Assembly: GCF_013201545.1 (NCBI RefSeq)
Contig: NZ_CP053746.1
Span: forward strand, 5,098,501 to 5,162,500
Direction: 5' to 3'
Length of the DNA: 64,000 bases
Origin: Pseudomonas graminis
GTDB taxonomy: Bacteria > Pseudomonadota > Gammaproteobacteria > Pseudomonadales > Pseudomonadaceae
The translations under genes were made by a program, and so were the position numbers. Numbering within the stretch: the stretch's first letter is position 1; every line of letters starts with the position of its first letter. Shown here one piece after another: positions 1 through 64,000 of this stretch. The notes under the pieces are model-generated. The model did not search any database. It was not told the origin of the DNA and saw only the letters and a list, made by a program, of their open reading frames with translations.

Positions 1-257
1 GTGCCGCAATGGTGAGCCGCGCTGGTGGAATGAATAGTGGGCCTGACCGCTGGATTGGAGAATCACCAGAAAAGGCAATCCACCGTTTCACCGGGTGAAA
101 TGCTGACCGTGAAAACGTGCTCCCTGAGCCACTTGAAAGGCTGAACGCCCAGGTATCTGCAACATTCAGAAATATCCCCTTGACGGAAGCACGATGGCTG
201 AGCGTTCATATTGAAGTACACCCATCATCCAACTACTCCGTTCTCTGGTGAATTTCC
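1..257. other. Leading non-coding stretch, nothing assigned
   Basis: No convincing gene is visible. One plus-strand frame is open from the window edge to a stop near base 36 and could be the tail of an upstream gene, but about a dozen codons are too few to identify. No clear promoter with proper -35/-10 spacing was found before the MFS gene at 258. Confidence 0.4.
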
Positions 258-1553
258 ATGGTTTCGTCCGTTCTGGCGGCTTCGCTGTCGCGCCGCCGCG
301 TCCATTACAGCTGGGTGATTCTGGCCGTCACTTTCCTGACCATGCTGGTGATGGCCGGTGCAGTGGGCGCGCCGGGGGTGTTCATCCGGCCGCTGCAAGC
401 GGAATTCGGCTGGGACACCGCCGAGATTTCTTCGGCGCTGGCGATACGCTTTGCCCTGTTCGGTTTGGTTGGCCCTTTTGCCGCCGCATTCATGAACCAC
501 TTCGGCGTGCGCAAGGTGGTGCTGACGGCCCTGACACTGGTGGCCAGCGGCATGGTGTTATCGCTGTTCATGACGCAGTTCTGGCAATTGGTCGTGCTCT
601 GGGGCGTGGTGGTCGGCTTCGGCACGGGGCTGACGGCGATGGTGCTCGGCGCCACCGTCGCGACGCGCTGGTTCTCCGCGCGTCGCGGGCTGGCGATGGG
701 TTTACTGTCGGCGAGTTCTGCCACGGGCCAGTTGGTGTTCATGCCATTGCTGGCGAACATGACCGAGCATTTCGGCTGGCGCGCGGCGCTGACATGCATC
801 TGCGCAGCCATCGTCATTGCCGGTGTCGCGGTGCTGGCACTGATGCGCAATCGCCCTGCCGATCTGCAACTGCCGCTCTATGGTGATAAGGACATTCAAC
901 CCGTTGCCGAGAGCAGCCATACGTTCATTCAGCTGTTGATCACGCCGCTGCGAGTGCTGCGCGACGTGTCGAAAACCTGGACGTTCTGGGTGCTGTTCAT
1001 GACGTTCTTCATCTGCGGCGCCAGCACCAACGGCCTGATTCAGACCCATTTCATCAGCCTGTGCGGCGATTACGGCCTGGCCGCGACGACGGCAGCCGGA
1101 ATGCTGGCAGTGATGGGGATTTTTGATTTCTTCGGCACCATCGGCTCCGGCTGGCTGTCGGACCGCTTCGATAACCGCTGGCTGCTGTTCTGGTACTACG
1201 GCTTTCGCGGCGTGTCGCTGGTGCTGCTGCCCTTTCTGGATTTCACCGTGTTCGGGCTGTCCGTGTTTGCCCTGTTGTACGGGCTCGACTGGATTGCCAC
1301 GGTGCCGCCAACCGTAAAGCTGACCGCCCAGCGATTTGGCGCAGAACGCGCCAATATCGTGTTTGGCTGGGTGTTCGCCGGGCATCAGCTGGGTGCAGCG
1401 TTTGCCGCCTTCGGCGCCGGCTGGACGCGCACGCATTTCGCCACCTACCTGCCGACGTTTTTCATTTCCGGCCTGTTGTGCGCGATTGCCGCGTTGATCG
1501 CGCTGTCCATCGTGCCCGCGGTGAAGACGGCCAACGCTGCAGCTGCCTCATAA
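258..1553 (+). CDS. MFS transporter, oxalate/formate- or monocarboxylate-like
   Basis: A 431-residue inner-membrane carrier with the two six-helix halves of the major facilitator superfamily. The N-terminal helix follows a short basic stretch (SRRRVHYSW). An R-F/W-F-x-x-R-R-G-L-A-M-G motif at about residues 135-148 and the DRFDNR loop after helix 8 resemble the oxalate:formate antiporter and monocarboxylate groups of bacterial MFS. The substrate cannot be read from the sequence; a small organic acid is a guess from the subfamily. The gene stands alone and converges on the cytochrome bd operon with only a few bases between stop codons, and no terminator is visible there. Confidence 0.8.
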   Translation: MVSSVLAASLSRRRVHYSWVILAVTFLTMLVMAGAVGAPGVFIRPLQAEFGWDTAEISSALAIRFALFGLVGPFAAAFMNHFGVRKVVLTALTLVASGMVLSLFMTQFWQLVVLWGVVVGFGTGLTAMVLGATVATRWFSARRGLAMGLLSASSATGQLVFMPLLANMTEHFGWRAALTCICAAIVIAGVAVLALMRNRPADLQLPLYGDKDIQPVAESSHTFIQLLITPLRVLRDVSKTWTFWVLFMTFFICGASTNGLIQTHFISLCGDYGLAATTAAGMLAVMGIFDFFGTIGSGWLSDRFDNRWLLFWYYGFRGVSLVLLPFLDFTVFGLSVFALLYGLDWIATVPPTVKLTAQRFGAERANIVFGWVFAGHQLGAAFAAFGAGWTRTHFATYLPTFFISGLLCAIAALIALSIVPAVKTANAAAAS

Positions 1554-1558
1554 AGAGC

Positions 1559-1861
1559 CTAAAGCCACTGCCGCGCCGTCAGCCACATCCCAAAACCCAA
1601 GGCCATCAGCGCCCAGGCCAGCAGCGGGTGAAACACCACCCGCCAGGCCATCGCCCGCGGCTCGAAACCGACGCCGTGGACGAAGCCCCCGGCCACGCCC
1701 CACATGATCAGCATCAGCAGGCTGTGGGAATAATGGCCGTTGGCGTCGAGCATCGACGCCGGATGAATCAGCAACACCAGGCTGAGCGGCACGGCCATCA
1801 GCAGGGACAATGCCCGGCCGATGGCTTGCCTGAGGGGCGCGTTCAGCGCTTCAGCGGTCAC
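1559..1861 (-). CDS. ybgE: Cyd operon membrane protein, YbgE family
   Basis: A 100-residue inner-membrane protein with three predicted hydrophobic segments (about residues 20-37, 48-65, 80-96) and the HYSHSLLMLIMWGVAGGFVHGVGF region typical in placement and character of the YbgE family encoded at the end of cydABX operons. The likely start is GTG, overlapping the end of cydX by 11 bases, which suggests translational coupling. A longer open frame upstream reads through cydX and is not used. The family's function is not established; a role in assembly or stability of cytochrome bd is inferred only from its operon position. Confidence 0.75.
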   Translation of the reverse strand: MTAEALNAPLRQAIGRALSLLMAVPLSLVLLIHPASMLDANGHYSHSLLMLIMWGVAGGFVHGVGFEPRAMAWRVVFHPLLAWALMALGFGMWLTARQWL

Positions 1862-1967
1862 GGCCGCTCTCCAGCGCTGCGGCGTCGGACGACTCCAGCC
1901 ACAGCGCGTTGATGATGCCGAAGCTGCAGGCCAGCAACACGCCGAGAATCCAGGCGAAATACCACAT
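1851..1967 (-). CDS. cydX: Cytochrome bd-I small subunit CydX
   Basis: A 38-residue single-pass protein beginning MWYFAWILGVLLACSFGI, nearly identical to the N-terminus of E. coli CydX as I recall it (WYFAWILG and ACSFG are shared). In E. coli CydX binds CydA and is needed for stable haem insertion and full oxidase activity. It follows cydB by 25 bases and overlaps ybgE. A Shine-Dalgarno-like AAAGGAGA lies 5' of the ATG. It is easily missed because of its size and because another frame is open across it. Confidence 0.93.
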   Translation of the reverse strand: MWYFAWILGVLLACSFGIINALWLESSDAAALESGRDR

Positions 1968-1992
1968 GTTTGTCTCTCCTTTAAAGCGCGGC

Positions 1993-3135
1993 TCAGTACA
2001 GGCCGTGGGGGTTGTGGTCGATGTGCGCGGTGGTGACCTTGCCCCACATCTTCGCGTAGCACCAAAGCGTGTAGCAGAGGATCAGCGGCACGAAGATCGA
2101 CGCCGCGATCAGCATGATCATCAGGGTTTTATGGCTGGAAACAGCGTCCCACACGGTCAGGCTTGACGCCGGGTCCAGGCTCGACGGCATGACGAACGGG
2201 AACAGCGCGAAACCTGCGGTGCACAACGCGCCGACGATGCCCAGGCTGCTGCCGAGGAATGCCGTCCTGCCCTGCCCCGCACTGGCGCCGAGCAAGGCCA
2301 GCAAGCCACCGAAAATCCCCAACAACGGTGCGACGACCGTCAGCGGGTGCTGCTGATAATTCCCCAGCCAGCCGTGGTTGCTGGCCGTCACGGTTTTCGC
2401 CAGCGGGTTGAGCGCCGCGCCGGCATCGAACGCCGAGGTGATCGCCAGGCCCTGAATGCCGCCGAGCAGCAGCCACACGCCGGCCCCGATGAACGACAGC
2501 AAGAACAGCAGCGACAGCCACTGGGCCGCACGGCGTGAGCGTTGGGCGATGGCGCCCTCGGTGCGCATCAGCAGCCAGCTGCCGCCGTGCAGGCCGAGCA
2601 TGCTCAGGCTGACCACGCCAGCCAGCAGGCCAAACGGGCTCAACAGCTGCCAGAAGTTACCCTGATAACTGGAACGCAGGGTGTCGTCGAACTGGAACGG
2701 CACGCCCAGCAACAGGTTGCCGAACGCCACGCCGAAGACCAGCGACGGCACCACGCCACCGATGAACAAGCCCCAGTCCCAGCTCTGCCGCCAGCGGGTG
2801 TTTTCCAGCTTGCTGCGGTAATCGAACCCCACCGGGCGCACGAACAGCGCAAACAGCACCAGCAGCAGCGCCCAGTACAAACCCGAGAACGCCGCGGCGT
2901 AGACCAGTGGCCATGCGGCAAAAAGCGCACCGCCGGCGGTGATCAGCCAGACCTGATTGCCGTCCCAGTGCGGGGCGATGGTGTTGATGACCACACGCCG
3001 CTCGGTGTCGCTGCGCCCGACGTAAGGCATCAGCATCGCTGCGCCCAGGTCGAAGCCATCGGTGAGGGCGAAGCCGATCAGCAATACGCCGACCAGCACC
3101 CACCAGATCATTTTCAGTGTCTCGTAATCGAACAT
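1993..3135 (-). CDS. cydB: Cytochrome bd ubiquinol oxidase subunit II
   Basis: A 380-residue inner-membrane subunit that pairs with CydA in the bd-type quinol oxidase, which reduces O2 to water with quinol electrons and has high oxygen affinity. The start MFDYETLKMIWW, the ALTDGFDLG motif in helix 1, the GNQVWLI segment at about residues 58-64 and the GVPFQFD stretch match CydB. Length agrees with E. coli CydB (379). It begins 10 bases after cydA ends, in the same operon, and is followed by cydX. Confidence 0.97.
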   Translation of the reverse strand: MFDYETLKMIWWVLVGVLLIGFALTDGFDLGAAMLMPYVGRSDTERRVVINTIAPHWDGNQVWLITAGGALFAAWPLVYAAAFSGLYWALLLVLFALFVRPVGFDYRSKLENTRWRQSWDWGLFIGGVVPSLVFGVAFGNLLLGVPFQFDDTLRSSYQGNFWQLLSPFGLLAGVVSLSMLGLHGGSWLLMRTEGAIAQRSRRAAQWLSLLFLLSFIGAGVWLLLGGIQGLAITSAFDAGAALNPLAKTVTASNHGWLGNYQQHPLTVVAPLLGIFGGLLALLGASAGQGRTAFLGSSLGIVGALCTAGFALFPFVMPSSLDPASSLTVWDAVSSHKTLMIMLIAASIFVPLILCYTLWCYAKMWGKVTTAHIDHNPHGLY

Positions 3136-3145
3136 CGGTGATTCC

Positions 3146-4738
3146 TCAGGCCAGGGCCGGTTGTTTGGCGTGAGCAGCGTTGCCCTGCGCGGCTTGCTCG
3201 AAGTGATAGCGACCGGTGTGCAGGCTGCTCGGACCGAGCCGTGCGAACTTGATCATCAGGTACATCTCGATGATCAGCAGGACGGTGTAAAAGCCGACCA
3301 GCGCCACAATCGAACCGAGCACATCCCCCGCTGACAGAGTCGAGGCCGACAGGTGCACGGGCAGCACTTCACCGATGGACCAGGGCTGACGGCCATGTTC
3401 GGCGACCCACCAGCCGGTCTGGGTGGCAATCCACGGCAGCGGCAGGCTGAACAGCGCCCACTTGAGCAGCCAGCGCTTGCGGGTCTCGTTCTTGCGCGCC
3501 GACGCCCAGAAGGCACAGGCGAACAACAGCAGCATGAGCATCCCGCTGAGCACCATCACGCGGAAGGTCCAGAAGATCGACGCCACCTGCGGGATCGAGT
3601 CCAGCGCGGCCTGCTTGATCTGTTGCTCGCTCGCGTCGACGACCTTGTCGGTGTACTTCTTCAGCAACAGGCCGTAGCCGAGGTCCTTTTTCACCGCATT
3701 GAAAGCGTCGAGGGTTTGCTCGCTCTTGTCGCCGCCGCGCAGTTGGCCAAGCAAGTCGTAGGCGGTCATGCCGTTGCGGATGCGGCCTTCGTGTTCGCGG
3801 ACCAGGTCCTTGATGCCGGTGACCTGCTTGTCCACCGAGCGGGTGGCAATGATGCCCATCACGTAGGGAATCTTGACCGCGTAGTCGGTGCGCTGCTCGG
3901 CCTGGTTGGGCAAGCCGAACAGGGTGAACGCCGCAGGGGCCGGCTCGGTTTCCCATTCGGCTTCGATGGCGGCCAGTTTGGTTTTCTGCACGTCGCCGAT
4001 TTCGTAGCCGGATTCATCACCCAGCACGATCACCGACAGGATCGAGGCCATGCCGAATGCCGAGGCGATGGCGAACGAGCGCCGGGCGAAGGCGATGTCG
4101 CGGCCCTTGAGCAAGTACCAACTGGAAATCGCCAGAACGAAGATCGCGCCGGTGACGTAGCCGGACGCCACGGTGTGGACGAACTTGACCTGGGCGACGG
4201 GGTTGAACAGCAGGTCGCTGAAGCTGGTGAGTTCCATGCGCATGGTGGTGAAGTTGAACTCGGCGCCGACCGGGTTCTGCATCCAGCCGTTGGCGATGAG
4301 GATCCACAGCGCCGACATGTTCGAGCCGATCGCCACCAGCCAAGTGACTGTCAGGTGCTGGACGCGGGTCAGGCGGTCCCAACCAAAGAAGAACAGGCCG
4401 ATGAAGGTCGATTCGAGGAAGAACGCCATCATCCCTTCGATGGCAAGCGGCGCGCCGAAGATGTCACCGACGTAGTGGCTGTAGTAGGCCCAGTTGGTGC
4501 CGAACTGGAATTCCATGGTCAGGCCGGTGGTGACGCCGAGGGCGAAGTTGATGCCGAACAGTTTTCCCCAGAACTTCGTCATGTCTTTGTAGACCTGCTT
4601 GCCGGTCATGACGTAGACCGATTCCATGATGGCGAGCAGGAAGGTCATGCCGAGGGTCAACGGGACGAACAGGAAGTGGTACAGCGCGGTCATCGCGAAC
4701 TGCAGCCGGGAGAGGTCGACGACTGATTCCGATATCAT
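3146..4738 (-). CDS. cydA: Cytochrome bd ubiquinol oxidase subunit I, long Q-loop type
   Basis: The 530-residue catalytic subunit carrying the haems and the quinol site. [15 protein letters not shown] places His-21 at the position of the E. coli haem ligand His-19. The GRQPW motif and an extended periplasmic Q-loop ([20 protein letters not shown] and the region after it) are present. The long Q-loop marks the E. coli-like bd-I type rather than the short-loop cyanide-insensitive CioA usual in pseudomonads. The ATG overlaps the stop of the upstream small gene as ATGA. An Anr/FNR box before that small gene suggests induction at low oxygen. Confidence 0.97.
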
Positions 4739-4932
4739 TTTGGGTTTTTCTCAGAGGGTGCGGATGGGGTGCTCAGTAGGTGCAGGCCGGCTTGCACGCC
4801 GTCGTCCTTGACTTCGACCGGGGCGTCGAACCAGACGCTGCGGATGCCCATGAGCAGGACGAGTTTGATCAGGAGGATCAGACTGATGTCTTTGGCCAGG
4901 GGGTGTTTGAGGAAGTCGAAGGGACCGGGCAT
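4735..4932 (-). CDS. cydP: Small membrane protein, CydP-like leader of the cyd operon
   Basis: A 65-residue protein with a short cytoplasmic start ([13 protein letters not shown]), one transmembrane helix at about residues 16-34 ([18 protein letters not shown]) and a hydrophilic tail. The HPLA-K/R-D-I followed by a helix and a lysine matches what I recall of the putative cytochrome oxidase small subunit CydP. Its stop overlaps the cydA start by ATGA, so the two are probably coupled. The ribosome-binding site is weak. Function is inferred from position: an accessory or assembly subunit of the oxidase. Confidence 0.7.
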
Positions 4933-4986
4933 GTTGAGGACTCGTCGGGGTGCGGGGTATTTTTCCTACAGCTCCTTCGTGCACCT

Positions 4987-5000
4987 TTGATCCAGGTCAA
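4987..5000 (-). promoter_or_regulatory. Anr/FNR box for the cyd operon
   Basis: Read on the minus strand the site is TTGACCTGGATCAA, matching the Anr/FNR consensus TTGAT-N4-ATCAA at nine of ten fixed bases. Its centre is 61 bases from the cydP start. If it works from -41.5, transcription would start near 4952 with a -10-like AAAAAT at 4964-4959 (four of six matches to TATAAT). Oxygen-limited activation of the oxidase operon is the expected outcome. Confidence 0.8.
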
Positions 5001-5353
5001 GGAATCGCGTTTACTCTGATGTGGCAGAACGCCACAGCTCTGCCTAACGGCAGAGGGTTTCGCCTTCGGCGAGTTACTTGGAAAAGCACCCCAAGTAACC
5101 AAGGGTGCCAGCTCCTGGTTTGGCCCTCCTCCGTCGGGTTCCTTCACTCCGGTCTTGCTCCGTGGGCCCGCGCCGAACGGACATCCATGTCCTGACGGCG
5201 CTCTCGCCGCATCCATGCGGCTCGGCCCACTCCGCAAAACCTGCGTTCAGCCTGCACCCAAGTCGCGTTTGGCGGTGACTGGACCTTCTGCGTACAAAGA
5301 TCAAAAGCAGATCAAAAGCTTCCCGGCTAAAGCCGGTCCCACTACGCCTAGAT

Positions 5354-5402
5354 GATCGTACCCACGCTCTGCGTGGGTATGCATCCCGGGACGCTCCGCG
5401 TC
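5354..5402. repeat. CCCACGC...GCGTGGG palindromic repeat, copy 1
   Basis: Contains CCCACGCTCTGCGTGGG followed by GGGACGCTCCGCGTC. The same module occurs at 15756-15804 (CCCACGCTCCGCGTGG, then GGACGCTCCGCGTC). Such short palindromes are scattered between genes in pseudomonads. No promoter or coding role is evident. Confidence 0.75.
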
Positions 5403-5403
5403 C

Positions 5404-5475
5404 ATTCCCGGCTGAAGCCGGTCCCACTGACTGCACACGGCTTTTTAGTGGGACCGGCTTCAGCCGGGAAGAGGC
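5404..5475. repeat. REP pair in inverted orientation (BIME-like)
   Basis: TTCCCGGCTGAAGCCGGTCCCACT at 5405-5428 and its inverse GTGGGACCGGCTTCAGCCGGGAAG at 5448-5471, separated by CTGCACACGG. The same pair with the same spacer occurs in the second composite element near 15.7 kb. A single REP lies just upstream at 5319-5344. Confidence 0.85.
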
Positions 5476-5730
5476 CCGTCCGGTCACTGGAGTTCAGGGG
5501 TTGCCGCGCGATGTGCTTTGTCTGGGGGTCGGGGAGGTTGTGTGAGGTTGCGCGCGGCAGTGGGGGAACCCGGATTTGTCTGTTCAAGCTGTTAGGATGA
5601 CCGGCAGGAAGCCGTCTCAAGTGACGGATTATTCAGCCGATATCCCAATGTGCAAGGCAGTCGGTGACGGTTGCGCCGGGTTATTCACGGCCCGGAATCG
5701 GTCGCTTTTGCACCCATGAGGTAGTTATCG

Positions 5731-6528
5731 ATGACACTCCATTCGCTCATTCACTCACTGGGCAGCGCACTGTGTATGGCGCTGTTGCTGTGCATGGGGA
5801 CAGGCGCGTCGGGAGCTGAATCGATTAACTCAGACGCGCTTCATGCCGAGATTCACGTAGTCACCGAAGAACTGCCGCCCTACAACATGACCCGCGACGG
5901 GGTGCTCACCGGTATGAGCACCGAGGTGGTTCAGGCGGTGTTGAAGGAGGTCAATGTGCAGGCCTCCATTCAGTCCATGCCCTGGGCACGGGCATATGAT
6001 CTGGCGCTGCACACGCCCAATGTGTTGATTTACTCCATCACCCGCACCGCCGAACGCGAGCATCTGTTCAAGTGGGTCGGCACCATCGCCGCGTCGCGCT
6101 GGTTTCTCTATTCGTCCGCCAGCCATCCCGTTACGTTGCTGAGCCTGGACGATGCCCGGGACTGGCAGACCGCGACGGTCAATGAAGATGTTGGCGAGCA
6201 GTACCTGATGGCGCGCGCGTTCGAGATCGGCCATCAGCTGCAATCGAGCAACCGCTACGAATTTAATTACCAGAAATTGCAGACCGGCCACGTCGACCTG
6301 TGGATTTCCGACGAGCTCAACGCTTACTACCTCGCCCGGCAAGTTGGTGATGACCCTGCCCGAACCCTGGTGCAATCCCTGCGCGTAAAAGAGCTGGAGG
6401 AAGCCGGCGGCTTCAACATGGCGTTAAGCACGGGAACGCCCGATGCCACGGTGCAGCTGTTTCAGAAAGCCCTGGAGACGATTCGCGCCAATGGCACCTA
6501 CGACGCCATCGCGCGCAAGTGGCAATGA
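5731..6528 (+). CDS. Periplasmic solute-binding protein, SBP_bac_3-like (first of pair)
   Basis: A 265-residue protein with a Sec signal (hydrophobic residues about 8-24, likely cleavage after GASGA) and a type II periplasmic-binding fold. The mature part opens with IHVVTEELPPYNM and contains MPWARAYDLA and a later LFKWVGTI, features of the extracellular family 3 amino-acid binding proteins. No permease or ATPase gene is near. Its stop overlaps the ATG of the downstream GGDEF gene, so it is probably co-translated with it. It resembles the third gene at 7905 (shared PWARAYD, NVLIY and LFKWVG). I infer a ligand-sensing rather than transport role; the ligand is unknown. Confidence 0.8.
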   Translation: MTLHSLIHSLGSALCMALLLCMGTGASGAESINSDALHAEIHVVTEELPPYNMTRDGVLTGMSTEVVQAVLKEVNVQASIQSMPWARAYDLALHTPNVLIYSITRTAEREHLFKWVGTIAASRWFLYSSASHPVTLLSLDDARDWQTATVNEDVGEQYLMARAFEIGHQLQSSNRYEFNYQKLQTGHVDLWISDELNAYYLARQVGDDPARTLVQSLRVKELEEAGGFNMALSTGTPDATVQLFQKALETIRANGTYDAIARKWQ

Positions 6529-7889
6529 GCATGCAGAGCGAAACGCCTTCCGGGCCGCCCGGCGACACCCGCCCGGGCCCTCGCAACGGGCAGCGCACCG
6601 GGTCGCTCGCGCGGCGTCTGGTGCTGGCGACGCTGGCGTTTTGCGTGCTATTCACTGTCGCGACGGTGCTGGTGCGTACCTGGTTCGCCTGGAACACCAA
6701 CCTGGCGAACATGAATGCCGAGCTGACTCTGATCGATCAGGTGTTTCAGGGCACGCTGTCCAAGGCCGTGTGGGAAATGGATGACCAGGCGCTGCAGACC
6801 CAGATCGACAGCGTCGCCACGGCGGCGCCGGTGGGTCGGGTACAGCTGAAGGTCCTGCGGCCCGGTCGCGCCCCTGAAATCCTCGAACGCCAGCACCCCG
6901 GCCACACCGGCTCGATTCGCGCCCCGGCGCTGTATCGGCAGCTGACCGTCGCGCCCTATCCCGGCGCCAGCGAAGTGGTGGGCGAGCTGACCATTGAAGG
7001 CGACGAGAGCCTGCTGTGGAGACGCCTGTGGAAAGAAGTCGCGATTATCATGCTCACTCAAATCATCCAATCGTTGGCGCTGGCCGGGGTGATCATGGGC
7101 ATGTTCAACCGCTCGGTGACCCTGCACGTGCGGCGCATTGCCCGGCACCTCGAGCACCTGACGCCGCTCAACCTCAAGACCCACCTGACCCTGGAACGGC
7201 GCGGCAAGGGAGGAGACGAACTTGACTTGCTGGAAGCGGGCGTCAATGACCTGCAGGACAAACTGGCTGCGCACCTGGAGCGTCAGGCACACGATGAAGT
7301 CGCCCTCGCCGCCAGCCGTGATCACCTCGCCGAACTGGTCGAGCAGCGCACTGCACAGCTCAAGGCCGCCAATACGCGACTTGAAGCCCTGACCCGCTTC
7401 GATCCCCTTACGGGGCTCGCCAACCGCCGCCATTTCGACGAGCTCAAGGAGCTGGAATTCAACCGCGCCTTGCGTCATCGCCAGCCGCTGTCGGTGCTGA
7501 TGTGCGACATCGATTTCTTCAAGCTCTACAACGACACCTACGGCCATGCCCGGGGCGATCAATGCCTGCGCGATGTGGCGCTGGCCATGAGCGCGCTGTT
7601 TTCGCGTTCCGGCGAACTGGTGGCGCGGCTCGGCGGCGAAGAGTTCGCCGTGCTGCTGCCGGGCCAGGATGAGCAACAGGCGCTGGCCTCGGCCGATCGC
7701 CTGCGCGGCCTGCTGGCCCGGCAACAACTGGTCCACAGCGCTTCACCGGTCTCGCCCTTCGTGACCTTGAGTATCGGCGTGGCCGAGCTCGACCCGGCGA
7801 ACATGGAGCACTTCGATCAACTGCTGCAGAGTGCCGACCGGGCACTGTACCGGGCGAAAAGCCAGGGCCGGGACCGCTGTGTGATCTGA
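6525..7889 (+). CDS. Membrane-bound diguanylate cyclase (GGDEF) between two binding proteins
   Basis: A protein of about 454 residues predicted to make cyclic di-GMP. Transmembrane helices lie at about residues 30-50 and 167-187, enclosing a periplasmic sensor region of about 115 residues. A HAMP-like linker, a short coiled coil (LAAHLERQAHDEV to AQLKAANTRLEAL) and a GGDEF domain with active-site GGEEF at 370-374 follow. FDPLTGLANRRHFDE opens the catalytic domain. The product-inhibition I-site is RSGE instead of RxxD. The start at 6525 gives an ATGA overlap with the upstream gene; GTG 6519 and ATG 6531 are alternatives. Flanking binding proteins suggest periplasmic control. Confidence 0.88.
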   Translation: MSMQSETPSGPPGDTRPGPRNGQRTGSLARRLVLATLAFCVLFTVATVLVRTWFAWNTNLANMNAELTLIDQVFQGTLSKAVWEMDDQALQTQIDSVATAAPVGRVQLKVLRPGRAPEILERQHPGHTGSIRAPALYRQLTVAPYPGASEVVGELTIEGDESLLWRRLWKEVAIIMLTQIIQSLALAGVIMGMFNRSVTLHVRRIARHLEHLTPLNLKTHLTLERRGKGGDELDLLEAGVNDLQDKLAAHLERQAHDEVALAASRDHLAELVEQRTAQLKAANTRLEALTRFDPLTGLANRRHFDELKELEFNRALRHRQPLSVLMCDIDFFKLYNDTYGHARGDQCLRDVALAMSALFSRSGELVARLGGEEFAVLLPGQDEQQALASADRLRGLLARQQLVHSASPVSPFVTLSIGVAELDPANMEHFDQLLQSADRALYRAKSQGRDRCVI

Positions 7890-7904
7890 ACCGAGAGGGA
7901 TGCC

Positions 7905-8645
7905 ATGGGAAAAATTCATTGTCAGCACAGTGTTCTGGCCACTTTCCTGATGCTGTTCGTGTGCCTGAACGCCGACGCCACGCCGCTGCAAGTGGTGACC
8001 GAGGACTCTTCCTACAGCGCGCTTGACGGCGACAAGGTGGTCGGGGTCGCCAGTGAAGTCGTCGAGATGACCCTCGCCCACGCCGGCATCACCGACTACC
8101 ACATGGCCCTCTACCCCTGGGCACGGGCCTACGACATCGCGCGCCTGGAAGCAAACGTGCTCATCTACCCGATGATTCGCAGCAGTGCGCGCGAAGGGCT
8201 GTTCAAGTGGGTCGGCGAGCTTGAACACGTCATGCCTTCGTTCTACAAACTCCGCAAGCGCCGCGATGTGCTGGTCACGGATTTGCAGGACGCCAGTCAC
8301 TACACCGTCGGCGTGGTGCGCGACGATTCGCGCCAGCAGTACCTGGAGGGCAAGGGTTTCAGCAGGATGGTGGTGTCGGCCAATAACCTCGACAACCTGC
8401 GCAAACTGATCAGCGGCCAGGTCGAGCTGATTCCCATGCCCGAACGCGAGGCGCGGGAACAATGCGCCGATCTGCACATCGATTTCGAGGACCTGGAAAG
8501 CGTCTTCACCCTCGACGAACTGTCCAAAGGTCTGTACGTCGCCCTCAGCGCCAGCACCCCGGATGAGACGGTGCAGCGGATCACCGCCGCGTTCGCCCGA
8601 CTCAAGCAGAACGGCACCGTGGACAGGGTCATCGCCGGGCAGTAA
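7905..8645 (+). CDS. Periplasmic solute-binding protein, SBP_bac_3-like (second of pair)
   Basis: A 246-residue secreted protein with a signal peptide ending near LNADA and a type II periplasmic-binding fold starting LQVVTEDSSYSA. It shares YPWARAYDIA, NVLIYPMIRS and LFKWVGEL with the protein at 5731, so the two probably arose by duplication. It starts 15 bases after the GGDEF gene on the same strand with GAGAGG upstream, consistent with one three-gene operon. No ABC permease is adjacent. It may present a different ligand, or a different ligand state, to the same cyclase. Confidence 0.8.
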   Translation: MGKIHCQHSVLATFLMLFVCLNADATPLQVVTEDSSYSALDGDKVVGVASEVVEMTLAHAGITDYHMALYPWARAYDIARLEANVLIYPMIRSSAREGLFKWVGELEHVMPSFYKLRKRRDVLVTDLQDASHYTVGVVRDDSRQQYLEGKGFSRMVVSANNLDNLRKLISGQVELIPMPEREAREQCADLHIDFEDLESVFTLDELSKGLYVALSASTPDETVQRITAAFARLKQNGTVDRVIAGQ

Positions 8646-8718
8646 TAGCGAGCAATCCCCAAGGAAATATGGGCTGCAAAATCTGTTATCACGCCCCGAA
8701 AACTCATGCCTCAGGCAT

Positions 8719-8736
8719 TTCACAAAGCCTTCACAA
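8719..8736 (+). promoter_or_regulatory. Direct repeat TTCACAA-AGCC-TTCACAA upstream of eptA
   Basis: Two identical 7-base repeats separated by four bases, the geometry of OmpR/PhoB-family response-regulator sites (7-4-7). It lies about 135 bases before the eptA start. In P. aeruginosa eptA is reported to respond to zinc through ColRS; whether ColR, PmrA or another regulator binds here is inference. Confidence 0.45.
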
Positions 8737-8870
8737 TCGTTTTGGAAAACTCCGCGCGGTCTGTCCCGCCTACCCTCCCGGCAGCCATTGACTGACTCAG
8801 TCAGACGTCACGGCCCCAAGGATGGAAACGCCTGCTGCACCCGCACGCCAGGCACTGCGCGACCCCTTAT

Positions 8871-10514
8871 ATGGAAATGAATCCGATGGTCAAACCGGTC
8901 ACGTCTACTCGTCTGGTGATGCTGTTTTCCCTGTGTCTGGTGGTGTTCTACAACTTGGCGACCTGGCGCGCACTGGTTGATCTGGCGCAATTGCAGGGCG
9001 TCAAAGCCATCGCGTTTTATGTGTCGTTTGCCCTCCTGCTGTGGGCTGCGATCACCCTGCTGCTCACGCCTTTTTCGTTTCGCGCGACGCTCAAGCCGGT
9101 GCTGAGTCTGGTTGCGCTGTGCTCGGCGGCCGCGGCGTATTTCATGAACACCTACGGCATCAGCATCGACACGACGATGATGGAAAACGTGATCGAGACC
9201 AACCCCGGCGAGGCCCAGGCCCTGTTGAGCGGCAAGCTGTTTCTCTACCTGGGACTGCTGGGCGTGTTGCCGATTGCGCTGATCTGGTGGCTGCCGGTGA
9301 GCTATCGCCGCGTGCTGCCCGGGCTGGTCAACAAGGTGCTGGTGTGCGTCGGCTGTCTGCTGGTGATCGCCGCTGCCGTCGGACCCTTCTACTCGACCTA
9401 TGCGCCGATCTTTCGCGACGAAGACAAGCTCACCCACTTCATCAACCCGACCAACTACCTCTACGCCATTGGCAAGCTGACCAAGCAGACCGTCGCCATC
9501 AAGGAGACGCTGAACATCCAGACCGTTGGCGCCGACGCAGCGCTCAGCCCGCAAGCGCAACAGCGGCCGAAAAAGAGCCTGATGATCTTCGTCGTCGGCG
9601 AAACGGCCCGCGCCGATCACTTCTCTCTCAACGGTTACGGGCGGGAGACCAACCCGGAGCTGAAGAAGCAGGACATTCTCAACTTCACCCACGTGGCCTC
9701 GTGCGGCACGTCAACCGCCGTGTCAGTGCCGTGCATGTTTTCGAAGTTTCCGCGCACTGATTACAGCGACAAAAAGGGCAAGACCTACGAGGGTCTGCTG
9801 GACATGCTCCAGCGCGCCAGCCTGAAGGTGCTGTGGCTGGACAACAACAGCGATTGCAAAGGCACCTGCCTGCGAGTGCCCCACCGCGACATTCCGAAAA
9901 ATCAGCCGAGCCCGTTCTGCGATGGTCAGAATTGCCTCGACGAATCGCTGCTGGTGGGCTTGCAGGACTACATCGATTCGCTGCAGGACAACGCCATCAT
10001 CGTCCTCCATTCCGATGGCAGCCACGGCCCGGAATACTATGATCGCTACCCTAAAAGCCTCGAACGATTCACGCCGGTTTGCCACACCAATCAGTTGGGC
10101 AGTTGCACGTCCGACGAGCTGAAAAATGTCTACGACAACACCATTCTCTACACCGACCATTTCCTGGCCCAGACCATCGAACTGCTCAAGCGCAATCAGG
10201 ATAAGGTCGATGCGTCGATGATCTACGTCTCGGACCACGGCGAGTCCCTCGGCGAAAACGGCATCTATCTGCACGCCGCGCCGTACGCCATCGCTCCGAC
10301 GGCCCAGACCCATGTGCCGATGGTGATGTGGTTCGGCCACTCGACACTGGAAGACGCCGGCGTCGATCGCACCTGCCTGGCCGCCAGGCAAGACCAGCCG
10401 GACCTGAGCCATGACTATATGTTTCATTCGGTGCTAGGCTTGCTCGGCGTTACCAGCACGGAATACCAGCCGGCGCTGGACCTCTTTCACAGCTGCAAAC
10501 GCAACAAGGGATGA
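8871..10514 (+). CDS. eptA: Lipid A phosphoethanolamine transferase, EptA/PmrC family
   Basis: A 547-residue enzyme that adds phosphoethanolamine to lipid A in the inner membrane, lowering the negative charge and polymyxin binding. The N-terminal 200 residues hold the transmembrane helices. The periplasmic alkaline-phosphatase-like domain has FVVGETARADH (zinc ligand Glu-244), SCGTSTAVSVPCMFS with nucleophile Thr-280, and YVSDHGESLGENG with zinc-binding Asp-His. Paired cysteines such as NSDCKGTC and CDGQNC fit the disulfides of the family. A response-regulator-like direct repeat lies upstream. An AraC-type gene follows six bases later and may be in the same transcript. ATG 8871 is used; ATG 8886 is possible. 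Confidence 0.95.
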   Translation: MEMNPMVKPVTSTRLVMLFSLCLVVFYNLATWRALVDLAQLQGVKAIAFYVSFALLLWAAITLLLTPFSFRATLKPVLSLVALCSAAAAYFMNTYGISIDTTMMENVIETNPGEAQALLSGKLFLYLGLLGVLPIALIWWLPVSYRRVLPGLVNKVLVCVGCLLVIAAAVGPFYSTYAPIFRDEDKLTHFINPTNYLYAIGKLTKQTVAIKETLNIQTVGADAALSPQAQQRPKKSLMIFVVGETARADHFSLNGYGRETNPELKKQDILNFTHVASCGTSTAVSVPCMFSKFPRTDYSDKKGKTYEGLLDMLQRASLKVLWLDNNSDCKGTCLRVPHRDIPKNQPSPFCDGQNCLDESLLVGLQDYIDSLQDNAIIVLHSDGSHGPEYYDRYPKSLERFTPVCHTNQLGSCTSDELKNVYDNTILYTDHFLAQTIELLKRNQDKVDASMIYVSDHGESLGENGIYLHAAPYAIAPTAQTHVPMVMWFGHSTLEDAGVDRTCLAARQDQPDLSHDYMFHSVLGLLGVTSTEYQPALDLFHSCKRNKG

Positions 10515-10520
10515 GTTGAA

Positions 10521-11354
10521 ATGACCTGCCAGAACCCGGTGAAACGTCTTGATCAACCGGTGTTCTGGCGGGACGCGCAGCTGCCGTTCATTGAAGCGCG
10601 CTCTATCGACGACGGCCGCAAGGTCTGTTATTCCCGTCATTCCCACGACGTGTTCTCCATCGGCGCAATCACTGCCGGGCAAAGCACGTACCTGCACGAG
10701 AAAACCACCCAGACCATCGCCACCGGCACCGTTGTGGTGATGAACCCCGGCGAGGTCCACGCCTGCAATCCCATCGACGATCAGCCGTGGTCCTACCTGA
10801 TGCTGTACGTCAACGCGCAATGGCTGGGCGCGCTTCAGCGCGATTGCGGGGTCAACAATGAGGGCGTGTTTCGGGGGTATCCGACCACCCACAGTCGTGA
10901 CCCGCTGTTGTTCGACGGGCTGCTGGCGCTGCATCGGCAGCTGGTGGATTCGCAGCTCGACACGCTGGCAAAACAGGAGGCCGCTGTCGGGTTCTTCACG
11001 CGGGTCGAACAGCGTCTGGGCGGCTCGACGCTGACACCGAGACGGGCCAATCCCAAGGTGGAACGTGTGGCGCGGTACATCGATGCGCATTATCTGCAGC
11101 CGATTCGGCTGGAAGCACTTTGCGCGGTGGCGAATCTGTCCGAGGCCTACCTGATTCGCGCGTTCGAGCAGCATTACCACATGACGCCCCACGCCTGGCT
11201 GGTCAACCGGCGCATCCAGCACGGCCAGGCACAATTGCGCAGCGGCGAGCCCATCGCCGACATCGCCCAGCAGAGTGGCTTTGCCGATCAGGCGCACTTT
11301 CAGCGGGCGTTCAAAAAGCATCTGGCCCTGACGCCGGGCCAGTACAAACCGTGA
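10521..11354 (+). CDS. AraC-family transcriptional regulator with cupin sensor
   Basis: A 277-residue regulator. The N-terminal half is a cupin-like AraC ligand domain (HSHDVFSIGAITAG, then VVMNPGEVHACNP). The C-terminal 100 residues form the two-helix-turn-helix AraC domain (LEALCAVANLSEAYLIRAF, then IADIAQQSGFADQAHFQRAFKKH, ending PGQYK). It lies six bases after eptA and ahead of a convergent LysE exporter. AraC proteins of this shape often control a neighbouring LysE exporter or metabolic gene, so the LysE gene is a possible target. The ligand is unknown. Confidence 0.88.
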   Translation: MTCQNPVKRLDQPVFWRDAQLPFIEARSIDDGRKVCYSRHSHDVFSIGAITAGQSTYLHEKTTQTIATGTVVVMNPGEVHACNPIDDQPWSYLMLYVNAQWLGALQRDCGVNNEGVFRGYPTTHSRDPLLFDGLLALHRQLVDSQLDTLAKQEAAVGFFTRVEQRLGGSTLTPRRANPKVERVARYIDAHYLQPIRLEALCAVANLSEAYLIRAFEQHYHMTPHAWLVNRRIQHGQAQLRSGEPIADIAQQSGFADQAHFQRAFKKHLALTPGQYKP

Positions 11355-11386
11355 TCAGACTTTTGCTTGCCCGGACCTGAACGGGC

Positions 11387-11974
11387 TTAGACGTAAAACA
11401 GTGACACCGCGCAGCCTGCCAACAGCGCCGCCATGCTGCGGTTGAACACGCGGATACGCCGGGGGCTGCGTAAGTAAGGGCCCAGAAACGCACCGGCGTA
11501 GGCCCAGCAGCCCACCGACAGGTAGCACACGACAAAGTAGATCAGCGCGAATAGACCAATCAGTCGCGCCTCGCCATCCGCCACGAACGCGCCCATCCCC
11601 GCCACGGCCGCCAGCCACGCTTTCGGGTTCAGCCACTGCATCGCCGCGCCGTACAGAAACGACGGCTCGCGGGTCGGTTTGGCAACGTCGAGGCGGCCGT
11701 CGTCCATGGACAGTTTCCACGCGAGATAGAGCAGAAACGCTACCCCCGCCCAGCGAATGATCTCGGTGAGCATCGGGTAACGCTGCAGCACTTCATGTAG
11801 CCCGAACCCGGTGAACATCAGCAGCACGACAAAACCCACCGTCGCGCCGAGCACATGACGCAGGCTGGCGATCAGGCCGAACTGCGCACCCGAGCTGAGC
11901 GCCACGACGTTCACCGGCCCCGGCGATATGGACGCGGCCAGCGCGAACGCCGCCATGGAAATCATCAGGTTCAT
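11387..11974 (-). CDS. LysE/RhtB-family amino-acid exporter
   Basis: A 195-residue inner-membrane protein with about six helices and the ISPGPVNVVALSSGAQFG motif (residues about 15-32) of the LysE/RhtB efflux family, which exports amino acids or related metabolites. ATG 11974 is preferred over GTG 11986 because AGGGTGAG lies at good distance before it. It converges on the AraC regulator gene with 32 bases between stops, a common pairing. The cargo cannot be deduced. Confidence 0.88.
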   Translation of the reverse strand: MNLMISMAAFALAASISPGPVNVVALSSGAQFGLIASLRHVLGATVGFVVLLMFTGFGLHEVLQRYPMLTEIIRWAGVAFLLYLAWKLSMDDGRLDVAKPTREPSFLYGAAMQWLNPKAWLAAVAGMGAFVADGEARLIGLFALIYFVVCYLSVGCWAYAGAFLGPYLRSPRRIRVFNRSMAALLAGCAVSLFYV

Positions 11975-12070
11975 TGCACGTCTCACCCTTCATTGACTGT
12001 GAAGTGAGTGTACAAAGGGCGGCCGGGCGGCGATTGAACAAAACTGACCAATCGCCAAGGCCATGCCTGG

Positions 12071-12104
12071 TCAGTCGTGGGCTTGGGTCAGTCGTGGGCC
12101 TGGG
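12071..12104. repeat. 17-bp tandem duplication at the 3' end of the MFS gene
   Basis: TCAGTCGTGGGCTTGGG (12071-12087) is followed directly by TCAGTCGTGGGCCTGGG (12088-12104), one mismatch apart. The second copy holds the stop codon of the minus-strand MFS gene, so the last codons and the stop were duplicated into the untranslated region. Confidence 0.85.
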
Positions 12105-13557
12105 ACAAGGGCCGCGCCACTTCTTCGAGGGATTTGCCTTCCGATGCCACGCCCCAGATGGCCTGCACCACCGCGGCCAGCAACATCAACGCCGCGCCGA
12201 TCAGGTACCCAAAGAACACCGGCCCGCGCTCGTGGGTGTCGATCAGCTCGCCGAACAGTGTTGGACCGACAATGCCACCCAGCGCCGTGCCAAAGGCGTA
12301 AAAGACAGCAATCGCCAGCGCGCGGATCTCCAGCGGGAAGGTTTCGGCGACGGTCAGGTACGCCGAACTGGCCGCTGCCGAGGCGAAGAAGAAGATGATC
12401 ATCCAGGCGATGGCCTGTTGGGTGACGTCCAGAATGCCCTGCTGAAACAAATAGCCGCTGACGGTCAGCAAAACCCCGGAGACGGCGTAAGTCAGGCTGA
12501 TCATGACCCGCCGCCCCACCACATCGAACAGCCGGCCGAGCAGCAAGGGCCCGCAGAAGTTGCCCAGCGCCAGGGGCAGCACGTACCAGCCGATGGAGGC
12601 CGACGGTACTTGATAGAACTCGGTGAGCACCAGCGCGTAGGTGAAGAAAATCGCGTTATAGAAGAACGCCTGGGCGGTCAGCAACGTCAGGCCAACCAGC
12701 GCGCGACGGCGGTAGGTGTTGAACAGCGTGTGGAAAATCTCTTTCAGCGGCGTGTGGTCCCGGGCGTGCAGACGCAAGGGTGGACCTGTTGGCGCGGAGA
12801 GGTCGTGGCCCTGACGGCGCAGGCGCTCTTCGATGCCTTCCACGATCACCCTCGCCTCCTCGCCCTGGCCGTGAATCAGCAACCAGCGCGGACTTTCCGG
12901 CAGCCACAGGCGCATCAGCAGAATGATCAGACCGAGCACCGCGCCGATGCCGAAACACAGGCGCCAACCCATGTCCGCGCCGACCCAGGAGGCGTCCAGC
13001 AGCACGATGGAGCCGACCGCGCCCAAGGCCGCGCCGATCCAGAAGGTGCCGTTGATGGTCAGGTCCACCCAGCCGCGAAACCGTGCGGGCGTGAATTCCT
13101 GAATGGTCGAGTTGATCGCCGTGTACTCGCCGCCGATCCCCATCCCGGTCAGGAACCGGAACAGCAGGAAACTCCAGACGCTGAAGGAAAACGCCGTGGC
13201 GGCGGTCGCAGTGATGTACAGCGCGAGGGTGATGAAGAACAGTTTGCGCCGGCCCAGCCGGTCGGTCAGCCAGCCAAAGAACAACGCCCCCAGCACCGCG
13301 CCGCAGATATAGGCGCCGCCGGCCAGACCAATATCGGCGTTGGTCAGGTGCAGGACCGGGCTGTCTTTCAGCGCCCCGGACACCGAGCCCGCGAGGGTCA
13401 CTTCGAGCCCGTCGAGCAGCCAGGTGATGCCCAGCGCAAACACCAGCAACGTATGAAACCGCCCCCACGGCAGACGATCGAGCCGGGCCGGCAGGTCCGT
13501 TTCAAACACTGCGCCTTTGGGGTCTGCCGCTACTGCCTGCACGCTGCTGATCGCCAT
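12088..13557 (-). CDS. MFS transporter, sugar/metabolite:H+ symporter type
   Basis: A 489-residue carrier of the major facilitator superfamily with 12 predicted helices. LDGLEVTLAGSVSGAL lies in helix 1, the loop 2-3 motif is GWLTDRLGRRKLF, and GIGGEYTAINSTIQEF lies in helix 4, resembling aromatic-acid and metabolite:H+ symporters. A long central loop (about residues 215-270) links the halves. The stop lies in a 17-base tandem duplication. It is a lone gene between a LysE exporter and an aldehyde dehydrogenase. The substrate is unknown. Confidence 0.85.
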   Translation of the reverse strand: MAISSVQAVAADPKGAVFETDLPARLDRLPWGRFHTLLVFALGITWLLDGLEVTLAGSVSGALKDSPVLHLTNADIGLAGGAYICGAVLGALFFGWLTDRLGRRKLFFITLALYITATAATAFSFSVWSFLLFRFLTGMGIGGEYTAINSTIQEFTPARFRGWVDLTINGTFWIGAALGAVGSIVLLDASWVGADMGWRLCFGIGAVLGLIILLMRLWLPESPRWLLIHGQGEEARVIVEGIEERLRRQGHDLSAPTGPPLRLHARDHTPLKEIFHTLFNTYRRRALVGLTLLTAQAFFYNAIFFTYALVLTEFYQVPSASIGWYVLPLALGNFCGPLLLGRLFDVVGRRVMISLTYAVSGVLLTVSGYLFQQGILDVTQQAIAWMIIFFFASAAASSAYLTVAETFPLEIRALAIAVFYAFGTALGGIVGPTLFGELIDTHERGPVFFGYLIGAALMLLAAVVQAIWGVASEGKSLEEVARPLSQAHD

Positions 13558-13725
13558 GAGTCGTCCCCGTGGATCGGAAGTGATCTGTGGGTTCAGAGTT
13601 CGCGGGGTGGGCGGGAGTTCAGCGGGGGTGATGTGGCGGCTAGATGAGGGGACTGATTTATTTACAACGCTTCACCGTAAATTACTCTGTCCCCGGCTCA
13701 ACAACGAAGGTGCTGGTACTGGCGC

Positions 13726-13750
13726 CTTCCCGACTAAAGCCGGTCCCACT
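13726..13750. repeat. Single REP element
   Basis: CTTCCCGACTAAAGCCGGTCCCACT, one base from the palindromic consensus used elsewhere in the window, lies between the MFS gene start and the terminator after the aldehyde dehydrogenase gene. Confidence 0.8.
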
Positions 13751-13783
13751 AAAAGCAGTCCCCAGCAGCACCCTCGACAACTT

Positions 13784-13823
13784 AAAAAAAACCCACCAAA
13801 CGGTGGGCTTCTTTTTTCAATGC
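13784..13823 (-). terminator. Intrinsic terminator after the aldehyde dehydrogenase gene
   Basis: On the minus strand GCCCACC-GTTT-GGTGGG is followed by eight T residues, 13 bases beyond the stop codon. The plus strand also carries a T-rich run after the stem, so it may work in both directions. Confidence 0.85.
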
Positions 13824-13835
13824 GGCTGCATGACG

Positions 13836-15269
13836 TTAAACGTTGAACACCGTCACCAGCTTGGTGTTCAGGTACGCCTCGATCGCTTCGGTACCGCCCT
13901 CGGACCCGTAGCCGGAATCCTTGATGCCACCGAACGGCACCTCAACCAGGCCGATGCCCTGGTGGTTGATCGACAGCATGCCGGCTTCGATGCGGGTGCT
14001 GAGGATGTGGGTGGTTTTCATCGACGAAGTAAACGCATACGACGCCAGACCAAACGGCACGCGGTTGGATTCCTTGACGGCATCCTCGACCGTGTCGAAC
14101 GGCACCAGCAGCGCCACCGGGCCGAACGGTTCTTCGTTCATGATGCGCATTTCGGTGGTCAGGCCGCTGAGGACAGTGGGCTGGAAGAAGTAGCCCGGCC
14201 CTTCGATGGCCTCGCCGCCGACGTGGACCTTGGCGCCCTTGTCGCTGGCGTCCTTGATTAACGCCGACAACGCCGGAATGCGACGCTCATTGGCCACCGG
14301 GCCCATGGTCACGCCCTGCTCCAGGCCGTTGCCGACTTTCAGCTCGTGGGCATGGCCGACGAACTTCTCGACGAATTCATCGAACACGCCGCGCTGGACG
14401 AGAATGCGCGTGGGTGACACGCAGACCTGCCCGGCATTGCGGAATTTGGCACCGGCTAGCGTGCGGGCGGCGAGGTCGATATCGGCGTCGTCGAACACCA
14501 GCGCCGGGGCGTGGCCGCCGAGCTCCATGGTCGCGCGCTTCATGTGCTGACCGGCCAGCGCTGCCAGCTGCTTGCCGACCGGGGTCGAGCCGGTGAAGGT
14601 GACTTTCTTGATGGTCGGGTGGGCAATCAGGTAGCTGGAAATCTGTGCAGGGTCGCCGTATACCAGGCCGATGACGCCCGCCGGAACGCCGGCATCGACG
14701 AACGCGCGGACCAGTTCGGCAGGCGACGCCGGGGTTTCTTCCGGGGCCTTGACGATGATCGAGCAGCCGGCCGCCAGCGCCGAGGACAGTTTGCGTACTA
14801 CCTGGTTGATCGGGAAGTTCCACGGCGTGAACGCCGCCACCGGGCCGACCGGCTCTTTGATGACTTTCTGCTCCACCGAGACATTGCGCGATGGCACCAG
14901 TCGACCATAAGCGCGACGGCCTTCTTCGGCCAGCCAGTCGATGATGTCGGCGGCGGACAGGGTTTCCATGCGCGCTTCGGCCAGGGGTTTGCCCTGTTCC
15001 CGGGTCATGATGTTGGCGATGTGATCGACGCGATCGCGCAGCAGGTTGGCGGCCTTTTGCATGATTTTGTAGCGGTCGTAGGCCGGTGTGCTGCGCCAGG
15101 TTTCAAAGCCGCGCTCGGCCGCTGCCAGCGCCTGGTCCAGATCGGCGATGTCGGCATGGGCCACGGTGCCGAGGGTTTCGCCGTCGGCGGGGTTGATGAC
15201 GTCGAGGGTGCGGCCGTCTGCACTGGCACGCCATTGACCATCGATGAAGAGCTGAACGTCTGGGTACAT
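13836..15269 (-). CDS. NAD(P)-dependent aldehyde dehydrogenase, succinate-semialdehyde type
   Basis: A 477-residue member of the aldehyde dehydrogenase superfamily. [10 protein letters not shown] and the FTGSTPVGK cofactor loop, [10 protein letters not shown] with the general-base Glu, and [11 protein letters not shown] with catalytic Cys-283 are all present. Overall pattern and length fit the succinate-semialdehyde dehydrogenase group (GabD/Sad-like), oxidising succinate semialdehyde to succinate. Other semialdehydes are possible, including alpha-ketoglutarate semialdehyde from the oxidative arabinose pathway whose uptake genes lie 10 kb away. No aminotransferase is adjacent, so a GABA role is not supported by context. 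Confidence 0.85.
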
Positions 15270-15369
15270 GGGGAACTCCGGATGCGGGACTTTTCAAGAC
15301 ATAGGGGTTGTCAGGGCTATTTTCAATGGGGCTGAAGAAGATCAAGGGCGTCGGCCTAGGGGCCGAATA

Positions 15370-15733
15370 TTTCGCCTTCGGCGAGTTACTTGGAAAAGCA
15401 CCCCAAGTAACCAAGGGTGCTTGCTCTCGGTTGGGCCCCTCGTTCCTCGGGGTTCCTTCACTCCGGTCTCGCTCCGTGGGCCCGCCGCCATCCGCCATCC
15501 ATGGCGGGGGGCGGCTCTCGCGGCATCCATGCCGCTCGGCCCACTCCGCAAGACCTGCGTTCAGCCTGCACCAAAGTCGCGATTGGCGGTGGCTGGACCT
15601 TCCGTGCATGAAGATCAAAAGCAGATCACAAGCAAAGCAAAAGCTTCCCGGCTGAAGCCGGTCCTACAGTCCGAGCCGATCCCACTGACTGCACACGGTG
15701 CCCTTGTAGGACTGGCTTTAGCCGGGAAGAGGC
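15370..15733. repeat. Composite intergenic repeat, copy B
   Basis: Second copy of the element at 5058-5475. It shares TTTCGCCTTCGGCGA, the hairpin GTTACTTGG (15385-15393) / CCAAGTAAC (15403-15411), CTGCGTTCAGCCTGCACC, AGATCAAAAGCAGATCA and the inverted REP pair with spacer ACTGACTGCACACGG. The GC-rich middle diverges and carries a longer inverted repeat around CCATCCATGG. Frames open within it (for example 15342-15551 minus) are judged spurious. Confidence 0.85.
15644..15732. repeat. REP pair in inverted orientation (BIME-like)
   Basis: CTTCCCGGCTGAAGCCGGTCCTA at 15644-15666 and GTAGGACTGGCTTTAGCCGGGAAG at 15706-15729, arranged as in the 5.4 kb pair and sharing the CTGCACACGG spacer. Confidence 0.8.
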
Positions 15734-15755
15734 CGGTTTGTTCACCATAGATGCT

Positions 15756-15804
15756 GATTGTTCCCACGCTCCGCGTGGTCACACCGCCCCGGACGCTCCG
15801 CGTC
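15756..15804. repeat. CCCACGC...GCGTGG palindromic repeat, copy 2
   Basis: Contains TTCCCACGCTCCGCGTGG and GGACGCTCCGCGTC, matching 5354-5402. Here it lies after the REP pair, whereas in copy A it lies between REPs, so the modules have moved relative to each other. Confidence 0.75.
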
Positions 15805-15825
15805 TTGCAGATCGCACGGGGTGTA

Positions 15826-16125
15826 TTAGATCTGCATCAACTGCCGAGCGTAGGCGTGGAGCACCTCGCGCTGGATCATGAAGCTGGCGTATTTGCCTTC
15901 GCGCAGGGTGGCGATGAGGCCGGCGCGCTCGAGCTCTTTGGTGTGGTGGGAGACGGTGGCGGCGCTGACGGGATGGACCTTCAGCACTTCGGCGCAGGGC
16001 AGCGCCTGTTCGCTGTCGCCGATCTGAATCAGGATCCGAAAGCGTCGGCTGTCCGCCAGCGCCCGGGCGATCAATGCGATTTGCGACTCACTCAACGGGA
16101 ACTGCTGTGCCGTGCTCTTGATCAT
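15826..16125 (-). CDS. ArsR-family winged-helix regulator
   Basis: A 99-residue DNA-binding protein. Residues about 15-90 form the ArsR winged helix: ARALADSRRFRILIQIG, recognition helix VHPVSAATVSHHTKELERAGLI, then the wing REGKYASFMI. The ELCVCDL metal box of classical ArsR/SmtB sensors is missing; one cysteine (ALPCAEV) remains, so it may sense something other than a metal. It is divergent from the nucleobase permease gene with a 400-base gap and could control it, though this is only inferred from position. Confidence 0.85.
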   Translation of the reverse strand: MIKSTAQQFPLSESQIALIARALADSRRFRILIQIGDSEQALPCAEVLKVHPVSAATVSHHTKELERAGLIATLREGKYASFMIQREVLHAYARQLMQI

Positions 16126-16524
16126 CGTGACGCCTCAGTAAAAACCTCCTTGTCCAGAGATACTGCGGAACAAACTCGACAGGCTGATGACGGTCACCAC
16201 TGATGGCGGTCGACACTGGCGGTCAACATTATGGAGGCTTTCGGCAAAAGATGGTTCAGCGCCGTGAGCATTTGCCTGGAACCAGCCGACATCGATCGCT
16301 GACCTGGGTAATGTTTTCTGGCATCCTGCGCGCCCTTTTTACCTCGGCCGACTGCCATGCCCCGCCTTGCGCTTTGTACACAATCTCCTACCAAACTGTA
16401 TTTATGCGTGTGGACATGTTGTACAGTCGGCAATCCTGACCGGCAAGACAAGATGTCCGCACCGGCCGGAGATGTGTCATCCGCAAAGCCCATGACCCCA
16501 TAAAAACAAAATGGCAGGCTAACC
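16126..16524. promoter_or_regulatory. Divergent intergenic region with paired TTGTACA sites
   Basis: The region separates the ArsR-type gene from the NCS2 permease. It holds two copies of TTGTACA (16374-16380 and 16419-16425), each containing the palindrome TGTACA, 45 bases apart start to start. These could bind a regulator of the permease gene. No open frame here looks coding. Confidence 0.4.
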
Positions 16525-18042
16525 ATGACCGCACCCCGCAACAGCGCCCCGACCCGCTCGGCTTCTGCTTCAGTTTCATCCAGAACAGACCTCATCTACG
16601 GCCTGCATGACCGACCGCATTTCACCGCCGCGATCTTTGCCGCGTTGCAGCACGTGCTCGCCAGTTTCGTTGGCATCATCACCCCAACCCTCATCGTCGG
16701 CAGCGTGCTCGGGCTGGACAGTGAAGTGCCGTACCTGATCAGCATGGCGTTGTTCGTGTCCGGGCTGGGCACCTTCGTTCAGGCCAAACGCTTCGGCCCG
16801 ATCGGTTCGGGCCTGCTGTGTCTGCAGGGCACCAGCTTCTCCTTCCTCAGCGTCATACTCAGCGCGGGGTTTCTGGTGAAGAGTCGCGGCGGCGGCACCG
16901 AGGAAATTCTTTCGACGATCTTCGGCGTGTGCTTCTGCGCGGCGTTCGTCGAAGTCGCCCTCAGCCAGTTCATCGGGAAATTGCGCAAGCTGATCACCCC
17001 GGTGGTCACGGGCACGATCATTACCCTGATGGGCCTGTCGCTGTTGAAAGTGGCGATGACCGACATGGCCGGCGGCTTTGGCGCAAGCGACCTGGGTTCG
17101 GCGGCGAACATGGGCCTGGCAGGTCTGGTGCTGATCACCATCGTGGTCCTCAACCGGTTCAACATCCCGTTACTGCGCCTGAGTGCGATCATCATCGCCC
17201 TGGCCCTGGGCTTCGCCGTCGCGTGGTTCATGGGTCGGGTGGATTTCGCGCAGATGCCCCATGTTCCGGTGATGAGCCTGCCGGTGCCGTTCAAATACGG
17301 CTTTTCCTTCGATCTGCTGGCGTTCATCCCGATCGCGGTGATCTTTCTCGTGTCGCCGCTGGAGGCCGCTGGGGACCTTACCGCCAACTCGATGATTTCC
17401 CGGCAACCGGTGAGTGGGCCGGTGTACATCCGCCGGATCAAGTCGGGGCTGCTGGCGGACGGGCTGAATTCGGCGCTGGCCGCGACGTTCAATAGCTTGC
17501 CCATGGTGACGTTCGCGCAGAACAACGGGGTCATTCAGCTGACCGGCGTGGCCAGCCGCTACGTGGCGTTTTACATCGCCGGGATTCTGGTGCTGCTGGG
17601 CCTGTTTCCGGTCATCGGCGCTGTGCTGCAGCTGATGCCGAAGCCGGTGCTGGGCGGCGCGACGCTGATCATGTTCGGCACTGTGGCCGTGGCGGGCATC
17701 AAGATCCTCTCGGAAGCCGGCCTGCATCGGCGCAATATGCTGATCGTGGCGATTTCCCTGGGCATGGGCCTGGGCGTCGCTGCCGTGCCGGAGGTCTTGC
17801 GCGAGCTGCCCAAGGCGCTGCACAACATTTTCGAATCGCCCATCACCGTCGGCGCGTTCTGCGCGATCATCCTCAATATCTTTCTGCCGGAGGAATACCA
17901 GGAGCCGGAGCTCACCGAATTCGACCCGGAAGCTGCCACGCTTAAGGTGCTGCAGGATCCGCCCCCTAGCCCTGCCGCGGGACCTGACGCAGAACCTCTA
18001 CCGGCGCGCGGGGTCGCACACTTGAATCGTCAGGACGTTTGA
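16525..18042 (+). CDS. Nucleobase:cation symporter (NCS2 family), xanthine/uracil type
   Basis: A 505-residue inner-membrane permease importing a purine or pyrimidine base with a cation. NCS2 signatures are the helix 1 QH pair (ALQHVLASFVGIITP, about residues 38-52), the helix 8 segment VSPLEAAGDLTA with an acidic residue, and TFAQNNGVIQLTGVASR in helix 9-10. The PLEAAGD form and the length resemble the XanQ/uric-acid branch more than UraA, so a purine base is favoured. The tail after residue 460 is hydrophilic and proline-rich. A GGGGCG/CGCCCC hairpin lies directly after the stop. Confidence 0.9.
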   Translation: MTAPRNSAPTRSASASVSSRTDLIYGLHDRPHFTAAIFAALQHVLASFVGIITPTLIVGSVLGLDSEVPYLISMALFVSGLGTFVQAKRFGPIGSGLLCLQGTSFSFLSVILSAGFLVKSRGGGTEEILSTIFGVCFCAAFVEVALSQFIGKLRKLITPVVTGTIITLMGLSLLKVAMTDMAGGFGASDLGSAANMGLAGLVLITIVVLNRFNIPLLRLSAIIIALALGFAVAWFMGRVDFAQMPHVPVMSLPVPFKYGFSFDLLAFIPIAVIFLVSPLEAAGDLTANSMISRQPVSGPVYIRRIKSGLLADGLNSALAATFNSLPMVTFAQNNGVIQLTGVASRYVAFYIAGILVLLGLFPVIGAVLQLMPKPVLGGATLIMFGTVAVAGIKILSEAGLHRRNMLIVAISLGMGLGVAAVPEVLRELPKALHNIFESPITVGAFCAIILNIFLPEEYQEPELTEFDPEAATLKVLQDPPPSPAAGPDAEPLPARGVAHLNRQDV

Positions 18043-18084
18043 AGGGGCGTGTTGCGCCCCAACGGCCTGCCACGGGAGTCACCG

Positions 18085-18567
18085 ATGCCGCTACGCCCGA
18101 TCCGCACCCTCCTCGCCGGCCTGACCCTGGTGCTCGCACTCAGCGCCTGCGCGCTGTTTCCCAACCGCGATCCGCTGAACATCAACGTAGTGGGCATCGA
18201 TCCCCTGCCCGGCCAGGATCTGGAAATCCGCTTCGCCGTGAAGCTGCGCCTGCAAAACCCCAACGACACCGACATCCAGTACGACGGTGTGGCGCTGAAC
18301 CTGGACGTCAACGGCCGCTTGCTGGCCTCTGGCGTCAGTGACCAGAAAGGCACGATCGGGCGGTTTTCCGAAGGCGTGTTGACGGTGCCGGTCACCGTGT
18401 CAGCCTTTGCCGCACTGCGCCAGGCGGTGGGCCTTGCCGATCAGCAACGGCTGGACAACCTGCCCTACGAGCTGCACGGCAAGCTGGCCGGCGGACTGTT
18501 CGGCACGATGCGCTTCGAGGACAGCGGCACGCTGAGCCTGCCGAAACCGGCTAGCGGAAGTTGGTGA
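18085..18567 (+). CDS. LEA type 2 (WHy-domain) lipoprotein
   Basis: A 160-residue predicted lipoprotein with lipobox LALSAC (Cys-22) and a WHy/LEA-14-like beta domain (VVGIDPLPGQDLEIRFAVKLRLQNPND, typical of group 2 LEA proteins). Proteins of this type occur in Pseudomonas and are linked to desiccation and stress tolerance, but the molecular role is unclear. Asp follows the lipidated cysteine region only at some distance (CALFPNRD), so outer-membrane sorting is likely. ATG 18085 has GGGAG upstream. It follows the permease by 42 bases, with a short hairpin (18044-18060) between. Confidence 0.82.
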   Translation: MPLRPIRTLLAGLTLVLALSACALFPNRDPLNINVVGIDPLPGQDLEIRFAVKLRLQNPNDTDIQYDGVALNLDVNGRLLASGVSDQKGTIGRFSEGVLTVPVTVSAFAALRQAVGLADQQRLDNLPYELHGKLAGGLFGTMRFEDSGTLSLPKPASGSW

Positions 18568-18599
18568 CACCGCGCCCCATGACCGATTTTGAGCTTCCA

Positions 18600-18624
18600 G
18601 TGGGACCGGCTTTAGCCGGGAAGG
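18600..18624. repeat. Single REP element
   Basis: GTGGGACCGGCTTTAGCCGGGAAGG, a full-consensus copy located between two convergent genes. Confidence 0.85.
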
Positions 18625-18649
18625 CATCAAAAGCGCTGTATTGAATCCC

Positions 18650-18907
18650 TCAACCCCGCGCCGCCGCCACCAGACGATTGACCTCGGCGCGCACCATGTT
18701 GGCGTACTCCGGTGGCGACATGGCGTCGAGTTCACCGCGCACCCACTCCGACCATTTGCCCTTGCGTTTGGCCCGCTCGCCCATCAACCGGGCAGCGTCA
18801 CCCTTGGCCTTGCCCAGATTGCTCTGCCACAGATCGAACAGACGAGACTTTTCGTCCTCGATGGCGGCGCGTTCCGGAAGGGTTTTATTGGCCAGGTTGT
18901 AGCTCAT
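18650..18907 (-). CDS. Small conserved-looking protein of unknown function
   Basis: An 85-residue, charged, probably helical protein beginning MSYNLANKTLPERAAIEDEK and ending in alternating helix-forming residues (YANMVRAEVNRLVAAARG). No signal peptide, transmembrane helix or known motif was seen. ATG 18907 is preferred over an upstream in-frame start because family-like sequence begins there and AGGTAC lies before it. It converges on the LEA lipoprotein gene and is divergent from a YqjD-like gene. I do not recognise the family. Confidence 0.6.
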   Translation of the reverse strand: MSYNLANKTLPERAAIEDEKSRLFDLWQSNLGKAKGDAARLMGERAKRKGKWSEWVRGELDAMSPPEYANMVRAEVNRLVAAARG

Positions 18908-19125
18908 GGTATGTACCTCGATGTGCAAAACGAAACGCATGAACGGAGCCGTATCGGCTCGAAAAACGTCAGCATCTTACACCCGGTGAAGACAATTCCC
19001 GACCCTGTTCATTGTACTTTTTTGGCCGCCGGGTACTTTTTGGCCGCCGGCGGATTTGGGCTGCAACTTTTTAGGCACTCAAAACTCCATTGCACACTGC
19101 CATAACCACTGAAAGGAAATTTGCC

Positions 19126-19446
19126 ATGGCTCGTAAAACTGCTGCCCAAAACGCCGCTGTCGAACAGATCAAGGATCAAGCGTTCAGCGAACTGGCCGCC
19201 CTCATTGAAGAGTCCGACAAATTGCTGAAGGACAGCGCCTCACTGGTTGGCGAAGAAGCCGACACCGTGCGCGCTCAACTGAGCCAGAAGCTCAAGCAGG
19301 CCATGGAGTCCGTGAGCAGCGTGCGCGAACGCGCCAAGCCAGCCGTCGATGCCACCGAAAACTACATCGGCGGCCACCCATGGCAGACCGTGGCGGTCTC
19401 TGCGGGCTTCGGTCTGGTCGTGGGTCTGCTGCTGGGCCGTCGTTGA
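19126..19446 (+). CDS. DUF883 membrane protein, ElaB/YqjD family
   Basis: A 106-residue protein with a long amphipathic helical N-terminal part (EQIKDQAFSELAALIEESDKLLKDSASLVGEEADTVR) and a C-terminal transmembrane anchor with glycine-rich end (GGHPWQTVAVSAGFGLVVGLLLGRR). This is the layout of ElaB/YqjD/YgaM proteins, which in E. coli bind ribosomes at the membrane in stationary phase. ATG 19126 follows GAAAGGAAA and is better than the longer in-frame start. It stands alone. Confidence 0.9.
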   Translation: MARKTAAQNAAVEQIKDQAFSELAALIEESDKLLKDSASLVGEEADTVRAQLSQKLKQAMESVSSVRERAKPAVDATENYIGGHPWQTVAVSAGFGLVVGLLLGRR

Positions 19447-19518
19447 TCATCGACGTCTGACTCTGCTTCAAGACGGGCTTTGGCCGGGGCATCCCTTGAT
19501 GTCACCGGCCTCGGATCC

Positions 19519-19872
19519 TCAGGAGTGTGGCGGGATCACTTCCAGCTGCGACAGTCGATGGGCCTTGGCCATCGCGGCATCGATATCCATCTTAGCCTTC
19601 TCGGCGTCAGCCTGAGACTCGAACGGCCCGATCATGACCACTTCTCTGCCATCGACCTTCACCACGTAAGACGGGTAATGGTGCTCAACCAGCCAATAGG
19701 TCATGTCGCTCAGCGCTTCCTTCAAATGGACACGAATGGTCCATTGCTGCGAAGCCGGCGTCGGCGCTTCCGCCACCGAGTCAGTGCTCGGAACCTGGGC
19801 GGGTGTCGCCGGCTTGCCGCCATCACAACCCGCCAGCATCAACACCGCTACCATCATTGCCATCTTGCGCAC
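19519..19872 (-). CDS. Small SPOR-like lipoprotein
   Basis: A 117-residue predicted lipoprotein with lipobox LMLAGC (Cys-16) and a proline/alanine linker. It ends in a domain of about 70 residues (WTIRVHLKEALSDMTYWLVEHHYPSYVVKVDGREVVMIGPFESQADAEKAK) whose pattern, including IGPFxSxxxAxxA, is that of a SPOR peptidoglycan-binding repeat. A GTG start at 19872 is chosen because GAGGAG lies eight bases before it. Binding to denuded septal glycan is inferred from the domain. It is divergent from the pqi operon. Confidence 0.75.
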   Translation of the reverse strand: MRKMAMMVAVLMLAGCDGGKPATPAQVPSTDSVAEAPTPASQQWTIRVHLKEALSDMTYWLVEHHYPSYVVKVDGREVVMIGPFESQADAEKAKMDIDAAMAKAHRLSQLEVIPPHS

Positions 19873-20190
19873 GTCTGTTGCTCCTCGTTTGAAGTGGCGG
19901 GAGTCTATCACCGCAGGTGGATGCGAGTTGTAACTGGCCGCCGCTACAATGCTCGGCCACAACAGCGAACTCGCTTTCAACCCTGCCTGTGACAGCATTC
20001 TGAAAAGAGCGCGACCGCCTTTGCAAAATTACGCCGAACCCAATGATGGCACTGTGGTCAATCTTTCAAGTCTTCTCGCCGGCGCGTCTTTCATGACATT
20101 CACTTCAACTAATGCGAGCCTGCGCTTGGCCGACAGGGTATCGTTGCCCGCCCAACGCCCACACGCGCAATCGACGAAAGCCGATCTATC
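19873..20190. other. Divergent intergenic region before the pqi operon
   Basis: About 320 bases between the SPOR-like lipoprotein gene and pqiA. I see no terminator, repeat, well-spaced promoter or convincing small gene here. It must hold the promoters of both units. Confidence 0.4.
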
Positions 20191-20907
20191 GTGAACACAT
20201 CCATGACTTCCGCGACGCCCGCGCCGATGACTGACATTTCTCACCGCCAGGCCCATGCATCCGAGCAACCGCCCGCGCCAGCGCTGGGCGAGACGCACGC
20301 GCGCGCTGATCAGTGGATCATCTGCGAGCATTGCGACTCGGTCTACGAGGCCATGCCCCTGAACAGAGGCGAGGCTGCCTATTGCCTGCGCTGCGCCGCG
20401 ATTCTGCGCCGCAGTCACCGGCTGACCATCGAGCAACTGCTCGCACTGAGCCTCGCCGCCTGCGTCCTGTTCATCTTCGCCAACGTGTTTCCGGTCATCA
20501 GCATCAGCATGCAAGGCCTGCACAACGAGGTAACCCTCTGGGGTTCGGTTCAAGCGCTGGCCCAGGGGCAGATCACGCTGATCGCCCTGGTCGCAGGGCT
20601 GGCCATCATTCTCGCGCCGGCGCTGCAGATCGCCCTGCTGTTCTGGGTACTGGCGCATGCCCATCGCGGCGAGATCGCCCCCGGCTTCAAGATGTGCATG
20701 CGCACCCTCGAACACTTGCGGCCCTGGAGCATGCTGGAGGTGTGCCTGCTGGGGATTCTGGTGGCGATCGTCAAGCTGGCAGGCATGCTGGACGTACACG
20801 CAGGCGCAGGCCTGTGGGCCATGGCAATGCTGATGGTGCTGATCCTGTTGATCGCCGGCAAAGACATCCGCCGCCTGTGGGACGAACTGGGAGTTGAACC
20901 GGAATGA
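20191..20907 (+). CDS. pqiA: Paraquat-inducible protein A, first half-protein
   Basis: A 238-residue inner-membrane protein of the PqiA family. A zinc-ribbon-like pair (ICEHCDSVYE, CLRCAAIL) at about residues 45-75 is followed by about four transmembrane helices. E. coli PqiA is one protein of two such halves; here the halves are separate genes. PqiABC is an MCE-type system thought to move lipids between inner and outer membranes. The start is uncertain: GTG 20191 or ATG 20203, neither with a strong ribosome-binding site. Its stop overlaps the next start (ATGA). Confidence 0.87.
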   Translation: MNTSMTSATPAPMTDISHRQAHASEQPPAPALGETHARADQWIICEHCDSVYEAMPLNRGEAAYCLRCAAILRRSHRLTIEQLLALSLAACVLFIFANVFPVISISMQGLHNEVTLWGSVQALAQGQITLIALVAGLAIILAPALQIALLFWVLAHAHRGEIAPGFKMCMRTLEHLRPWSMLEVCLLGILVAIVKLAGMLDVHAGAGLWAMAMLMVLILLIAGKDIRRLWDELGVEPE

Positions 20908-21521
20908 ACGGCATTCCCTACGCCCGCGACTACAAAGTCACCTTGTGTCACGTGTGCAGTTACGTCTGCCCGGAAGACGCCCATGAATGCCCGCGCTGCG
21001 ATTCGCCGGTGCATCGGCGCAAGCCCAACAGCCTGACGCGCACCTGGGCATTCCTGATTGCAGGGCTGATCTTCTACATTCCGGCCAACCTGCTGCCGGT
21101 GATGTATACGACCATGCTCGGCAGCAGCAGTGAGAACACCATCATGAGCGGGGTCATCGAGTTCGCCGAAAGCGGCTCATGGGACATCGCCATCCTGATT
21201 TTCATCGCCAGCGTGGTCGTGCCCTGCATCAAGTTTCTGGTGCTGGGGCTGATGCTGGTGACTTGCCAGCGCCGCAGCACATGGGCGATGCGCGAGCGCT
21301 CGCGGCTGTTTCGTTTCATTGAACTGATCGGCTACTGGTCCATGCTCGACGTGCTGGTGGTCGCGCTAGTGGCAGCGCTGGTTCAGTTTCGCGGGCTCAG
21401 CACCATCGAGCCGCGCCTTGGCATTCTGTTTTTTGGTTTGGTGGTGGTGATGACCATGCTTGCCGCCATGACGTTCGATCCCCGGCTAATCTGGGACGCA
21501 GAGGTTGAAGATGTCCGATAA
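20904..21521 (+). CDS. pqiA: Paraquat-inducible protein A, second half-protein
   Basis: A 205-residue inner-membrane protein homologous in plan to its neighbour: an N-terminal CHVC...CPRC ribbon (residues about 15-36) then four helices, with FYIPANLLPVMYTT and ELIGYWSMLDVLVVALVAALV typical of PqiA. It overlaps the first pqiA gene by four bases and the pqiB start by eleven, so the operon is tightly coupled. The two half-proteins probably assemble as the inner-membrane partner of PqiB. Confidence 0.9.
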   Translation: MNGIPYARDYKVTLCHVCSYVCPEDAHECPRCDSPVHRRKPNSLTRTWAFLIAGLIFYIPANLLPVMYTTMLGSSSENTIMSGVIEFAESGSWDIAILIFIASVVVPCIKFLVLGLMLVTCQRRSTWAMRERSRLFRFIELIGYWSMLDVLVVALVAALVQFRGLSTIEPRLGILFFGLVVVMTMLAAMTFDPRLIWDAEVEDVR

Positions 21522-23187
21522 CACCCTACCCCCCTCCCCGCCGACCCGACCGCAGGTCAAGGCACGCAAGGTCCGCGTGTCACTGGTCTGGCTGGTGCCG
21601 ATCGTCGCCGCCCTGATCGGCTTGTCGATGGTGGTTCATGACTTCCTCAACGTCGGCCCCAAAGTGGTGGTGAGCTTCCTCACGGCCGAAGGTCTGGAAG
21701 CCAAGAAAACCCAGGTCAAGTACAAGAACGTGGTCATCGGCATGGTCACCGACATCGAACTCAGCGATGACCGCACTCACGTGCTGGCAAGCATCGACCT
21801 GAACCAGTCGGCCGTGCCGTTCACCCGCGCCGACACACAGTACTGGGTGGTGCGGCCGCGGATCGGCGCCCATGGCGTGACCGGCGTCGATACCCTGTTA
21901 TCAGGGGCGTTCATCGGCGCCGATGCCGGCAACTCGGAAGAAACCAAGAAAGACTTCACTGGCCTGGAAACCCCGCCGGCCGTGACGTTTGGCGAGAAAG
22001 GCAAGCGCTTCATTCTGCACACCGACGACCTTGGCTCGCTGGACATCGGCTCGCCGGTGTACTTCCGCCGCATCCAGGTGGGCCAGGTCGTGGCCTACGA
22101 ACTGGCGAAGGACGGCAAGGGTGTGGACGTCGAAATTTTCGTCGGCGCGCCCAACGATCAATTCGTCCTCGACGATTCACGCTTCTGGAACGCCAGCGGT
22201 GTGGACGTCACCCTCGGTGCTTCGGGCCTGAAAGTCTCCACCCAGTCCATGGCGTCGATCCTCTCCGGCGGTATCGCCTTCCGTGAACCCAAGTACAGTC
22301 CGGACGCCAAGCCGGCCAACGGCAACGCCGAATTCAAGCTGTTTGAGGACCAGGCCACTGCGCTGGCCCCGCCCGACGGCGAACCCAAATACATCCGCAT
22401 GCGCTTCAACCAGTCGCTGCGCGGCCTTGTGGTCAATGCGCCGGTGGACTTCCTCGGCGTCAATGTGGGCCGCGTGGTGTCCGTTGACCTCGACTATGAC
22501 GCGGCGACGGGCACCTTCCCCGGCATCGTCGGCGCCGTGATCTATCCACAGCGGCTGGGCGCAGCCAATGACAAGCTGAAACAGCAGGCCGGCGGCGGCG
22601 ACGATGAAGAGCAGACCTCCAGAATTCTCGGTCAGTTTGTCGAGCGCGGGCTGCGGGCGCAGGTGCGCACCGGCAACCTGCTGACCGGCCAGCTTTATGT
22701 GGCCATGGATTTCGATCCCAAGGCGGCGAAGATTTCCTATAACGCCAAGGCGCGTCCGTTGGAGATTCCGACGGTGCCCGGCAGTTTCGATAAGCTGCAG
22801 GAGCAGTTGCAGCAGTTTGTCGACAAGCTTGGCAAGATCCCCCTCGACGACCTGGCAAAGAACCTCAACGGCAGCCTGATCGAACTCCAGAAAACCATGA
22901 AGCAGGTCAACAGCGACGTGTTGCCACAGATGCGTGGCGCGTTGCAGCAAGCGCAAAAAACCTTGGGCACGGCCAACGAAGCGCTGTCGGATGACTCGCC
23001 GGCACGTCAGCAACTGGGTCAGGCCATGGACGAAGTCCAGCGGACGGCGCGCTCAGTGCGGGTGTTGACCGACTTCCTCAGTCGCCATCCGGAATCGCTG
23101 ATTCGCGGTCGCACTGGCGATGCGGCGCCCGGTTCGTATAAAGGATCATCCTCTTCCCGTGAAATCGCTCCGGAGCCGGCCCAATGA
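21511..23187 (+). CDS. pqiB: MCE-domain protein PqiB
   Basis: A 558-residue protein with a short cytoplasmic N-terminus, one transmembrane helix (about residues 20-42, VSLVWLVPIVAALIGLSMVV) and three tandem MlaD/MCE domains (starting near residues 47, 165 and 290). It ends in a long helical needle (KLQEQLQQFVDKLGKI onward). In E. coli PqiB forms a hexameric tunnel across the periplasm for lipid passage. ATG 21511 follows GAGG and is used instead of the TTG six bases earlier. Its stop overlaps pqiC by ATGA. Confidence 0.95.
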   Translation: MSDNTLPPSPPTRPQVKARKVRVSLVWLVPIVAALIGLSMVVHDFLNVGPKVVVSFLTAEGLEAKKTQVKYKNVVIGMVTDIELSDDRTHVLASIDLNQSAVPFTRADTQYWVVRPRIGAHGVTGVDTLLSGAFIGADAGNSEETKKDFTGLETPPAVTFGEKGKRFILHTDDLGSLDIGSPVYFRRIQVGQVVAYELAKDGKGVDVEIFVGAPNDQFVLDDSRFWNASGVDVTLGASGLKVSTQSMASILSGGIAFREPKYSPDAKPANGNAEFKLFEDQATALAPPDGEPKYIRMRFNQSLRGLVVNAPVDFLGVNVGRVVSVDLDYDAATGTFPGIVGAVIYPQRLGAANDKLKQQAGGGDDEEQTSRILGQFVERGLRAQVRTGNLLTGQLYVAMDFDPKAAKISYNAKARPLEIPTVPGSFDKLQEQLQQFVDKLGKIPLDDLAKNLNGSLIELQKTMKQVNSDVLPQMRGALQQAQKTLGTANEALSDDSPARQQLGQAMDEVQRTARSVRVLTDFLSRHPESLIRGRTGDAAPGSYKGSSSSREIAPEPAQ

Positions 23188-23807
23188 CGCTGCGTAATTC
23201 TCTTCTCGCCCTGGGGTGTGTGCTCGGTGTGGCGGCCTGCGCCTCCACGCCGACCCACTATTACACGTTGATCGCGCCGGCCACTCCGGTGCCGGCGAAT
23301 GTAAGCCCGGCGCCGTTTCAGTTCGAAATGCAGGCTGTGCTCATGGCGGTGCAGGTCGACCAGCCGCCGCTGGTCATCCGCCAGGGTAATGGCAGCCTGG
23401 CGATTCTGGAGAACGAACGCTGGGGCGCGCCGTTGGGCGATGAATTCCATGACGCGCTGACTGGACAGCTGGAGCGTCGCTTCGGGTCCCGAGACCTTGC
23501 CGGGCTGCCGAAACAGAGTAACCAGCCGGTGCTATCGGTGCGCACCGACGTACGTCGCTTTGAATCGGTGCTGGATCAATACGCCCTGATCGACGTGGTC
23601 TGGAACCTGAGCCTGCGCGGCAGCGGTGCCGGGCCCGGTACCCAGCGACAGACCCTTACCTGCAGCAGCGTGATTCGGCAACCAGCAGCACTCGGCATGG
23701 AAAACCTGGTGCTCGCTCATCAGCAAGCCGTGTCGGCTCTCGCTGAAGCCATCGCGCGGACCGCCTCGCAATGGGCGCGCCAACCCGATGCCCGCTGCCC
23801 TTCCTGA
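23184..23807 (+). CDS. pqiC: PqiC/YmbA lipoprotein
   Basis: A 207-residue lipoprotein with lipobox GVAAC (Cys-19) followed by the ABC-type transport auxiliary (DUF330) domain: THYYTLIAP, then the VDQPPLVIRQGNGSLAILENERWGAPL strand-loop region that marks PqiC/YmbA. In E. coli PqiC sits in the outer membrane and docks the PqiB needle. It is the last gene of the pqiA-pqiA-pqiB-pqiC operon. No strong terminator is visible after it. Confidence 0.92.
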   Translation: MTLRNSLLALGCVLGVAACASTPTHYYTLIAPATPVPANVSPAPFQFEMQAVLMAVQVDQPPLVIRQGNGSLAILENERWGAPLGDEFHDALTGQLERRFGSRDLAGLPKQSNQPVLSVRTDVRRFESVLDQYALIDVVWNLSLRGSGAGPGTQRQTLTCSSVIRQPAALGMENLVLAHQQAVSALAEAIARTASQWARQPDARCPS

Positions 23808-23915
23808 CAGCGTCGACGCCCGGTCCCCAGACGCCCGGGCGTTCCCATCAGCGCACCTCCTTCACGCCACTATCCATAAAGCCCACCGGTCCTACCCAAG
23901 TCATTCGTTCGAATG

Positions 23916-23928
23916 GTTGTAATACAAC
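23916..23928. promoter_or_regulatory. Palindrome GTTGTA-A-TACAAC, candidate operator
   Basis: A perfect 6-1-6 palindrome in the gap before the phage-repressor-like gene at 24127, followed 20 bases later by a half-site-like CTACAACACG. Autoregulation by the downstream regulator is a reasonable guess. The remainder of the 319-base gap (23808-24126) shows no gene. Confidence 0.45.
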
Positions 23929-24126
23929 TGTTTGAGAAAATTCCTACAACACGCTATTTTCGGATCCACATTCAAACCGAATGACGGTATTGTCTGGTCC
24001 TGTATGAATAGACAAATCTCTTAAGCCGCACCCGTTTGCGTTGATCTGCTCATCCTCCCGCCGAGTCGGTCCATGAATTCGCATTCAGCTGCTTGACCTC
24101 AGGGATCCTCAAACGGAGTTGAGCAC

Positions 24127-24597
24127 ATGAAAGGCATTGGCCTGCGACTCAGGCAGGAACGCAACAGACTGAAGCTGTCACAGAGCGCATTAGGCGCTAT
24201 TGGCGGCGTCGAGACCAACGCACAGGGCAATTACGAGAACGGCACCCGGTCGCCGAAGGCCGATTATCTGCTGCGCATCGCCGAGGCCGGTGTCGACCTG
24301 AACTACGTCATGAGTGGCAACAGGGCATCGCCGAGCGCAGTGAACAGAGCATCGGTGATAGATCCTGAGGAACCGCCGGACGTATACCCCCATCTCACCA
24401 AAGTCACCCATCAGCTGCACCGTAATTTATACGGCCTCATTGAGGCTTCGCTGCAGTTGACGCAACTCATCGAAGTGCGCAACCACGATGCTCGGTTCAG
24501 CGAAGCAACGGTGCAGCTGGAAACGATCCGGGTTGAAGCGCAGTCGCTGGCCCAGGCCACGATGAAGTTGATCTTCGAGACCTCGAAGCTGGTGTAA
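24127..24597 (+). CDS. XRE-family (phage-repressor-like) regulator
   Basis: A 156-residue protein. Residues 1-65 form a Cro/CI-type helix-turn-helix (GIGLRLRQERNRLKLSQSALGAIGG, NYENGTRSPKADYLLRIAEAGVDLNYVMSG). The C-terminal 90 residues are helical (HQLHRNLYGLIEASLQLTQLIEV) and lack the Ser/Lys peptidase of LexA/CI repressors. It stands alone with no prophage genes nearby and resembles single-copy regulators found in Pseudomonas chromosomes. Targets are unknown. A palindrome about 200 bases upstream could be its own operator. Confidence 0.8.
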   Translation: MKGIGLRLRQERNRLKLSQSALGAIGGVETNAQGNYENGTRSPKADYLLRIAEAGVDLNYVMSGNRASPSAVNRASVIDPEEPPDVYPHLTKVTHQLHRNLYGLIEASLQLTQLIEVRNHDARFSEATVQLETIRVEAQSLAQATMKLIFETSKLV

Positions 24598-24618
24598 AGC
24601 GGCATGGTAGGAGATGAG

Positions 24619-24649
24619 GCTGTGTGGGGAGAGGCCCTCCTCACACAGC
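24619..24649. terminator. Hairpin between convergent genes (XRE regulator and araH)
   Basis: A 13-base-pair stem (GCTGTGTGGGGAG with CTCCTCACACAGC, one G-U wobble) and a five-base loop. No U-run follows on either strand, so it may stabilise transcript ends or block transcription rather than act as a standard intrinsic terminator. Confidence 0.5.
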
Positions 24650-24669
24650 GCAGTCCAGACGACCCCGAA

Positions 24670-25635
24670 TCAGCGACGCTTCAACCGGTCGATGATCACC
24701 GCCAGCAACAGGATCGTGCCGCGGATTACGTACTGGTAAAACGTGTCGATGTTCTTCAGGTTCATGGCGTTCTCGATGATTGCCAGAATCAATACCCCTG
24801 CGATCACGTGGCGAATCATGCCGATGCCCCCGCTCAGGGACACCCCGCCCAGTACGCACGCGGAAATCACCGTCAGCTCAAAGCCCTGTCCGATCATCGG
24901 CTGACCGGAGGTCATGCGCGAGGCCAGCACCACGCCGGCCAGCGCGCCGATCAACCCGTGCACGGCAAAGATGATGATCTTGGTCCGGTCGACGTGTACG
25001 CCTGCCAGCAACGCCGCTTCCTGGTTGCCGCCGATGGCCAGGGTATTGCGTCCGTAGGTGGTGTAGTTCAACAGCCAGCCGAAGAAGATAAAGCAGACGA
25101 TGGTGATCAGAATCGGCACCGGCACGCCGAACAGCTGACCGTTACCGAACACGAAGAAGGCCTCGTCGCCGACGCCCACGGCTTTACCGTTGGAGAAGAT
25201 GTACGCCAGCCCCCGCACAATCTGCATGGTCGCCAGCGTGGTGATCAGCGCGTTGATGCGCAGCTTGGCGATGACGATGCCGTTGATCAGCCCGACCAGC
25301 AAGCCCATGGCCAGCGCCGCCGATACGCCCAGAAACACGCTGTCGGTGTCACGAATGACGATCCCGGCAATGACGCCTGAGCACGCCAGTACCGAACCGA
25401 CCGACAGGTCGAAATGCCCTGACGCCAGGCAGTACAGCATGGTGCAGGCGGCGATGCCGACGGTGGAAATCGCGAGGCCCAGGCCACGCATATTCAGCGG
25501 TGACATGAAGTTGTCGATCAAAAGCGCACAGAGCACAAAGATGCCCAGGGCGGCCATGAGCATGGCCCAGTCGTCGACGAATCGACGCAGGTTCATGCCT
25601 TGGCGGGGAGCCGTCAGGCTGGATTCGGTAGACAT
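24670..25635 (-). CDS. araH: L-arabinose ABC transporter permease
   Basis: A 321-residue inner-membrane permease of the carbohydrate uptake family CUT2. Long stretches match E. coli AraH closely from memory (MRGLGLAIS, CLASGHFDLSVGSV, KLRINALITTLATMQIVRGLAYI, GRNTLAIGGNQEAALLAGV, ILASRMTSGQP-like). ATG 25635 follows GAGGTG and is chosen over an upstream in-frame start. It is the last gene of araF-araG-araH. Confidence 0.95.
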   Translation of the reverse strand: MSTESSLTAPRQGMNLRRFVDDWAMLMAALGIFVLCALLIDNFMSPLNMRGLGLAISTVGIAACTMLYCLASGHFDLSVGSVLACSGVIAGIVIRDTDSVFLGVSAALAMGLLVGLINGIVIAKLRINALITTLATMQIVRGLAYIFSNGKAVGVGDEAFFVFGNGQLFGVPVPILITIVCFIFFGWLLNYTTYGRNTLAIGGNQEAALLAGVHVDRTKIIIFAVHGLIGALAGVVLASRMTSGQPMIGQGFELTVISACVLGGVSLSGGIGMIRHVIAGVLILAIIENAMNLKNIDTFYQYVIRGTILLLAVIIDRLKRR

Positions 25636-25680
25636 ACGCACCTCGTTCTTATTTTTCATAGCCAGTTTTCAAGGCCAGGT

Positions 25681-27210
25681 TCAACCGCGCGTACGCGGCA
25701 ATGCCAGTTGCAGAAGACGCTGTTCATTAGCCTCTTCGCGGGACAATTCGCCGGTGATGGCGCCTTCACTCATCACCAGAATCCGATCGGAAATGCCCAT
25801 GACCTCCATCAGGTCGCTGGACACCACAATGACCGCAATGCCATCGGCAGCGAGGTTGTGGATGATCTGGTAGATCTCGGATTTGGCGCCGATGTCGATG
25901 CCCCGGGTGGGCTCGTCCAGCAGCAGCACTTTCATCGGCATCGACAGCCAGCGGCCGAGAATGGCCTTCTGCTGATTGCCACCCGACAGAAACAGCATCT
26001 GCTGTTCGGGCGAAGGCGTCTTGACGTTCATCGACTTGATCTGGTGCCGGGCGTTGTCACGCTCCCAGCGGCCCTGAATCAGGCAGCCCAGGCTGACATG
26101 GCGAGGCCGCGCGCCGATGTTGATGTTCTCGGCGACACTGGACAGCGGCACGATGCCTTCTTTTTTGCGGTCTTCCGGGCACAGCAGAATGCCGGCGTCG
26201 ATGGCGTCGCGCGGTGAACGCAGGTTCAGCGGCTTGCCCTCCAGTTGTAAGGCCCCGGCCTGACTGCGCGTCAGCCCCGACAGCATGCGAAACATCTCGG
26301 TCCGACCGGCGCCGACCAGCCCGAAGAAGCCAAGGATCTCCCCCTTCTCCACGGCAAAACTGACGGGCTCCTGCAAACCGGGGCCCATCAGGCCAGTCAC
26401 TCGCAGGCTCGGCCCCTGATGCTGGCGCGGCCGATAGTTGTAGATGTCCTGGATGTCGCGCCCAACCATACAGGTCACGAGGCGGTCATGGTCCAGATCA
26501 GCCATGTCCTCGAAGGTGCGCACGAAGCGCCCATCCTTGAACACGGTGACGGCGTCACACACGCGGAAGATTTCTTCCATGCGGTGAGACACGTAGAGAA
26601 TGACCCGGCCTTCATCCCGCAGCCGGGTGATGATCGCCATCAGACGATCGATCTCGCGCGCCGACAGGCTGCTGGTGGGTTCGTCGAACGCAATCACATG
26701 GGCGTTGCGCGACATGGCCTTGGCGATTTCCACCAATTGCCGCTGACCCAGGGAGAGATCACCCAGGCGCGTGTTCGGGTCGATCTCGTCAGCCAGACCT
26801 TTGAGCAGCTCCCTCGCGCGTCGGACCATGGCCCGACGGTTGATCATGCCCCAGCGATTGGGCATGTGACCGAGCAGCAGGTTCTCCGCCACCGACATTT
26901 CCGGGACCAGGTGCAGTTCCTGGTGAATCACCGCGACGCCGGCCGCGATGCTGTCAGCGGTTGATTTGAACGCCAGGTGCTGATCGCCGATCTGCAGATC
27001 GCCGCTGTTGGGCTGGTACGAGCCACCGAGAATCTTCAGCAGCGTCGATTTACCCGCGCCGTTCTCGCCCATCAGCGCGTGAACGCTGCCTGGCCGAGCT
27101 TCGAAATTGATGTCCGACAGCGCCCTCACACCGGGAAAGGTTTTACCGATCCCGTTGAAGCGCAGGCTGCCGCCAGGCTGAACCTGTTGTTGAACCGATG
27201 CCTGTTGCAT
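25681..27210 (-). CDS. araG: L-arabinose ABC transporter ATP-binding protein
   Basis: A 509-residue protein with two fused ABC domains, as in AraG/RbsA/MglA. The first domain has Walker A GENGAGKST (about residues 50-58), signature LSLGQRQLVEIA and Walker B VIAFDEPTS. The second has the degenerate P-loop GLVGAGRTE usual for this family, signature LSGGNQQKAILG and VLLLDEPTRGID. It energises arabinose import with AraF and AraH. A perfect 7-bp hairpin lies in the gap after araF. Confidence 0.95.
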   Translation of the reverse strand: MQQASVQQQVQPGGSLRFNGIGKTFPGVRALSDINFEARPGSVHALMGENGAGKSTLLKILGGSYQPNSGDLQIGDQHLAFKSTADSIAAGVAVIHQELHLVPEMSVAENLLLGHMPNRWGMINRRAMVRRARELLKGLADEIDPNTRLGDLSLGQRQLVEIAKAMSRNAHVIAFDEPTSSLSAREIDRLMAIITRLRDEGRVILYVSHRMEEIFRVCDAVTVFKDGRFVRTFEDMADLDHDRLVTCMVGRDIQDIYNYRPRQHQGPSLRVTGLMGPGLQEPVSFAVEKGEILGFFGLVGAGRTEMFRMLSGLTRSQAGALQLEGKPLNLRSPRDAIDAGILLCPEDRKKEGIVPLSSVAENINIGARPRHVSLGCLIQGRWERDNARHQIKSMNVKTPSPEQQMLFLSGGNQQKAILGRWLSMPMKVLLLDEPTRGIDIGAKSEIYQIIHNLAADGIAVIVVSSDLMEVMGISDRILVMSEGAITGELSREEANEQRLLQLALPRTRG

Positions 27211-27266
27211 GAACCACCTCCACCCCGCCCCACCCTTTGCGAGTGAAACGGGGCCTTGCAGATATC

Positions 27267-27283
27267 CGCCTGAGTTTCAGGCG
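27267..27283 (-). other. Intercistronic hairpin between araF and araG
   Basis: CGCCTGA-GTT-TCAGGCG (plus strand) is a perfect 7-bp stem with a 3-base loop just after the araF stop, with no U-run. Such structures after binding-protein genes often protect the upstream mRNA and raise binding-protein yield relative to the ATPase. Confidence 0.6.
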
Positions 27284-27303
27284 TCCCGACTCGACTGCCG
27301 CGC

Positions 27304-28308
27304 TTACTTGTACAGACCGATCTTGGTCAGCACGTCCTTGAAGTTGGCGCGGGTGATCAGCGTCACGTCGTCCATGGCGGTGTATTTCGCGGGTTCTTTA
27401 CCGGTGGTGACCCACTCGTACATCGCCAGAGCGGTGTTGTAACCCTCTTTGTCAGGGCTAGGCAGCATCGACCCAAAGAAGCCGCTGTCCTTCTTCTTCA
27501 GCTCGTCGATGGCGTCAGTGCCGTTGATGCCGATGCCGATGACGTTGGCGGCGGTGAAGCCGGCGCCAGCGGTTGCACGCACGCCACCGAGTACGGTGTT
27601 GTCGTTCATGCCACCGATGATCAGATTTTTCGCGGCCGACGGCAGCTTCGGCAGGGCAGCGCCGGTGGAATCCATGCTGCCTGGCACGTCGAGGGTTTTC
27701 TGCGGAGCAAAGAGGATGTGATCCTCAGGCAAACCGGCTTTCTTCAACGCATCCACCGAACCGTCGGTGCGCTTCTTGCCGGTGTCGAGCTCGTTGTAGG
27801 TGTTGATGATCGCGTAGGTTTCTTTCCAGTCCCACTTGCGATTTTTCGCTTCGTCGGCCATGGCCGCGCCCTGTTTCTGGCCGACTTCGAACGCGGCCAT
27901 GCCCAGGTACGGCACGTCTTCCATGAACTTGCCTTTGGCGTCGACGAAACGGTCGTCGACGGCCATCACTTTCATGTCATTGGCTTTGGCTTTGGCGACG
28001 ATGGACGGGCCGAGGGAAACATCAGGCGGGCAGATGACAAACCCTTTGGCGCCGTTGGCGGCGAGGCTGTCGATGGCGGAGAGGGTTTTCTCACCGTCGG
28101 GAACGGCAATTTTGATCACTTCAAAACCGTGTTCCTGACCGGCTTTTTCAGCGAAGGCCCATTCGGTCTGGAACCAGGGCTCTTCAGCCTGTTTGACCAG
28201 GAAGCCGATCTTGACCTTATCAGCGGCAGATACACCGCCGCTCATGCCGAGGATGGCGGTGGCAACAGCAGCACAGCACAGGGAACGAATCCCGTGGCGA
28301 CTCAACAT
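27304..28308 (-). CDS. araF: L-arabinose-binding periplasmic protein
   Basis: A 334-residue type I periplasmic sugar-binding protein. The signal peptide ends near GGVSA, and the mature chain begins ADKVKIGFLVKQAEEPWFQTEW, the sequence expected of AraF (KQPEEPWFQTEW in E. coli). VPDGEKTLSAID, CPPDVSLGP, VDDRFVDAKG and IGGMNDNTVLGGVRA also follow AraF. It delivers L-arabinose to AraG/AraH. A candidate operator with core TCATATCAT lies about 100 bases upstream. Confidence 0.97.
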   Translation of the reverse strand: MLSRHGIRSLCCAAVATAILGMSGGVSAADKVKIGFLVKQAEEPWFQTEWAFAEKAGQEHGFEVIKIAVPDGEKTLSAIDSLAANGAKGFVICPPDVSLGPSIVAKAKANDMKVMAVDDRFVDAKGKFMEDVPYLGMAAFEVGQKQGAAMADEAKNRKWDWKETYAIINTYNELDTGKKRTDGSVDALKKAGLPEDHILFAPQKTLDVPGSMDSTGAALPKLPSAAKNLIIGGMNDNTVLGGVRATAGAGFTAANVIGIGINGTDAIDELKKKDSGFFGSMLPSPDKEGYNTALAMYEWVTTGKEPAKYTAMDDVTLITRANFKDVLTKIGLYK

Positions 28309-28403
28309 AGCTAACTCCTTATTTTTATTGACTAGCTACAGCGTTCAGCAGTGAGTGTCGGGACGGAATGCAGCTGGAACAACGCAGGCCGACCGACTGA
28401 AAA

Positions 28404-28416
28404 CAGTCATATCATA
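28404..28416. promoter_or_regulatory. Candidate regulator site upstream of araF
   Basis: CAGTCATATCATA shares TCATAYNAT with the two better sites at 30180-30194 and 30343-30355. It lies in the araF promoter region and may be bound by the GntR-type regulator of this cluster. The match is partial. Confidence 0.35.
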
Positions 28417-28471
28417 TTATCAATGAAGCCTATGTAACCGAGTGTCACACCTCTACCGCACAGGGTTTGGC

Positions 28472-29350
28472 TCACCCCGCAAAGCGATGCGAGGCCATGC
28501 CCTTGATGCCAATTTTCATCTGAATCACAGACCCATCCAGCTCCAGCGCGCCATCTGCAGGCCGCGCGCTGGTGACGAATAACGTGGTCATGTCCGGCCC
28601 GCCGAACACGCAACTGGTCGGGTGACTGACCGGCAACTCGACGACCCGATCAACGCTGCCATCGGGGGCAAAACGGATCAGGCAGCCACCACCCCAGCGG
28701 GCGTTCCAGACAAAACCATCTTCGTCCATCGCCGAGCCATCGGGGGCACCGCGCGAATGCTCATGGGCCCAGACCTCCCGCTCGCCGAGGGAATGATCCT
28801 GGTTGATCGGGTAGCGATAGATCACGCCATCCAGAGTGTCTGCGGTGAGTACCGCTGCATCGTTCTCCGGCCAGACCAGTGTGTTAACGATGCCCTGCCC
28901 GTTCAGCAACGGCGCGACCGAGGCATCGCCGTCGACGCGGTAAAGTCCGCCGGAGCGACGCTCGATCGGCAGGTCACCGCCCTCCTCGTCCAGGTTGTTC
29001 TGCATGGTCCCCAGCCACAGCCGGCCATGCCGGTCGCAACGGGCTTCGTTGGCACGATTGCCGGCCACAGGGTCGGCGGCGCATAGCAGAGAAATAACAG
29101 GCTGATGGGACGGGGAATCGAGGTCGAGACGGTGGACCCCGCTGGCGAGGGTGACCAGTGCATCGCCTGTCATGGTAGGAATGAAGGCGGAGACCGGCTC
29201 GGTGAACTGCCAGTGGGACAGCTTGCCGGCGTGAAGGCGCAGCGCGCGGAAGCCGGCGATATCGACCCAGTACAACGCCTGATGGGCATGGTCCCAGAAC
29301 GGCCCTTCGGCCAATTTGAAACGCTGGTCACAGACCGGCAGCCATTTCAT
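28472..29350 (-). CDS. SMP-30/gluconolactonase-family sugar lactonase, probably L-arabinonolactonase
   Basis: A 292-residue six-bladed propeller hydrolase of the SMP-30 family. The divalent-metal Glu is in LAEGPFWD near residue 17. NEARCDRHGRLWLGTMQNN and PDGSAMDEDGFVWNARWGGG carry the Asn and Asp ligands. In the oxidative arabinose pathway such enzymes open L-arabino-gamma-lactone to L-arabonate. The substrate is inferred from position between araFGH and its regulator. ATG 29350 has AGGAAAT upstream and gives the usual family start. Confidence 0.85.
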   Translation of the reverse strand: MKWLPVCDQRFKLAEGPFWDHAHQALYWVDIAGFRALRLHAGKLSHWQFTEPVSAFIPTMTGDALVTLASGVHRLDLDSPSHQPVISLLCAADPVAGNRANEARCDRHGRLWLGTMQNNLDEEGGDLPIERRSGGLYRVDGDASVAPLLNGQGIVNTLVWPENDAAVLTADTLDGVIYRYPINQDHSLGEREVWAHEHSRGAPDGSAMDEDGFVWNARWGGGCLIRFAPDGSVDRVVELPVSHPTSCVFGGPDMTTLFVTSARPADGALELDGSVIQMKIGIKGMASHRFAG

Positions 29351-29426
29351 GGAAGATTTCCTGCTTATTATTGTAGGTCTGTGAGCCACTCAAAAAGCTC
29401 ACCTCTGAAACGTCAAACGTGCCTGC

Positions 29427-30137
29427 TCAGGAATAGCGTGACGGCGGTTGTTCCCGTGAACGCGCGATCACTTCACCAGCGTTTTCTATCAGACTCATGC
29501 AGGCCCACACACCCCGCGCCGAATCCCGATTCGCAATGGCGTCCGCCAGATCCTTGTGCAACGGCAAGGTTCTGCCCAGCTCGCCGGGCACCGCCGATGA
29601 CACTTCAAACGAAATCGCCAGCAGAGCGCCCAGTGCCGGCAGCATCTGCTCGATAAACTGGTTGTGACTCGCCGCCAGCACCGCTTCATGGAAGCGTTGA
29701 TCCGCAGCGTTGTAATCGCCGAAGTCGGCGACGCTGGCCGCAAGCTGCGCATAGGCTGCCTGAATCCCGGCAATCTGCTCCGGTGTCGCCCTTTCACACG
29801 CCCATCGCACGGCCATCGGTTCAATGGCGCGTCGTAAATCCAGCAGGTCCAGCACAAAACTTGTCGGCAGACCTTTTGCCGCCAGCCAGCCCACAACCTG
29901 CGGGTCAAACAGATTCCAGGCGCGCACCGGCAATACCCGCGTGCCCACCTTAGGCCCGACTTCCAGCAACCCCTTGGCCACCAAGGTCTTGATGGCCTCA
30001 CGAATCACCGTCCGGCTGACCCCGAACTCTTCACCCAATGCCGCTTCAACCTTCAGCGACTGCCCCGGCATCACGTTGCCTTGAGCAATCCAGGCCCCCA
30101 GGCCGTCTACCGTCGACGCGTGAAAACTGCTGCTCAT
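29427..30137 (-). CDS. GntR-family (FCD domain) regulator of the arabinose cluster
   Basis: A 236-residue FadR-subfamily repressor. The N-terminal winged helix (LKVEAALGEEFGVSRTVIREAIKTLVAKGLLEVGPKVGTRV, residues about 25-67) is followed by an FCD ligand domain whose metal-binding residues are visible (DQRFHEAVLAAS, LPLHKDLADAI). It lies between the lactonase gene and the divergent mutarotase gene. Two near-identical candidate operators lie upstream in the shared promoter region. It probably senses an arabinose-pathway acid. E. coli uses AraC for this role. Confidence 0.85.
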   Translation of the reverse strand: MSSSFHASTVDGLGAWIAQGNVMPGQSLKVEAALGEEFGVSRTVIREAIKTLVAKGLLEVGPKVGTRVLPVRAWNLFDPQVVGWLAAKGLPTSFVLDLLDLRRAIEPMAVRWACERATPEQIAGIQAAYAQLAASVADFGDYNAADQRFHEAVLAASHNQFIEQMLPALGALLAISFEVSSAVPGELGRTLPLHKDLADAIANRDSARGVWACMSLIENAGEVIARSREQPPSRYS

Positions 30138-30179
30138 TGATCCGCCCCTGTTTGCGGTGTGTTCCGCAAATCGAGGCTA

Positions 30180-30194
30180 ATGATCATACGATTA
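30180..30194. promoter_or_regulatory. Candidate GntR operator 1 (divergent promoter region)
   Basis: The minus strand reads TAATCGTATGATCAT. It matches the plus-strand site at 30343-30355 in AAT-M-GTATGA-Y-CA. It lies about 45 bases upstream of the regulator start, consistent with autorepression. Confidence 0.5.
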
Positions 30195-30342
30195 GGCGTC
30201 AATCGCCTGTACAGGCGAGCGATTCTGGGCTAGACCTTCCCGCGTCAGGACAGACACTGCCTTTCGCCAAATAGTATTACAATTTATTTTTAAAGCGAGT
30301 GGTTTTGATCTATAAATCGAATTATCAGGACCAGCCAACTTA

Positions 30343-30355
30343 AATAGTATGACCA
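30343..30355. promoter_or_regulatory. Candidate GntR operator 2 (divergent promoter region)
   Basis: AATAGTATGACCA, differing from site 1 at two positions. It lies on the mutarotase side of the 348-base divergent region (30138-30485), which is AT-rich at 30265-30360 and holds no gene. Confidence 0.5.
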
Positions 30356-30485
30356 ATTGTAGAATCCTGAGTGATTGACCTACTGCTTCGCCGCACCCGC
30401 TTCGAGCAACAAAGGTGCCGCCTTCGGGCGGTATGCCTCAAATACCCCATGACAACATGCCCATAAAAACAAAAGGACCGACGCA

Positions 30486-31628
30486 ATGAGAAAGACGCTT
30501 ATCCCTGCCCTGGGGCTGTCACTGATGGCCGCCGCCCTGCACGTGCAAGCCGCCGGGCTGTCCACTGAACACGGTGCTTTCGGTAAACTCGCCGATGGCA
30601 CGCCGGTCGAGAAATACACCTTGCGCAACAGCAAGGGCATGCAGGCCACCGTCATTACTTACGGCGGCACGTTGCAATCGCTGTTGGTGCCGGACAAGCA
30701 CGGCAAGGCTGAAGACGTGGTTCTAGGCTTCGACGACGTGGATGGCTACGTCAAAGGCACCGCGTTTTTCGGCGCCACCATTGGCCGCTTCGGCAATCGC
30801 CTCGCGGGCGGCAAGTTTTCCCTGGATGGCAAAAGCTATCAGGTGCCGCTGAACGACAAGACCAACTCCCTGCATGGCGGGCCGAAAGGCTTCGACAAGC
30901 AGATCTGGAAGGCTGAAGAGGTCAAGGGCAAAGGCTCGGTCGGGGTCAAGCTGACGTACGTCTCGATCGACGGCGAGATGGGTTTCCCCGGTACGCTGAA
31001 AACCGAAGTCACCTATAGCCTGAATGACAAGAACGAGTTGCGCATCCAGTACCACGCGACAACGGACAAACCGACCGTTCTCAACCTCACCAACCACAGC
31101 TACTTCAACCTGGCGGGCGCGGGTAACGGCGACATCCTGGATCAGGTGGCGGTGGTGCATGCTGCGCATTACACGCCGGTCAACGAGACGCTGATCCCGA
31201 CCGGTGAGCTGCCGCCAGTGGCCGGCACACCGTTTGACTTCCTCAAACCTGTCGCCTTCGGCAAGCGCATCCGTGAAGACAACGAGCAGCTCAAGTTCGC
31301 TGAAGCGACCCAGGGAGGCTACGACCACAACTGGGTGCTCGATACCAAAGGCAAGCTGTCGAATCTGGCAGCGGACGTGGTCGATCCGAAGTCGGGTCGT
31401 CGTTTGCAGCTCTTTACCACCGAGCCCGGTGTTCAGCTGTACACGGGCAACTTCCTCGACGGCACTGTGAAAGGCAAGGGCGGCAAGATCTATCCGCACT
31501 GGGGCGCGTTCACGCTGGAAACCCAGCACTACCCCGACTCGCCGAACCAGCCGGCCTTCCCTTCGACTCGCCTGGAACCAGGTAAGGCCTACACCCAGAC
31601 CACTGTGTTCAAATTCCTGAACAAGTAA
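30486..31628 (+). CDS. Periplasmic aldose 1-epimerase (mutarotase)
   Basis: A 380-residue galactose-mutarotase-family enzyme interconverting alpha and beta anomers of aldoses. A clear signal peptide (residues 1-23, ending HVQAA) predicts periplasmic location, unlike cytoplasmic GalM. Catalytic features are visible: RFGNRLAGGKF near residue 100, NLTNHSYFNLAG with the acid His, and the QGGYDHNWVL and QTEPGVQLY-like (TTEPGVQLYTGNF) region with the base Glu later. It is divergent from the arabinose regulator with shared candidate operators, so it may supply the arabinose anomer preferred by AraF. Confidence 0.92.
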   Translation: MRKTLIPALGLSLMAAALHVQAAGLSTEHGAFGKLADGTPVEKYTLRNSKGMQATVITYGGTLQSLLVPDKHGKAEDVVLGFDDVDGYVKGTAFFGATIGRFGNRLAGGKFSLDGKSYQVPLNDKTNSLHGGPKGFDKQIWKAEEVKGKGSVGVKLTYVSIDGEMGFPGTLKTEVTYSLNDKNELRIQYHATTDKPTVLNLTNHSYFNLAGAGNGDILDQVAVVHAAHYTPVNETLIPTGELPPVAGTPFDFLKPVAFGKRIREDNEQLKFAEATQGGYDHNWVLDTKGKLSNLAADVVDPKSGRRLQLFTTEPGVQLYTGNFLDGTVKGKGGKIYPHWGAFTLETQHYPDSPNQPAFPSTRLEPGKAYTQTTVFKFLNK

Positions 31629-31886
31629 CCATTTGAGTGTGAAAAGGGGCGGCAGGACGATGTGAAGGGTCGTCACTGCCGCATCGCTCTGTGCTTCATG
31701 CCGCCATGGCGTCGCTGGAACCGCTCAAAACCGGGGCTTGCCACTCATTTGTGAGGGTGATCGACGGTTCGCTCATCGTTCTGTACTAAAGCTAACCATT
31801 TGGCTTAGAACGAGAATTTCGAGTGAATTTTCCCGGCGGTGACGACTCAGTTACAAAGAGAGTGACTGATAGGGAGGTTTGCAAGC

Positions 31887-32111
31887 GTGGCACAGTACAA
31901 GCATTTCAGAATCGATTATCTGCTGCACGGCAGCTACAAAAGCTTCTACATCAGCGCTGAAGCCATGGACAACGCATCTGCCTGGCATTGGGCGTCTGTG
32001 GATGCCGGGTTTGGTCAGATTCCAAAATACCGCTCGGATCGCGTTCCGAAGGTTACCAAGCCAAAAGCCGAGCAACTGGGCTTGACCGATGTCGAGTGGG
32101 CTGAATCCTGA
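31887..32111 (+). CDS. Small DUF6555-like protein
   Basis: A 74-residue protein (MAQYKHFRIDYLLHGSYKSF, then AEAMDNASAWHWASVDAGFG, ending DVEWAES). The M-D-N-A-x-A-W-H-W-A-S core and KVTKPKAEQLG fit the Pseudomonas DUF6555 family as I recall it; no function is known. The GTG start at 31887 follows GGGAGG. A CCTGATC/GATCAGG hairpin (32107-32124) overlaps the stop and could end the transcript. It is a single-gene unit. Confidence 0.75.
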   Translation: MAQYKHFRIDYLLHGSYKSFYISAEAMDNASAWHWASVDAGFGQIPKYRSDRVPKVTKPKAEQLGLTDVEWAES

Positions 32112-32488
32112 TCAGCCGATCAGGCTTCCTTGTCCTGATGTGATATTTGACTTTTCCCTACGGAAACTTGCTTTGGCAGCGCGTCATTCCTGATGCGCTG
32201 CCGGGCACCCGCCGCCTGATCTTCCCCCTCGCTTTACCTCCCACCGTTCCGGCCCGATTCGAAGAGAATTCTGACGATTAACCTGCTGCATCGGTGCCGT
32301 TGGCAAACCTGATCATTAAACGACCATTGCAGCTAAAGCCTTGCAACTACTGGCTTACAGAAACTTATCCACAGACATATTCACGCTTTCCGTGGACAAC
32401 TTTTTCAACGAAATGGCGTTGACTTTGCTGCTCTCCCCGGCCTAGCCAGCGTTCTAGAAAGGCCCCGCCAGACCGACATTTTCCTGCA
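32112..32488. other. Intergenic region with a DnaA-box-like 9-mer
   Basis: The 377-base gap holds no gene I can support. It contains TTATCCACA at 32365-32373, identical to the strong E. coli DnaA box, and a poorer inverted TTGTCCACG (minus strand, near 32390). Only one good box is present, so it is not an origin; chance or local DnaA binding are both possible. Confidence 0.4.
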
Positions 32489-34251
<1,763 letters not shown>

Positions 34252-34344
34252 AGGAAGATCCTTCAACAACCAATGCTCAAGCCGGCATGGTGAGGGATCG
34301 AAGGATGTGATGCAAATTACGCCACCGCCAGCCGGTGACGCGCT

Positions 34345-35055
34345 TCAGACCTTGGCAGGCAACGGTGTGGAGGTTTTGGTCCGGGGCCTGAGTTGCGCGG
34401 TGAGCATGGCGTTATCGGTGACACCCGTTTCGGCGCGCATGCCGGCCGCCAGGAATGGCACCATCAGGCGCATGACCTGCTCGATGGACGTGTTGACACC
34501 GAAATCGGTCTCGGCGATGGCGCGCAGGGCCTTGATACCGGACATGCTGAACGCGGCAGCGCCCAACATGAAATGGACCCGCCAGAACAACTCGATGGGA
34601 GGAATGCGCGGCGCCGCTTCGTTGACCAGCAGCATGTAACGACGGAACACCTTGCCGTACATGTCTTCGAGATAACGCCGCAAGTGGCCCTGGCTCTGGC
34701 TGAATGCAAGGCCAAGCAGGCGCATGAAGATGGACAGATCATTGCCGCTGCGCGGCTGAACGACTAACGCCTGCTCGACGAGAATCTCGAGCAGCTCTTC
34801 GAGGGTGGGTTTGTTTTCAGGCTTGGCCTGGCGGCGCTCCAGCTCGCGATCGAGACTGACGCAGAACGGCCCGAGGAAGCGCGAGAATACCGCCTGAATG
34901 AGGGCCTTCTTTGAGCCGAAGTGGTAATTCACCGCGGCCAGATTGACTGACGCCTTGCTGGTGATCAGCCGCAACGAGGTTTCGGCAAAACCCTTCTCGG
35001 CAAACAGCTGCTCCGCTGCATCGAGGATTCGTTCAACTGTTTCCGACTGAGCCAT
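34345..35055 (-). CDS. psrA: TetR-family fatty-acid-responsive regulator PsrA
   Basis: A 236-residue TetR-type regulator. The N-terminal helix-turn-helix is RILDAAEQLFAEKGFAETSLRLIT...NLAAVNYHFGSKKALIQAVF (residues about 9-55). The sequence and the nagZ-psrA-lexA order identify PsrA, which in Pseudomonas activates rpoS and represses beta-oxidation genes and its own gene until long-chain fatty acids bind. Two perfect PsrA boxes lie directly upstream. The nearby fadBA operon is a known type of target. Confidence 0.95.
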   Translation of the reverse strand: MAQSETVERILDAAEQLFAEKGFAETSLRLITSKASVNLAAVNYHFGSKKALIQAVFSRFLGPFCVSLDRELERRQAKPENKPTLEELLEILVEQALVVQPRSGNDLSIFMRLLGLAFSQSQGHLRRYLEDMYGKVFRRYMLLVNEAAPRIPPIELFWRVHFMLGAAAFSMSGIKALRAIAETDFGVNTSIEQVMRLMVPFLAAGMRAETGVTDNAMLTAQLRPRTKTSTPLPAKV

Positions 35056-35069
35056 GGTTCAACGCCTGA

Positions 35070-35096
35070 CAAACAAGTGTTTGAAACATACGTTTC
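35070..35096. promoter_or_regulatory. Two PsrA boxes sharing one base, psrA operator
   Basis: CAAAC-AAGT-GTTTG (35070-35083) and GAAAC-ATAC-GTTTC (35083-35096) both match the PsrA consensus (G/C)AAAC-N2-4-GTTT(G/C) exactly. The G at 35083 belongs to both. They lie 15-41 bases before the psrA start, well placed for autorepression. Confidence 0.9.
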
Positions 35097-35239
35097 ATAC
35101 ACGGCACTGTCAACCCTGAGCACCTGCTTTGTGTCCCGGCAGTCACGGGCATTTAACCATATAAACCGGGGCCTGTAGCCATCCATGGATGAGGCGCAAT
35201 GCAGGCGTGGCGAAAAGGCCCATTGCCAAGACCCAAGCA

Positions 35240-35255
35240 CTGTATATAATCCCAG
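35240..35255 (+). promoter_or_regulatory. SOS (LexA) box 1 of lexA
   Basis: CTGTATATAATCCCAG fits CTG-N10-CAG with an AT-rich centre, as in gammaproteobacterial LexA sites. It is 45 bases before the lexA start. Confidence 0.92.
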
Positions 35256-35258
35256 TCA

Positions 35259-35274
35259 CTGTATAAAAAGCCAG
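35259..35274 (+). promoter_or_regulatory. SOS (LexA) box 2 of lexA
   Basis: CTGTATAAAAAGCCAG, a second CTG-N10-CAG site. Its centre is 19 bases from that of box 1, about two helical turns, so two LexA dimers could bind on one face of the DNA. Confidence 0.92.
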
Positions 35275-35284
35275 AGCGATGCAC

Positions 35285-35893
35285 ATGATCAAACTGACGT
35301 CACGCCAAGCCGAGATTCTGGACTTCATCAAGCGCTGCCTCGAAGACAACGGCTACCCGCCCACCCGCGCTGAAATCGCTCAGGAGTTGGGGTTCAAGTC
35401 GCCCAACGCCGCCGAAGAACACTTGAAAGCACTTGCCCGCAAAGGCGCCATCGAAATGACCCCGGGTGCCTCCCGCGGCATTCGTATTCCGGGCTTCGAA
35501 GCCAAACCCGATGACAGCGGTCTGCCAATCATCGGCCGCGTTGCAGCCGGCGCGCCGATCCTGGCCCAGCAGCACATCGAAGAATCCCTCGCCATCAACC
35601 CGGCCTTCTTTCATCCGAGTGCAGATTACCTGCTGCGGGTACACGGAATGAGCATGAAGGACGTCGGGATTCTCGACGGCGACCTGCTGGCCGTTCACAC
35701 CACCCGCGAAGCACGCAACGGCCAGATCGTTGTGGCGCGTATCGGTGACGAAGTGACGGTTAAACGCTTCAAGCGTGAGGGTAACAAGGTCTGGTTGCTG
35801 GCCGAGAACGCCGACTTCGCACCGATCGAAGTGAATCTCAAAGATCAGGATCTTGTCATTGAAGGCTTGAGCGTCGGCGTGATTCGTCGATAA
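35285..35893 (+). CDS. lexA: SOS repressor LexA
   Basis: A 202-residue repressor with N-terminal winged helix ([43 protein letters not shown]) and a C-terminal autopeptidase. The cleavage bond is Ala88-Gly89 (GRVAAGAP), with catalytic Ser-123 (HGMSM) and Lys-160. RecA filaments trigger self-cleavage after DNA damage, releasing SOS genes. ATG 35285 aligns with other Pseudomonas LexA starts; ATG 35279 is an alternative. Two SOS boxes precede it, and sulA follows after 11 bases. Confidence 0.98.
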
Positions 35894-35904
35894 GGAGAAC
35901 GTAG

Positions 35905-36408
35905 ATGCAGTTCCCACAGACACCGCAACAACATGCACAACTGCCACTGTTCGAAGCATTCATGGCGCCCGGCGTGCCCATGCTCGACGTTCCGCTGTTG
36001 CAGGTCCCGACGCTGGCAGAGATTGCAGAGTCGCCCTGGAGCAACGAACCAGAAGCCTTTAGTGAATTGTCATTGCGCGGCGCTGCCGGGAACTGCCTCA
36101 ACCTGCTGGCGCCGATCCTGCGCGAGTTGAGCCAGGACACCAACGATCGTTGGCTGACGCTGATAGCTCCCCCCGCCAGCGTGACCCAGGCATGGCTGCG
36201 TGACGCGGGTCTGAATCGGGAAGGTATTATTCTGATGCACCCGCGCGGGACTCAGAGCGCCCTGGAACTCACCCGTGAGGTCTTGCGACTGGGCCGGAGC
36301 CACACGGTGGTCAGCTGGATCAATTCCCTGTCAGGCAGTGCGCGCCAGCAACTAGCAAGCGCAGCACGCATCGGCGATGCGCAGAGCCTCAACATTCGTC
36401 TGGGCTGA
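35905..36408 (+). CDS. sulA: SOS cell-division inhibitor SulA
   Basis: A 167-residue protein of the SulA family, which binds FtsZ and stops division during DNA damage. The core AAGNCLNLLAPILRELSQDTNDRWLTLIAPP (residues about 55-85) and GLNREGIILMHPRG, LELTREVLRLGRSHTVVSWI fit SulA. The N-terminal 45 residues are hydrophilic and less conserved. It follows lexA in the same SOS-controlled operon (AAGGAGAA precedes the ATG), a Pseudomonas arrangement. Confidence 0.93.
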   Translation: MQFPQTPQQHAQLPLFEAFMAPGVPMLDVPLLQVPTLAEIAESPWSNEPEAFSELSLRGAAGNCLNLLAPILRELSQDTNDRWLTLIAPPASVTQAWLRDAGLNREGIILMHPRGTQSALELTREVLRLGRSHTVVSWINSLSGSARQQLASAARIGDAQSLNIRLG

Positions 36409-36506
36409 GCACGTCGGCAAAACTATTCAGGGTATGTAGAGCGTACAGGCGCTTCTTGCGAATCGAGAAGCGGGACGGCATGTGGGCGAGCTGCAGATCC
36501 CGAGAA

Positions 36507-36743
36507 TCAATGCAGCACGCGCGGCCCTTCTTCATCCTTGGTCAATTCACCTTCGGCCAGACGGCCTGCCATCTGCACACCGACGCTGAGCATCGCCTTG
36601 GCGACTTCGACGTGCTGACCCTGCAGGAACGCCTTGGCGTCTTCGGAGAAGTTAAGCGTGACGAGTGAGCCTTCGTCTTCGGCGCGGCGCAATTCGATGC
36701 GGCCGTCAGGCAGTTCAACAATTTCCAGAAACGAAGTTGGCAT
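36507..36743 (-). CDS. Small conserved protein of unknown function (core block)
   Basis: A 78-residue acidic protein starting MPTSFLEIVELPDGRIELRR and ending in EGELTKDEEGPRVLH. It has short beta-like segments and one helix (AEDAKAFLQGQHVEVAKAML-like). No signal or membrane segment is present. It occupies the PA3009-like position between sulA and the next unknown gene. ATG 36743 is preceded by GGAGAAC. The function is not recognised. Confidence 0.75.
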   Translation of the reverse strand: MPTSFLEIVELPDGRIELRRAEDEGSLVTLNFSEDAKAFLQGQHVEVAKAMLSVGVQMAGRLAEGELTKDEEGPRVLH

Positions 36744-36818
36744 CAGTGCAGTTCTCCACGAAAGGCCGGCATTGTAACAGCCAGAGGACTCAGTCCCTAG
36801 CCCATCGATCACTCTGCA

Positions 36819-37340
36819 TCAGCACTCGCTCAGCCCTTCCCTGAACCGGATTGCCAGGCCTTTGAGCTGCTGGCGCCAGGCTTCCATCTCTTCGCGCGTC
36901 AATGCCTGCTCAGGCTCTTCGTCCGCCCCCACTGCGATGATCAATGGCTGGGTGACGTCACCCTTGGGTTTGCGCGGCGCGCTCGGAGGCAAATACAACT
37001 TATGGTACGAAGCCAGCAGCTGCGCCAGCCAGGTCTCGCGGTGTTGGGCCAGTTCCACCAGTTCCGCCATTTCCGGAATGGCGATGGCTTCCAATACTTT
37101 TGGCGACAGCAGATCCTCTGCACGGGGCGTGCTGGCCTGTGGCAGGCGGTAGAATCCGGCAATCTCGTGGCACAGCCCGAGCAATGCGCCGTAGAGATGA
37201 AAGATCGCCGACTCACGCTCCGCCTGCTCAAGCCCCTGGGCGTTCATCGCGCGGCTGTCCCTGGCCTTGGCCATCGCTTCCAGTGCCAGGCCTGCGAAGA
37301 AGAGCTTTTGGTTGGTGCGGGTATAGAGTTCGTGAGCCAT
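36819..37340 (-). CDS. Conserved Pseudomonas protein, DUF6586-like
   Basis: A 173-residue, mainly helical, soluble protein beginning MAHELYTRTNQKLFFAGLALEAMA. It contains ESAIFHLYGALLGLCHEIAGFYRLP, a pattern of a four-helix bundle. It lies in the PA3010 position directly after topA and its terminator, separate from the topA transcript. No catalytic residues are evident. The family name is recalled rather than searched. Confidence 0.75.
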   Translation of the reverse strand: MAHELYTRTNQKLFFAGLALEAMAKARDSRAMNAQGLEQAERESAIFHLYGALLGLCHEIAGFYRLPQASTPRAEDLLSPKVLEAIAIPEMAELVELAQHRETWLAQLLASYHKLYLPPSAPRKPKGDVTQPLIIAVGADEEPEQALTREEMEAWRQQLKGLAIRFREGLSEC

Positions 37341-37402
37341 AACGGTGGCCTCTGTAGAGATGAGTGAATCGCCAGCCTGCCCGCAGCGGTTAGCCGCAGA
37401 CA

Positions 37403-37447
37403 AAAAAATCCCTCGGAGCGCACATGCACGCCGAGGGATTCTTTTAA
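37403..37447 (-). terminator. Intrinsic terminator after topA
   Basis: On the minus strand AATCCCTCGGCGTGC pairs imperfectly with GCGCTCCGAGGGATT and is followed by seven T residues. The stem is symmetric enough to act on the plus strand as well. Confidence 0.85.
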
Positions 37448-37489
37448 CGCAAAGCGTCGAGGCTGACCAGTCGGATCGAGATCAAACGA

Positions 37490-40093
37490 TCAACGCTTGT
37501 CCTCGACCTTCCACTTGCCGCCGTCGTAGAACGCACGCCAGCCGGTGGGCTTGCCGTCCACTTCGGTCTGCACGTACTGCTCCTTGGACTTGCGGCTGTA
37601 GCGGATCACCGCTGGACGACCGTCGGGGTCCTTCTTCGGCGCTTCACAGAGGAAGTGATACTTCGGATCGATCTCGTCCTTGTGCGGCGCGATCTCCATG
37701 ACCAGGGGCGCACGGGTCTCGCGGTTTTTCGGGAACTGGCTGGCTGCCAGGAACAGCCCCGAAGCACCATCACGCAGGATGTAGGTGTCGTCTACCTTCT
37801 CGCATTTGAGCTCCGGCATTTTCACCGGGTCCATCTTCGGCGGTGCCGCTTCACCGCTCTTCAGCAATTTACGGGTGTTTTTGCAGTTGGTGCAGCCGAA
37901 GAATTTGCCGAAACGGCCGGTCTTGAGCTGCATCTCGCCGCCGCACTTGTCGCACTCCACGCTCGGGCCTTCATAGCCCTTGATGCGGTACGTGCCCTCT
38001 TCGATCTCGTAACCCGAGCAATCCGGGTTGTTGCCGCAGATATGCAGCTTATGTTTCTCATCCAGCAGGTAGGCGTCCATCGCGGTGCTGCAGATCGGGC
38101 AACGGTGCTTGCCACGCAGTACGCGGGATTCAGACTCGCCCTCATCGTCGTCGGCGATTTCGTCGCCCGGCGTGAGGTTGACGGTGGCCTTGCAGCGCTC
38201 TTTCGGCGGCAGGCTGTAGCCCGAGCAGCCAAGGAATACGCCGGTGGACGCCGTGCGAATCTGCATCGGGCGACCGCAGACCTTGCAGGGTATGTCAGTC
38301 ATCACCGGCTGGTTGGCGCGCATGCCGCTGTCGGGTGCTTCGGCCACTTCGAGTTTCTTCTTGAAGTCACCGTAGAACTCGTCGAGGACGTTCTTCCAGT
38401 CGCGCTGCCCGTGGGCCACGTCATCGAGGTTCTCTTCCATGCCGGCGGTGAAGCCGTAGTCCATCAGGTTCGAGAAGCTTTCGGACAAACGCTCCGTGAC
38501 GATATCGCCCATCTTTTCCGAATAGAAACGACGGTTGTGCAGGGCCACGTAACCACGGTCCTGAATCGTCGAAATGATCGCCGCATAGGTCGATGGACGA
38601 CCGATGCCGCGTTTTTCCATTTCCTTGACCAGGCTCGCTTCCGAATAACGCGCGGGCGGCTTGGTGAAATGCTGACTTGGATCAAGCTTGATCAGCTTTA
38701 GCTTGTCGCCTTGAGCCATGTCCGGCAGGACGTCGTCATCGCCCGGTTTGCTCATTTGCGGCAGCACGCGGGTGTAGCCGTCGAACTTGAGGATGCGGCC
38801 CTTGGCGCGCAGCTCGAAATCGCCAGCCGCGACGCTGACAGTGGTCGACAAGTATTGCGCAGGCGGCATCTGGCAGGCCACGAACTGGCGCCAGATCAGT
38901 TCGTACAGACGCTCGGCGTCTCGCTCCATGCCGGTCAGCTTGCTCGGATGCGTGTTGACGTCGGAGGGACGAATCGCTTCGTGAGCCTCTTGTGCCCCTT
39001 CCTTGCTGCTGTAGACGATCGGCGATTCCGGCAGGTACTTCTTGCCGAACTCGGTTTCGATGTAGGTGCGGGCCATGGCCACTGCGTCGGCCGACAGGTT
39101 GGTCGAGTCCGTACGCATGTAGGTGATGTAACCGGCTTCGTACAGACGCTGGGCCATCATCATGGTTTTCTTCACGCCGTAGCCCAGGCGATTGCTCGCG
39201 GCCTGTTGCAGCGTGGACGTGATGAAGGGTGCCGACGGCTTGCTGCTGGTCGGTTTGTCTTCACGCTTGCTGATGCTGTAGGCCGAGGCCTTGAGCTTCT
39301 CCAGCGCCGCCATGGCGGTCGCTTCGTTCAGCGGCTTGAAGGCTTCGCCTTTTTCGCGGGCAACTTCGAAGCGAACGTTGGCGCCCTTAGCGGTGCCGAG
39401 GTCCGCGTGGATCTCCCAGTACTCTTCCGGGTTGAACGCACGGATTTCACGCTCGCGCTCCACCACCAGCTTCACGGCCACGGACTGCACACGGCCGGCC
39501 GACAGACCGCGGGCGATCTTCTGCCACAGCAGCGGCGACACCATGTAGCCGACGACGCGGTCGAGGAAACGGCGTGCCTGCTGGGCATTCACGCGGTCGA
39601 TGTCGAGCTCGCCCGGTTTGGAGAAGGCTTCCTGGATGGCTTTCTTGGTGATCTCGTTGAAGACCACGCGCTTGTAGCGCGCATCGTCGCCACCAATGGC
39701 TTCGCGCAGGTGCCAGGCAATGGCTTCCCCTTCGCGGTCCAAGTCCGTCGCGAGATAGATGGTGTCGGCGTCTTTGGCCAGGCGGCGCAACTCGTCGATC
39801 ACCTTCTCTTTGCCGGGAAGGATTTCGTACTTGGCTTTCCAGCCGTGCTCCGGATCGACACCCATGCGCGCCACGAGCTGACGCTTGGCCTTTTCCTTGG
39901 GCGACAGCACGGGCGCTTCGGCCACGGCCTTGCCGCGCTTGGCAGCAGGCTCTTTGGAGGCGCTAGCCGAACCGCTGGTGGGCAGGTCTCGGATATGGCC
40001 GATACTCGACTTCACCACGTACTGGTTGCCCAGGTACTTGTTGATGGTCTTGGCCTTAGCCGGGGATTCCACAATGACCAGCGATTTGCCCAT
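37490..40093 (-). CDS. topA: DNA topoisomerase I
   Basis: An 867-residue type IA topoisomerase that relaxes negative supercoils. The TOPRIM domain begins [17 protein letters not shown] and holds the [13 protein letters not shown] metal site. The catalytic Tyr is in [12 protein letters not shown] near residue 325. [13 protein letters not shown] marks the central domain. Three C-terminal zinc ribbons are visible ([23 protein letters not shown] with partner cysteines). An insertion of about 35 residues rich in Ala, Lys and Ser (about 40-75) follows GHIRDLP, as in other pseudomonads. Confidence 0.98.
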
Positions 40094-40202
40094 GGATCGG
40101 AAAATTCCTAATGCGAGAAAAAAGACGTCAGAGCCGTCGAGGCCCCGCTATATATAGTGGCTGAAAGGTGAGGTCAAGCAATGGCTGCTGCAACGTGCCG
40201 CC

Positions 40203-40439
40203 TCAGGGCCGTGGAAAAAGATCCGGTTCGGCCTGAACCAAAGCAAAGCGCGGCACTTGCTCGCCGTCAACCTCAACTGACTGCAGAAACATGCTCAAAG
40301 GGCGTACCCACAGGCCGAATTCGCCGTACAGCGCTTGGTAGCACACCACTTCTTCTTCGGTCTCCGAATGCCGCGCGACACCGATAACACGGTATTCGGG
40401 CCCTTTGTAGTGACGGTAGAGACCAGGTTGTAGCGGCAT
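40203..40439 (-). CDS. DUF1653 family protein
   Basis: A 78-residue protein with the DUF1653 pattern: LQPGLYRHYKGPEYRVIGVARHSETEEEVVCYQALYGEFGLWVRPLSMFLQSVEVDG. It is a small beta-rich domain found across bacteria with no settled function. ATG 40439 follows GAGG. It lies in the PA3012 position between fadA and topA on the same strand, downstream of the fadA terminator. Confidence 0.9.
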   Translation of the reverse strand: MPLQPGLYRHYKGPEYRVIGVARHSETEEEVVCYQALYGEFGLWVRPLSMFLQSVEVDGEQVPRFALVQAEPDLFPRP

Positions 40440-40487
40440 CTGGGGGACCTCGGGTGTGACAGAAAAAAAAGTGGCGAAAATACATTT

Positions 40488-40526
40488 CCGGAAAAAACAA
40501 AAGCCGGGGCACCAGGCCCCGGCTCG
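40488..40526 (-). terminator. Intrinsic terminator after fadBA
   Basis: On the minus strand AGCCGGGGC-CTGG-TGCCCCGGCT is a strong GC stem followed by TTTGTTTTTT, 15 bases after the fadA stop. Confidence 0.9.
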
Positions 40527-40540
40527 CACACTGACACCGT

Positions 40541-43887
<3,347 letters not shown>

Positions 43888-44046
43888 CAACTGATCTCCA
43901 CGATATGGAAGCTGAACATTACGCGTCAGACGCTGAGATCCGGCGCTGTGCACGACGTTGCCGTCGAGGCGTAACACCAGACGCCAGTCACCCCGGCGAC
44001 GCGATTCGAGCGTCTGTCAGAGCGTTCCTGCGGCAAACGCTCAATT

Positions 44047-44060
44047 CATACGCCCGTTTG
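44047..44060. promoter_or_regulatory. PsrA-like box upstream of fadB
   Basis: CATAC-GCCC-GTTTG matches the PsrA consensus CAAAC-N4-GTTTG except for one base. A further half-site CAAAC lies at 44034-44038. It is about 160 bases before fadB. PsrA repression of fadBA is established in P. aeruginosa; use of this site is inference. Confidence 0.45.
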
Positions 44061-44284
44061 ATTTGGGTGCGGCTACCTTCTGCCATATTCCGGCAATTGT
44101 CAATTGAGCAGACAGCGGGCAAAACCGGCAAATCACAGGTAAAAGGCGCGCCTGATACAGGGCCATTCAAACCAATGATCACAGGAGCAGCAAACTGTCG
44201 GTAGTCGACGAAGGCGGCAGGAAACGGCGTCAACATGAAGAATGAAATAAACATCGGCGCAGCAGACAAATGCACCATTAAGGT

Positions 44285-44433
44285 CTACATTCAGCGCACT
44301 GCGCATCAAGACGGGTCATTTAACCGGTCGCCAGCGAGTGGTATGTGACCCGGCGAGCGGCATTACCGCACCGCACCTGAATTACGGCCTGCCTGGCCAA
44401 CCCCGGCCCGATGTTGTTATCGGGCTTTTTAAT
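44285..44433 (+). ncRNA. Possible small RNA ending in an intrinsic terminator
   Basis: A plus-strand terminator (GCCCGAT-GTTGTT-ATCGGGC followed by TTTTT, about 44411-44435) lies where no plus-strand gene precedes it: fadB and the next gene are both on the minus strand. The preceding 120 bases have no supported reading frame. A short plus-strand transcript is a simple explanation; its start is a guess and no known family is recognised. Confidence 0.35.
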
Positions 44434-44435
44434 GC
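44411..44435 (+). terminator. Orphan plus-strand intrinsic terminator
   Basis: A GCCCGAT/ATCGGGC stem with loop GTTGTT and a following T-run (CTTTTTAATG). A second stem (ATGCCCG-TCATT-CGGGCAT) follows at 44432-44450 and, read on the minus strand, may serve the gene ending at 44460. Confidence 0.7.
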
Positions 44436-44459
44436 CCGTCATTCGGGCATCGGGGCGGG

Positions 44460-44897
44460 TTACGCCAAGGCCTTCAGCACCGCTGCAATGTGCTGCAATA
44501 CGTCGGGCTCGCCACGCTCGGCCCAGTACAGGGCAATCAGCTGCTTGCCCGCTTCCACCTTGTAGACGTCCGCCGGCAGCGTCGTGAACTGCTCCAGAAG
44601 GCGCGGATCTTCACACGGCTCACGCCACTGGTTGACCCACACGCCCGGCTCCCTTTGCCAATACACCCAGACATCAGGCTCCCGCGCAGTACGCGGCCGG
44701 TGATACTGCGGGCACGGACTCGGCGGCTCGGTGGGCAGCCAGTGCGGCCACTCCTGGGGGATCAGCTGCATGGCCAGCCCCATACGTCGCGCCTGCATGC
44801 GCATGGCCATCCTGCCGCTCTGCGAGCGCGACGGGCGCAGCCAGACCAGCGGACTTAAAACCACCGCAATGATTGACAGGATGATCCACACCGTCAT
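44460..44897 (-). CDS. Membrane-anchored protein of unknown function
   Basis: A 145-residue protein with one N-terminal transmembrane helix (VWIILSIIAVVLSPLVWL, residues about 3-20), then a basic stretch and a Trp/Pro-rich soluble domain (PQEWPHWLPTEPPSPCPQYHRP, EPDVWVYWQREPGVW). The layout is a cytoplasmic domain tethered to the inner membrane. It occupies the position of PA3015-like genes after fadBA in pseudomonads. No function is recognised. Confidence 0.75.
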   Translation of the reverse strand: MTVWIILSIIAVVLSPLVWLRPSRSQSGRMAMRMQARRMGLAMQLIPQEWPHWLPTEPPSPCPQYHRPRTAREPDVWVYWQREPGVWVNQWREPCEDPRLLEQFTTLPADVYKVEAGKQLIALYWAERGEPDVLQHIAAVLKALA

Positions 44898-45007
44898 ATT
44901 TGTACGCCCCCCGCGGCAGCAAGCGGCGGGCGGACCACATCGGCGTGCCAGAGGCGCGTGAAAAGAGCCATAATCAAAACCATCGCAAACCTCAGAAGGA
45001 AAACCCC

Positions 45008-45451
45008 ATGTCCTATGTACATATTCTGGTAGCCGTGGACCTCACTGAAGAGTGCGATCCGGTGATCAAAAAAGCCATGGCGCTGGCATTGGCCGGCGGC
45101 TCCAAGCTGTCGCTGGTGCACATCGTCGAACCCATGGCCATGGCGTTCGGTGGCGATGTCCCGATGGACCTGTCGCAGCTGCAACAACAGCAGTTCGATC
45201 AGGCCAAGGAAAAGCTGGAAGCGCTGAAACGCAAATACCCTGACGTAAAAACCGGCGACAGCCATCTGACCTACGGCCAGCCGCGTCAGGAAATCCACAA
45301 CCTGGCGAAGGAGCATCACGTCGACCTGATCGTTGTCGGCAGCCACGGCCGTCATGGCCTGTCCCTGCTGCTCGGTTCCACCGCCAACGACGTTCTGCAC
45401 GGCGCACCCTGCGACGTGCTGGCCGTACGACTGGTCAAGCGCGTCGACTGA
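45008..45451 (+). CDS. Universal stress protein, UspA family
   Basis: A 147-residue single-domain Usp with an alpha/beta fold. HILVAVDLTEECDPVIKKA opens the domain, and VVGSHGRHGLSLLLGSTANDVL is the G-x2-G-x9-G-(S/T) ATP-binding loop near residues 110-130. Such proteins are often induced by growth arrest or low oxygen and support survival. No Anr box was seen upstream. ATG 45008 has AGAAGGAAAA before it. It ends at a strong bidirectional terminator shared with uup. Confidence 0.93.
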   Translation: MSYVHILVAVDLTEECDPVIKKAMALALAGGSKLSLVHIVEPMAMAFGGDVPMDLSQLQQQQFDQAKEKLEALKRKYPDVKTGDSHLTYGQPRQEIHNLAKEHHVDLIVVGSHGRHGLSLLLGSTANDVLHGAPCDVLAVRLVKRVD

Positions 45452-45466
45452 TCCAGGCCCGCAAAC

Positions 45467-45504
45467 AAAAGCCCGGCCCCTGAAAAGGGGCCGGGCTTTT
45501 TTAG
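45467..45504. terminator. Bidirectional intrinsic terminator (usp / uup)
   Basis: GCCCGGCCCC-TGAAAA-GGGGCCGGGC is a 10-bp perfect GC stem followed by six T residues on the plus strand, and by TTTTGTTT on the minus strand. It serves both convergent genes. Confidence 0.95.
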
Positions 45505-45520
45505 TGCCGCAGGTGGCCGA

Positions 45521-47431
45521 TCACTCGTCCAGCTCGGCCCAACGCTCAAGCAGAGCATCCAGTTCGCCTTGCAGGCTTTCCAGCTGCGCCATGACAGCTG
45601 TCGTTTGCTCCGCAGGGCGCTGATAGAAACCGGCCTCGGCCATCTCGGCACTGAGCGCAGCCATTTGCGCTTCAACAGCGTCGATCTGCGCAGGCAGCGC
45701 TTCCAGCTCGCGTTGCAGCTTATAGCTGAGCTTCTTTTTGGCGACGGGCATTTCGGCCGCCGCGACGGGTGCCGCCTGAACCACGGCAGTGGCCAGCTCG
45801 GACTTGCCGGACTTGCTGTCGGTGACGCCCAGCAGACGCGGCGAGCCGCCCTGACGAATCCAGTCCTGATAGCCACCGACGAATTCGCGGACCTTGCCCT
45901 CGCCTTCGAACACCAGGGTACTGGTGACGACGTTATCGAGAAATGCCCGGTCGTGGCTGACCATCAGCACGGTGCCCTTGAAGGTCAGCAGCACTTCTTC
46001 AAGGAGCTCGAGGGTCTCGACGTCCAGATCGTTGGTCGGTTCGTCGAGGACCAGCAGGTTGGCCGGTTTGCTGAACAGTTTGGCAAGCAGCAGACGCGCA
46101 CGCTCGCCGCCCGACAACGCCTTGACTGGCGTCCGCGCCCGCTGCGGGCTGAACAGGAAATCGCCCAGGTAGCTGAGGACATGGCGGCTCTGGCCGTCGA
46201 TGTCGATGAAGTCGCGCCCTTCGGCCACGTTGTCGATCACGGTCTTTTCCAGATCGAGCTGGTGACGCAACTGGTCGAAGTAGGCGACGTCCAGACGGGT
46301 GCCGACTTCCACCTTGCCGCTGGTGGGCTGGAGGTTGTCGAGCATCAGCTTGAGCAGCGTCGTCTTGCCGGTACCGTTGGCGCCGAGCAGACCGATGCGG
46401 TCTTCGCGCTGCAGGACCATGGAGAAGTCCTTGATCAGCATCGGGCCGCCCGGGTGAGCGAAGCTGACGTTGTCGAGCACCATCACCTGCTTGCCGGATT
46501 TGTCTGCGGTGTCGAGCTGGATGTTGGCCTTGCCGGTGCGTTCGCGACGGTCGCTGCGCTCAACGCGCAATGCCTTCAGGGCGCGTACGCGGCCTTCGTT
46601 ACGGGTACGACGGGCCTTGATGCCCTGACGGATCCACACTTCTTCCTGGGCCAGACGCTTGTCGAACAGCGCGTTGGCGGTTTCTTCCGCCGCGAGCATG
46701 GCTTCCTTGTGCACCAGGAAGCTGGCGTAGTCGCCGTCCCAGTCGATCAGGCCGCCACGGTCGAGCTCAAGAATGCGGGTCGCGAGGTTCTGCAGGAAGG
46801 ACCGGTCGTGGGTGATGAACAACACCGCGCCCTGGAATTCCTTCAATGCTTCTTCAAGCCAGGCGATCGCGCCGATGTCCAGGTGGTTGGTCGGTTCGTC
46901 GAGCATGAGCAGATCAGGCTCGGAGACCAGCGCCTGGGCCAGCAACACGCGACGACGCCAGCCGCCGGACAGTTCGGCGAGAGTCTTGTCGGCCGGCAGT
47001 TGCAGACGGCTGAGGGTGCTGTCCACCAACTGCTGCAGGCGCCAGCCGTCACGGGCTTCGAGGTCCGACTGCACGTGCATCAGCTTGTCGAGGTCTTCGG
47101 CGGTGACGATGTTCTGGCTGAGGTGGTGGTACTGAGCGAGCAGTTCGCCCACGCCATCCAGGCCTTCGGCAACCACGTCGAACACAGTACGGCCGTCAGC
47201 AACCGGCAACTCCTGGGGCAGCTCGCCGATCTTGAGGCCCGGCGCGCGCCAGACATTGCCGTCGTCGGGCATCTGAATGCCCTTGACGAGCTTCAACATG
47301 CTGGACTTGCCGGTGCCGTTGCGGCCAATGATGCAGACCCGCTCACCACGGGCGATCTGCCAGGACACCTTGTCCAACAACGGCATGGCGCCGAACGCAA
47401 GGGACACATCGCTGAATTTGAGCAGGGTCAT
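45521..47431 (-). CDS. uup: ABC-F ATPase Uup
   Basis: A 636-residue cytoplasmic protein with two ABC domains and no membrane part. Walker A motifs are GRNGTGKSS (about 36-44) and GANGTGKTT; signatures are LSGGWRRRVLLAQAL and LSGGERARLLLAKLF; DEPTNHLD and DEPTNDLD follow. The C-terminal 80 residues form the coiled coil (LQRELEALPAQIDAVEAQM) that binds DNA in E. coli Uup. ABC-F proteins act on ribosomes, and Uup mutants change transposon excision. ATG 47431 has GGAG upstream. Confidence 0.95.
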   Translation of the reverse strand: MTLLKFSDVSLAFGAMPLLDKVSWQIARGERVCIIGRNGTGKSSMLKLVKGIQMPDDGNVWRAPGLKIGELPQELPVADGRTVFDVVAEGLDGVGELLAQYHHLSQNIVTAEDLDKLMHVQSDLEARDGWRLQQLVDSTLSRLQLPADKTLAELSGGWRRRVLLAQALVSEPDLLMLDEPTNHLDIGAIAWLEEALKEFQGAVLFITHDRSFLQNLATRILELDRGGLIDWDGDYASFLVHKEAMLAAEETANALFDKRLAQEEVWIRQGIKARRTRNEGRVRALKALRVERSDRRERTGKANIQLDTADKSGKQVMVLDNVSFAHPGGPMLIKDFSMVLQREDRIGLLGANGTGKTTLLKLMLDNLQPTSGKVEVGTRLDVAYFDQLRHQLDLEKTVIDNVAEGRDFIDIDGQSRHVLSYLGDFLFSPQRARTPVKALSGGERARLLLAKLFSKPANLLVLDEPTNDLDVETLELLEEVLLTFKGTVLMVSHDRAFLDNVVTSTLVFEGEGKVREFVGGYQDWIRQGGSPRLLGVTDSKSGKSELATAVVQAAPVAAAEMPVAKKKLSYKLQRELEALPAQIDAVEAQMAALSAEMAEAGFYQRPAEQTTAVMAQLESLQGELDALLERWAELDE

Positions 47432-47645
47432 GAGCTTCTCCAAAAACCGGGCGCGCATTCTACCTGAGATAACCCGGCAGAGGGGCGGCTAATCGATGAC
47501 AGGACGTCGTCCGGACCCGGTGGCCGGCCGATTGTAGGCCGGGGTATGTTTCCATCTATCACGACGGGCAAGGCAGCGCTTCAACCCGCGCGGGCAACAG
47601 GCTAAGCTAGCCGCACTTTTCACGATGCATCTGCACGGAAGTCTC

Positions 47646-49574
47646 ATGCGCAGTCGTTTCTTCAGCCTTTTGTCCTGCCTGCTTCTGTCGGCCACCGCTG
47701 CCCAATCCGTCCAAGCGGTCGATCTCACCACCCAGCGTCAGTATTACGATGAAGCCAAACGGGCTTTGGCCAAGGGCGACAGTGGCCCTTATCGCACCTA
47801 TGCCGCCGCGTTGGCGGACTATCCCCTCGAACCCTACCTGGCCTACGACGAACTCACCGCACGCCTGAACAGCGCGAGTGACGAGGAAGTCGAGAAGTTC
47901 TTCGCCGAGCATGGCGACCTGCCGCAAGCCAACTACATGAAGCTGCGCTGGCTACGATTGCTCGCCTCGCGCGGTGACTGGCAGCCCTTCGTCAAGTATT
48001 ACGACCCCAAGCTGAATTTCGTCGAGCTCGACTGTTTGTATGGCTCGTACCAGCTCAGCCACAATCAGCGCTCGGAAGGCTATGCCAACGCCGAGAAGAC
48101 CTGGATGACCGGCAAAACGCTGCCGGCGGCCTGCGATACGTTCTTCACTCAGTGGGCCGTCGAAGGTCAGTTGACCGAGCAGAAACGCTGGCAGCGTGCC
48201 AAGCTCGCCGCGCAAGGGCGCAACTATGCGCTGGCCACTCAACTGGTCAACAGCATGACCACCCTCGCCCCCCAGGGTCGTTTGCTGATCGCCGTGGCGC
48301 AGAAGCCCGAAATGGTCAACAACCAGGGCCAGTTCATGCCGGCCGACGAGGCGATGTCCGATGTGGTCGGGCTGGGCCTGCGTCGTCTGGCCAAGCAGGA
48401 CCCGCAGCGGGCCATGGAACTGCTCGACAGTTACGCGCCGGTGCTGCATTTCTCCCATGAAGAACAGGTGCAGATCGCCAAGGAAATCGGCCTGACCCTC
48501 GCCCGCAGTTACGACGGCCGTGCCCTTGAGGTCATGACCAAGTACGACCCGGACCTGCGCGACAACACCGTTACCGAATGGCGCCTGCGCCTATTGCTGC
48601 GACTGGGCCGCTGGAGTGACGCGTACGAGCTGACCCGCCGCCTGCCCCAGGACCTCGCGACCACGAATCGCTGGCGTTACTGGCAGGCCCGTTCCCTGGA
48701 ACTGGCCCAGCCCAACAGCCCGCTGCTGCCGGGGCTGTACAAGGCAGTCGCGAAGGAGCGTGATTTCTACGGCTTCCTCGCCGCCGACCGCACCCAGACG
48801 CCGTACATGCTCAACAACAAGCCGCTGGCGATGAGTCAGGCGCTCATGACCAAGGTGCGCAACACGCCAGGCGTGCGCCGCGCGCTGGAGTTTTATGATC
48901 GCGGTCAGATCGTCGACGGTCGCCGCGAGTGGTACCACGTCACCCGTCGCTTCAGCCGCGACGAAATGGTTGCCCAGGCCAAACTGGCGTACGACATGCA
49001 CTGGTACTTCCCGGCCATTCGCACCATCAGTCAGGCGCAGTACTGGGATGACCTCGACATCCGCTTCCCGATGGCCCACCGCGACACGCTGGTGCGTGAA
49101 GCGCAGGTTCGCGGGCTGCACTCAAGCTGGGTGTTTGCGATCACCCGTCAGGAAAGCGCGTTCATGGACGACGCCCGCTCCGGCGTCGGTGCTGCAGGCT
49201 TGATGCAACTGATGCCTGCGACCGCCAAAGAGACCGCGCGCAAATTCAGCATCCCGCTGGCCTCACCGGCGCAGGTGCTCGATCCGGACAAGAACATCCA
49301 GCTCGGCGCGGCGTATCTGAGTCAGGTCCACGCTCAGTTCAATGGCAACCGGGTGCTGGCTTCGGCCGCGTATAACGCAGGTCCTGGACGCGTGCGGCAG
49401 TGGCTGAGGGGCGCCAATCACCTGGCCTTCGACGTCTGGGTCGAGAGCATTCCGTTCGACGAAACCCGCCAGTATGTGCAGAACGTGCTGTCGTATGCCG
49501 TGATCTACGGCCAGAAGCTCAATTCACCGCAGCCGCTGGTGGACTGGCATGAACGGTTTTTTGATGATTTATGA
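47646..49574 (+). CDS. slt: Soluble lytic murein transglycosylase Slt
   Basis: A 642-residue periplasmic enzyme that cleaves peptidoglycan with formation of 1,6-anhydromuramic ends. The signal peptide ends near QSVQA. A long superhelical U/L domain (residues about 25-450) is followed by the SLT domain with catalytic Glu-503 (ITRQESAF), GAAGLMQLMPATAKETA and AYNAGPGRVRQWL. Length fits E. coli Slt70 and P. aeruginosa Slt. ATG 47646 is preferred over ATG 47625 because the signal begins there. Its products feed NagZ-dependent recycling. Confidence 0.95.
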   Translation: MRSRFFSLLSCLLLSATAAQSVQAVDLTTQRQYYDEAKRALAKGDSGPYRTYAAALADYPLEPYLAYDELTARLNSASDEEVEKFFAEHGDLPQANYMKLRWLRLLASRGDWQPFVKYYDPKLNFVELDCLYGSYQLSHNQRSEGYANAEKTWMTGKTLPAACDTFFTQWAVEGQLTEQKRWQRAKLAAQGRNYALATQLVNSMTTLAPQGRLLIAVAQKPEMVNNQGQFMPADEAMSDVVGLGLRRLAKQDPQRAMELLDSYAPVLHFSHEEQVQIAKEIGLTLARSYDGRALEVMTKYDPDLRDNTVTEWRLRLLLRLGRWSDAYELTRRLPQDLATTNRWRYWQARSLELAQPNSPLLPGLYKAVAKERDFYGFLAADRTQTPYMLNNKPLAMSQALMTKVRNTPGVRRALEFYDRGQIVDGRREWYHVTRRFSRDEMVAQAKLAYDMHWYFPAIRTISQAQYWDDLDIRFPMAHRDTLVREAQVRGLHSSWVFAITRQESAFMDDARSGVGAAGLMQLMPATAKETARKFSIPLASPAQVLDPDKNIQLGAAYLSQVHAQFNGNRVLASAAYNAGPGRVRQWLRGANHLAFDVWVESIPFDETRQYVQNVLSYAVIYGQKLNSPQPLVDWHERFFDDL

Positions 49575-49586
49575 GGCTGCGCGGTC

Positions 49587-49611
49587 GTAGGACCGGCTTT
49601 AGGCGGGTAGG
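49587..49611. repeat. Degenerate REP element
   Basis: GTAGGACCGGCTTTAGGCGGGTAGG is a REP with two mismatches in the 3' arm, located between the convergent slt and MOSC genes. Confidence 0.7.
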
Positions 49612-49629
49612 CGTATGGCAGGAACTCGA

Positions 49630-50436
49630 CTACTCCAGCACTTCAACCTCCATCCCCACCTCGACAACCCCCGGCCCGTCGCTCACCAGATTCTGGCCGA
49701 ACCAGATATCCCCTTCCCGCTCGCGATAGGTCTTGAGCGTCGTCATCGGTTCGCGATCCGCGCTGCGCTCACCGGTTGCCGGGTCGATTGTCGTCATAAT
49801 GCAGCGCGAGCAGGGCTTCAACACCCGCAGTTCAACCCCGCCAATCCGAATCCGCTTCCAGCCATCCTCCGCAAACGCTTCGGCGCCGGTCACCACCAGG
49901 TTGGGGCGAAACCGTAGCATCTCCAGAGGGCGCCCGACCTTGCCCGACAGGTCATCCAGGGACGACTGCCCGATCAACAACAGCGGAAAACCGTCAGCAA
50001 ACCCGACCCTGTCTTCACTCGCCCCATAGCCGGAAGGCAACCAGCGAGCGCGCTCTTTCGGCACATGCACCAGCCGCGTCGGCTTGCCCACCAGGGCGCT
50101 GACCCACCGCGCCGCTTCCTCGCCCGCGTCCGGCACCCGAAACGTGTCGCGCCAGATCGTGATGCCGCGCAGATTGGCTTCTTCATCGACCGGCACCGGC
50201 ACATCCAGACTGCCCAGACCCGGGGCCGACAGCGTTACGCCATCGCCCTTCCACAGCACCGACAGCTGCGACATCTGCGGCAGCGCACGCTGGCTGTAAA
50301 AGCGCCCGCTGGCTTCATCCACCAGCATCCAGCGACGATCGCCACTCATGCCCAACTCATCGAAACGGGCCTGCTGCAACGACTCGCCCATGCAGGATTT
50401 GAGGGGGTATCGATACAGTGCGCTGAGACGAAACAT
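49630..50436 (-). CDS. MOSC-domain protein, YcbX-like
   Basis: A 268-residue protein with an N-terminal MOSC_N beta-barrel (LYRYPLKSCMGESL, GDRRWMLVD) and a C-terminal MOSC domain. The Cys expected to ligate the molybdenum cofactor lies in ELRVLKPCSRCIMTTIDPATGE (about residues 205-220). Family members such as YcbX and mARC reduce N-hydroxylated compounds. No 2Fe-2S ferredoxin tail is present (E. coli YcbX has one), so a separate electron donor is needed. Confidence 0.9.
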   Translation of the reverse strand: MFRLSALYRYPLKSCMGESLQQARFDELGMSGDRRWMLVDEASGRFYSQRALPQMSQLSVLWKGDGVTLSAPGLGSLDVPVPVDEEANLRGITIWRDTFRVPDAGEEAARWVSALVGKPTRLVHVPKERARWLPSGYGASEDRVGFADGFPLLLIGQSSLDDLSGKVGRPLEMLRFRPNLVVTGAEAFAEDGWKRIRIGGVELRVLKPCSRCIMTTIDPATGERSADREPMTTLKTYREREGDIWFGQNLVSDGPGVVEVGMEVEVLE

Positions 50437-50508
50437 GTACGCGTCCTTATGCCAGAGCGGAAAGCCACCACTCTATACGAGACGCCAGGAAACCAAGCGA
50501 TACAGATG

Positions 50509-50541
50509 CAAAAAAGCCCCTCCATACAGCAAGGGGCTTGA
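50509..50541 (-). terminator. Intrinsic terminator after cheV
   Basis: On the minus strand AAGCCCCT and AGGGGCTT form an 8-bp stem followed by TTTTTTG. It ends the cheV transcript 15 bases beyond the stop. Confidence 0.88.
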
Positions 50542-50553
50542 AACAGTACCGGA

Positions 50554-51480
50554 TCAGTTATCGAGCATGAGCCGCTCGCGGACCACGTCGACCAGCTTGT
50601 CCGGCTGGAACTTGGAGAGGAAGTTGTCGCACCCGACCTTCTTGACCATGGACTCGTTAAAGCTGCCGGACAACGAGGTGTGCAGCACGACGTAAAGACC
50701 GCGCAGACGAGGGTCGTTACGGATTTCCGTGGTAAGGCGGTAGCCGTCCATTTCCGGCATCTCGGCGTCGGTGAAGACCATCAGCAGTTTGTCTGTCATG
50801 ACCTCGCCGGTGTCTGCCCAGCCCTTGAGCATGTTCAGGGCTTTCAGCCCGTCACGGGCGACGTGCATCTTCACGCCGAGCTGACCCAGGGTGTCGCGCA
50901 ACTGCGAAAGCGCCACGTTGGAATCGTCCACCAGCAGCACTTCGCGGCCGATGGCCCGGGCGAGGACCGGATCGTCCAGCTTGTCGCGGGAGACCTTGGC
51001 GCTGTACGGCACGATTTCGGCGAGGACCTTCTCCACGTCGATGATCTCCACCAACTGGTCATCGACCTTGCTGATGGCGGTCAGGTAGTGCTGCCGCCCG
51101 GCGCTGGTCGGCGGCGGCAGGATCGCCTCCCAGTTCATGTTGACGATGCGGTCGACGCCGCCCACCAGGAACGCCTGAACCGAGCGGTTGTATTCGGTGA
51201 CGATGATCGTGCTCGAAGGCCCCGGCACCAGCGGACGCATGCCGATGGCCTGGGACAGGTCGATCACCGGCAGGGTCTGGCCGCGCAGGTTGACCACGCC
51301 GCAGACGAACGGATGACGCTGGGGCATCAGCGTGAGCTTGGGCAGCTGCAGGACTTCCTGAACCTTGAATACGTTGATCGCGAACAACTGTCGGCCAGCC
51401 AGGCGGAACATAAGGATTTCCAGGCGGTTCTCACCTACCAGCTGTGTACGTTGGTCTACTGTGTCGAGAATGCCAGCCAT
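50554..51480 (-). CDS. cheV: Chemotaxis coupling protein CheV
   Basis: A 308-residue fusion of a CheW domain (residues about 15-160: EILMFRLAGRQLFAINVFKVQEVLQ, NLRGQTLPVIDLS) with a response-regulator receiver (residues about 175-305: EVLLVDDSNVALSQL, phospho-acceptor Asp in MVFTDAEMPEMDGYRL, switch Lys in VKKVGCDNFLSKF-like). CheV couples receptors to CheA and may act as phosphate sink or adapter. No other chemotaxis gene is near. A divergent unknown gene with a weak Hpt-like look begins 243 bases upstream. Confidence 0.95.
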   Translation of the reverse strand: MAGILDTVDQRTQLVGENRLEILMFRLAGRQLFAINVFKVQEVLQLPKLTLMPQRHPFVCGVVNLRGQTLPVIDLSQAIGMRPLVPGPSSTIIVTEYNRSVQAFLVGGVDRIVNMNWEAILPPPTSAGRQHYLTAISKVDDQLVEIIDVEKVLAEIVPYSAKVSRDKLDDPVLARAIGREVLLVDDSNVALSQLRDTLGQLGVKMHVARDGLKALNMLKGWADTGEVMTDKLLMVFTDAEMPEMDGYRLTTEIRNDPRLRGLYVVLHTSLSGSFNESMVKKVGCDNFLSKFQPDKLVDVVRERLMLDN

Positions 51481-51723
51481 CTGTTGCTCCTGGAGCAGGG
51501 TTCAAGTAAGTCCGCCTACCCTGTATCGGCAGCGCCGTGGCAGACCTTAATCGGGATAACGGCGCAGATGAACGTTTCACCCGTTCCGCCGATCAGCGTC
51601 CTCTGCCCCCCATTCGCAACAATCAGAAATGGCCTACAGACTTTCAAGTGCGCTCAACATTAACTTTGGGCCACTCGCCCCCACGCGACCCGACATCTCA
51701 TTGAGAGAAGGTGGAGATTGCAC

Positions 51724-52200
51724 ATGCTGAATGGCCACGAATGGCAGCAGTTGCACGCAGCATTTCTCAGCAACAGCCAGACACTGATGTGCCGCGCCGA
51801 CGAATGCCTCAGTCATCTGGAATTGATCAGTGATGATCGTGACGCGATGGAATGCCTGCTCTCCACATTGCAACACCTCGCCCGTGAGGCCCACACCCAC
51901 GGCATTGCAACTGTTTGCGGGTTCGCCCGGCAACTGCATGACCTTCTTGACTCCGCCACCGCCGCCCGACAATTGCCGCCCAAGGCACTGCCCGCTCTTA
52001 AACGCTGCTTCGTGTTGATGTCATGGCAACTGGAACTCATTGATCCGCGGAGTGGTTCGCTGACGCTGGACGAAAGCGAAGAGCGCGACCTGCTGAACGC
52101 CTTCGCTTGCCAGTGCGGGCTCGGCGCCCGGAAAGAAAACCGGGGCATCACGCCGAGCTGGCAGGTCAACCCTGAGCAGTGCGACGTGCCCCTGACTTGA
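51724..52200 (+). CDS. Helical protein of unknown function, weakly Hpt-like
   Basis: A 158-residue, all-helical, cysteine-containing protein. The central part (LLSTLQHLAREAHTHGIATVCGFARQLHDLLDSATA, residues about 45-80) has the spacing of a histidine-phosphotransfer helix pair but lacks the usual HxLKG core, so the resemblance is weak. GTGGAGATT precedes ATG 51724. It is divergent from cheV and may belong to the same signalling context. No signal or membrane segment is present. The function is unknown. Confidence 0.65.
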   Translation: MLNGHEWQQLHAAFLSNSQTLMCRADECLSHLELISDDRDAMECLLSTLQHLAREAHTHGIATVCGFARQLHDLLDSATAARQLPPKALPALKRCFVLMSWQLELIDPRSGSLTLDESEERDLLNAFACQCGLGARKENRGITPSWQVNPEQCDVPLT

Positions 52201-52251
52201 TGTGCCGAGCGGAGCGAAGCGCATTCAGCTCCGGGCAATGCTTGCGGGGGA

Positions 52252-53160
52252 TCAGGCGATGTGCCGCGTCTGCCCCAGCAACGGCGAATGCGATGGCAAG
52301 TGCACGCGCAGCGCCCCTGCTCGGGCTTCGAAACGGGTGGCCTCCCCGCTCAGAGGTTCGCCGTCGAGGTTGATGGTCAGCCCCTGCGCCGATTTGAGTT
52401 CGACCCACGGCAACCGTGCGCGGACGAACATATTGTCCAGACCAAGCCCGCCTTCGAGCAGACTCCTAAGGGTGCTCACCACTTCCTGGGGCGCTGGCAA
52501 GATGCTGATGTCCAGCAGACCGTCGTCGGCCAGGGCTTCGGGGCACAACGGATGCCCCCCGCCAGCTTGACGGCCGTTGCCGATGCCCAGCGCCAGCATC
52601 TCGCCCTTCCAGTGAAAATTCGGGCCGTTGAATTCACCGTATGCGGCTTTCAACTCGCTGAAGCGTGTGAGACCGGTGAACAGATACGCCGCACCGCCGA
52701 GGATCTTCTTCAAGTCTTCAGAAGTATTGGCGGTGACCTGACTGCCAAACCCGCCGGTCGCCATGTTGAGGAACATCTGGCCGCCCACCGCCCCCATATC
52801 GACGGCGCGCGCCGGTACGTCCAGCAGGTCAAGGGCCTGGTCGGGTTCCAGCGGCACCCCTGCGGAACGGGCAAAATCGTTGGCCGTCCCCAGGGGCATG
52901 ATCACCAGGCTGGCGTCAACTTCAGACAGCGCCAACGCCTCGGCGACATCCCGCAGGGTGCCGTCGCCACCGCCGGCGATGATCTGCCGATGACCGGCCT
53001 CCAGACCCTCGCGCACCAGGCGCTGGGCATCCCCTGCTTCCCAGGTCACGCGAACGTCCAGTTCCCAGCCGTGTTTGCGCTTGCGCTCCACTGCCTCGCG
53101 GACATCCTCATTGAGCGCCTGCTTGCCGTGAAGAATCAGTAATGCCCTGCGCGCTGTCAT
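52252..53160 (-). CDS. YegS-type lipid kinase
   Basis: A 302-residue member of the diacylglycerol-kinase-like family. The nucleotide site is IIAGGGDGTLRDVAEAL (about residues 60-76), followed by MPLGTANDFAR. The C-terminal beta-sandwich contains LALGIGNGRQAGGG and DDGLLDISILP. YegS of E. coli phosphorylates phosphatidylglycerol in vitro. ATG 53160 follows AAGGAAGGG and matches the family start; upstream in-frame sequence is not used. It lies in the PA3023 position of the core block. Confidence 0.93.
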   Translation of the reverse strand: MTARRALLILHGKQALNEDVREAVERKRKHGWELDVRVTWEAGDAQRLVREGLEAGHRQIIAGGGDGTLRDVAEALALSEVDASLVIMPLGTANDFARSAGVPLEPDQALDLLDVPARAVDMGAVGGQMFLNMATGGFGSQVTANTSEDLKKILGGAAYLFTGLTRFSELKAAYGEFNGPNFHWKGEMLALGIGNGRQAGGGHPLCPEALADDGLLDISILPAPQEVVSTLRSLLEGGLGLDNMFVRARLPWVELKSAQGLTINLDGEPLSGEATRFEARAGALRVHLPSHSPLLGQTRHIA

Positions 53161-53615
53161 ATCCCTTCCTTTTGCGTGTTCGAATTGATGCGTGATGTGT
53201 TGACCGCGCGCGCTGCGAAAAAAGCCCGTCGGAGGAAAATCTTTTAAACCAACGTCTTTGGATTGAGATCTCGCCAAACTCCATCCCTGGAAGGCATTGG
53301 ACGGGGTGTGATGGCAGCCGGTGATGGCAAAAAGCCTTGAGCGGCGAGGACTTACGTGTGCGGTCCTTGCCGGCACGCGACATTCATCTTCGTCCATGCC
53401 CATGAGGTTGCCGCCATGCGTGCCGTAATTAGGGGACGAGAGGCGTTACTTCTGCGTTACAGCCTCTTGAAAACCACGGGCGGAAAGCGCTTAATCGACA
53501 AATAATTGGCTAATTTGCACAGGACTCTCATAAAAGTCAGTAAATTGACTTTCAATGTGATCGCCTGGATTGCGGCCCTGTCATTAATTCACGGATCGAA
53601 AAGGCGAAAACCCAC
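53161..53615. other. Intergenic region before the mannose-1-phosphate guanylyltransferase gene
   Basis: About 455 bases. The 3' part (53490-53580) is AT-rich (for example AAATAATTGGCTAATTTGCA, TAAAAGTCAGTAAATTGAC) and probably holds the promoter of the gene at 53616. No repeat, terminator or supported small gene was found. Confidence 0.4.
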
Positions 53616-55067
53616 ATGCAACTTATTCCCTGCATTATTGCTGGCGGCGCCGGCACCCGGCTGTGGCCTGTTTCACGGGAGGCGATGCCCAAACCCTTCA
53701 TGCGCTTGCCGGACGGCGAAAGCCTGCTGCAAAAGACGTTCAACCGCGCCAGCCAGCTGGACGGTGTCGAAAGCGTGCTCACCGTCACCAACCGGGACGT
53801 GTATTTCCGCACCGTGGATGACTACCGGCTGCTGAATAAACGACAGCGTTCGCTGGAGTTTCTGCTCGAACCGTTCGGCCGCAACACGGCCCCTGCCATC
53901 GCGGCCGCAGCGCTGCATGTACAGGCGCGCTACGGCGATGACGCGCAGCTGTTGATTCTGCCGGCGGATCAATTGATCACTGACGTTGCCGCCTTCGAGA
54001 CCGCCGTGCAGAGCGCACGCAAGCTGGCCGACCAGGGCTGGCTGGTGACGTTCGGGCTGGTTCCCTCCCGCGCCGAAACCGGCTTTGGCTACATCGAGAA
54101 AGGCCAGGCCCTCAGCAGCGAGGCCTATCAGGTGGCGCGTTTCGTCGAGAAACCCGATGCTGTCACCGCCCAGAACTATGTCGAGGGTGGGCTGCATTTG
54201 TGGAACGCCGGCATGTTCTGCATGCGCGTCGATGTGCTGCTGGCCGAACTGGAAAGTCACGCACCGGCGCTTCTGGCCGCGGTGCGCCAATGCCTGGCGC
54301 AGTGCACCAGCAAGGAAGGCCGCAACGAACTGCAGATCGAGCTGGACAGCACGAGCTTCGCCCTGGCGCCGGACATTTCCATCGATTACGCGTTGATGGA
54401 GCGTTCGCAGAAGGTCGCGGTGGTGCCGTGCGAGATGGGCTGGAGCGACATCGGTTCGTGGCAGGCCATTCGCGAGCTGAGTGCGGCCGATGAAAATGGC
54501 AACCGATGCAACGGCGAGGTGGTGTTGCACGACGTGACCAACTGCTACATCGACTCGAAGAAGCGACTGGTGGGTGCGGTGGGTCTGGACAACCTGATCA
54601 TCATCGACACCCCGGACGCTTTGTTGATCGCCGATGCAAATCGCAGTCAGGAAGTGAAGGTCATCGCCCAGGAGCTCAAACGTCAGGGCCATCCGGCGTA
54701 CCTGCTGCACAACACCGTGACCAGACCGTGGGGCACTTACACGGTGCTGGAGGAAGGCAAGCGCTTCAAGATCAAGCGCATCGTGGTGAAACCGCAGGCG
54801 TCTTTGTCGCTGCAGATGCATCACCACCGCAGCGAGCACTGGATTGTGGTCAGCGGCATGGCTCGGGTCACCAACGGGGAAGACGAGTTTATGCTCGACA
54901 CCAATGAATCGACGTTCATAAAACCGGGGCATACCCATCGGCTGGTCAACCCGGGGGTGATTGATCTGGTGATGATCGAGGTGCAGAGCGGGGAGTATCT
55001 GGGAGAAGACGACATCGTGCGGTTTACCGATGTTTATGGGCGGGTGCCTGAAGCAGCCAAGATTTAG
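53616..55067 (+). CDS. Mannose-1-phosphate guanylyltransferase / mannose-6-phosphate isomerase
   Basis: A 483-residue bifunctional type II enzyme of the AlgA/PslB/WbpW family that makes GDP-mannose. The N-terminal nucleotidyltransferase begins IPCIIAGGAGTRLWPVSREAMPKPF, with FVEKPD and WNAGMF further on. The C-terminal cupin isomerase has the zinc site SLSLQMHHHRSEHWIVVSG (about residues 392-410). It supplies GDP-mannose for an exopolysaccharide or lipopolysaccharide, but no glycosyltransferase or polymerase gene is near, so the product cannot be named. It ends at a strong terminator. Confidence 0.93.
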   Translation: MQLIPCIIAGGAGTRLWPVSREAMPKPFMRLPDGESLLQKTFNRASQLDGVESVLTVTNRDVYFRTVDDYRLLNKRQRSLEFLLEPFGRNTAPAIAAAALHVQARYGDDAQLLILPADQLITDVAAFETAVQSARKLADQGWLVTFGLVPSRAETGFGYIEKGQALSSEAYQVARFVEKPDAVTAQNYVEGGLHLWNAGMFCMRVDVLLAELESHAPALLAAVRQCLAQCTSKEGRNELQIELDSTSFALAPDISIDYALMERSQKVAVVPCEMGWSDIGSWQAIRELSAADENGNRCNGEVVLHDVTNCYIDSKKRLVGAVGLDNLIIIDTPDALLIADANRSQEVKVIAQELKRQGHPAYLLHNTVTRPWGTYTVLEEGKRFKIKRIVVKPQASLSLQMHHHRSEHWIVVSGMARVTNGEDEFMLDTNESTFIKPGHTHRLVNPGVIDLVMIEVQSGEYLGEDDIVRFTDVYGRVPEAAKI

Positions 55068-55115
55068 GCGTTTCGCAGGTCCACCGCTAGCCCCCCGGTG
55101 TTGCGTACGAAGGTC

Positions 55116-55160
55116 AAAATCAAGAGCGTCTGCCTAAGGGCAGACGCTCTTGATTTTTTA
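55116..55160. terminator. Bidirectional terminator between convergent genes
   Basis: AAATCAAGAGCGTCTGCC and GGCAGACGCTCTTGATTT form an 18-bp near-perfect stem with a loop of about four bases, followed by T residues on the plus strand; on the minus strand TTTTGACC follows. It separates the GDP-mannose gene from the LysR gene. Confidence 0.9.
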
Positions 55161-56027
55161 CAGCGCGCCCTTGACGTACTCAACAAACCTGATCACCGCC
55201 GGGGCCTTTTCGTGGCGTCGGTGGATCAGCGACAACGACGAGCTCGGCTGACAATCCTCAATCCGCCGATACACCACATTCGGCAACCGAATGTGATCCA
55301 CCACCGACTCCGGTACCACCGCCACCCCCTGGCCAAGACTCACCAGCGCAATCACCGACACCAGCCCTCCCGGCTGCGGACCCAGTGTCGGCGCGAAACC
55401 GCCATGGGCCGCCACCTCCAGCGTGCCGGAAATCTGCTCAGGAAGAATGAACACCTCGCTCTGCAGGTTCACCGTGTTGATGATCTTCAGCTTGCCCAGC
55501 CACGAACTGTCCGCCAGCGCCAGAACAAAACCCTCGGTCAGCAACGGCACGACGCTGACCGAATCGGGCAGCTGCATGGGCGAGCGGATGAAACCCACGT
55601 CCAGCCGCCCCTCCTCGATCAGCCGCGGCAGCGTCGGCATCAGGTGCTCGTTGATGTTGAATTCAATGTCCGCATAGCGCTGACGAAACTGACTGACGTG
55701 CTGCTGCAACACGCCGGAGAACACCGCCGAGGCGACGTAGCCCAACTCGATCCGGCCGGCCTCGCCACGGCCGGCGCGCTGGACGTTGTACTGCGCGGTC
55801 TCAAACTGGCGCACTGCCAGTTCGGCCTCGATCTGCAACGCGCGTCCCGCTTCCGTCAGCCTCACCTCTCGCTGTTCACGGAGAAACAACCGGGTGCCCA
55901 GCGCGTTTTCCAGGTCCTGGATCTGCCGCGTCAGCGTGGGCGGCGCGATGCCCAGTTGCTCGGCGGCGCGAGTGAAATGCCGATGACGGGCGACGGCCAG
56001 AAAGTAGCGAAAGTGACGGATTTCCAT
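55158..56027 (-). CDS. LysR-family transcriptional regulator
   Basis: A 289-residue LysR-type regulator with N-terminal winged helix (MEIRHFRYFLAVARHRHFTRAAEQLGIAPPTLTRQIQDLENALGTRLF, residues 1-48) and a periplasmic-binding-like effector domain. It is divergent from an EmrB-type MFS gene with a 150-base gap, the usual arrangement for a LysR regulator and its target. The effector is unknown but is probably a substrate of the exporter. Confidence 0.92.
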   Translation of the reverse strand: MEIRHFRYFLAVARHRHFTRAAEQLGIAPPTLTRQIQDLENALGTRLFLREQREVRLTEAGRALQIEAELAVRQFETAQYNVQRAGRGEAGRIELGYVASAVFSGVLQQHVSQFRQRYADIEFNINEHLMPTLPRLIEEGRLDVGFIRSPMQLPDSVSVVPLLTEGFVLALADSSWLGKLKIINTVNLQSEVFILPEQISGTLEVAAHGGFAPTLGPQPGGLVSVIALVSLGQGVAVVPESVVDHIRLPNVVYRRIEDCQPSSSLSLIHRRHEKAPAVIRFVEYVKGAL

Positions 56028-56177
56028 AGAGCGTTACCTGGGAGGTAATCAAAACGAGGGGCGCGGGTAACAGAGCATAGGGCATATCCGCTTACTCTGT
56101 TGCAGCGAAGAACCGCCCTACCCAATGTAGTCACCACCCGTGTTAGCCAGCACCTAACAACCTTCGGAGCCCTATAC

Positions 56178-57707
56178 ATGTCTCGACCCAGCCCCCGCAT
56201 GACCCTGCTCACGGCTTCCGGCGTGTGCGCATTGATCGTGCTCGACACCAACATTGTCGCCGTGACCCTGCCGAGCATCGCGCGTGATCTGGGTGCCGGG
56301 TTTGCCGACATCGAGTGGGTGGTCAGCGCCTACATGCTGGCTTTCGCCGCGCTGTTGCTGCCGGCGGGCAGCCTGGCCGATCGCTTTGGCCGCAAGCGCA
56401 TGCTGATCAGCGGGCTATTGCTGTTCATCCTGGCGTCGCTGGGCTGCGGGGCGGCGCCGGACATTCTGTTCCTCGACATTGCCCGTGCGCTCAAGGGCGT
56501 GGGCGCGGCCTTGCTGCTGACCTCGGCGCTCGCGACCATCGGCCACGTTTTCCATGATGAAGCCGAGCGCGCCAAAGCCTGGGCGTTCTGGGGAGCCTGC
56601 ATGGGCGTGGCCATGACTGCAGCGCCCACGGTCGGCGGGCTGATCGCCGAACTGGTCGGCTGGCGCTGGATTTTCTACCTTAACCTGCCGGTGGGTCTGG
56701 GGCTGCTGGTGATGGTCATGGGGAACATCGAGGAATCGCGCAACGAGCAGTCAGCGCGGCTTGATCCGTGGGGCAGCCTGTTTTTCAGTGCCAGCCTGCT
56801 GAGCCTGATCTGGGGCCTGATCGAAGCCAACCGAATCGGCTGGGACCACCCGCTCACGGCCATGCGTCTGGCAGCGGGGGCCGTGCTCCTCGTGCTGTTC
56901 GTCATCGCCGAGCGCCTGCAAAGGCGGCCGATGGTCGATTTGCAGCTGTTCAACTACCCGCGTTTCATCGGCGCTCTGCTCGGCATGTTCGCCTACGCCG
57001 GCTGCGCCCAGGTGATGATGACGCTGCTGCCGTTTTATCTGCAGAACGGCCTGGGCTTCAGCGCCATCGATTCGGGGCTGGGGATGCTGCCGTTCGCGAT
57101 CACCATGCTGCTGTTGCCGCGCTTCGGGCCGACGCTGTCACGCCATCTCTCGCCGGCCGCCATGATGGCCCTCGGCCTGACCCTCGTAGGCATCGGCAAC
57201 CTGCTGTGCGCCTGGGCCACCGGGATTGGCGGCTACCCGGCGTTCGCCGCGGCAATGGCGGTAACCGGCGCGGGCGCAGGTTTGCTCAACGGCGACACGC
57301 AGAAAAACATCATGGCCTGCGTGCCCCGCGAACGCACCGGCATGGCGTCGGGGATGAGCACAACCATGCGTTTCAGCGCGATCATGCTGGCGATCGGCGT
57401 CTACGGCGCGCTGCTCGCCAGCCATACGCTCGGTTCGTTGAAAGACACACTGGCGACCGTTGCGCCCGACCTCCTCGACCAGGCCGAGCACATCGCCTCA
57501 CGGGTGGTGGCCGGCGACATGCACGCTGCGCTGCAAACCGTCGATGCCAGCGCGCGGGGCATGATTCAGCCACTGGCCCGGGATGCCTTCGTCTCGGGCT
57601 TTGGCTCGGTGCTGTGGATGGCGGGCCTGATCGCCCTATTCGCGGCGGTGCTGGTGGGCACGTTAATGCGCAAGCCGATTCCACTGATGCACCTGAAAAC
57701 CGCCTGA
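56178..57707 (+). CDS. MFS drug exporter, EmrB/QacA (DHA2) type, 14 helices
   Basis: A 509-residue exporter. The helix 1 motif LDTNIVAVTLPSIARDLGA, helix 2-3 loop GSLADRFGRKRML and helix 5 motif AAPTVGGLIAELVGWRWIFYLNLP define the DHA2 proton-driven multidrug family. ATG 56178 fits the family start. No membrane-fusion or outer-membrane partner is adjacent, so it may work alone. Likely regulated by the divergent LysR gene. It converges on the glycerate kinase gene with 24 bases between stops. Confidence 0.9.
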   Translation: MSRPSPRMTLLTASGVCALIVLDTNIVAVTLPSIARDLGAGFADIEWVVSAYMLAFAALLLPAGSLADRFGRKRMLISGLLLFILASLGCGAAPDILFLDIARALKGVGAALLLTSALATIGHVFHDEAERAKAWAFWGACMGVAMTAAPTVGGLIAELVGWRWIFYLNLPVGLGLLVMVMGNIEESRNEQSARLDPWGSLFFSASLLSLIWGLIEANRIGWDHPLTAMRLAAGAVLLVLFVIAERLQRRPMVDLQLFNYPRFIGALLGMFAYAGCAQVMMTLLPFYLQNGLGFSAIDSGLGMLPFAITMLLLPRFGPTLSRHLSPAAMMALGLTLVGIGNLLCAWATGIGGYPAFAAAMAVTGAGAGLLNGDTQKNIMACVPRERTGMASGMSTTMRFSAIMLAIGVYGALLASHTLGSLKDTLATVAPDLLDQAEHIASRVVAGDMHAALQTVDASARGMIQPLARDAFVSGFGSVLWMAGLIALFAAVLVGTLMRKPIPLMHLKTA

Positions 57708-57731
57708 TCGACGGGACTGATCAGGCCAGAT

Positions 57732-58868
57732 TCAGCGGGCAGCAAGTGCCCACACCCGGGCCAGGTCCCGCGCGCGGTCATGGAGCAACGCCGCCGCATT
57801 GGCGCAGGCGAACTCCAGCGTCATCGGCCCGCTGGTCACGGCGAACGCGGCGCTGATGCCGTGGGCATAGAGGTCGGCGTAGCCCTCCCCCAGTGTCCCG
57901 GCCAGCACGATGACCGGCACGTTGTTGCGCTGAGCCATCCGGGCGACGCCGAAGGGGGTTTTGCCGCGCAGGGTCTGGGCGTCGAAACGGCCTTCGCCCG
58001 TGATCACCAGGTCGGCGCCCTCCAGTGCGTCGGCCAGCCCGGTCAGGTCGGCGACCACCTCCACGCCGGGACGGAACGATGCATTCAGATAGGCCTTGGC
58101 GGCGAAACCCATGCCGCCTGCCGCGCCGCTTCCCGGGTATTCGCTGTCGTCCCGACCCAGTGCCTGAGCGGAATGCTCGGCGAAATGCCCCAGGGCCGCG
58201 TCCAGCGCCAGCACCTGCTCAGGGGACGCGCCCTTCTGCGGGCCAAAGATGTGCGAAGCACCCTGCAGGCCGCACAGGGGATTGTTGACGTCGGCGGCGA
58301 CCTCGAACTGCACGCTGTTCAAGCGCGGGTCGAGCCCGGTCAGGTCGATGCGCGCCAGTTGCGCCAGCGACAGACCACCGGCCGGGAGAGGCTGGTCGTC
58401 GCGGTCAAGGAAGCGCGCACCCAGCGCCGAGAGCATGCCGGTGCCGGCATCATTGGTCGCGCTGCCGCCAATGGCCAGAATCACCCGCTCGGCGCCGGCA
58501 TCCAGCGCGGCTTTGATCAGCTCGCCGGTACCAAACGTACTGGTAATGGTTGCGTCGCGCTGGTCCAGGCTCAGCAGTTGCAGACCGCTGGCCATGGCCA
58601 TTTCGATGATCGCCGTGCGCGTCTCCGCCAGCCAGCCCCACTGCGCCTGCACGGGATGAGCAAGCGGTCCGCGGACCTGATTGCTCATCCACTCACCGTC
58701 GCACGCCGCCAAGACCGCTTCGATGGTGCCCTCCCCGCCATCGGCCATCGGGCACTCGACCAACTGGGCATCAGGCCAGACATCGATGAGCCCGGCGGCG
58801 ATGGCGTGGGCAACACTTTGGGCGCTGAGGCTGTCTTTGAACGAGTCCGGGGCGATGACGATTTTCAT
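57732..58868 (-). CDS. Glycerate kinase (GarK/GlxK type)
   Basis: A 378-residue class II glycerate kinase phosphorylating D-glycerate, to 2-phosphoglycerate in E. coli homologues. MKIVIAPDSFKDSLSA opens the protein. MADGGEGT, AIGGSATNDAGTGML and ITGEGRFDAQTLRGKTP are the signature loops. It follows a CdaR-type regulator gene on the same strand after 115 bases, the usual linkage in which sugar-diacid or glycerate signals induce catabolism via glycerate. Confidence 0.94.
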   Translation of the reverse strand: MKIVIAPDSFKDSLSAQSVAHAIAAGLIDVWPDAQLVECPMADGGEGTIEAVLAACDGEWMSNQVRGPLAHPVQAQWGWLAETRTAIIEMAMASGLQLLSLDQRDATITSTFGTGELIKAALDAGAERVILAIGGSATNDAGTGMLSALGARFLDRDDQPLPAGGLSLAQLARIDLTGLDPRLNSVQFEVAADVNNPLCGLQGASHIFGPQKGASPEQVLALDAALGHFAEHSAQALGRDDSEYPGSGAAGGMGFAAKAYLNASFRPGVEVVADLTGLADALEGADLVITGEGRFDAQTLRGKTPFGVARMAQRNNVPVIVLAGTLGEGYADLYAHGISAAFAVTSGPMTLEFACANAAALLHDRARDLARVWALAAR

Positions 58869-58983
58869 AGTGTTCTCCTTGTCTGATGGACGATCTTCGC
58901 ACCCTGAAGAAACTTTACCGCCTTACGCTTGCACAACAGACGGCTGGCTCGGTTGTTCATACGAACAACGCTGGGCCAGCGCC

Positions 58984-60069
58984 TTACCTGGCCACCATCT
59001 GCGCGCCAAGGTACAGACGCAAAAGGTCTTCAGTCCGATAAGGATCGCAACCGGTCAGTTCGGTGATTTTCTCCAGCCGGTAGCGCAGGCTGTTGCGATG
59101 GATGCCCAGCGCGTCGGCGCAGGCCTGGCTTTCGCCGCTGTAATCGAACCAGGCGCGCAGGGTGTCGAGCAACTGCGTGTTGTCGTGCAAGCGCTTGATC
59201 GGTTCAGCGATGCCCTCCGCCAGCCAGTCGTGGCGGTTGCGCCAGAACAGCAGCGCGACGCGATGGCTGGCCAGGCGCAGCAGTTTGAGCGTTGGGCGCA
59301 GGTGGCTTGCGTAATCGAGCAGGTCGCGGGCGGCGGTGCAGGCGGCGCGCAGGGAGGCCAGGTCCGCCGAAGGTTCGACGGTCGCCATGCGTTGCACGGG
59401 CCAGCCTTGCTCGTCGAAAAGCGCCAGCAACAAGGCGTCGTCGCGGTCCTTGCCCACCGCGCGGCACCAGTAAATCAACCCCGGCTCGCACGGCAGGCAC
59501 CAGCTATTGGCGTAACGGCCCATCAGCCACGCACTCAGCGCAGCGGCATAGCTCGCGCCTTCGGGCAGTTCGAGCAACACCGCCTGGCGCGGCAACTGCG
59601 GCTGCAAACCCAGCTGTTCAGCTTCAGCGACCAAGTGGGCAGCGCTGTCGCCGAGCAATAGCCGCGACAGCAGGTCTTCACTGCGCTGATGCCGCCACTG
59701 CTGATCGGCCTGCTGACGTCGATGCTCCATGAGCATCTCGGCGGTCATCTTCACCAGCTCCGCGTAGACCCGCACGTCGTCCGGCTCGCCCGTGATGCCG
59801 AGCACGCCGATGAGTTTCTGATCCAGCATCAACGGCAGATTCACACCGGGCCGTACGCCGTCGAGCTGCCGGGCCGTGTGCGAATCGATCTCCACCACGC
59901 GGCTGTTGGCAAGCACCAGTTGCGCCCCTTCGTGCCGGGTGTACAACCGCTCGGCCTCGCCGCTGCCAATGATGATGCCCAGGTAATCCATGACATTGAC
60001 GTTGCACGGCAAAATCGCCATCGCCCGGTCGACGATGTCCTGGGCCAGGGCGTGATCAAGGGCGAACAT
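58984..60069 (-). CDS. CdaR-family sugar-diacid regulator
   Basis: A 361-residue activator. The N-terminal putative sugar-diacid recognition domain runs from ALDHALAQDIVDRAMAILPCNVNVMDYLG to GVLGITGEPDDVRVYAELVKMTAEM (residues about 3-130). A PucR-type C-terminal helix-turn-helix (YSGESQACADALGIHRNSLRYRLEKI, about 315-342) follows. E. coli CdaR activates galactarate/glucarate/glycerate genes. ATG 60069 matches the family start; neither it nor GTG 60084 has a strong ribosome-binding site. Glycerate kinase is the likely target. Confidence 0.9.
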   Translation of the reverse strand: MFALDHALAQDIVDRAMAILPCNVNVMDYLGIIIGSGEAERLYTRHEGAQLVLANSRVVEIDSHTARQLDGVRPGVNLPLMLDQKLIGVLGITGEPDDVRVYAELVKMTAEMLMEHRRQQADQQWRHQRSEDLLSRLLLGDSAAHLVAEAEQLGLQPQLPRQAVLLELPEGASYAAALSAWLMGRYANSWCLPCEPGLIYWCRAVGKDRDDALLLALFDEQGWPVQRMATVEPSADLASLRAACTAARDLLDYASHLRPTLKLLRLASHRVALLFWRNRHDWLAEGIAEPIKRLHDNTQLLDTLRAWFDYSGESQACADALGIHRNSLRYRLEKITELTGCDPYRTEDLLRLYLGAQMVAR

Positions 60070-60258
60070 GAGGAGTGTCTGCACTGCGAAGGGAATGAGG
60101 GTTCATACACATCAGGTCTTGTTTTTGTGGGTGGAGGGAGTCTGCCTGAATTTTCCCAAGACTTCTCGCGCCAGTCCTGGGTGCATCGATATCCAACAGC
60201 GAGAGGCCGTGGCAGAGTGCGACCATACGTTCATGGCCCTATCGAGTAATGCCTATTT

Positions 60259-61422
60259 ATGTTGAGAACTGCCATCAAAAAGCTGCACCGTCTCACCCTC
60301 CTCCTTTCCGCCCTGACCCTTCAGGCCTGCGCCTCGACCGAGGCGCCTTTAGGGCAGGCGAGTTTTGCCGAGTATCGCCAGCAGACCATCGCCTGGATGG
60401 AGCAGAACCGGACCTTTCAGACGCCTGACCACTCTGCCGAGATCGAGTGGAACGCACCTCGGGAATGGCGACCCAGCGGGCCAGCCACACGGGGGATTCT
60501 GTTGGTCCATGGCCTCGGCGACTCTCCTTGGTCGTTCAATGACGTCGGCGAGGCGCTCGCCGCGCAGGGGTTTCTGGTGCGCACGGTGTTGCTGCCGGGG
60601 CATGGCAGCAAGCCGGCGGACATGCTTGGTGTGACGCTCAAGCAGTGGCAGCGAGTGGTGCGCGAGCAGACGCAGATGCTTGAGCGGGAGGTGCCGACAG
60701 TGTATCTGGGCGGGTTTTCGACCGGGGCGAACCTGGTGCTGGATTACGCCTACGAGCACCCGAATATCGCCGGCCTGGTGCTGTTCTCTCCGGCCTTCAA
60801 ACCGGCGAACACCTATGCCTGGGTCACTCAGTACATCGGCTGGTTCCGCCCGTGGCTGGCGAAACCGGACGATGGCGTGCGCCCGATGCAGACGCCGGTC
60901 CGCTACCTGAACGTGCCCACCAACGGTTTCGCCCAGTTTTATCGCAGCGCTTTGTTGGCCCAGAAGCACCTCGATAAAGGGGTCTATGACAAGCCGGTGT
61001 TTGTCGCCATCACCGAGCACGATTCGGTGCTGGATACCGGTTATGTGCTGGACACCTTCAATTCGCGCTTCACCCACCCGCTCAGCCGGCTGATCTGGTA
61101 TGGCAACGAACCGGCGCCGGCGCAAAAAAAACCGAGGGTGCGGGTGCGCAACGATTTCCTGCCGGAATACCGGATCGCCCAGTTCTCGCACATGGGGCTG
61201 ATGTTCTCGCCTGCAAACCCGTTGTATGGGGTGAATGGCAGCCAGCGTATCTGCTGGAACGGGCAAGAATCCGCCGACATGCAGAAATGCCTGAACGGCG
61301 AGCAGGTATGGTATTCGGATTGGGGTCATCGTGAACCGGGCAAGGTGTTCGCACGGCTGACATTCAATCCCTATTTCGAGTGGCAGTCGGGGGTGATGAT
61401 GGGAGTACTGGCATACCCATAA
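60259..61422 (+). CDS. Alpha/beta-hydrolase lipoprotein of unknown substrate
   Basis: A 387-residue predicted lipoprotein with lipobox LTLQAC (Cys-24) and an alpha/beta-hydrolase domain. GILLVHGLGDSPWSF holds the oxyanion loop, YLGGFSTGANL the nucleophile Ser in GFSTG, and a late AQFSHMGLMF the probable catalytic His. The fold resembles carboxylesterase and monoacylglycerol lipase enzymes. The anchor would place it in the envelope. The region between catalytic Ser and His includes an unusual RYLNVPTNGFAQFYRSA stretch. No partner gene is nearby. Confidence 0.8.
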   Translation: MLRTAIKKLHRLTLLLSALTLQACASTEAPLGQASFAEYRQQTIAWMEQNRTFQTPDHSAEIEWNAPREWRPSGPATRGILLVHGLGDSPWSFNDVGEALAAQGFLVRTVLLPGHGSKPADMLGVTLKQWQRVVREQTQMLEREVPTVYLGGFSTGANLVLDYAYEHPNIAGLVLFSPAFKPANTYAWVTQYIGWFRPWLAKPDDGVRPMQTPVRYLNVPTNGFAQFYRSALLAQKHLDKGVYDKPVFVAITEHDSVLDTGYVLDTFNSRFTHPLSRLIWYGNEPAPAQKKPRVRVRNDFLPEYRIAQFSHMGLMFSPANPLYGVNGSQRICWNGQESADMQKCLNGEQVWYSDWGHREPGKVFARLTFNPYFEWQSGVMMGVLAYP

Positions 61423-61438
61423 TGGGACCGCGCACGCA

Positions 61439-61532
61439 GTAGGACCGGCTTCAGCCGGGAAGAGGCCCGTGTGAGCAACACACATTTAGCGGTGTCACAC
61501 CCGATGCATTCCCGGCTAAAGCCGGTCCCACC
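61439..61532. repeat. REP pair in inverted orientation (BIME-like)
   Basis: GTAGGACCGGCTTCAGCCGGGAAGAGGCC (61439-61467) and TTCCCGGCTAAAGCCGGTCCCACC (61509-61532) flank a 40-base spacer different from those at 5.4 and 15.7 kb. The pair lies between two convergent genes. Confidence 0.85.
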
Positions 61533-61580
61533 ATTGGCCGCAGTCGTTCCCATTTGTGCAGACCCATCAATCCCCTGCCG

Positions 61581-62294
61581 TCACTCAACCGGCGCCAGCC
61601 GTTCTCGGCTGTTGCTCAGGTGAGTCCACATCGCGGCGCGGGCGGCGTCGGGGTCCTGGCGGCGGATGGCGGCGAGGATGGCTTCGTGCTCGAGGTTGGC
61701 CAGATACGCACTGTGGGTGAGACTTGACCCGGCCCGTTCGCTGGTGGCGATGCGGCTGCGGGGGATGACGGCGATGCCGAGGTTCTGCAGGATCTCCACG
61801 AAGTAAGGATTGCCGGTGGCCTCAGCGATCAGCAGATGAAAGCGCCGGTCGGCTTCGACGCAGCTATCTTCCTTGGCCAGCAGGTCCTGATAATCGTCCA
61901 GCGCGGCGCGCATCGCCGTCAGCTGTGCCTGACTACGGCGTTGTGCGGCCAGGGCGACGGCCTGGGTTTCCAGGCCCATGCGCAGTTCGATGATGTGCCG
62001 CACGCTGAACGCGGTTTCCACCTTCAGGTGCAGACCGCTCTGCTCGGAGCGCGCCAGCACGTAGGTGCCTTTGCCCTGATGGGTTTCGACCAGCCCGGAC
62101 GCCTGCAATTTGGAAATCGCCTCGCGCACCACCGTGCGGCTCACGCCATGCTCGCGGACGATCTCGCTCTCCGAGGGCAACTTCGCACCGGGCGCAATGG
62201 TGCCCATAAGGATTCGCTGGCTGAGGTCGGTGACCAGGTCCGTCGCCAGGCTGTGCTGGCGTCGCTTGGGTGGCAAGGGTCCGGTGCTGTTCAA
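61581..62294 (-). CDS. GntR-family (FCD domain) regulator
   Basis: A protein of about 237 residues of the FadR subfamily. A basic start (PPKRRQHSLATDLVTDLSQRI) leads into the winged helix (KLPSESEIVREHGVSRTVVREAISKLQASGLVETHQGKGTYV), then the FCD domain with metal-binding pattern (EADRRFHLLIAEAT, NLEHEAILAAI). No ATG or GTG fits the family start; TTG 62294 is proposed with AGGAC upstream, so the start is uncertain. It is divergent from an MFS gene with TTGTCA-K-ACA sites between, and is probably its repressor. Confidence 0.85.
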   Translation of the reverse strand: MNSTGPLPPKRRQHSLATDLVTDLSQRILMGTIAPGAKLPSESEIVREHGVSRTVVREAISKLQASGLVETHQGKGTYVLARSEQSGLHLKVETAFSVRHIIELRMGLETQAVALAAQRRSQAQLTAMRAALDDYQDLLAKEDSCVEADRRFHLLIAEATGNPYFVEILQNLGIAVIPRSRIATSERAGSSLTHSAYLANLEHEAILAAIRRQDPDAARAAMWTHLSNSRERLAPVE

Positions 62295-62469
62295 AAAGGT
62301 TGTCCTGTAAGTACTGAAAAGAACGGCGGCCGCCAAGGCCTGCCCTCCACTTGTATTTTCCTGACGGTGAAGTCTCGACGCACACCCCCACTCACCCGCT
62401 TGATGCACAACCAACCCCGGCCAAAGCCCCGAAAACAGAGCTACCCAGCAGTGCACCCCACTCATTCAA

Positions 62470-62592
62470 CTTGTCAGACAGGCGAGCCTATCCTGACGAA
62501 ATACTTCCCGCAACACCTGTAAATCCGGTTGCCATAGCGATCGTTACTTGTATGATGACTGGCAACAGGGCTACACACCTTGTCATACACAA
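62470..62592. promoter_or_regulatory. Candidate GntR operators in the divergent region
   Basis: TTGTCAGACA (62471-62480) and TTGTCATACACAA (62580-62592, a TTGT-N5-ACAA palindrome), plus a related TTGTATGATG at 62548-62557, lie between the GntR regulator and the MFS gene. FadR-subfamily sites commonly look like TNGTNNNACNA. The rest of the gap (62295-62637) holds no supported gene. Confidence 0.45.
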
Positions 62593-62637
62593 CGTGCTTA
62601 ACCACCCGCATAAAAATAATCAGTGGGAGTTACCAGA

Positions 62638-63987
62638 GTGAACACATCCTCAACACGGGCGGATGACGCCTCCGATTCCGTTCTGCAATCGGCGGTCTCG
62701 AAAGTCAAACGACACATCCTGCCGCTCTTCGTCATCATGTTCATCGTCAACTACATCGACCGGGTCAACATCGGCTTCGTACGTAGTCACATGGAACATG
62801 ATCTGGGTATCGGCGCAGCCGCCTACGGCTTCGGTGCCGGCCTGTTCTTCATCGCGTATGCGATGTTCGAAGTCCCCTCCAACATCCTTCTGCAGAAAGT
62901 CGGCGCGCGCATCTGGCTGACCCGCATCATGCTGACCTGGGGCATCGTCGCCGCCTGCATGGCGTTCATCCAGACCGAAACCCACTTCTATATCCTGCGC
63001 TTCCTGCTGGGCGTGGCCGAAGCCGGGTTCTTCCCGGGCGTCATCTACTACTTCACTCGCTGGTTGCCCGGGGTCGAGCGTGGCAAGGCTATCGCCATCT
63101 TCCTCAGCGGCTCGGCCTTTGCGTCGGTGATCTCCGGCCCGCTCTCCGGCCTGCTGTTGCAGATTGACGCGTTGGGCTTCCACGGCTGGCAGTGGATGTA
63201 CTTCATCGAAGGCATGTTCTCCGTCGGCCTGTGCTTCTTCGTCTGGTTCTGGCTCGACTCCAAGCCCCACGACGCCAAATGGCTGACCGAGGCCGAGAAA
63301 GACGCCCTGGTCAACGCCATCGACGCCGAACAAAAGGCTCGCGAGGCGGCCAATCCGGTCAAGCTTTCCATCGGCAAGTTGCTAAAAGACCCGCAGATCA
63401 TCCTGTTCTGCCTGATGTACTTCTTCATCCAGCTGACGATCTACGCGGCGACGTTCTGGCTGCCGAGCATCATCAAGAAGATGGGCGACCTCACCGACTT
63501 CCAGGTCGGCCTGTTCAACTCGATCCCGTGGTTCATCGCCATCGTTTGCATGTACGGTTTTGCCTCGCTGTCGGCGAAGTGGAAGCACCAGCAAGCGTGG
63601 GTCGCCGTCGCGTTGTTGATCGCAGCAGCAGGGATGTTCATGTCGACCACGGGCGGTCCGGTGTTTGCCTTTGTTGCGATCTGCTTCGCGGCGATGGGCT
63701 TCAAATCGGCGTCATCGCTGTTCTGGCCGATCCCCCAGGGCTATCTGGATGCAAGGATCGCCGCGGGCGTTATCGCCCTGATCAACTCGGTGGGCAACCT
63801 GGGCGGTTTTGTTGCGCCGACCACCTTCGGCATCCTCGAACAGCAGACCGGTTCGATCCAGGGCGGGTTGTATGGCCTGACCGTCACCTCGATCATCGCC
63901 GCGATTCTGGTGTTCACCGTGCGCACGACGCCCAAGCCCGGCGCGGTGCCGGTGGCCAAGGTCGACGTCACACCCAGCCACACTTGA
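62638..63987 (+). CDS. MFS transporter, anion:cation symporter (ACS) family
   Basis: A 449-residue carrier of the ACS family, which imports organic anions such as tartrate, glucarate, galactarate or hydroxyphenylacetate. NYIDRVNIGF in helix 1, the loop GARIWLTRIMLTWG and GVAEAGFFPGVIYYFTRWLP in helix 4 are family hallmarks. A GTG start at 62638 with GGGAG eight bases upstream is preferred. Given the GntR neighbour and the CdaR-glycerate kinase genes 3 kb away, a sugar acid is a plausible substrate. Downstream genes fall outside the window. Confidence 0.9.
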   Translation: MNTSSTRADDASDSVLQSAVSKVKRHILPLFVIMFIVNYIDRVNIGFVRSHMEHDLGIGAAAYGFGAGLFFIAYAMFEVPSNILLQKVGARIWLTRIMLTWGIVAACMAFIQTETHFYILRFLLGVAEAGFFPGVIYYFTRWLPGVERGKAIAIFLSGSAFASVISGPLSGLLLQIDALGFHGWQWMYFIEGMFSVGLCFFVWFWLDSKPHDAKWLTEAEKDALVNAIDAEQKAREAANPVKLSIGKLLKDPQIILFCLMYFFIQLTIYAATFWLPSIIKKMGDLTDFQVGLFNSIPWFIAIVCMYGFASLSAKWKHQQAWVAVALLIAAAGMFMSTTGGPVFAFVAICFAAMGFKSASSLFWPIPQGYLDARIAAGVIALINSVGNLGGFVAPTTFGILEQQTGSIQGGLYGLTVTSIIAAILVFTVRTTPKPGAVPVAKVDVTPSHT

Positions 63988-64000
63988 GCCAGGCGCTTGG

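Follow-up and report, generated by a model that had tools for sequence, protein, structure and literature searches.

The signals that act on many c-di-GMP enzymes are unknown. Some membrane-bound c-di-GMP enzymes and kinases are acted on by periplasmic binding proteins, among them ScrB-ScrC of Vibrio parahaemolyticus and TorT-TorS of E. coli, which have single binding proteins of other families, unlike the three-gene locus described here. Systems of this kind are cited in the accessible text of PMC11113362 and PMC9602780. The available portion of PMC8967002 describes NspS-MbaA of Vibrio cholerae, in which a periplasmic solute-binding protein (SBP) sets the membrane c-di-GMP enzyme and the empty form has a low basal effect, and that of PMC9993111 a counterpart in Sinorhizobium meliloti. 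In Salmonella, the L-arginine response of the cyclase STM1987 needs a separate periplasmic binding protein, ArtI (PMC8846402, available part). The diguanylate cyclase CdgH of V. cholerae contains two amino-acid flytraps that differ in preference; domain I binds L-Arg via Glu56, Thr104, Arg109, and Glu122, and the second domain prefers Gln and His (PMC5431781, accessible sections). Among characterised couples of SBPs and kinases, ten out of eleven are encoded by neighbouring genes, and for AgtS and AruS, which have neighbouring SBPs of another SBP family, the accessible part of the same survey reports that no interaction was found (PMC11113362).

A 64,000-nucleotide stretch of the Pseudomonas graminis genome (contig NZ_CP053746.1, positions 5,098,501 to 5,162,500), referred to as the window, contains a triad of genes with the following features:

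5731..6528, plus strand: SBP1, periplasmic solute-binding protein (SBP_bac_3), 265 aa, Pfam SBP_bac_3, with a hydrophobic N-terminus taken by eye for a signal peptide
6525..7889, plus strand: membrane diguanylate cyclase with GGDEF domain, 454 aa from the ATG at 6525, Pfam GGDEF
6678..7034, plus strand: sensor domain of the cyclase on the periplasmic side (residues about 52-170), a divergent CHASE5 relative and presumed docking site of the SBPs
7905..8645, plus strand: SBP2, second, divergent periplasmic binding protein, 246 aa, assigned by homology to SBP1 and an AF2 flytrap model

An ATGA overlap joins the SBP1 stop to the cyclase start and 15 bases separate the cyclase stop from SBP2, in agreement with the original prediction of three co-directional, tightly packed genes in the order SBP, membrane GGDEF protein, SBP. 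The two genes upstream, on the opposite strand, presumably encode cytochrome bd-type oxidase subunits and the gene downstream a phosphoethanolamine-transferase-like protein, as recognised by eye; no transporter gene was seen beside the triad in the window. A description of an SBP1-cyclase-SBP2 triad was not found in the literature covered (titles and abstract openings of the top-ranked papers), and the titles on CHASE5 looked unrelated to the triad. The individual parts belong to known kinds; what is new, as far as this literature goes, is their conserved arrangement as a triad.

With the N-terminal region of the cyclase, 84,980 species genomes were scanned, which revealed 131 relatives. The best 80 were kept, and many of these loci come from close kin. 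In 78 of these best 80 of 131 relatives, on different contigs, the order is SBP1, cyclase, SBP2, with all three genes on the same strand; the conserved order, on which the original prediction had made its reading depend, is therefore present. One gene was matched in two pieces in four of the 78 full loci (L069, L071, L072, and L113). SBP2 adjoins the cyclase gene in 79 of the same best 80 loci. Median distances, calculated with starts chosen by the analyst, are -10 bases between SBP1 and cyclase (73 loci) and +17 bases between cyclase and SBP2 (68 loci). The best 80 come from Pseudomonas and Stutzerimonas, from five genomes of Rhizobacter, a betaproteobacterium, all five with the conserved order, and from two genomes whose names go no further than gammaproteobacteria.

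Two loci depart from this arrangement. No SBP is found beside the cyclase gene in L095 (P. typographi), and only a 41-residue tail of SBP1 is left in L121 (P. quercus), so that SBP1, not SBP2, is missing from the operon. P. quercus has a solo SBP1-type gene elsewhere in the genome, one gene away from a set of genes that we take, by eye, for a metal-type ABC transporter and the SBP belonging to it. P. typographi harbors a second locus with both SBPs around a cyclase gene that is split into two frames in the record; frame breaks in such loci may be sequencing errors. In strain KNUC1026, a solo SBP1 gene is present besides a second cyclase-SBP2 copy with partial SBP1. Where the linkage breaks, the missing partner is still in the genome, an observation from few cases and four genomes searched. 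In the genomes searched, every extra solo copy is of the SBP1 type, and solo SBP2 genes were not found.

Within the genus, genes for the cyclase (at least 57% identity), SBP1 (E up to 1e-40), and SBP2 (E up to 1e-30) were detected in the same ten out of 99 genomes and in no others at these thresholds, those for the SBPs having been fixed after the cyclase search. Because the genes are linked, their joint presence in ten genomes does not amount to independent tests, and the ten genomes overlap with the loci described above, in part being the same strains (e.g. G080 and L113). Nine other genomes of the genus contain ten more cyclase loci. Nine of these loci are full triads, and the remaining one, L045, is a second copy in which SBP2 is accompanied by a partial SBP1. 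In G020, a genome labelled as the same species, nothing matched the cassette; the best match there to the gene downstream of the triad is just 45% identical, and loss of the cassette within the species was not deduced from this genome. The genome that contains the window has another SBP gene about 1.6 kb from a GGDEF gene (L200), which was not counted.

The triad is a gene cassette in changing surroundings. From the 80 loci, 447 flanking ORFs, up to three a side, were picked mechanically and fell into 236 clusters, the largest of which is represented in 12 loci. Neither a recurrent transporter nor a recurrent flanking family was detected beside the 80 loci by ORF clustering and a scan for the ABC ATPase motif, an insensitive scan that gave hits in the flanks of four loci. 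These data bear on the possibility that the SBPs supply an ABC importer, which could be encoded elsewhere in the genome, with nutrients and that the cyclase is co-expressed and not touched by them. SBP_bac_3 members usually serve importers, and the PDB matches of SBP1 include SBPs of amino-acid importers. Adjacent SBP-receptor pairs without interaction are also on record (PMC11113362, accessible part). Delivery to an importer is nevertheless regarded as quite unlikely: besides the lack of recurrent flanking families, the cyclase gene is placed between the SBP genes in 78 of the best 80 of 131 loci, an ABC ATPase motif was not flagged in any of eight regions surrounding distant relatives, and one relative forms part of a histidine kinase as a fused domain.

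SBP1 matches Pfam SBP_bac_3 (PF00497) with an E value of 9.5e-15 and 55 bits, the cut-off being 26.4; for SBP2, no Pfam match above the cut-off was obtained, SBP_bac_3 included. The two proteins are homologous (32% identity, E 7e-28). For conservation analyses, five SBP1, three cyclase, and one SBP2 sequences of the 80 loci, which were absent, short, or broken, were left out; with the window included, 76, 78, and 80 rows were used, respectively, and all three sequences were available in 73 rows (72 loci and the window). In these 73, identity of SBP1 and SBP2 from the same locus is 32% on average and ranges from 27.5 to 40.9%. SBP2 is modelled by AF2 as a flytrap with a pLDDT of 96.4, and the best PDB match of the model is 3h7m (E 3.1e-14), a histidine-kinase flytrap sensor and one of many flytraps.

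A core of residues typical for amino-acid flytraps is common to both proteins: Glu46, Trp85, and Arg109 in SBP1 and Glu33, Trp72, and Arg96 in SBP2, together with Thr106 (73 of 76 SBP1 rows) or Thr/Ser93 (most SBP2 rows). The arginine is invariant in both (76/76 and 80/80). In classical amino-acid flytraps, an Asp contacts the amino group of the ligand. According to AncQR alignments, from which the equivalence was read by the analyst, this position is occupied in SBP1 by Asp in 20 and by Asn in 51 of 76 rows, and in SBP2 (position 179) by Asp in none of 80. Since the core ligand residues are kept, as in domain I of CdgH, amino-acid-like ligands are likely; the correspondence to the L-Arg residues of CdgH was drawn by the analyst and should be taken as tentative. 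Judged from these residues, SBP1 and SBP2 probably differ in what each binds.

The divergence of SBP2 could also mean that SBP1 alone signals to the cyclase and that SBP2 has degenerated or become accessory, as a buffer, chaperone, or decoy, and is kept by its operon position. Consistent with this, the mean p-distance is larger for SBP2 (0.480) than for SBP1 (0.387), and the missing Pfam match, the lack of the classical Asp in all 80 rows, and the restriction of solo copies in the genomes searched to the SBP1 type point in the same direction. On the other hand, E33, W72, R74, R92, R96, and D141 of SBP2 are kept in 80 out of 80 rows, its gene adjoins that of the cyclase in 79 of the best 80 of 131 loci, the operon of P. 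quercus is without SBP1 and not without SBP2, and SBP1 itself has the classical Asp in just 20 of 76 rows. Signalling by SBP1 alone therefore appears unlikely.

The original prediction had treated SBP1 and SBP2 as likely duplicates on account of shared motifs. A tree was calculated from 51 rows (17 of 76 SBP1, 17 of 80 SBP2, seven of 19 kinase-linked SBPs, and ten others). SBP1 and the solo copies form one clade (support 96/94), SBP2 another (100/99), and the seven kinase-linked SBPs a third, separate one, with long branches and an unsettled bootstrap as caveats to these values. With separate clades, a recent duplication is not supported. Holding SBP1 and SBP2 together was not rejected (p-AU 0.32), and an old duplication within the operon is possible. 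The motifs were compared with those in 11 lone SBPs, three of them from one array, and 11 kinase-linked SBPs. Both groups have W and R of PWxR in every sequence. For FxWVG, F was found in 11, W in ten, and V and G in seven of the 11 lone SBPs, and the motif is absent from the 11 kinase-linked SBPs. Duplicate status was not accepted from these motifs, W and R of PWxR and F of FxWVG occurring in every lone SBP: PWxR and FxWVG are largely family-wide. NVLIY, in which V is present in none and I in three of the 11 lone SBPs, comes closer to a mark shared by SBP1 and SBP2.

The cyclase matches Pfam GGDEF with an E value of 1.1e-48. Hydropathy peaks at residues 32-50 and 172-190, the windows for the transmembrane segments, leave about 120 periplasmic residues, close to the loop of about 115 residues originally proposed. 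The layout is a transmembrane segment (about 32-50), a periplasmic part (about 52-170), a second transmembrane segment (about 172-190), a HAMP-like/coil segment, and GGDEF; the Pfam scores of HAMP and CHASE5 in the window cyclase stayed under the cut-off. All 78 intact cyclase sequences contain the GG[DE]EF motif as GGEEF, which marks the protein as a candidate active diguanylate cyclase with an intact catalytic motif. An RxxD inhibitory site is common among active diguanylate cyclases and not required. At this site, 77 of the 78 sequences have RxxE and one RxxD, and RxxE instead of RxxD suggests weaker product inhibition, so that control might lie with the sensor. The model of the periplasmic domain is of low confidence (pLDDT 62.5). 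A LapD-type fold was considered for this domain and rejected as too weak, the best match of the low-confidence model being 4u64 with an E value of 0.013 and a TM score of 0.51.

CHASE5 (PF17149) reaches 14 bits on the window cyclase compared to a cut-off of 27, and a CHASE5 match with E up to 0.1 is found in eight of the 11 members of sequence set A2, the best at 0.0012. The region from the transmembrane segment to the coil is 22-26% identical to that of five hybrid histidine kinases from other Pseudomonas; in the one related kinase scanned, CHASE5 was detected above the cut-off (E 1.5e-15). The 99 genus genomes contain 21 weaker sensor matches, 19 of which have loci that were examined (L026-L044). 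In all 19, a kinase motif is present and a gene for an SBP of the triad SBP family is located directly upstream; in the five kinase loci inspected by eye, a response-regulator-like gene precedes the SBP gene. Within the genus, the CHASE5-like sensor type is tied to SBPs with two different outputs. In the wider class, no SBP of this family was found within 1.5 kb on each side of related sensor regions in 18 loci, and the sensor type therefore does not need an SBP. Searches of 274 class genomes with the sensor region gave a best foreign match with E 7e-30, the match to itself being 2e-151, and the three-gene cassette was not seen beyond near relatives among these genomes.

Co-divergence with SBP1 was followed along the cyclase. 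The correlation is 0.897 for the cytoplasmic HAMP/coil control segment and 0.841 for the periplasmic domain, and 0.510 and 0.266, respectively, after removal of the GGDEF signal. Contact of SBP and cyclase was not deduced from these values: as the control segment correlates with the SBPs as well as or better than the periplasmic domain, the co-divergence reflects joint inheritance only.

The original prediction of a dedicated SBP-cyclase unit is sustained by the conserved linkage, the presence in the same ten of 99 genomes, and the absence of a recurrent transporter beside the loci; recent duplication of the SBPs is not supported. We consider it moderately probable that the triad is a self-contained signalling cassette, in which two non-transport SBPs with amino-acid-like ligands dock on one cyclase that integrates two inputs. 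Confidence in this control function was kept at that level mainly because adjacent SBP and kinase genes without an interaction are reported in the accessible part of PMC11113362. SBP1 and SBP2 would be exported to the periplasm as non-transport flytraps, each closing on its own small amino-acid-like ligand. The ligand-dependent conformation of an SBP would then dock onto the cyclase dimer at its periplasmic CHASE5-like domain and thereby move the second transmembrane segment, the HAMP-like segment, and the coil, which would set GGDEF activity. Both SBPs are kept, from which we infer integration of two inputs by the cyclase, either two ligands or one activating and one restraining SBP; docking, ligand class, and the direction of the effect on output are likewise deduced. 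Two SBPs on one receptor could respond to different ligands, oppose each other, or form a mixed complex.

A special form of the signalling cassette would be a heteromeric sensor with one SBP per protomer or both together and an output that depends on the ratio of two ligands or needs both. Retention of two different SBPs and their joint presence in the same genomes are in line with it, and in another search of the 274 class genomes the best match outside the own genome lies in a chain that combines three SBP_bac_3 stretches with a kinase. CdgH and BvgS, moreover, have two flytraps per chain in cis (PMC5431781, accessible sections). Against this, SBP1 and SBP2 might not be active at the same time, and a heteromeric sensor is regarded as possible at a rather low level of confidence. 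As a tentative proposal of about equal standing, the triad might operate as a two-input periplasmic comparator: two diverged flytraps would share the dimeric cyclase, possibly in a mixed complex, and c-di-GMP would reflect either the ratio of two external compounds or their coincidence.

Two outside chemicals may therefore jointly set cyclic di-GMP via the triad. The compact cassette offers a direct handle, with soluble SBPs on which to look for ligands and c-di-GMP as the readout. Should both SBPs act on the same sensor domain, the triad would represent a naturally occurring receptor for two inputs and would illustrate how flytrap sensing moves between separate and fused forms; a role would also be suggested for lone gammaproteobacterial SBPs without a linked transporter.

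Among the known systems, several share single traits with the triad. The Pseudomonas pairs of an SBP and a hybrid histidine kinase (L026-L044) are related to the triad in their membrane-sensor-HAMP region, and their upstream SBP belongs to the same broad family; they differ in their kinase output, the single SBP, and the separate clade formed by the seven of their SBPs included in the tree. ArtI-STM1987 has a dCACHE sensor and one binding protein, unlike the triad, and ArtI presumably has a transport role. NspS-MbaA is similar in that an SBP gene is linked to a membrane GGDEF/EAL gene across genomes, here in 78 of the best 80 of 131 loci, and the triad may, by analogy, work in the same manner. 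NspS-MbaA, however, consists of one SBP with polyamine ligands and a GGDEF-EAL enzyme, whereas the triad has two SBPs related to SBP_bac_3, a GGDEF-only enzyme, and a CHASE5-like sensor. The profile of the triad SBPs reaches PDB entry 5gzs, a GGDEF family protein which we take to be CdgH, with an E value of 2.2e-4. In CdgH the flytraps are inside the receptor chain, while those of the triad are encoded by separate genes and the receptor has its own sensor domain. The triad resembles a split CdgH with its flytraps outside the chain, and a comparator of the kind proposed above would correspond to a tandem-flytrap receptor split into parts that act in trans.

The inhibitory site (I-site) of the triad cyclase and genes outside the cassette that are referred to below are located as follows:

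window 7605-7616, + strand: cyclase I-site, residues 361-364
L199:3813-6301: three consecutive lone SBP genes, P. taeanensis
L164:4938-5744: one lone SBP gene, own genome
L162:4915-6006: solo SBP1 relative, genome G023
L181:4164-7769: SBP-kinase fusion protein (about 1,200 residues) that combines three SBP_bac_3 stretches with histidine kinase and receiver domains

At the I-site, RxxE is present in 77 of 78 cyclase relatives, a constant departure from RxxD. In P. typographi (L197, L095), the cassette cyclase is broken into two frames in the record used, and a second cyclase of the same family is found elsewhere in the genome, intact and solo.

SBP genes also occur alone. The row in P. taeanensis adjoins what we take, by eye, to be a histidine-biosynthesis gene, and the lone gene in the own genome has a similar setting, again judging neighbour names by eye. 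Near the solo SBP1 relative of G023 lie ORFs that resemble transposase and beta-lactamase genes (names by eye).

When 274 genomes of the wider class were searched, the triad SBPs found their highest-ranking match, leaving the own genome aside, within the fusion protein of L181. In all 19 loci L026-L044, an SBP gene directly precedes a hybrid histidine kinase gene, the sensor region of the kinase being related to that of the triad cyclase. A response-regulator-like gene is located 5' of the SBP gene in all five of these loci inspected by eye. Possibly, L026-L044 represent an uncharacterised SBP-kinase system.
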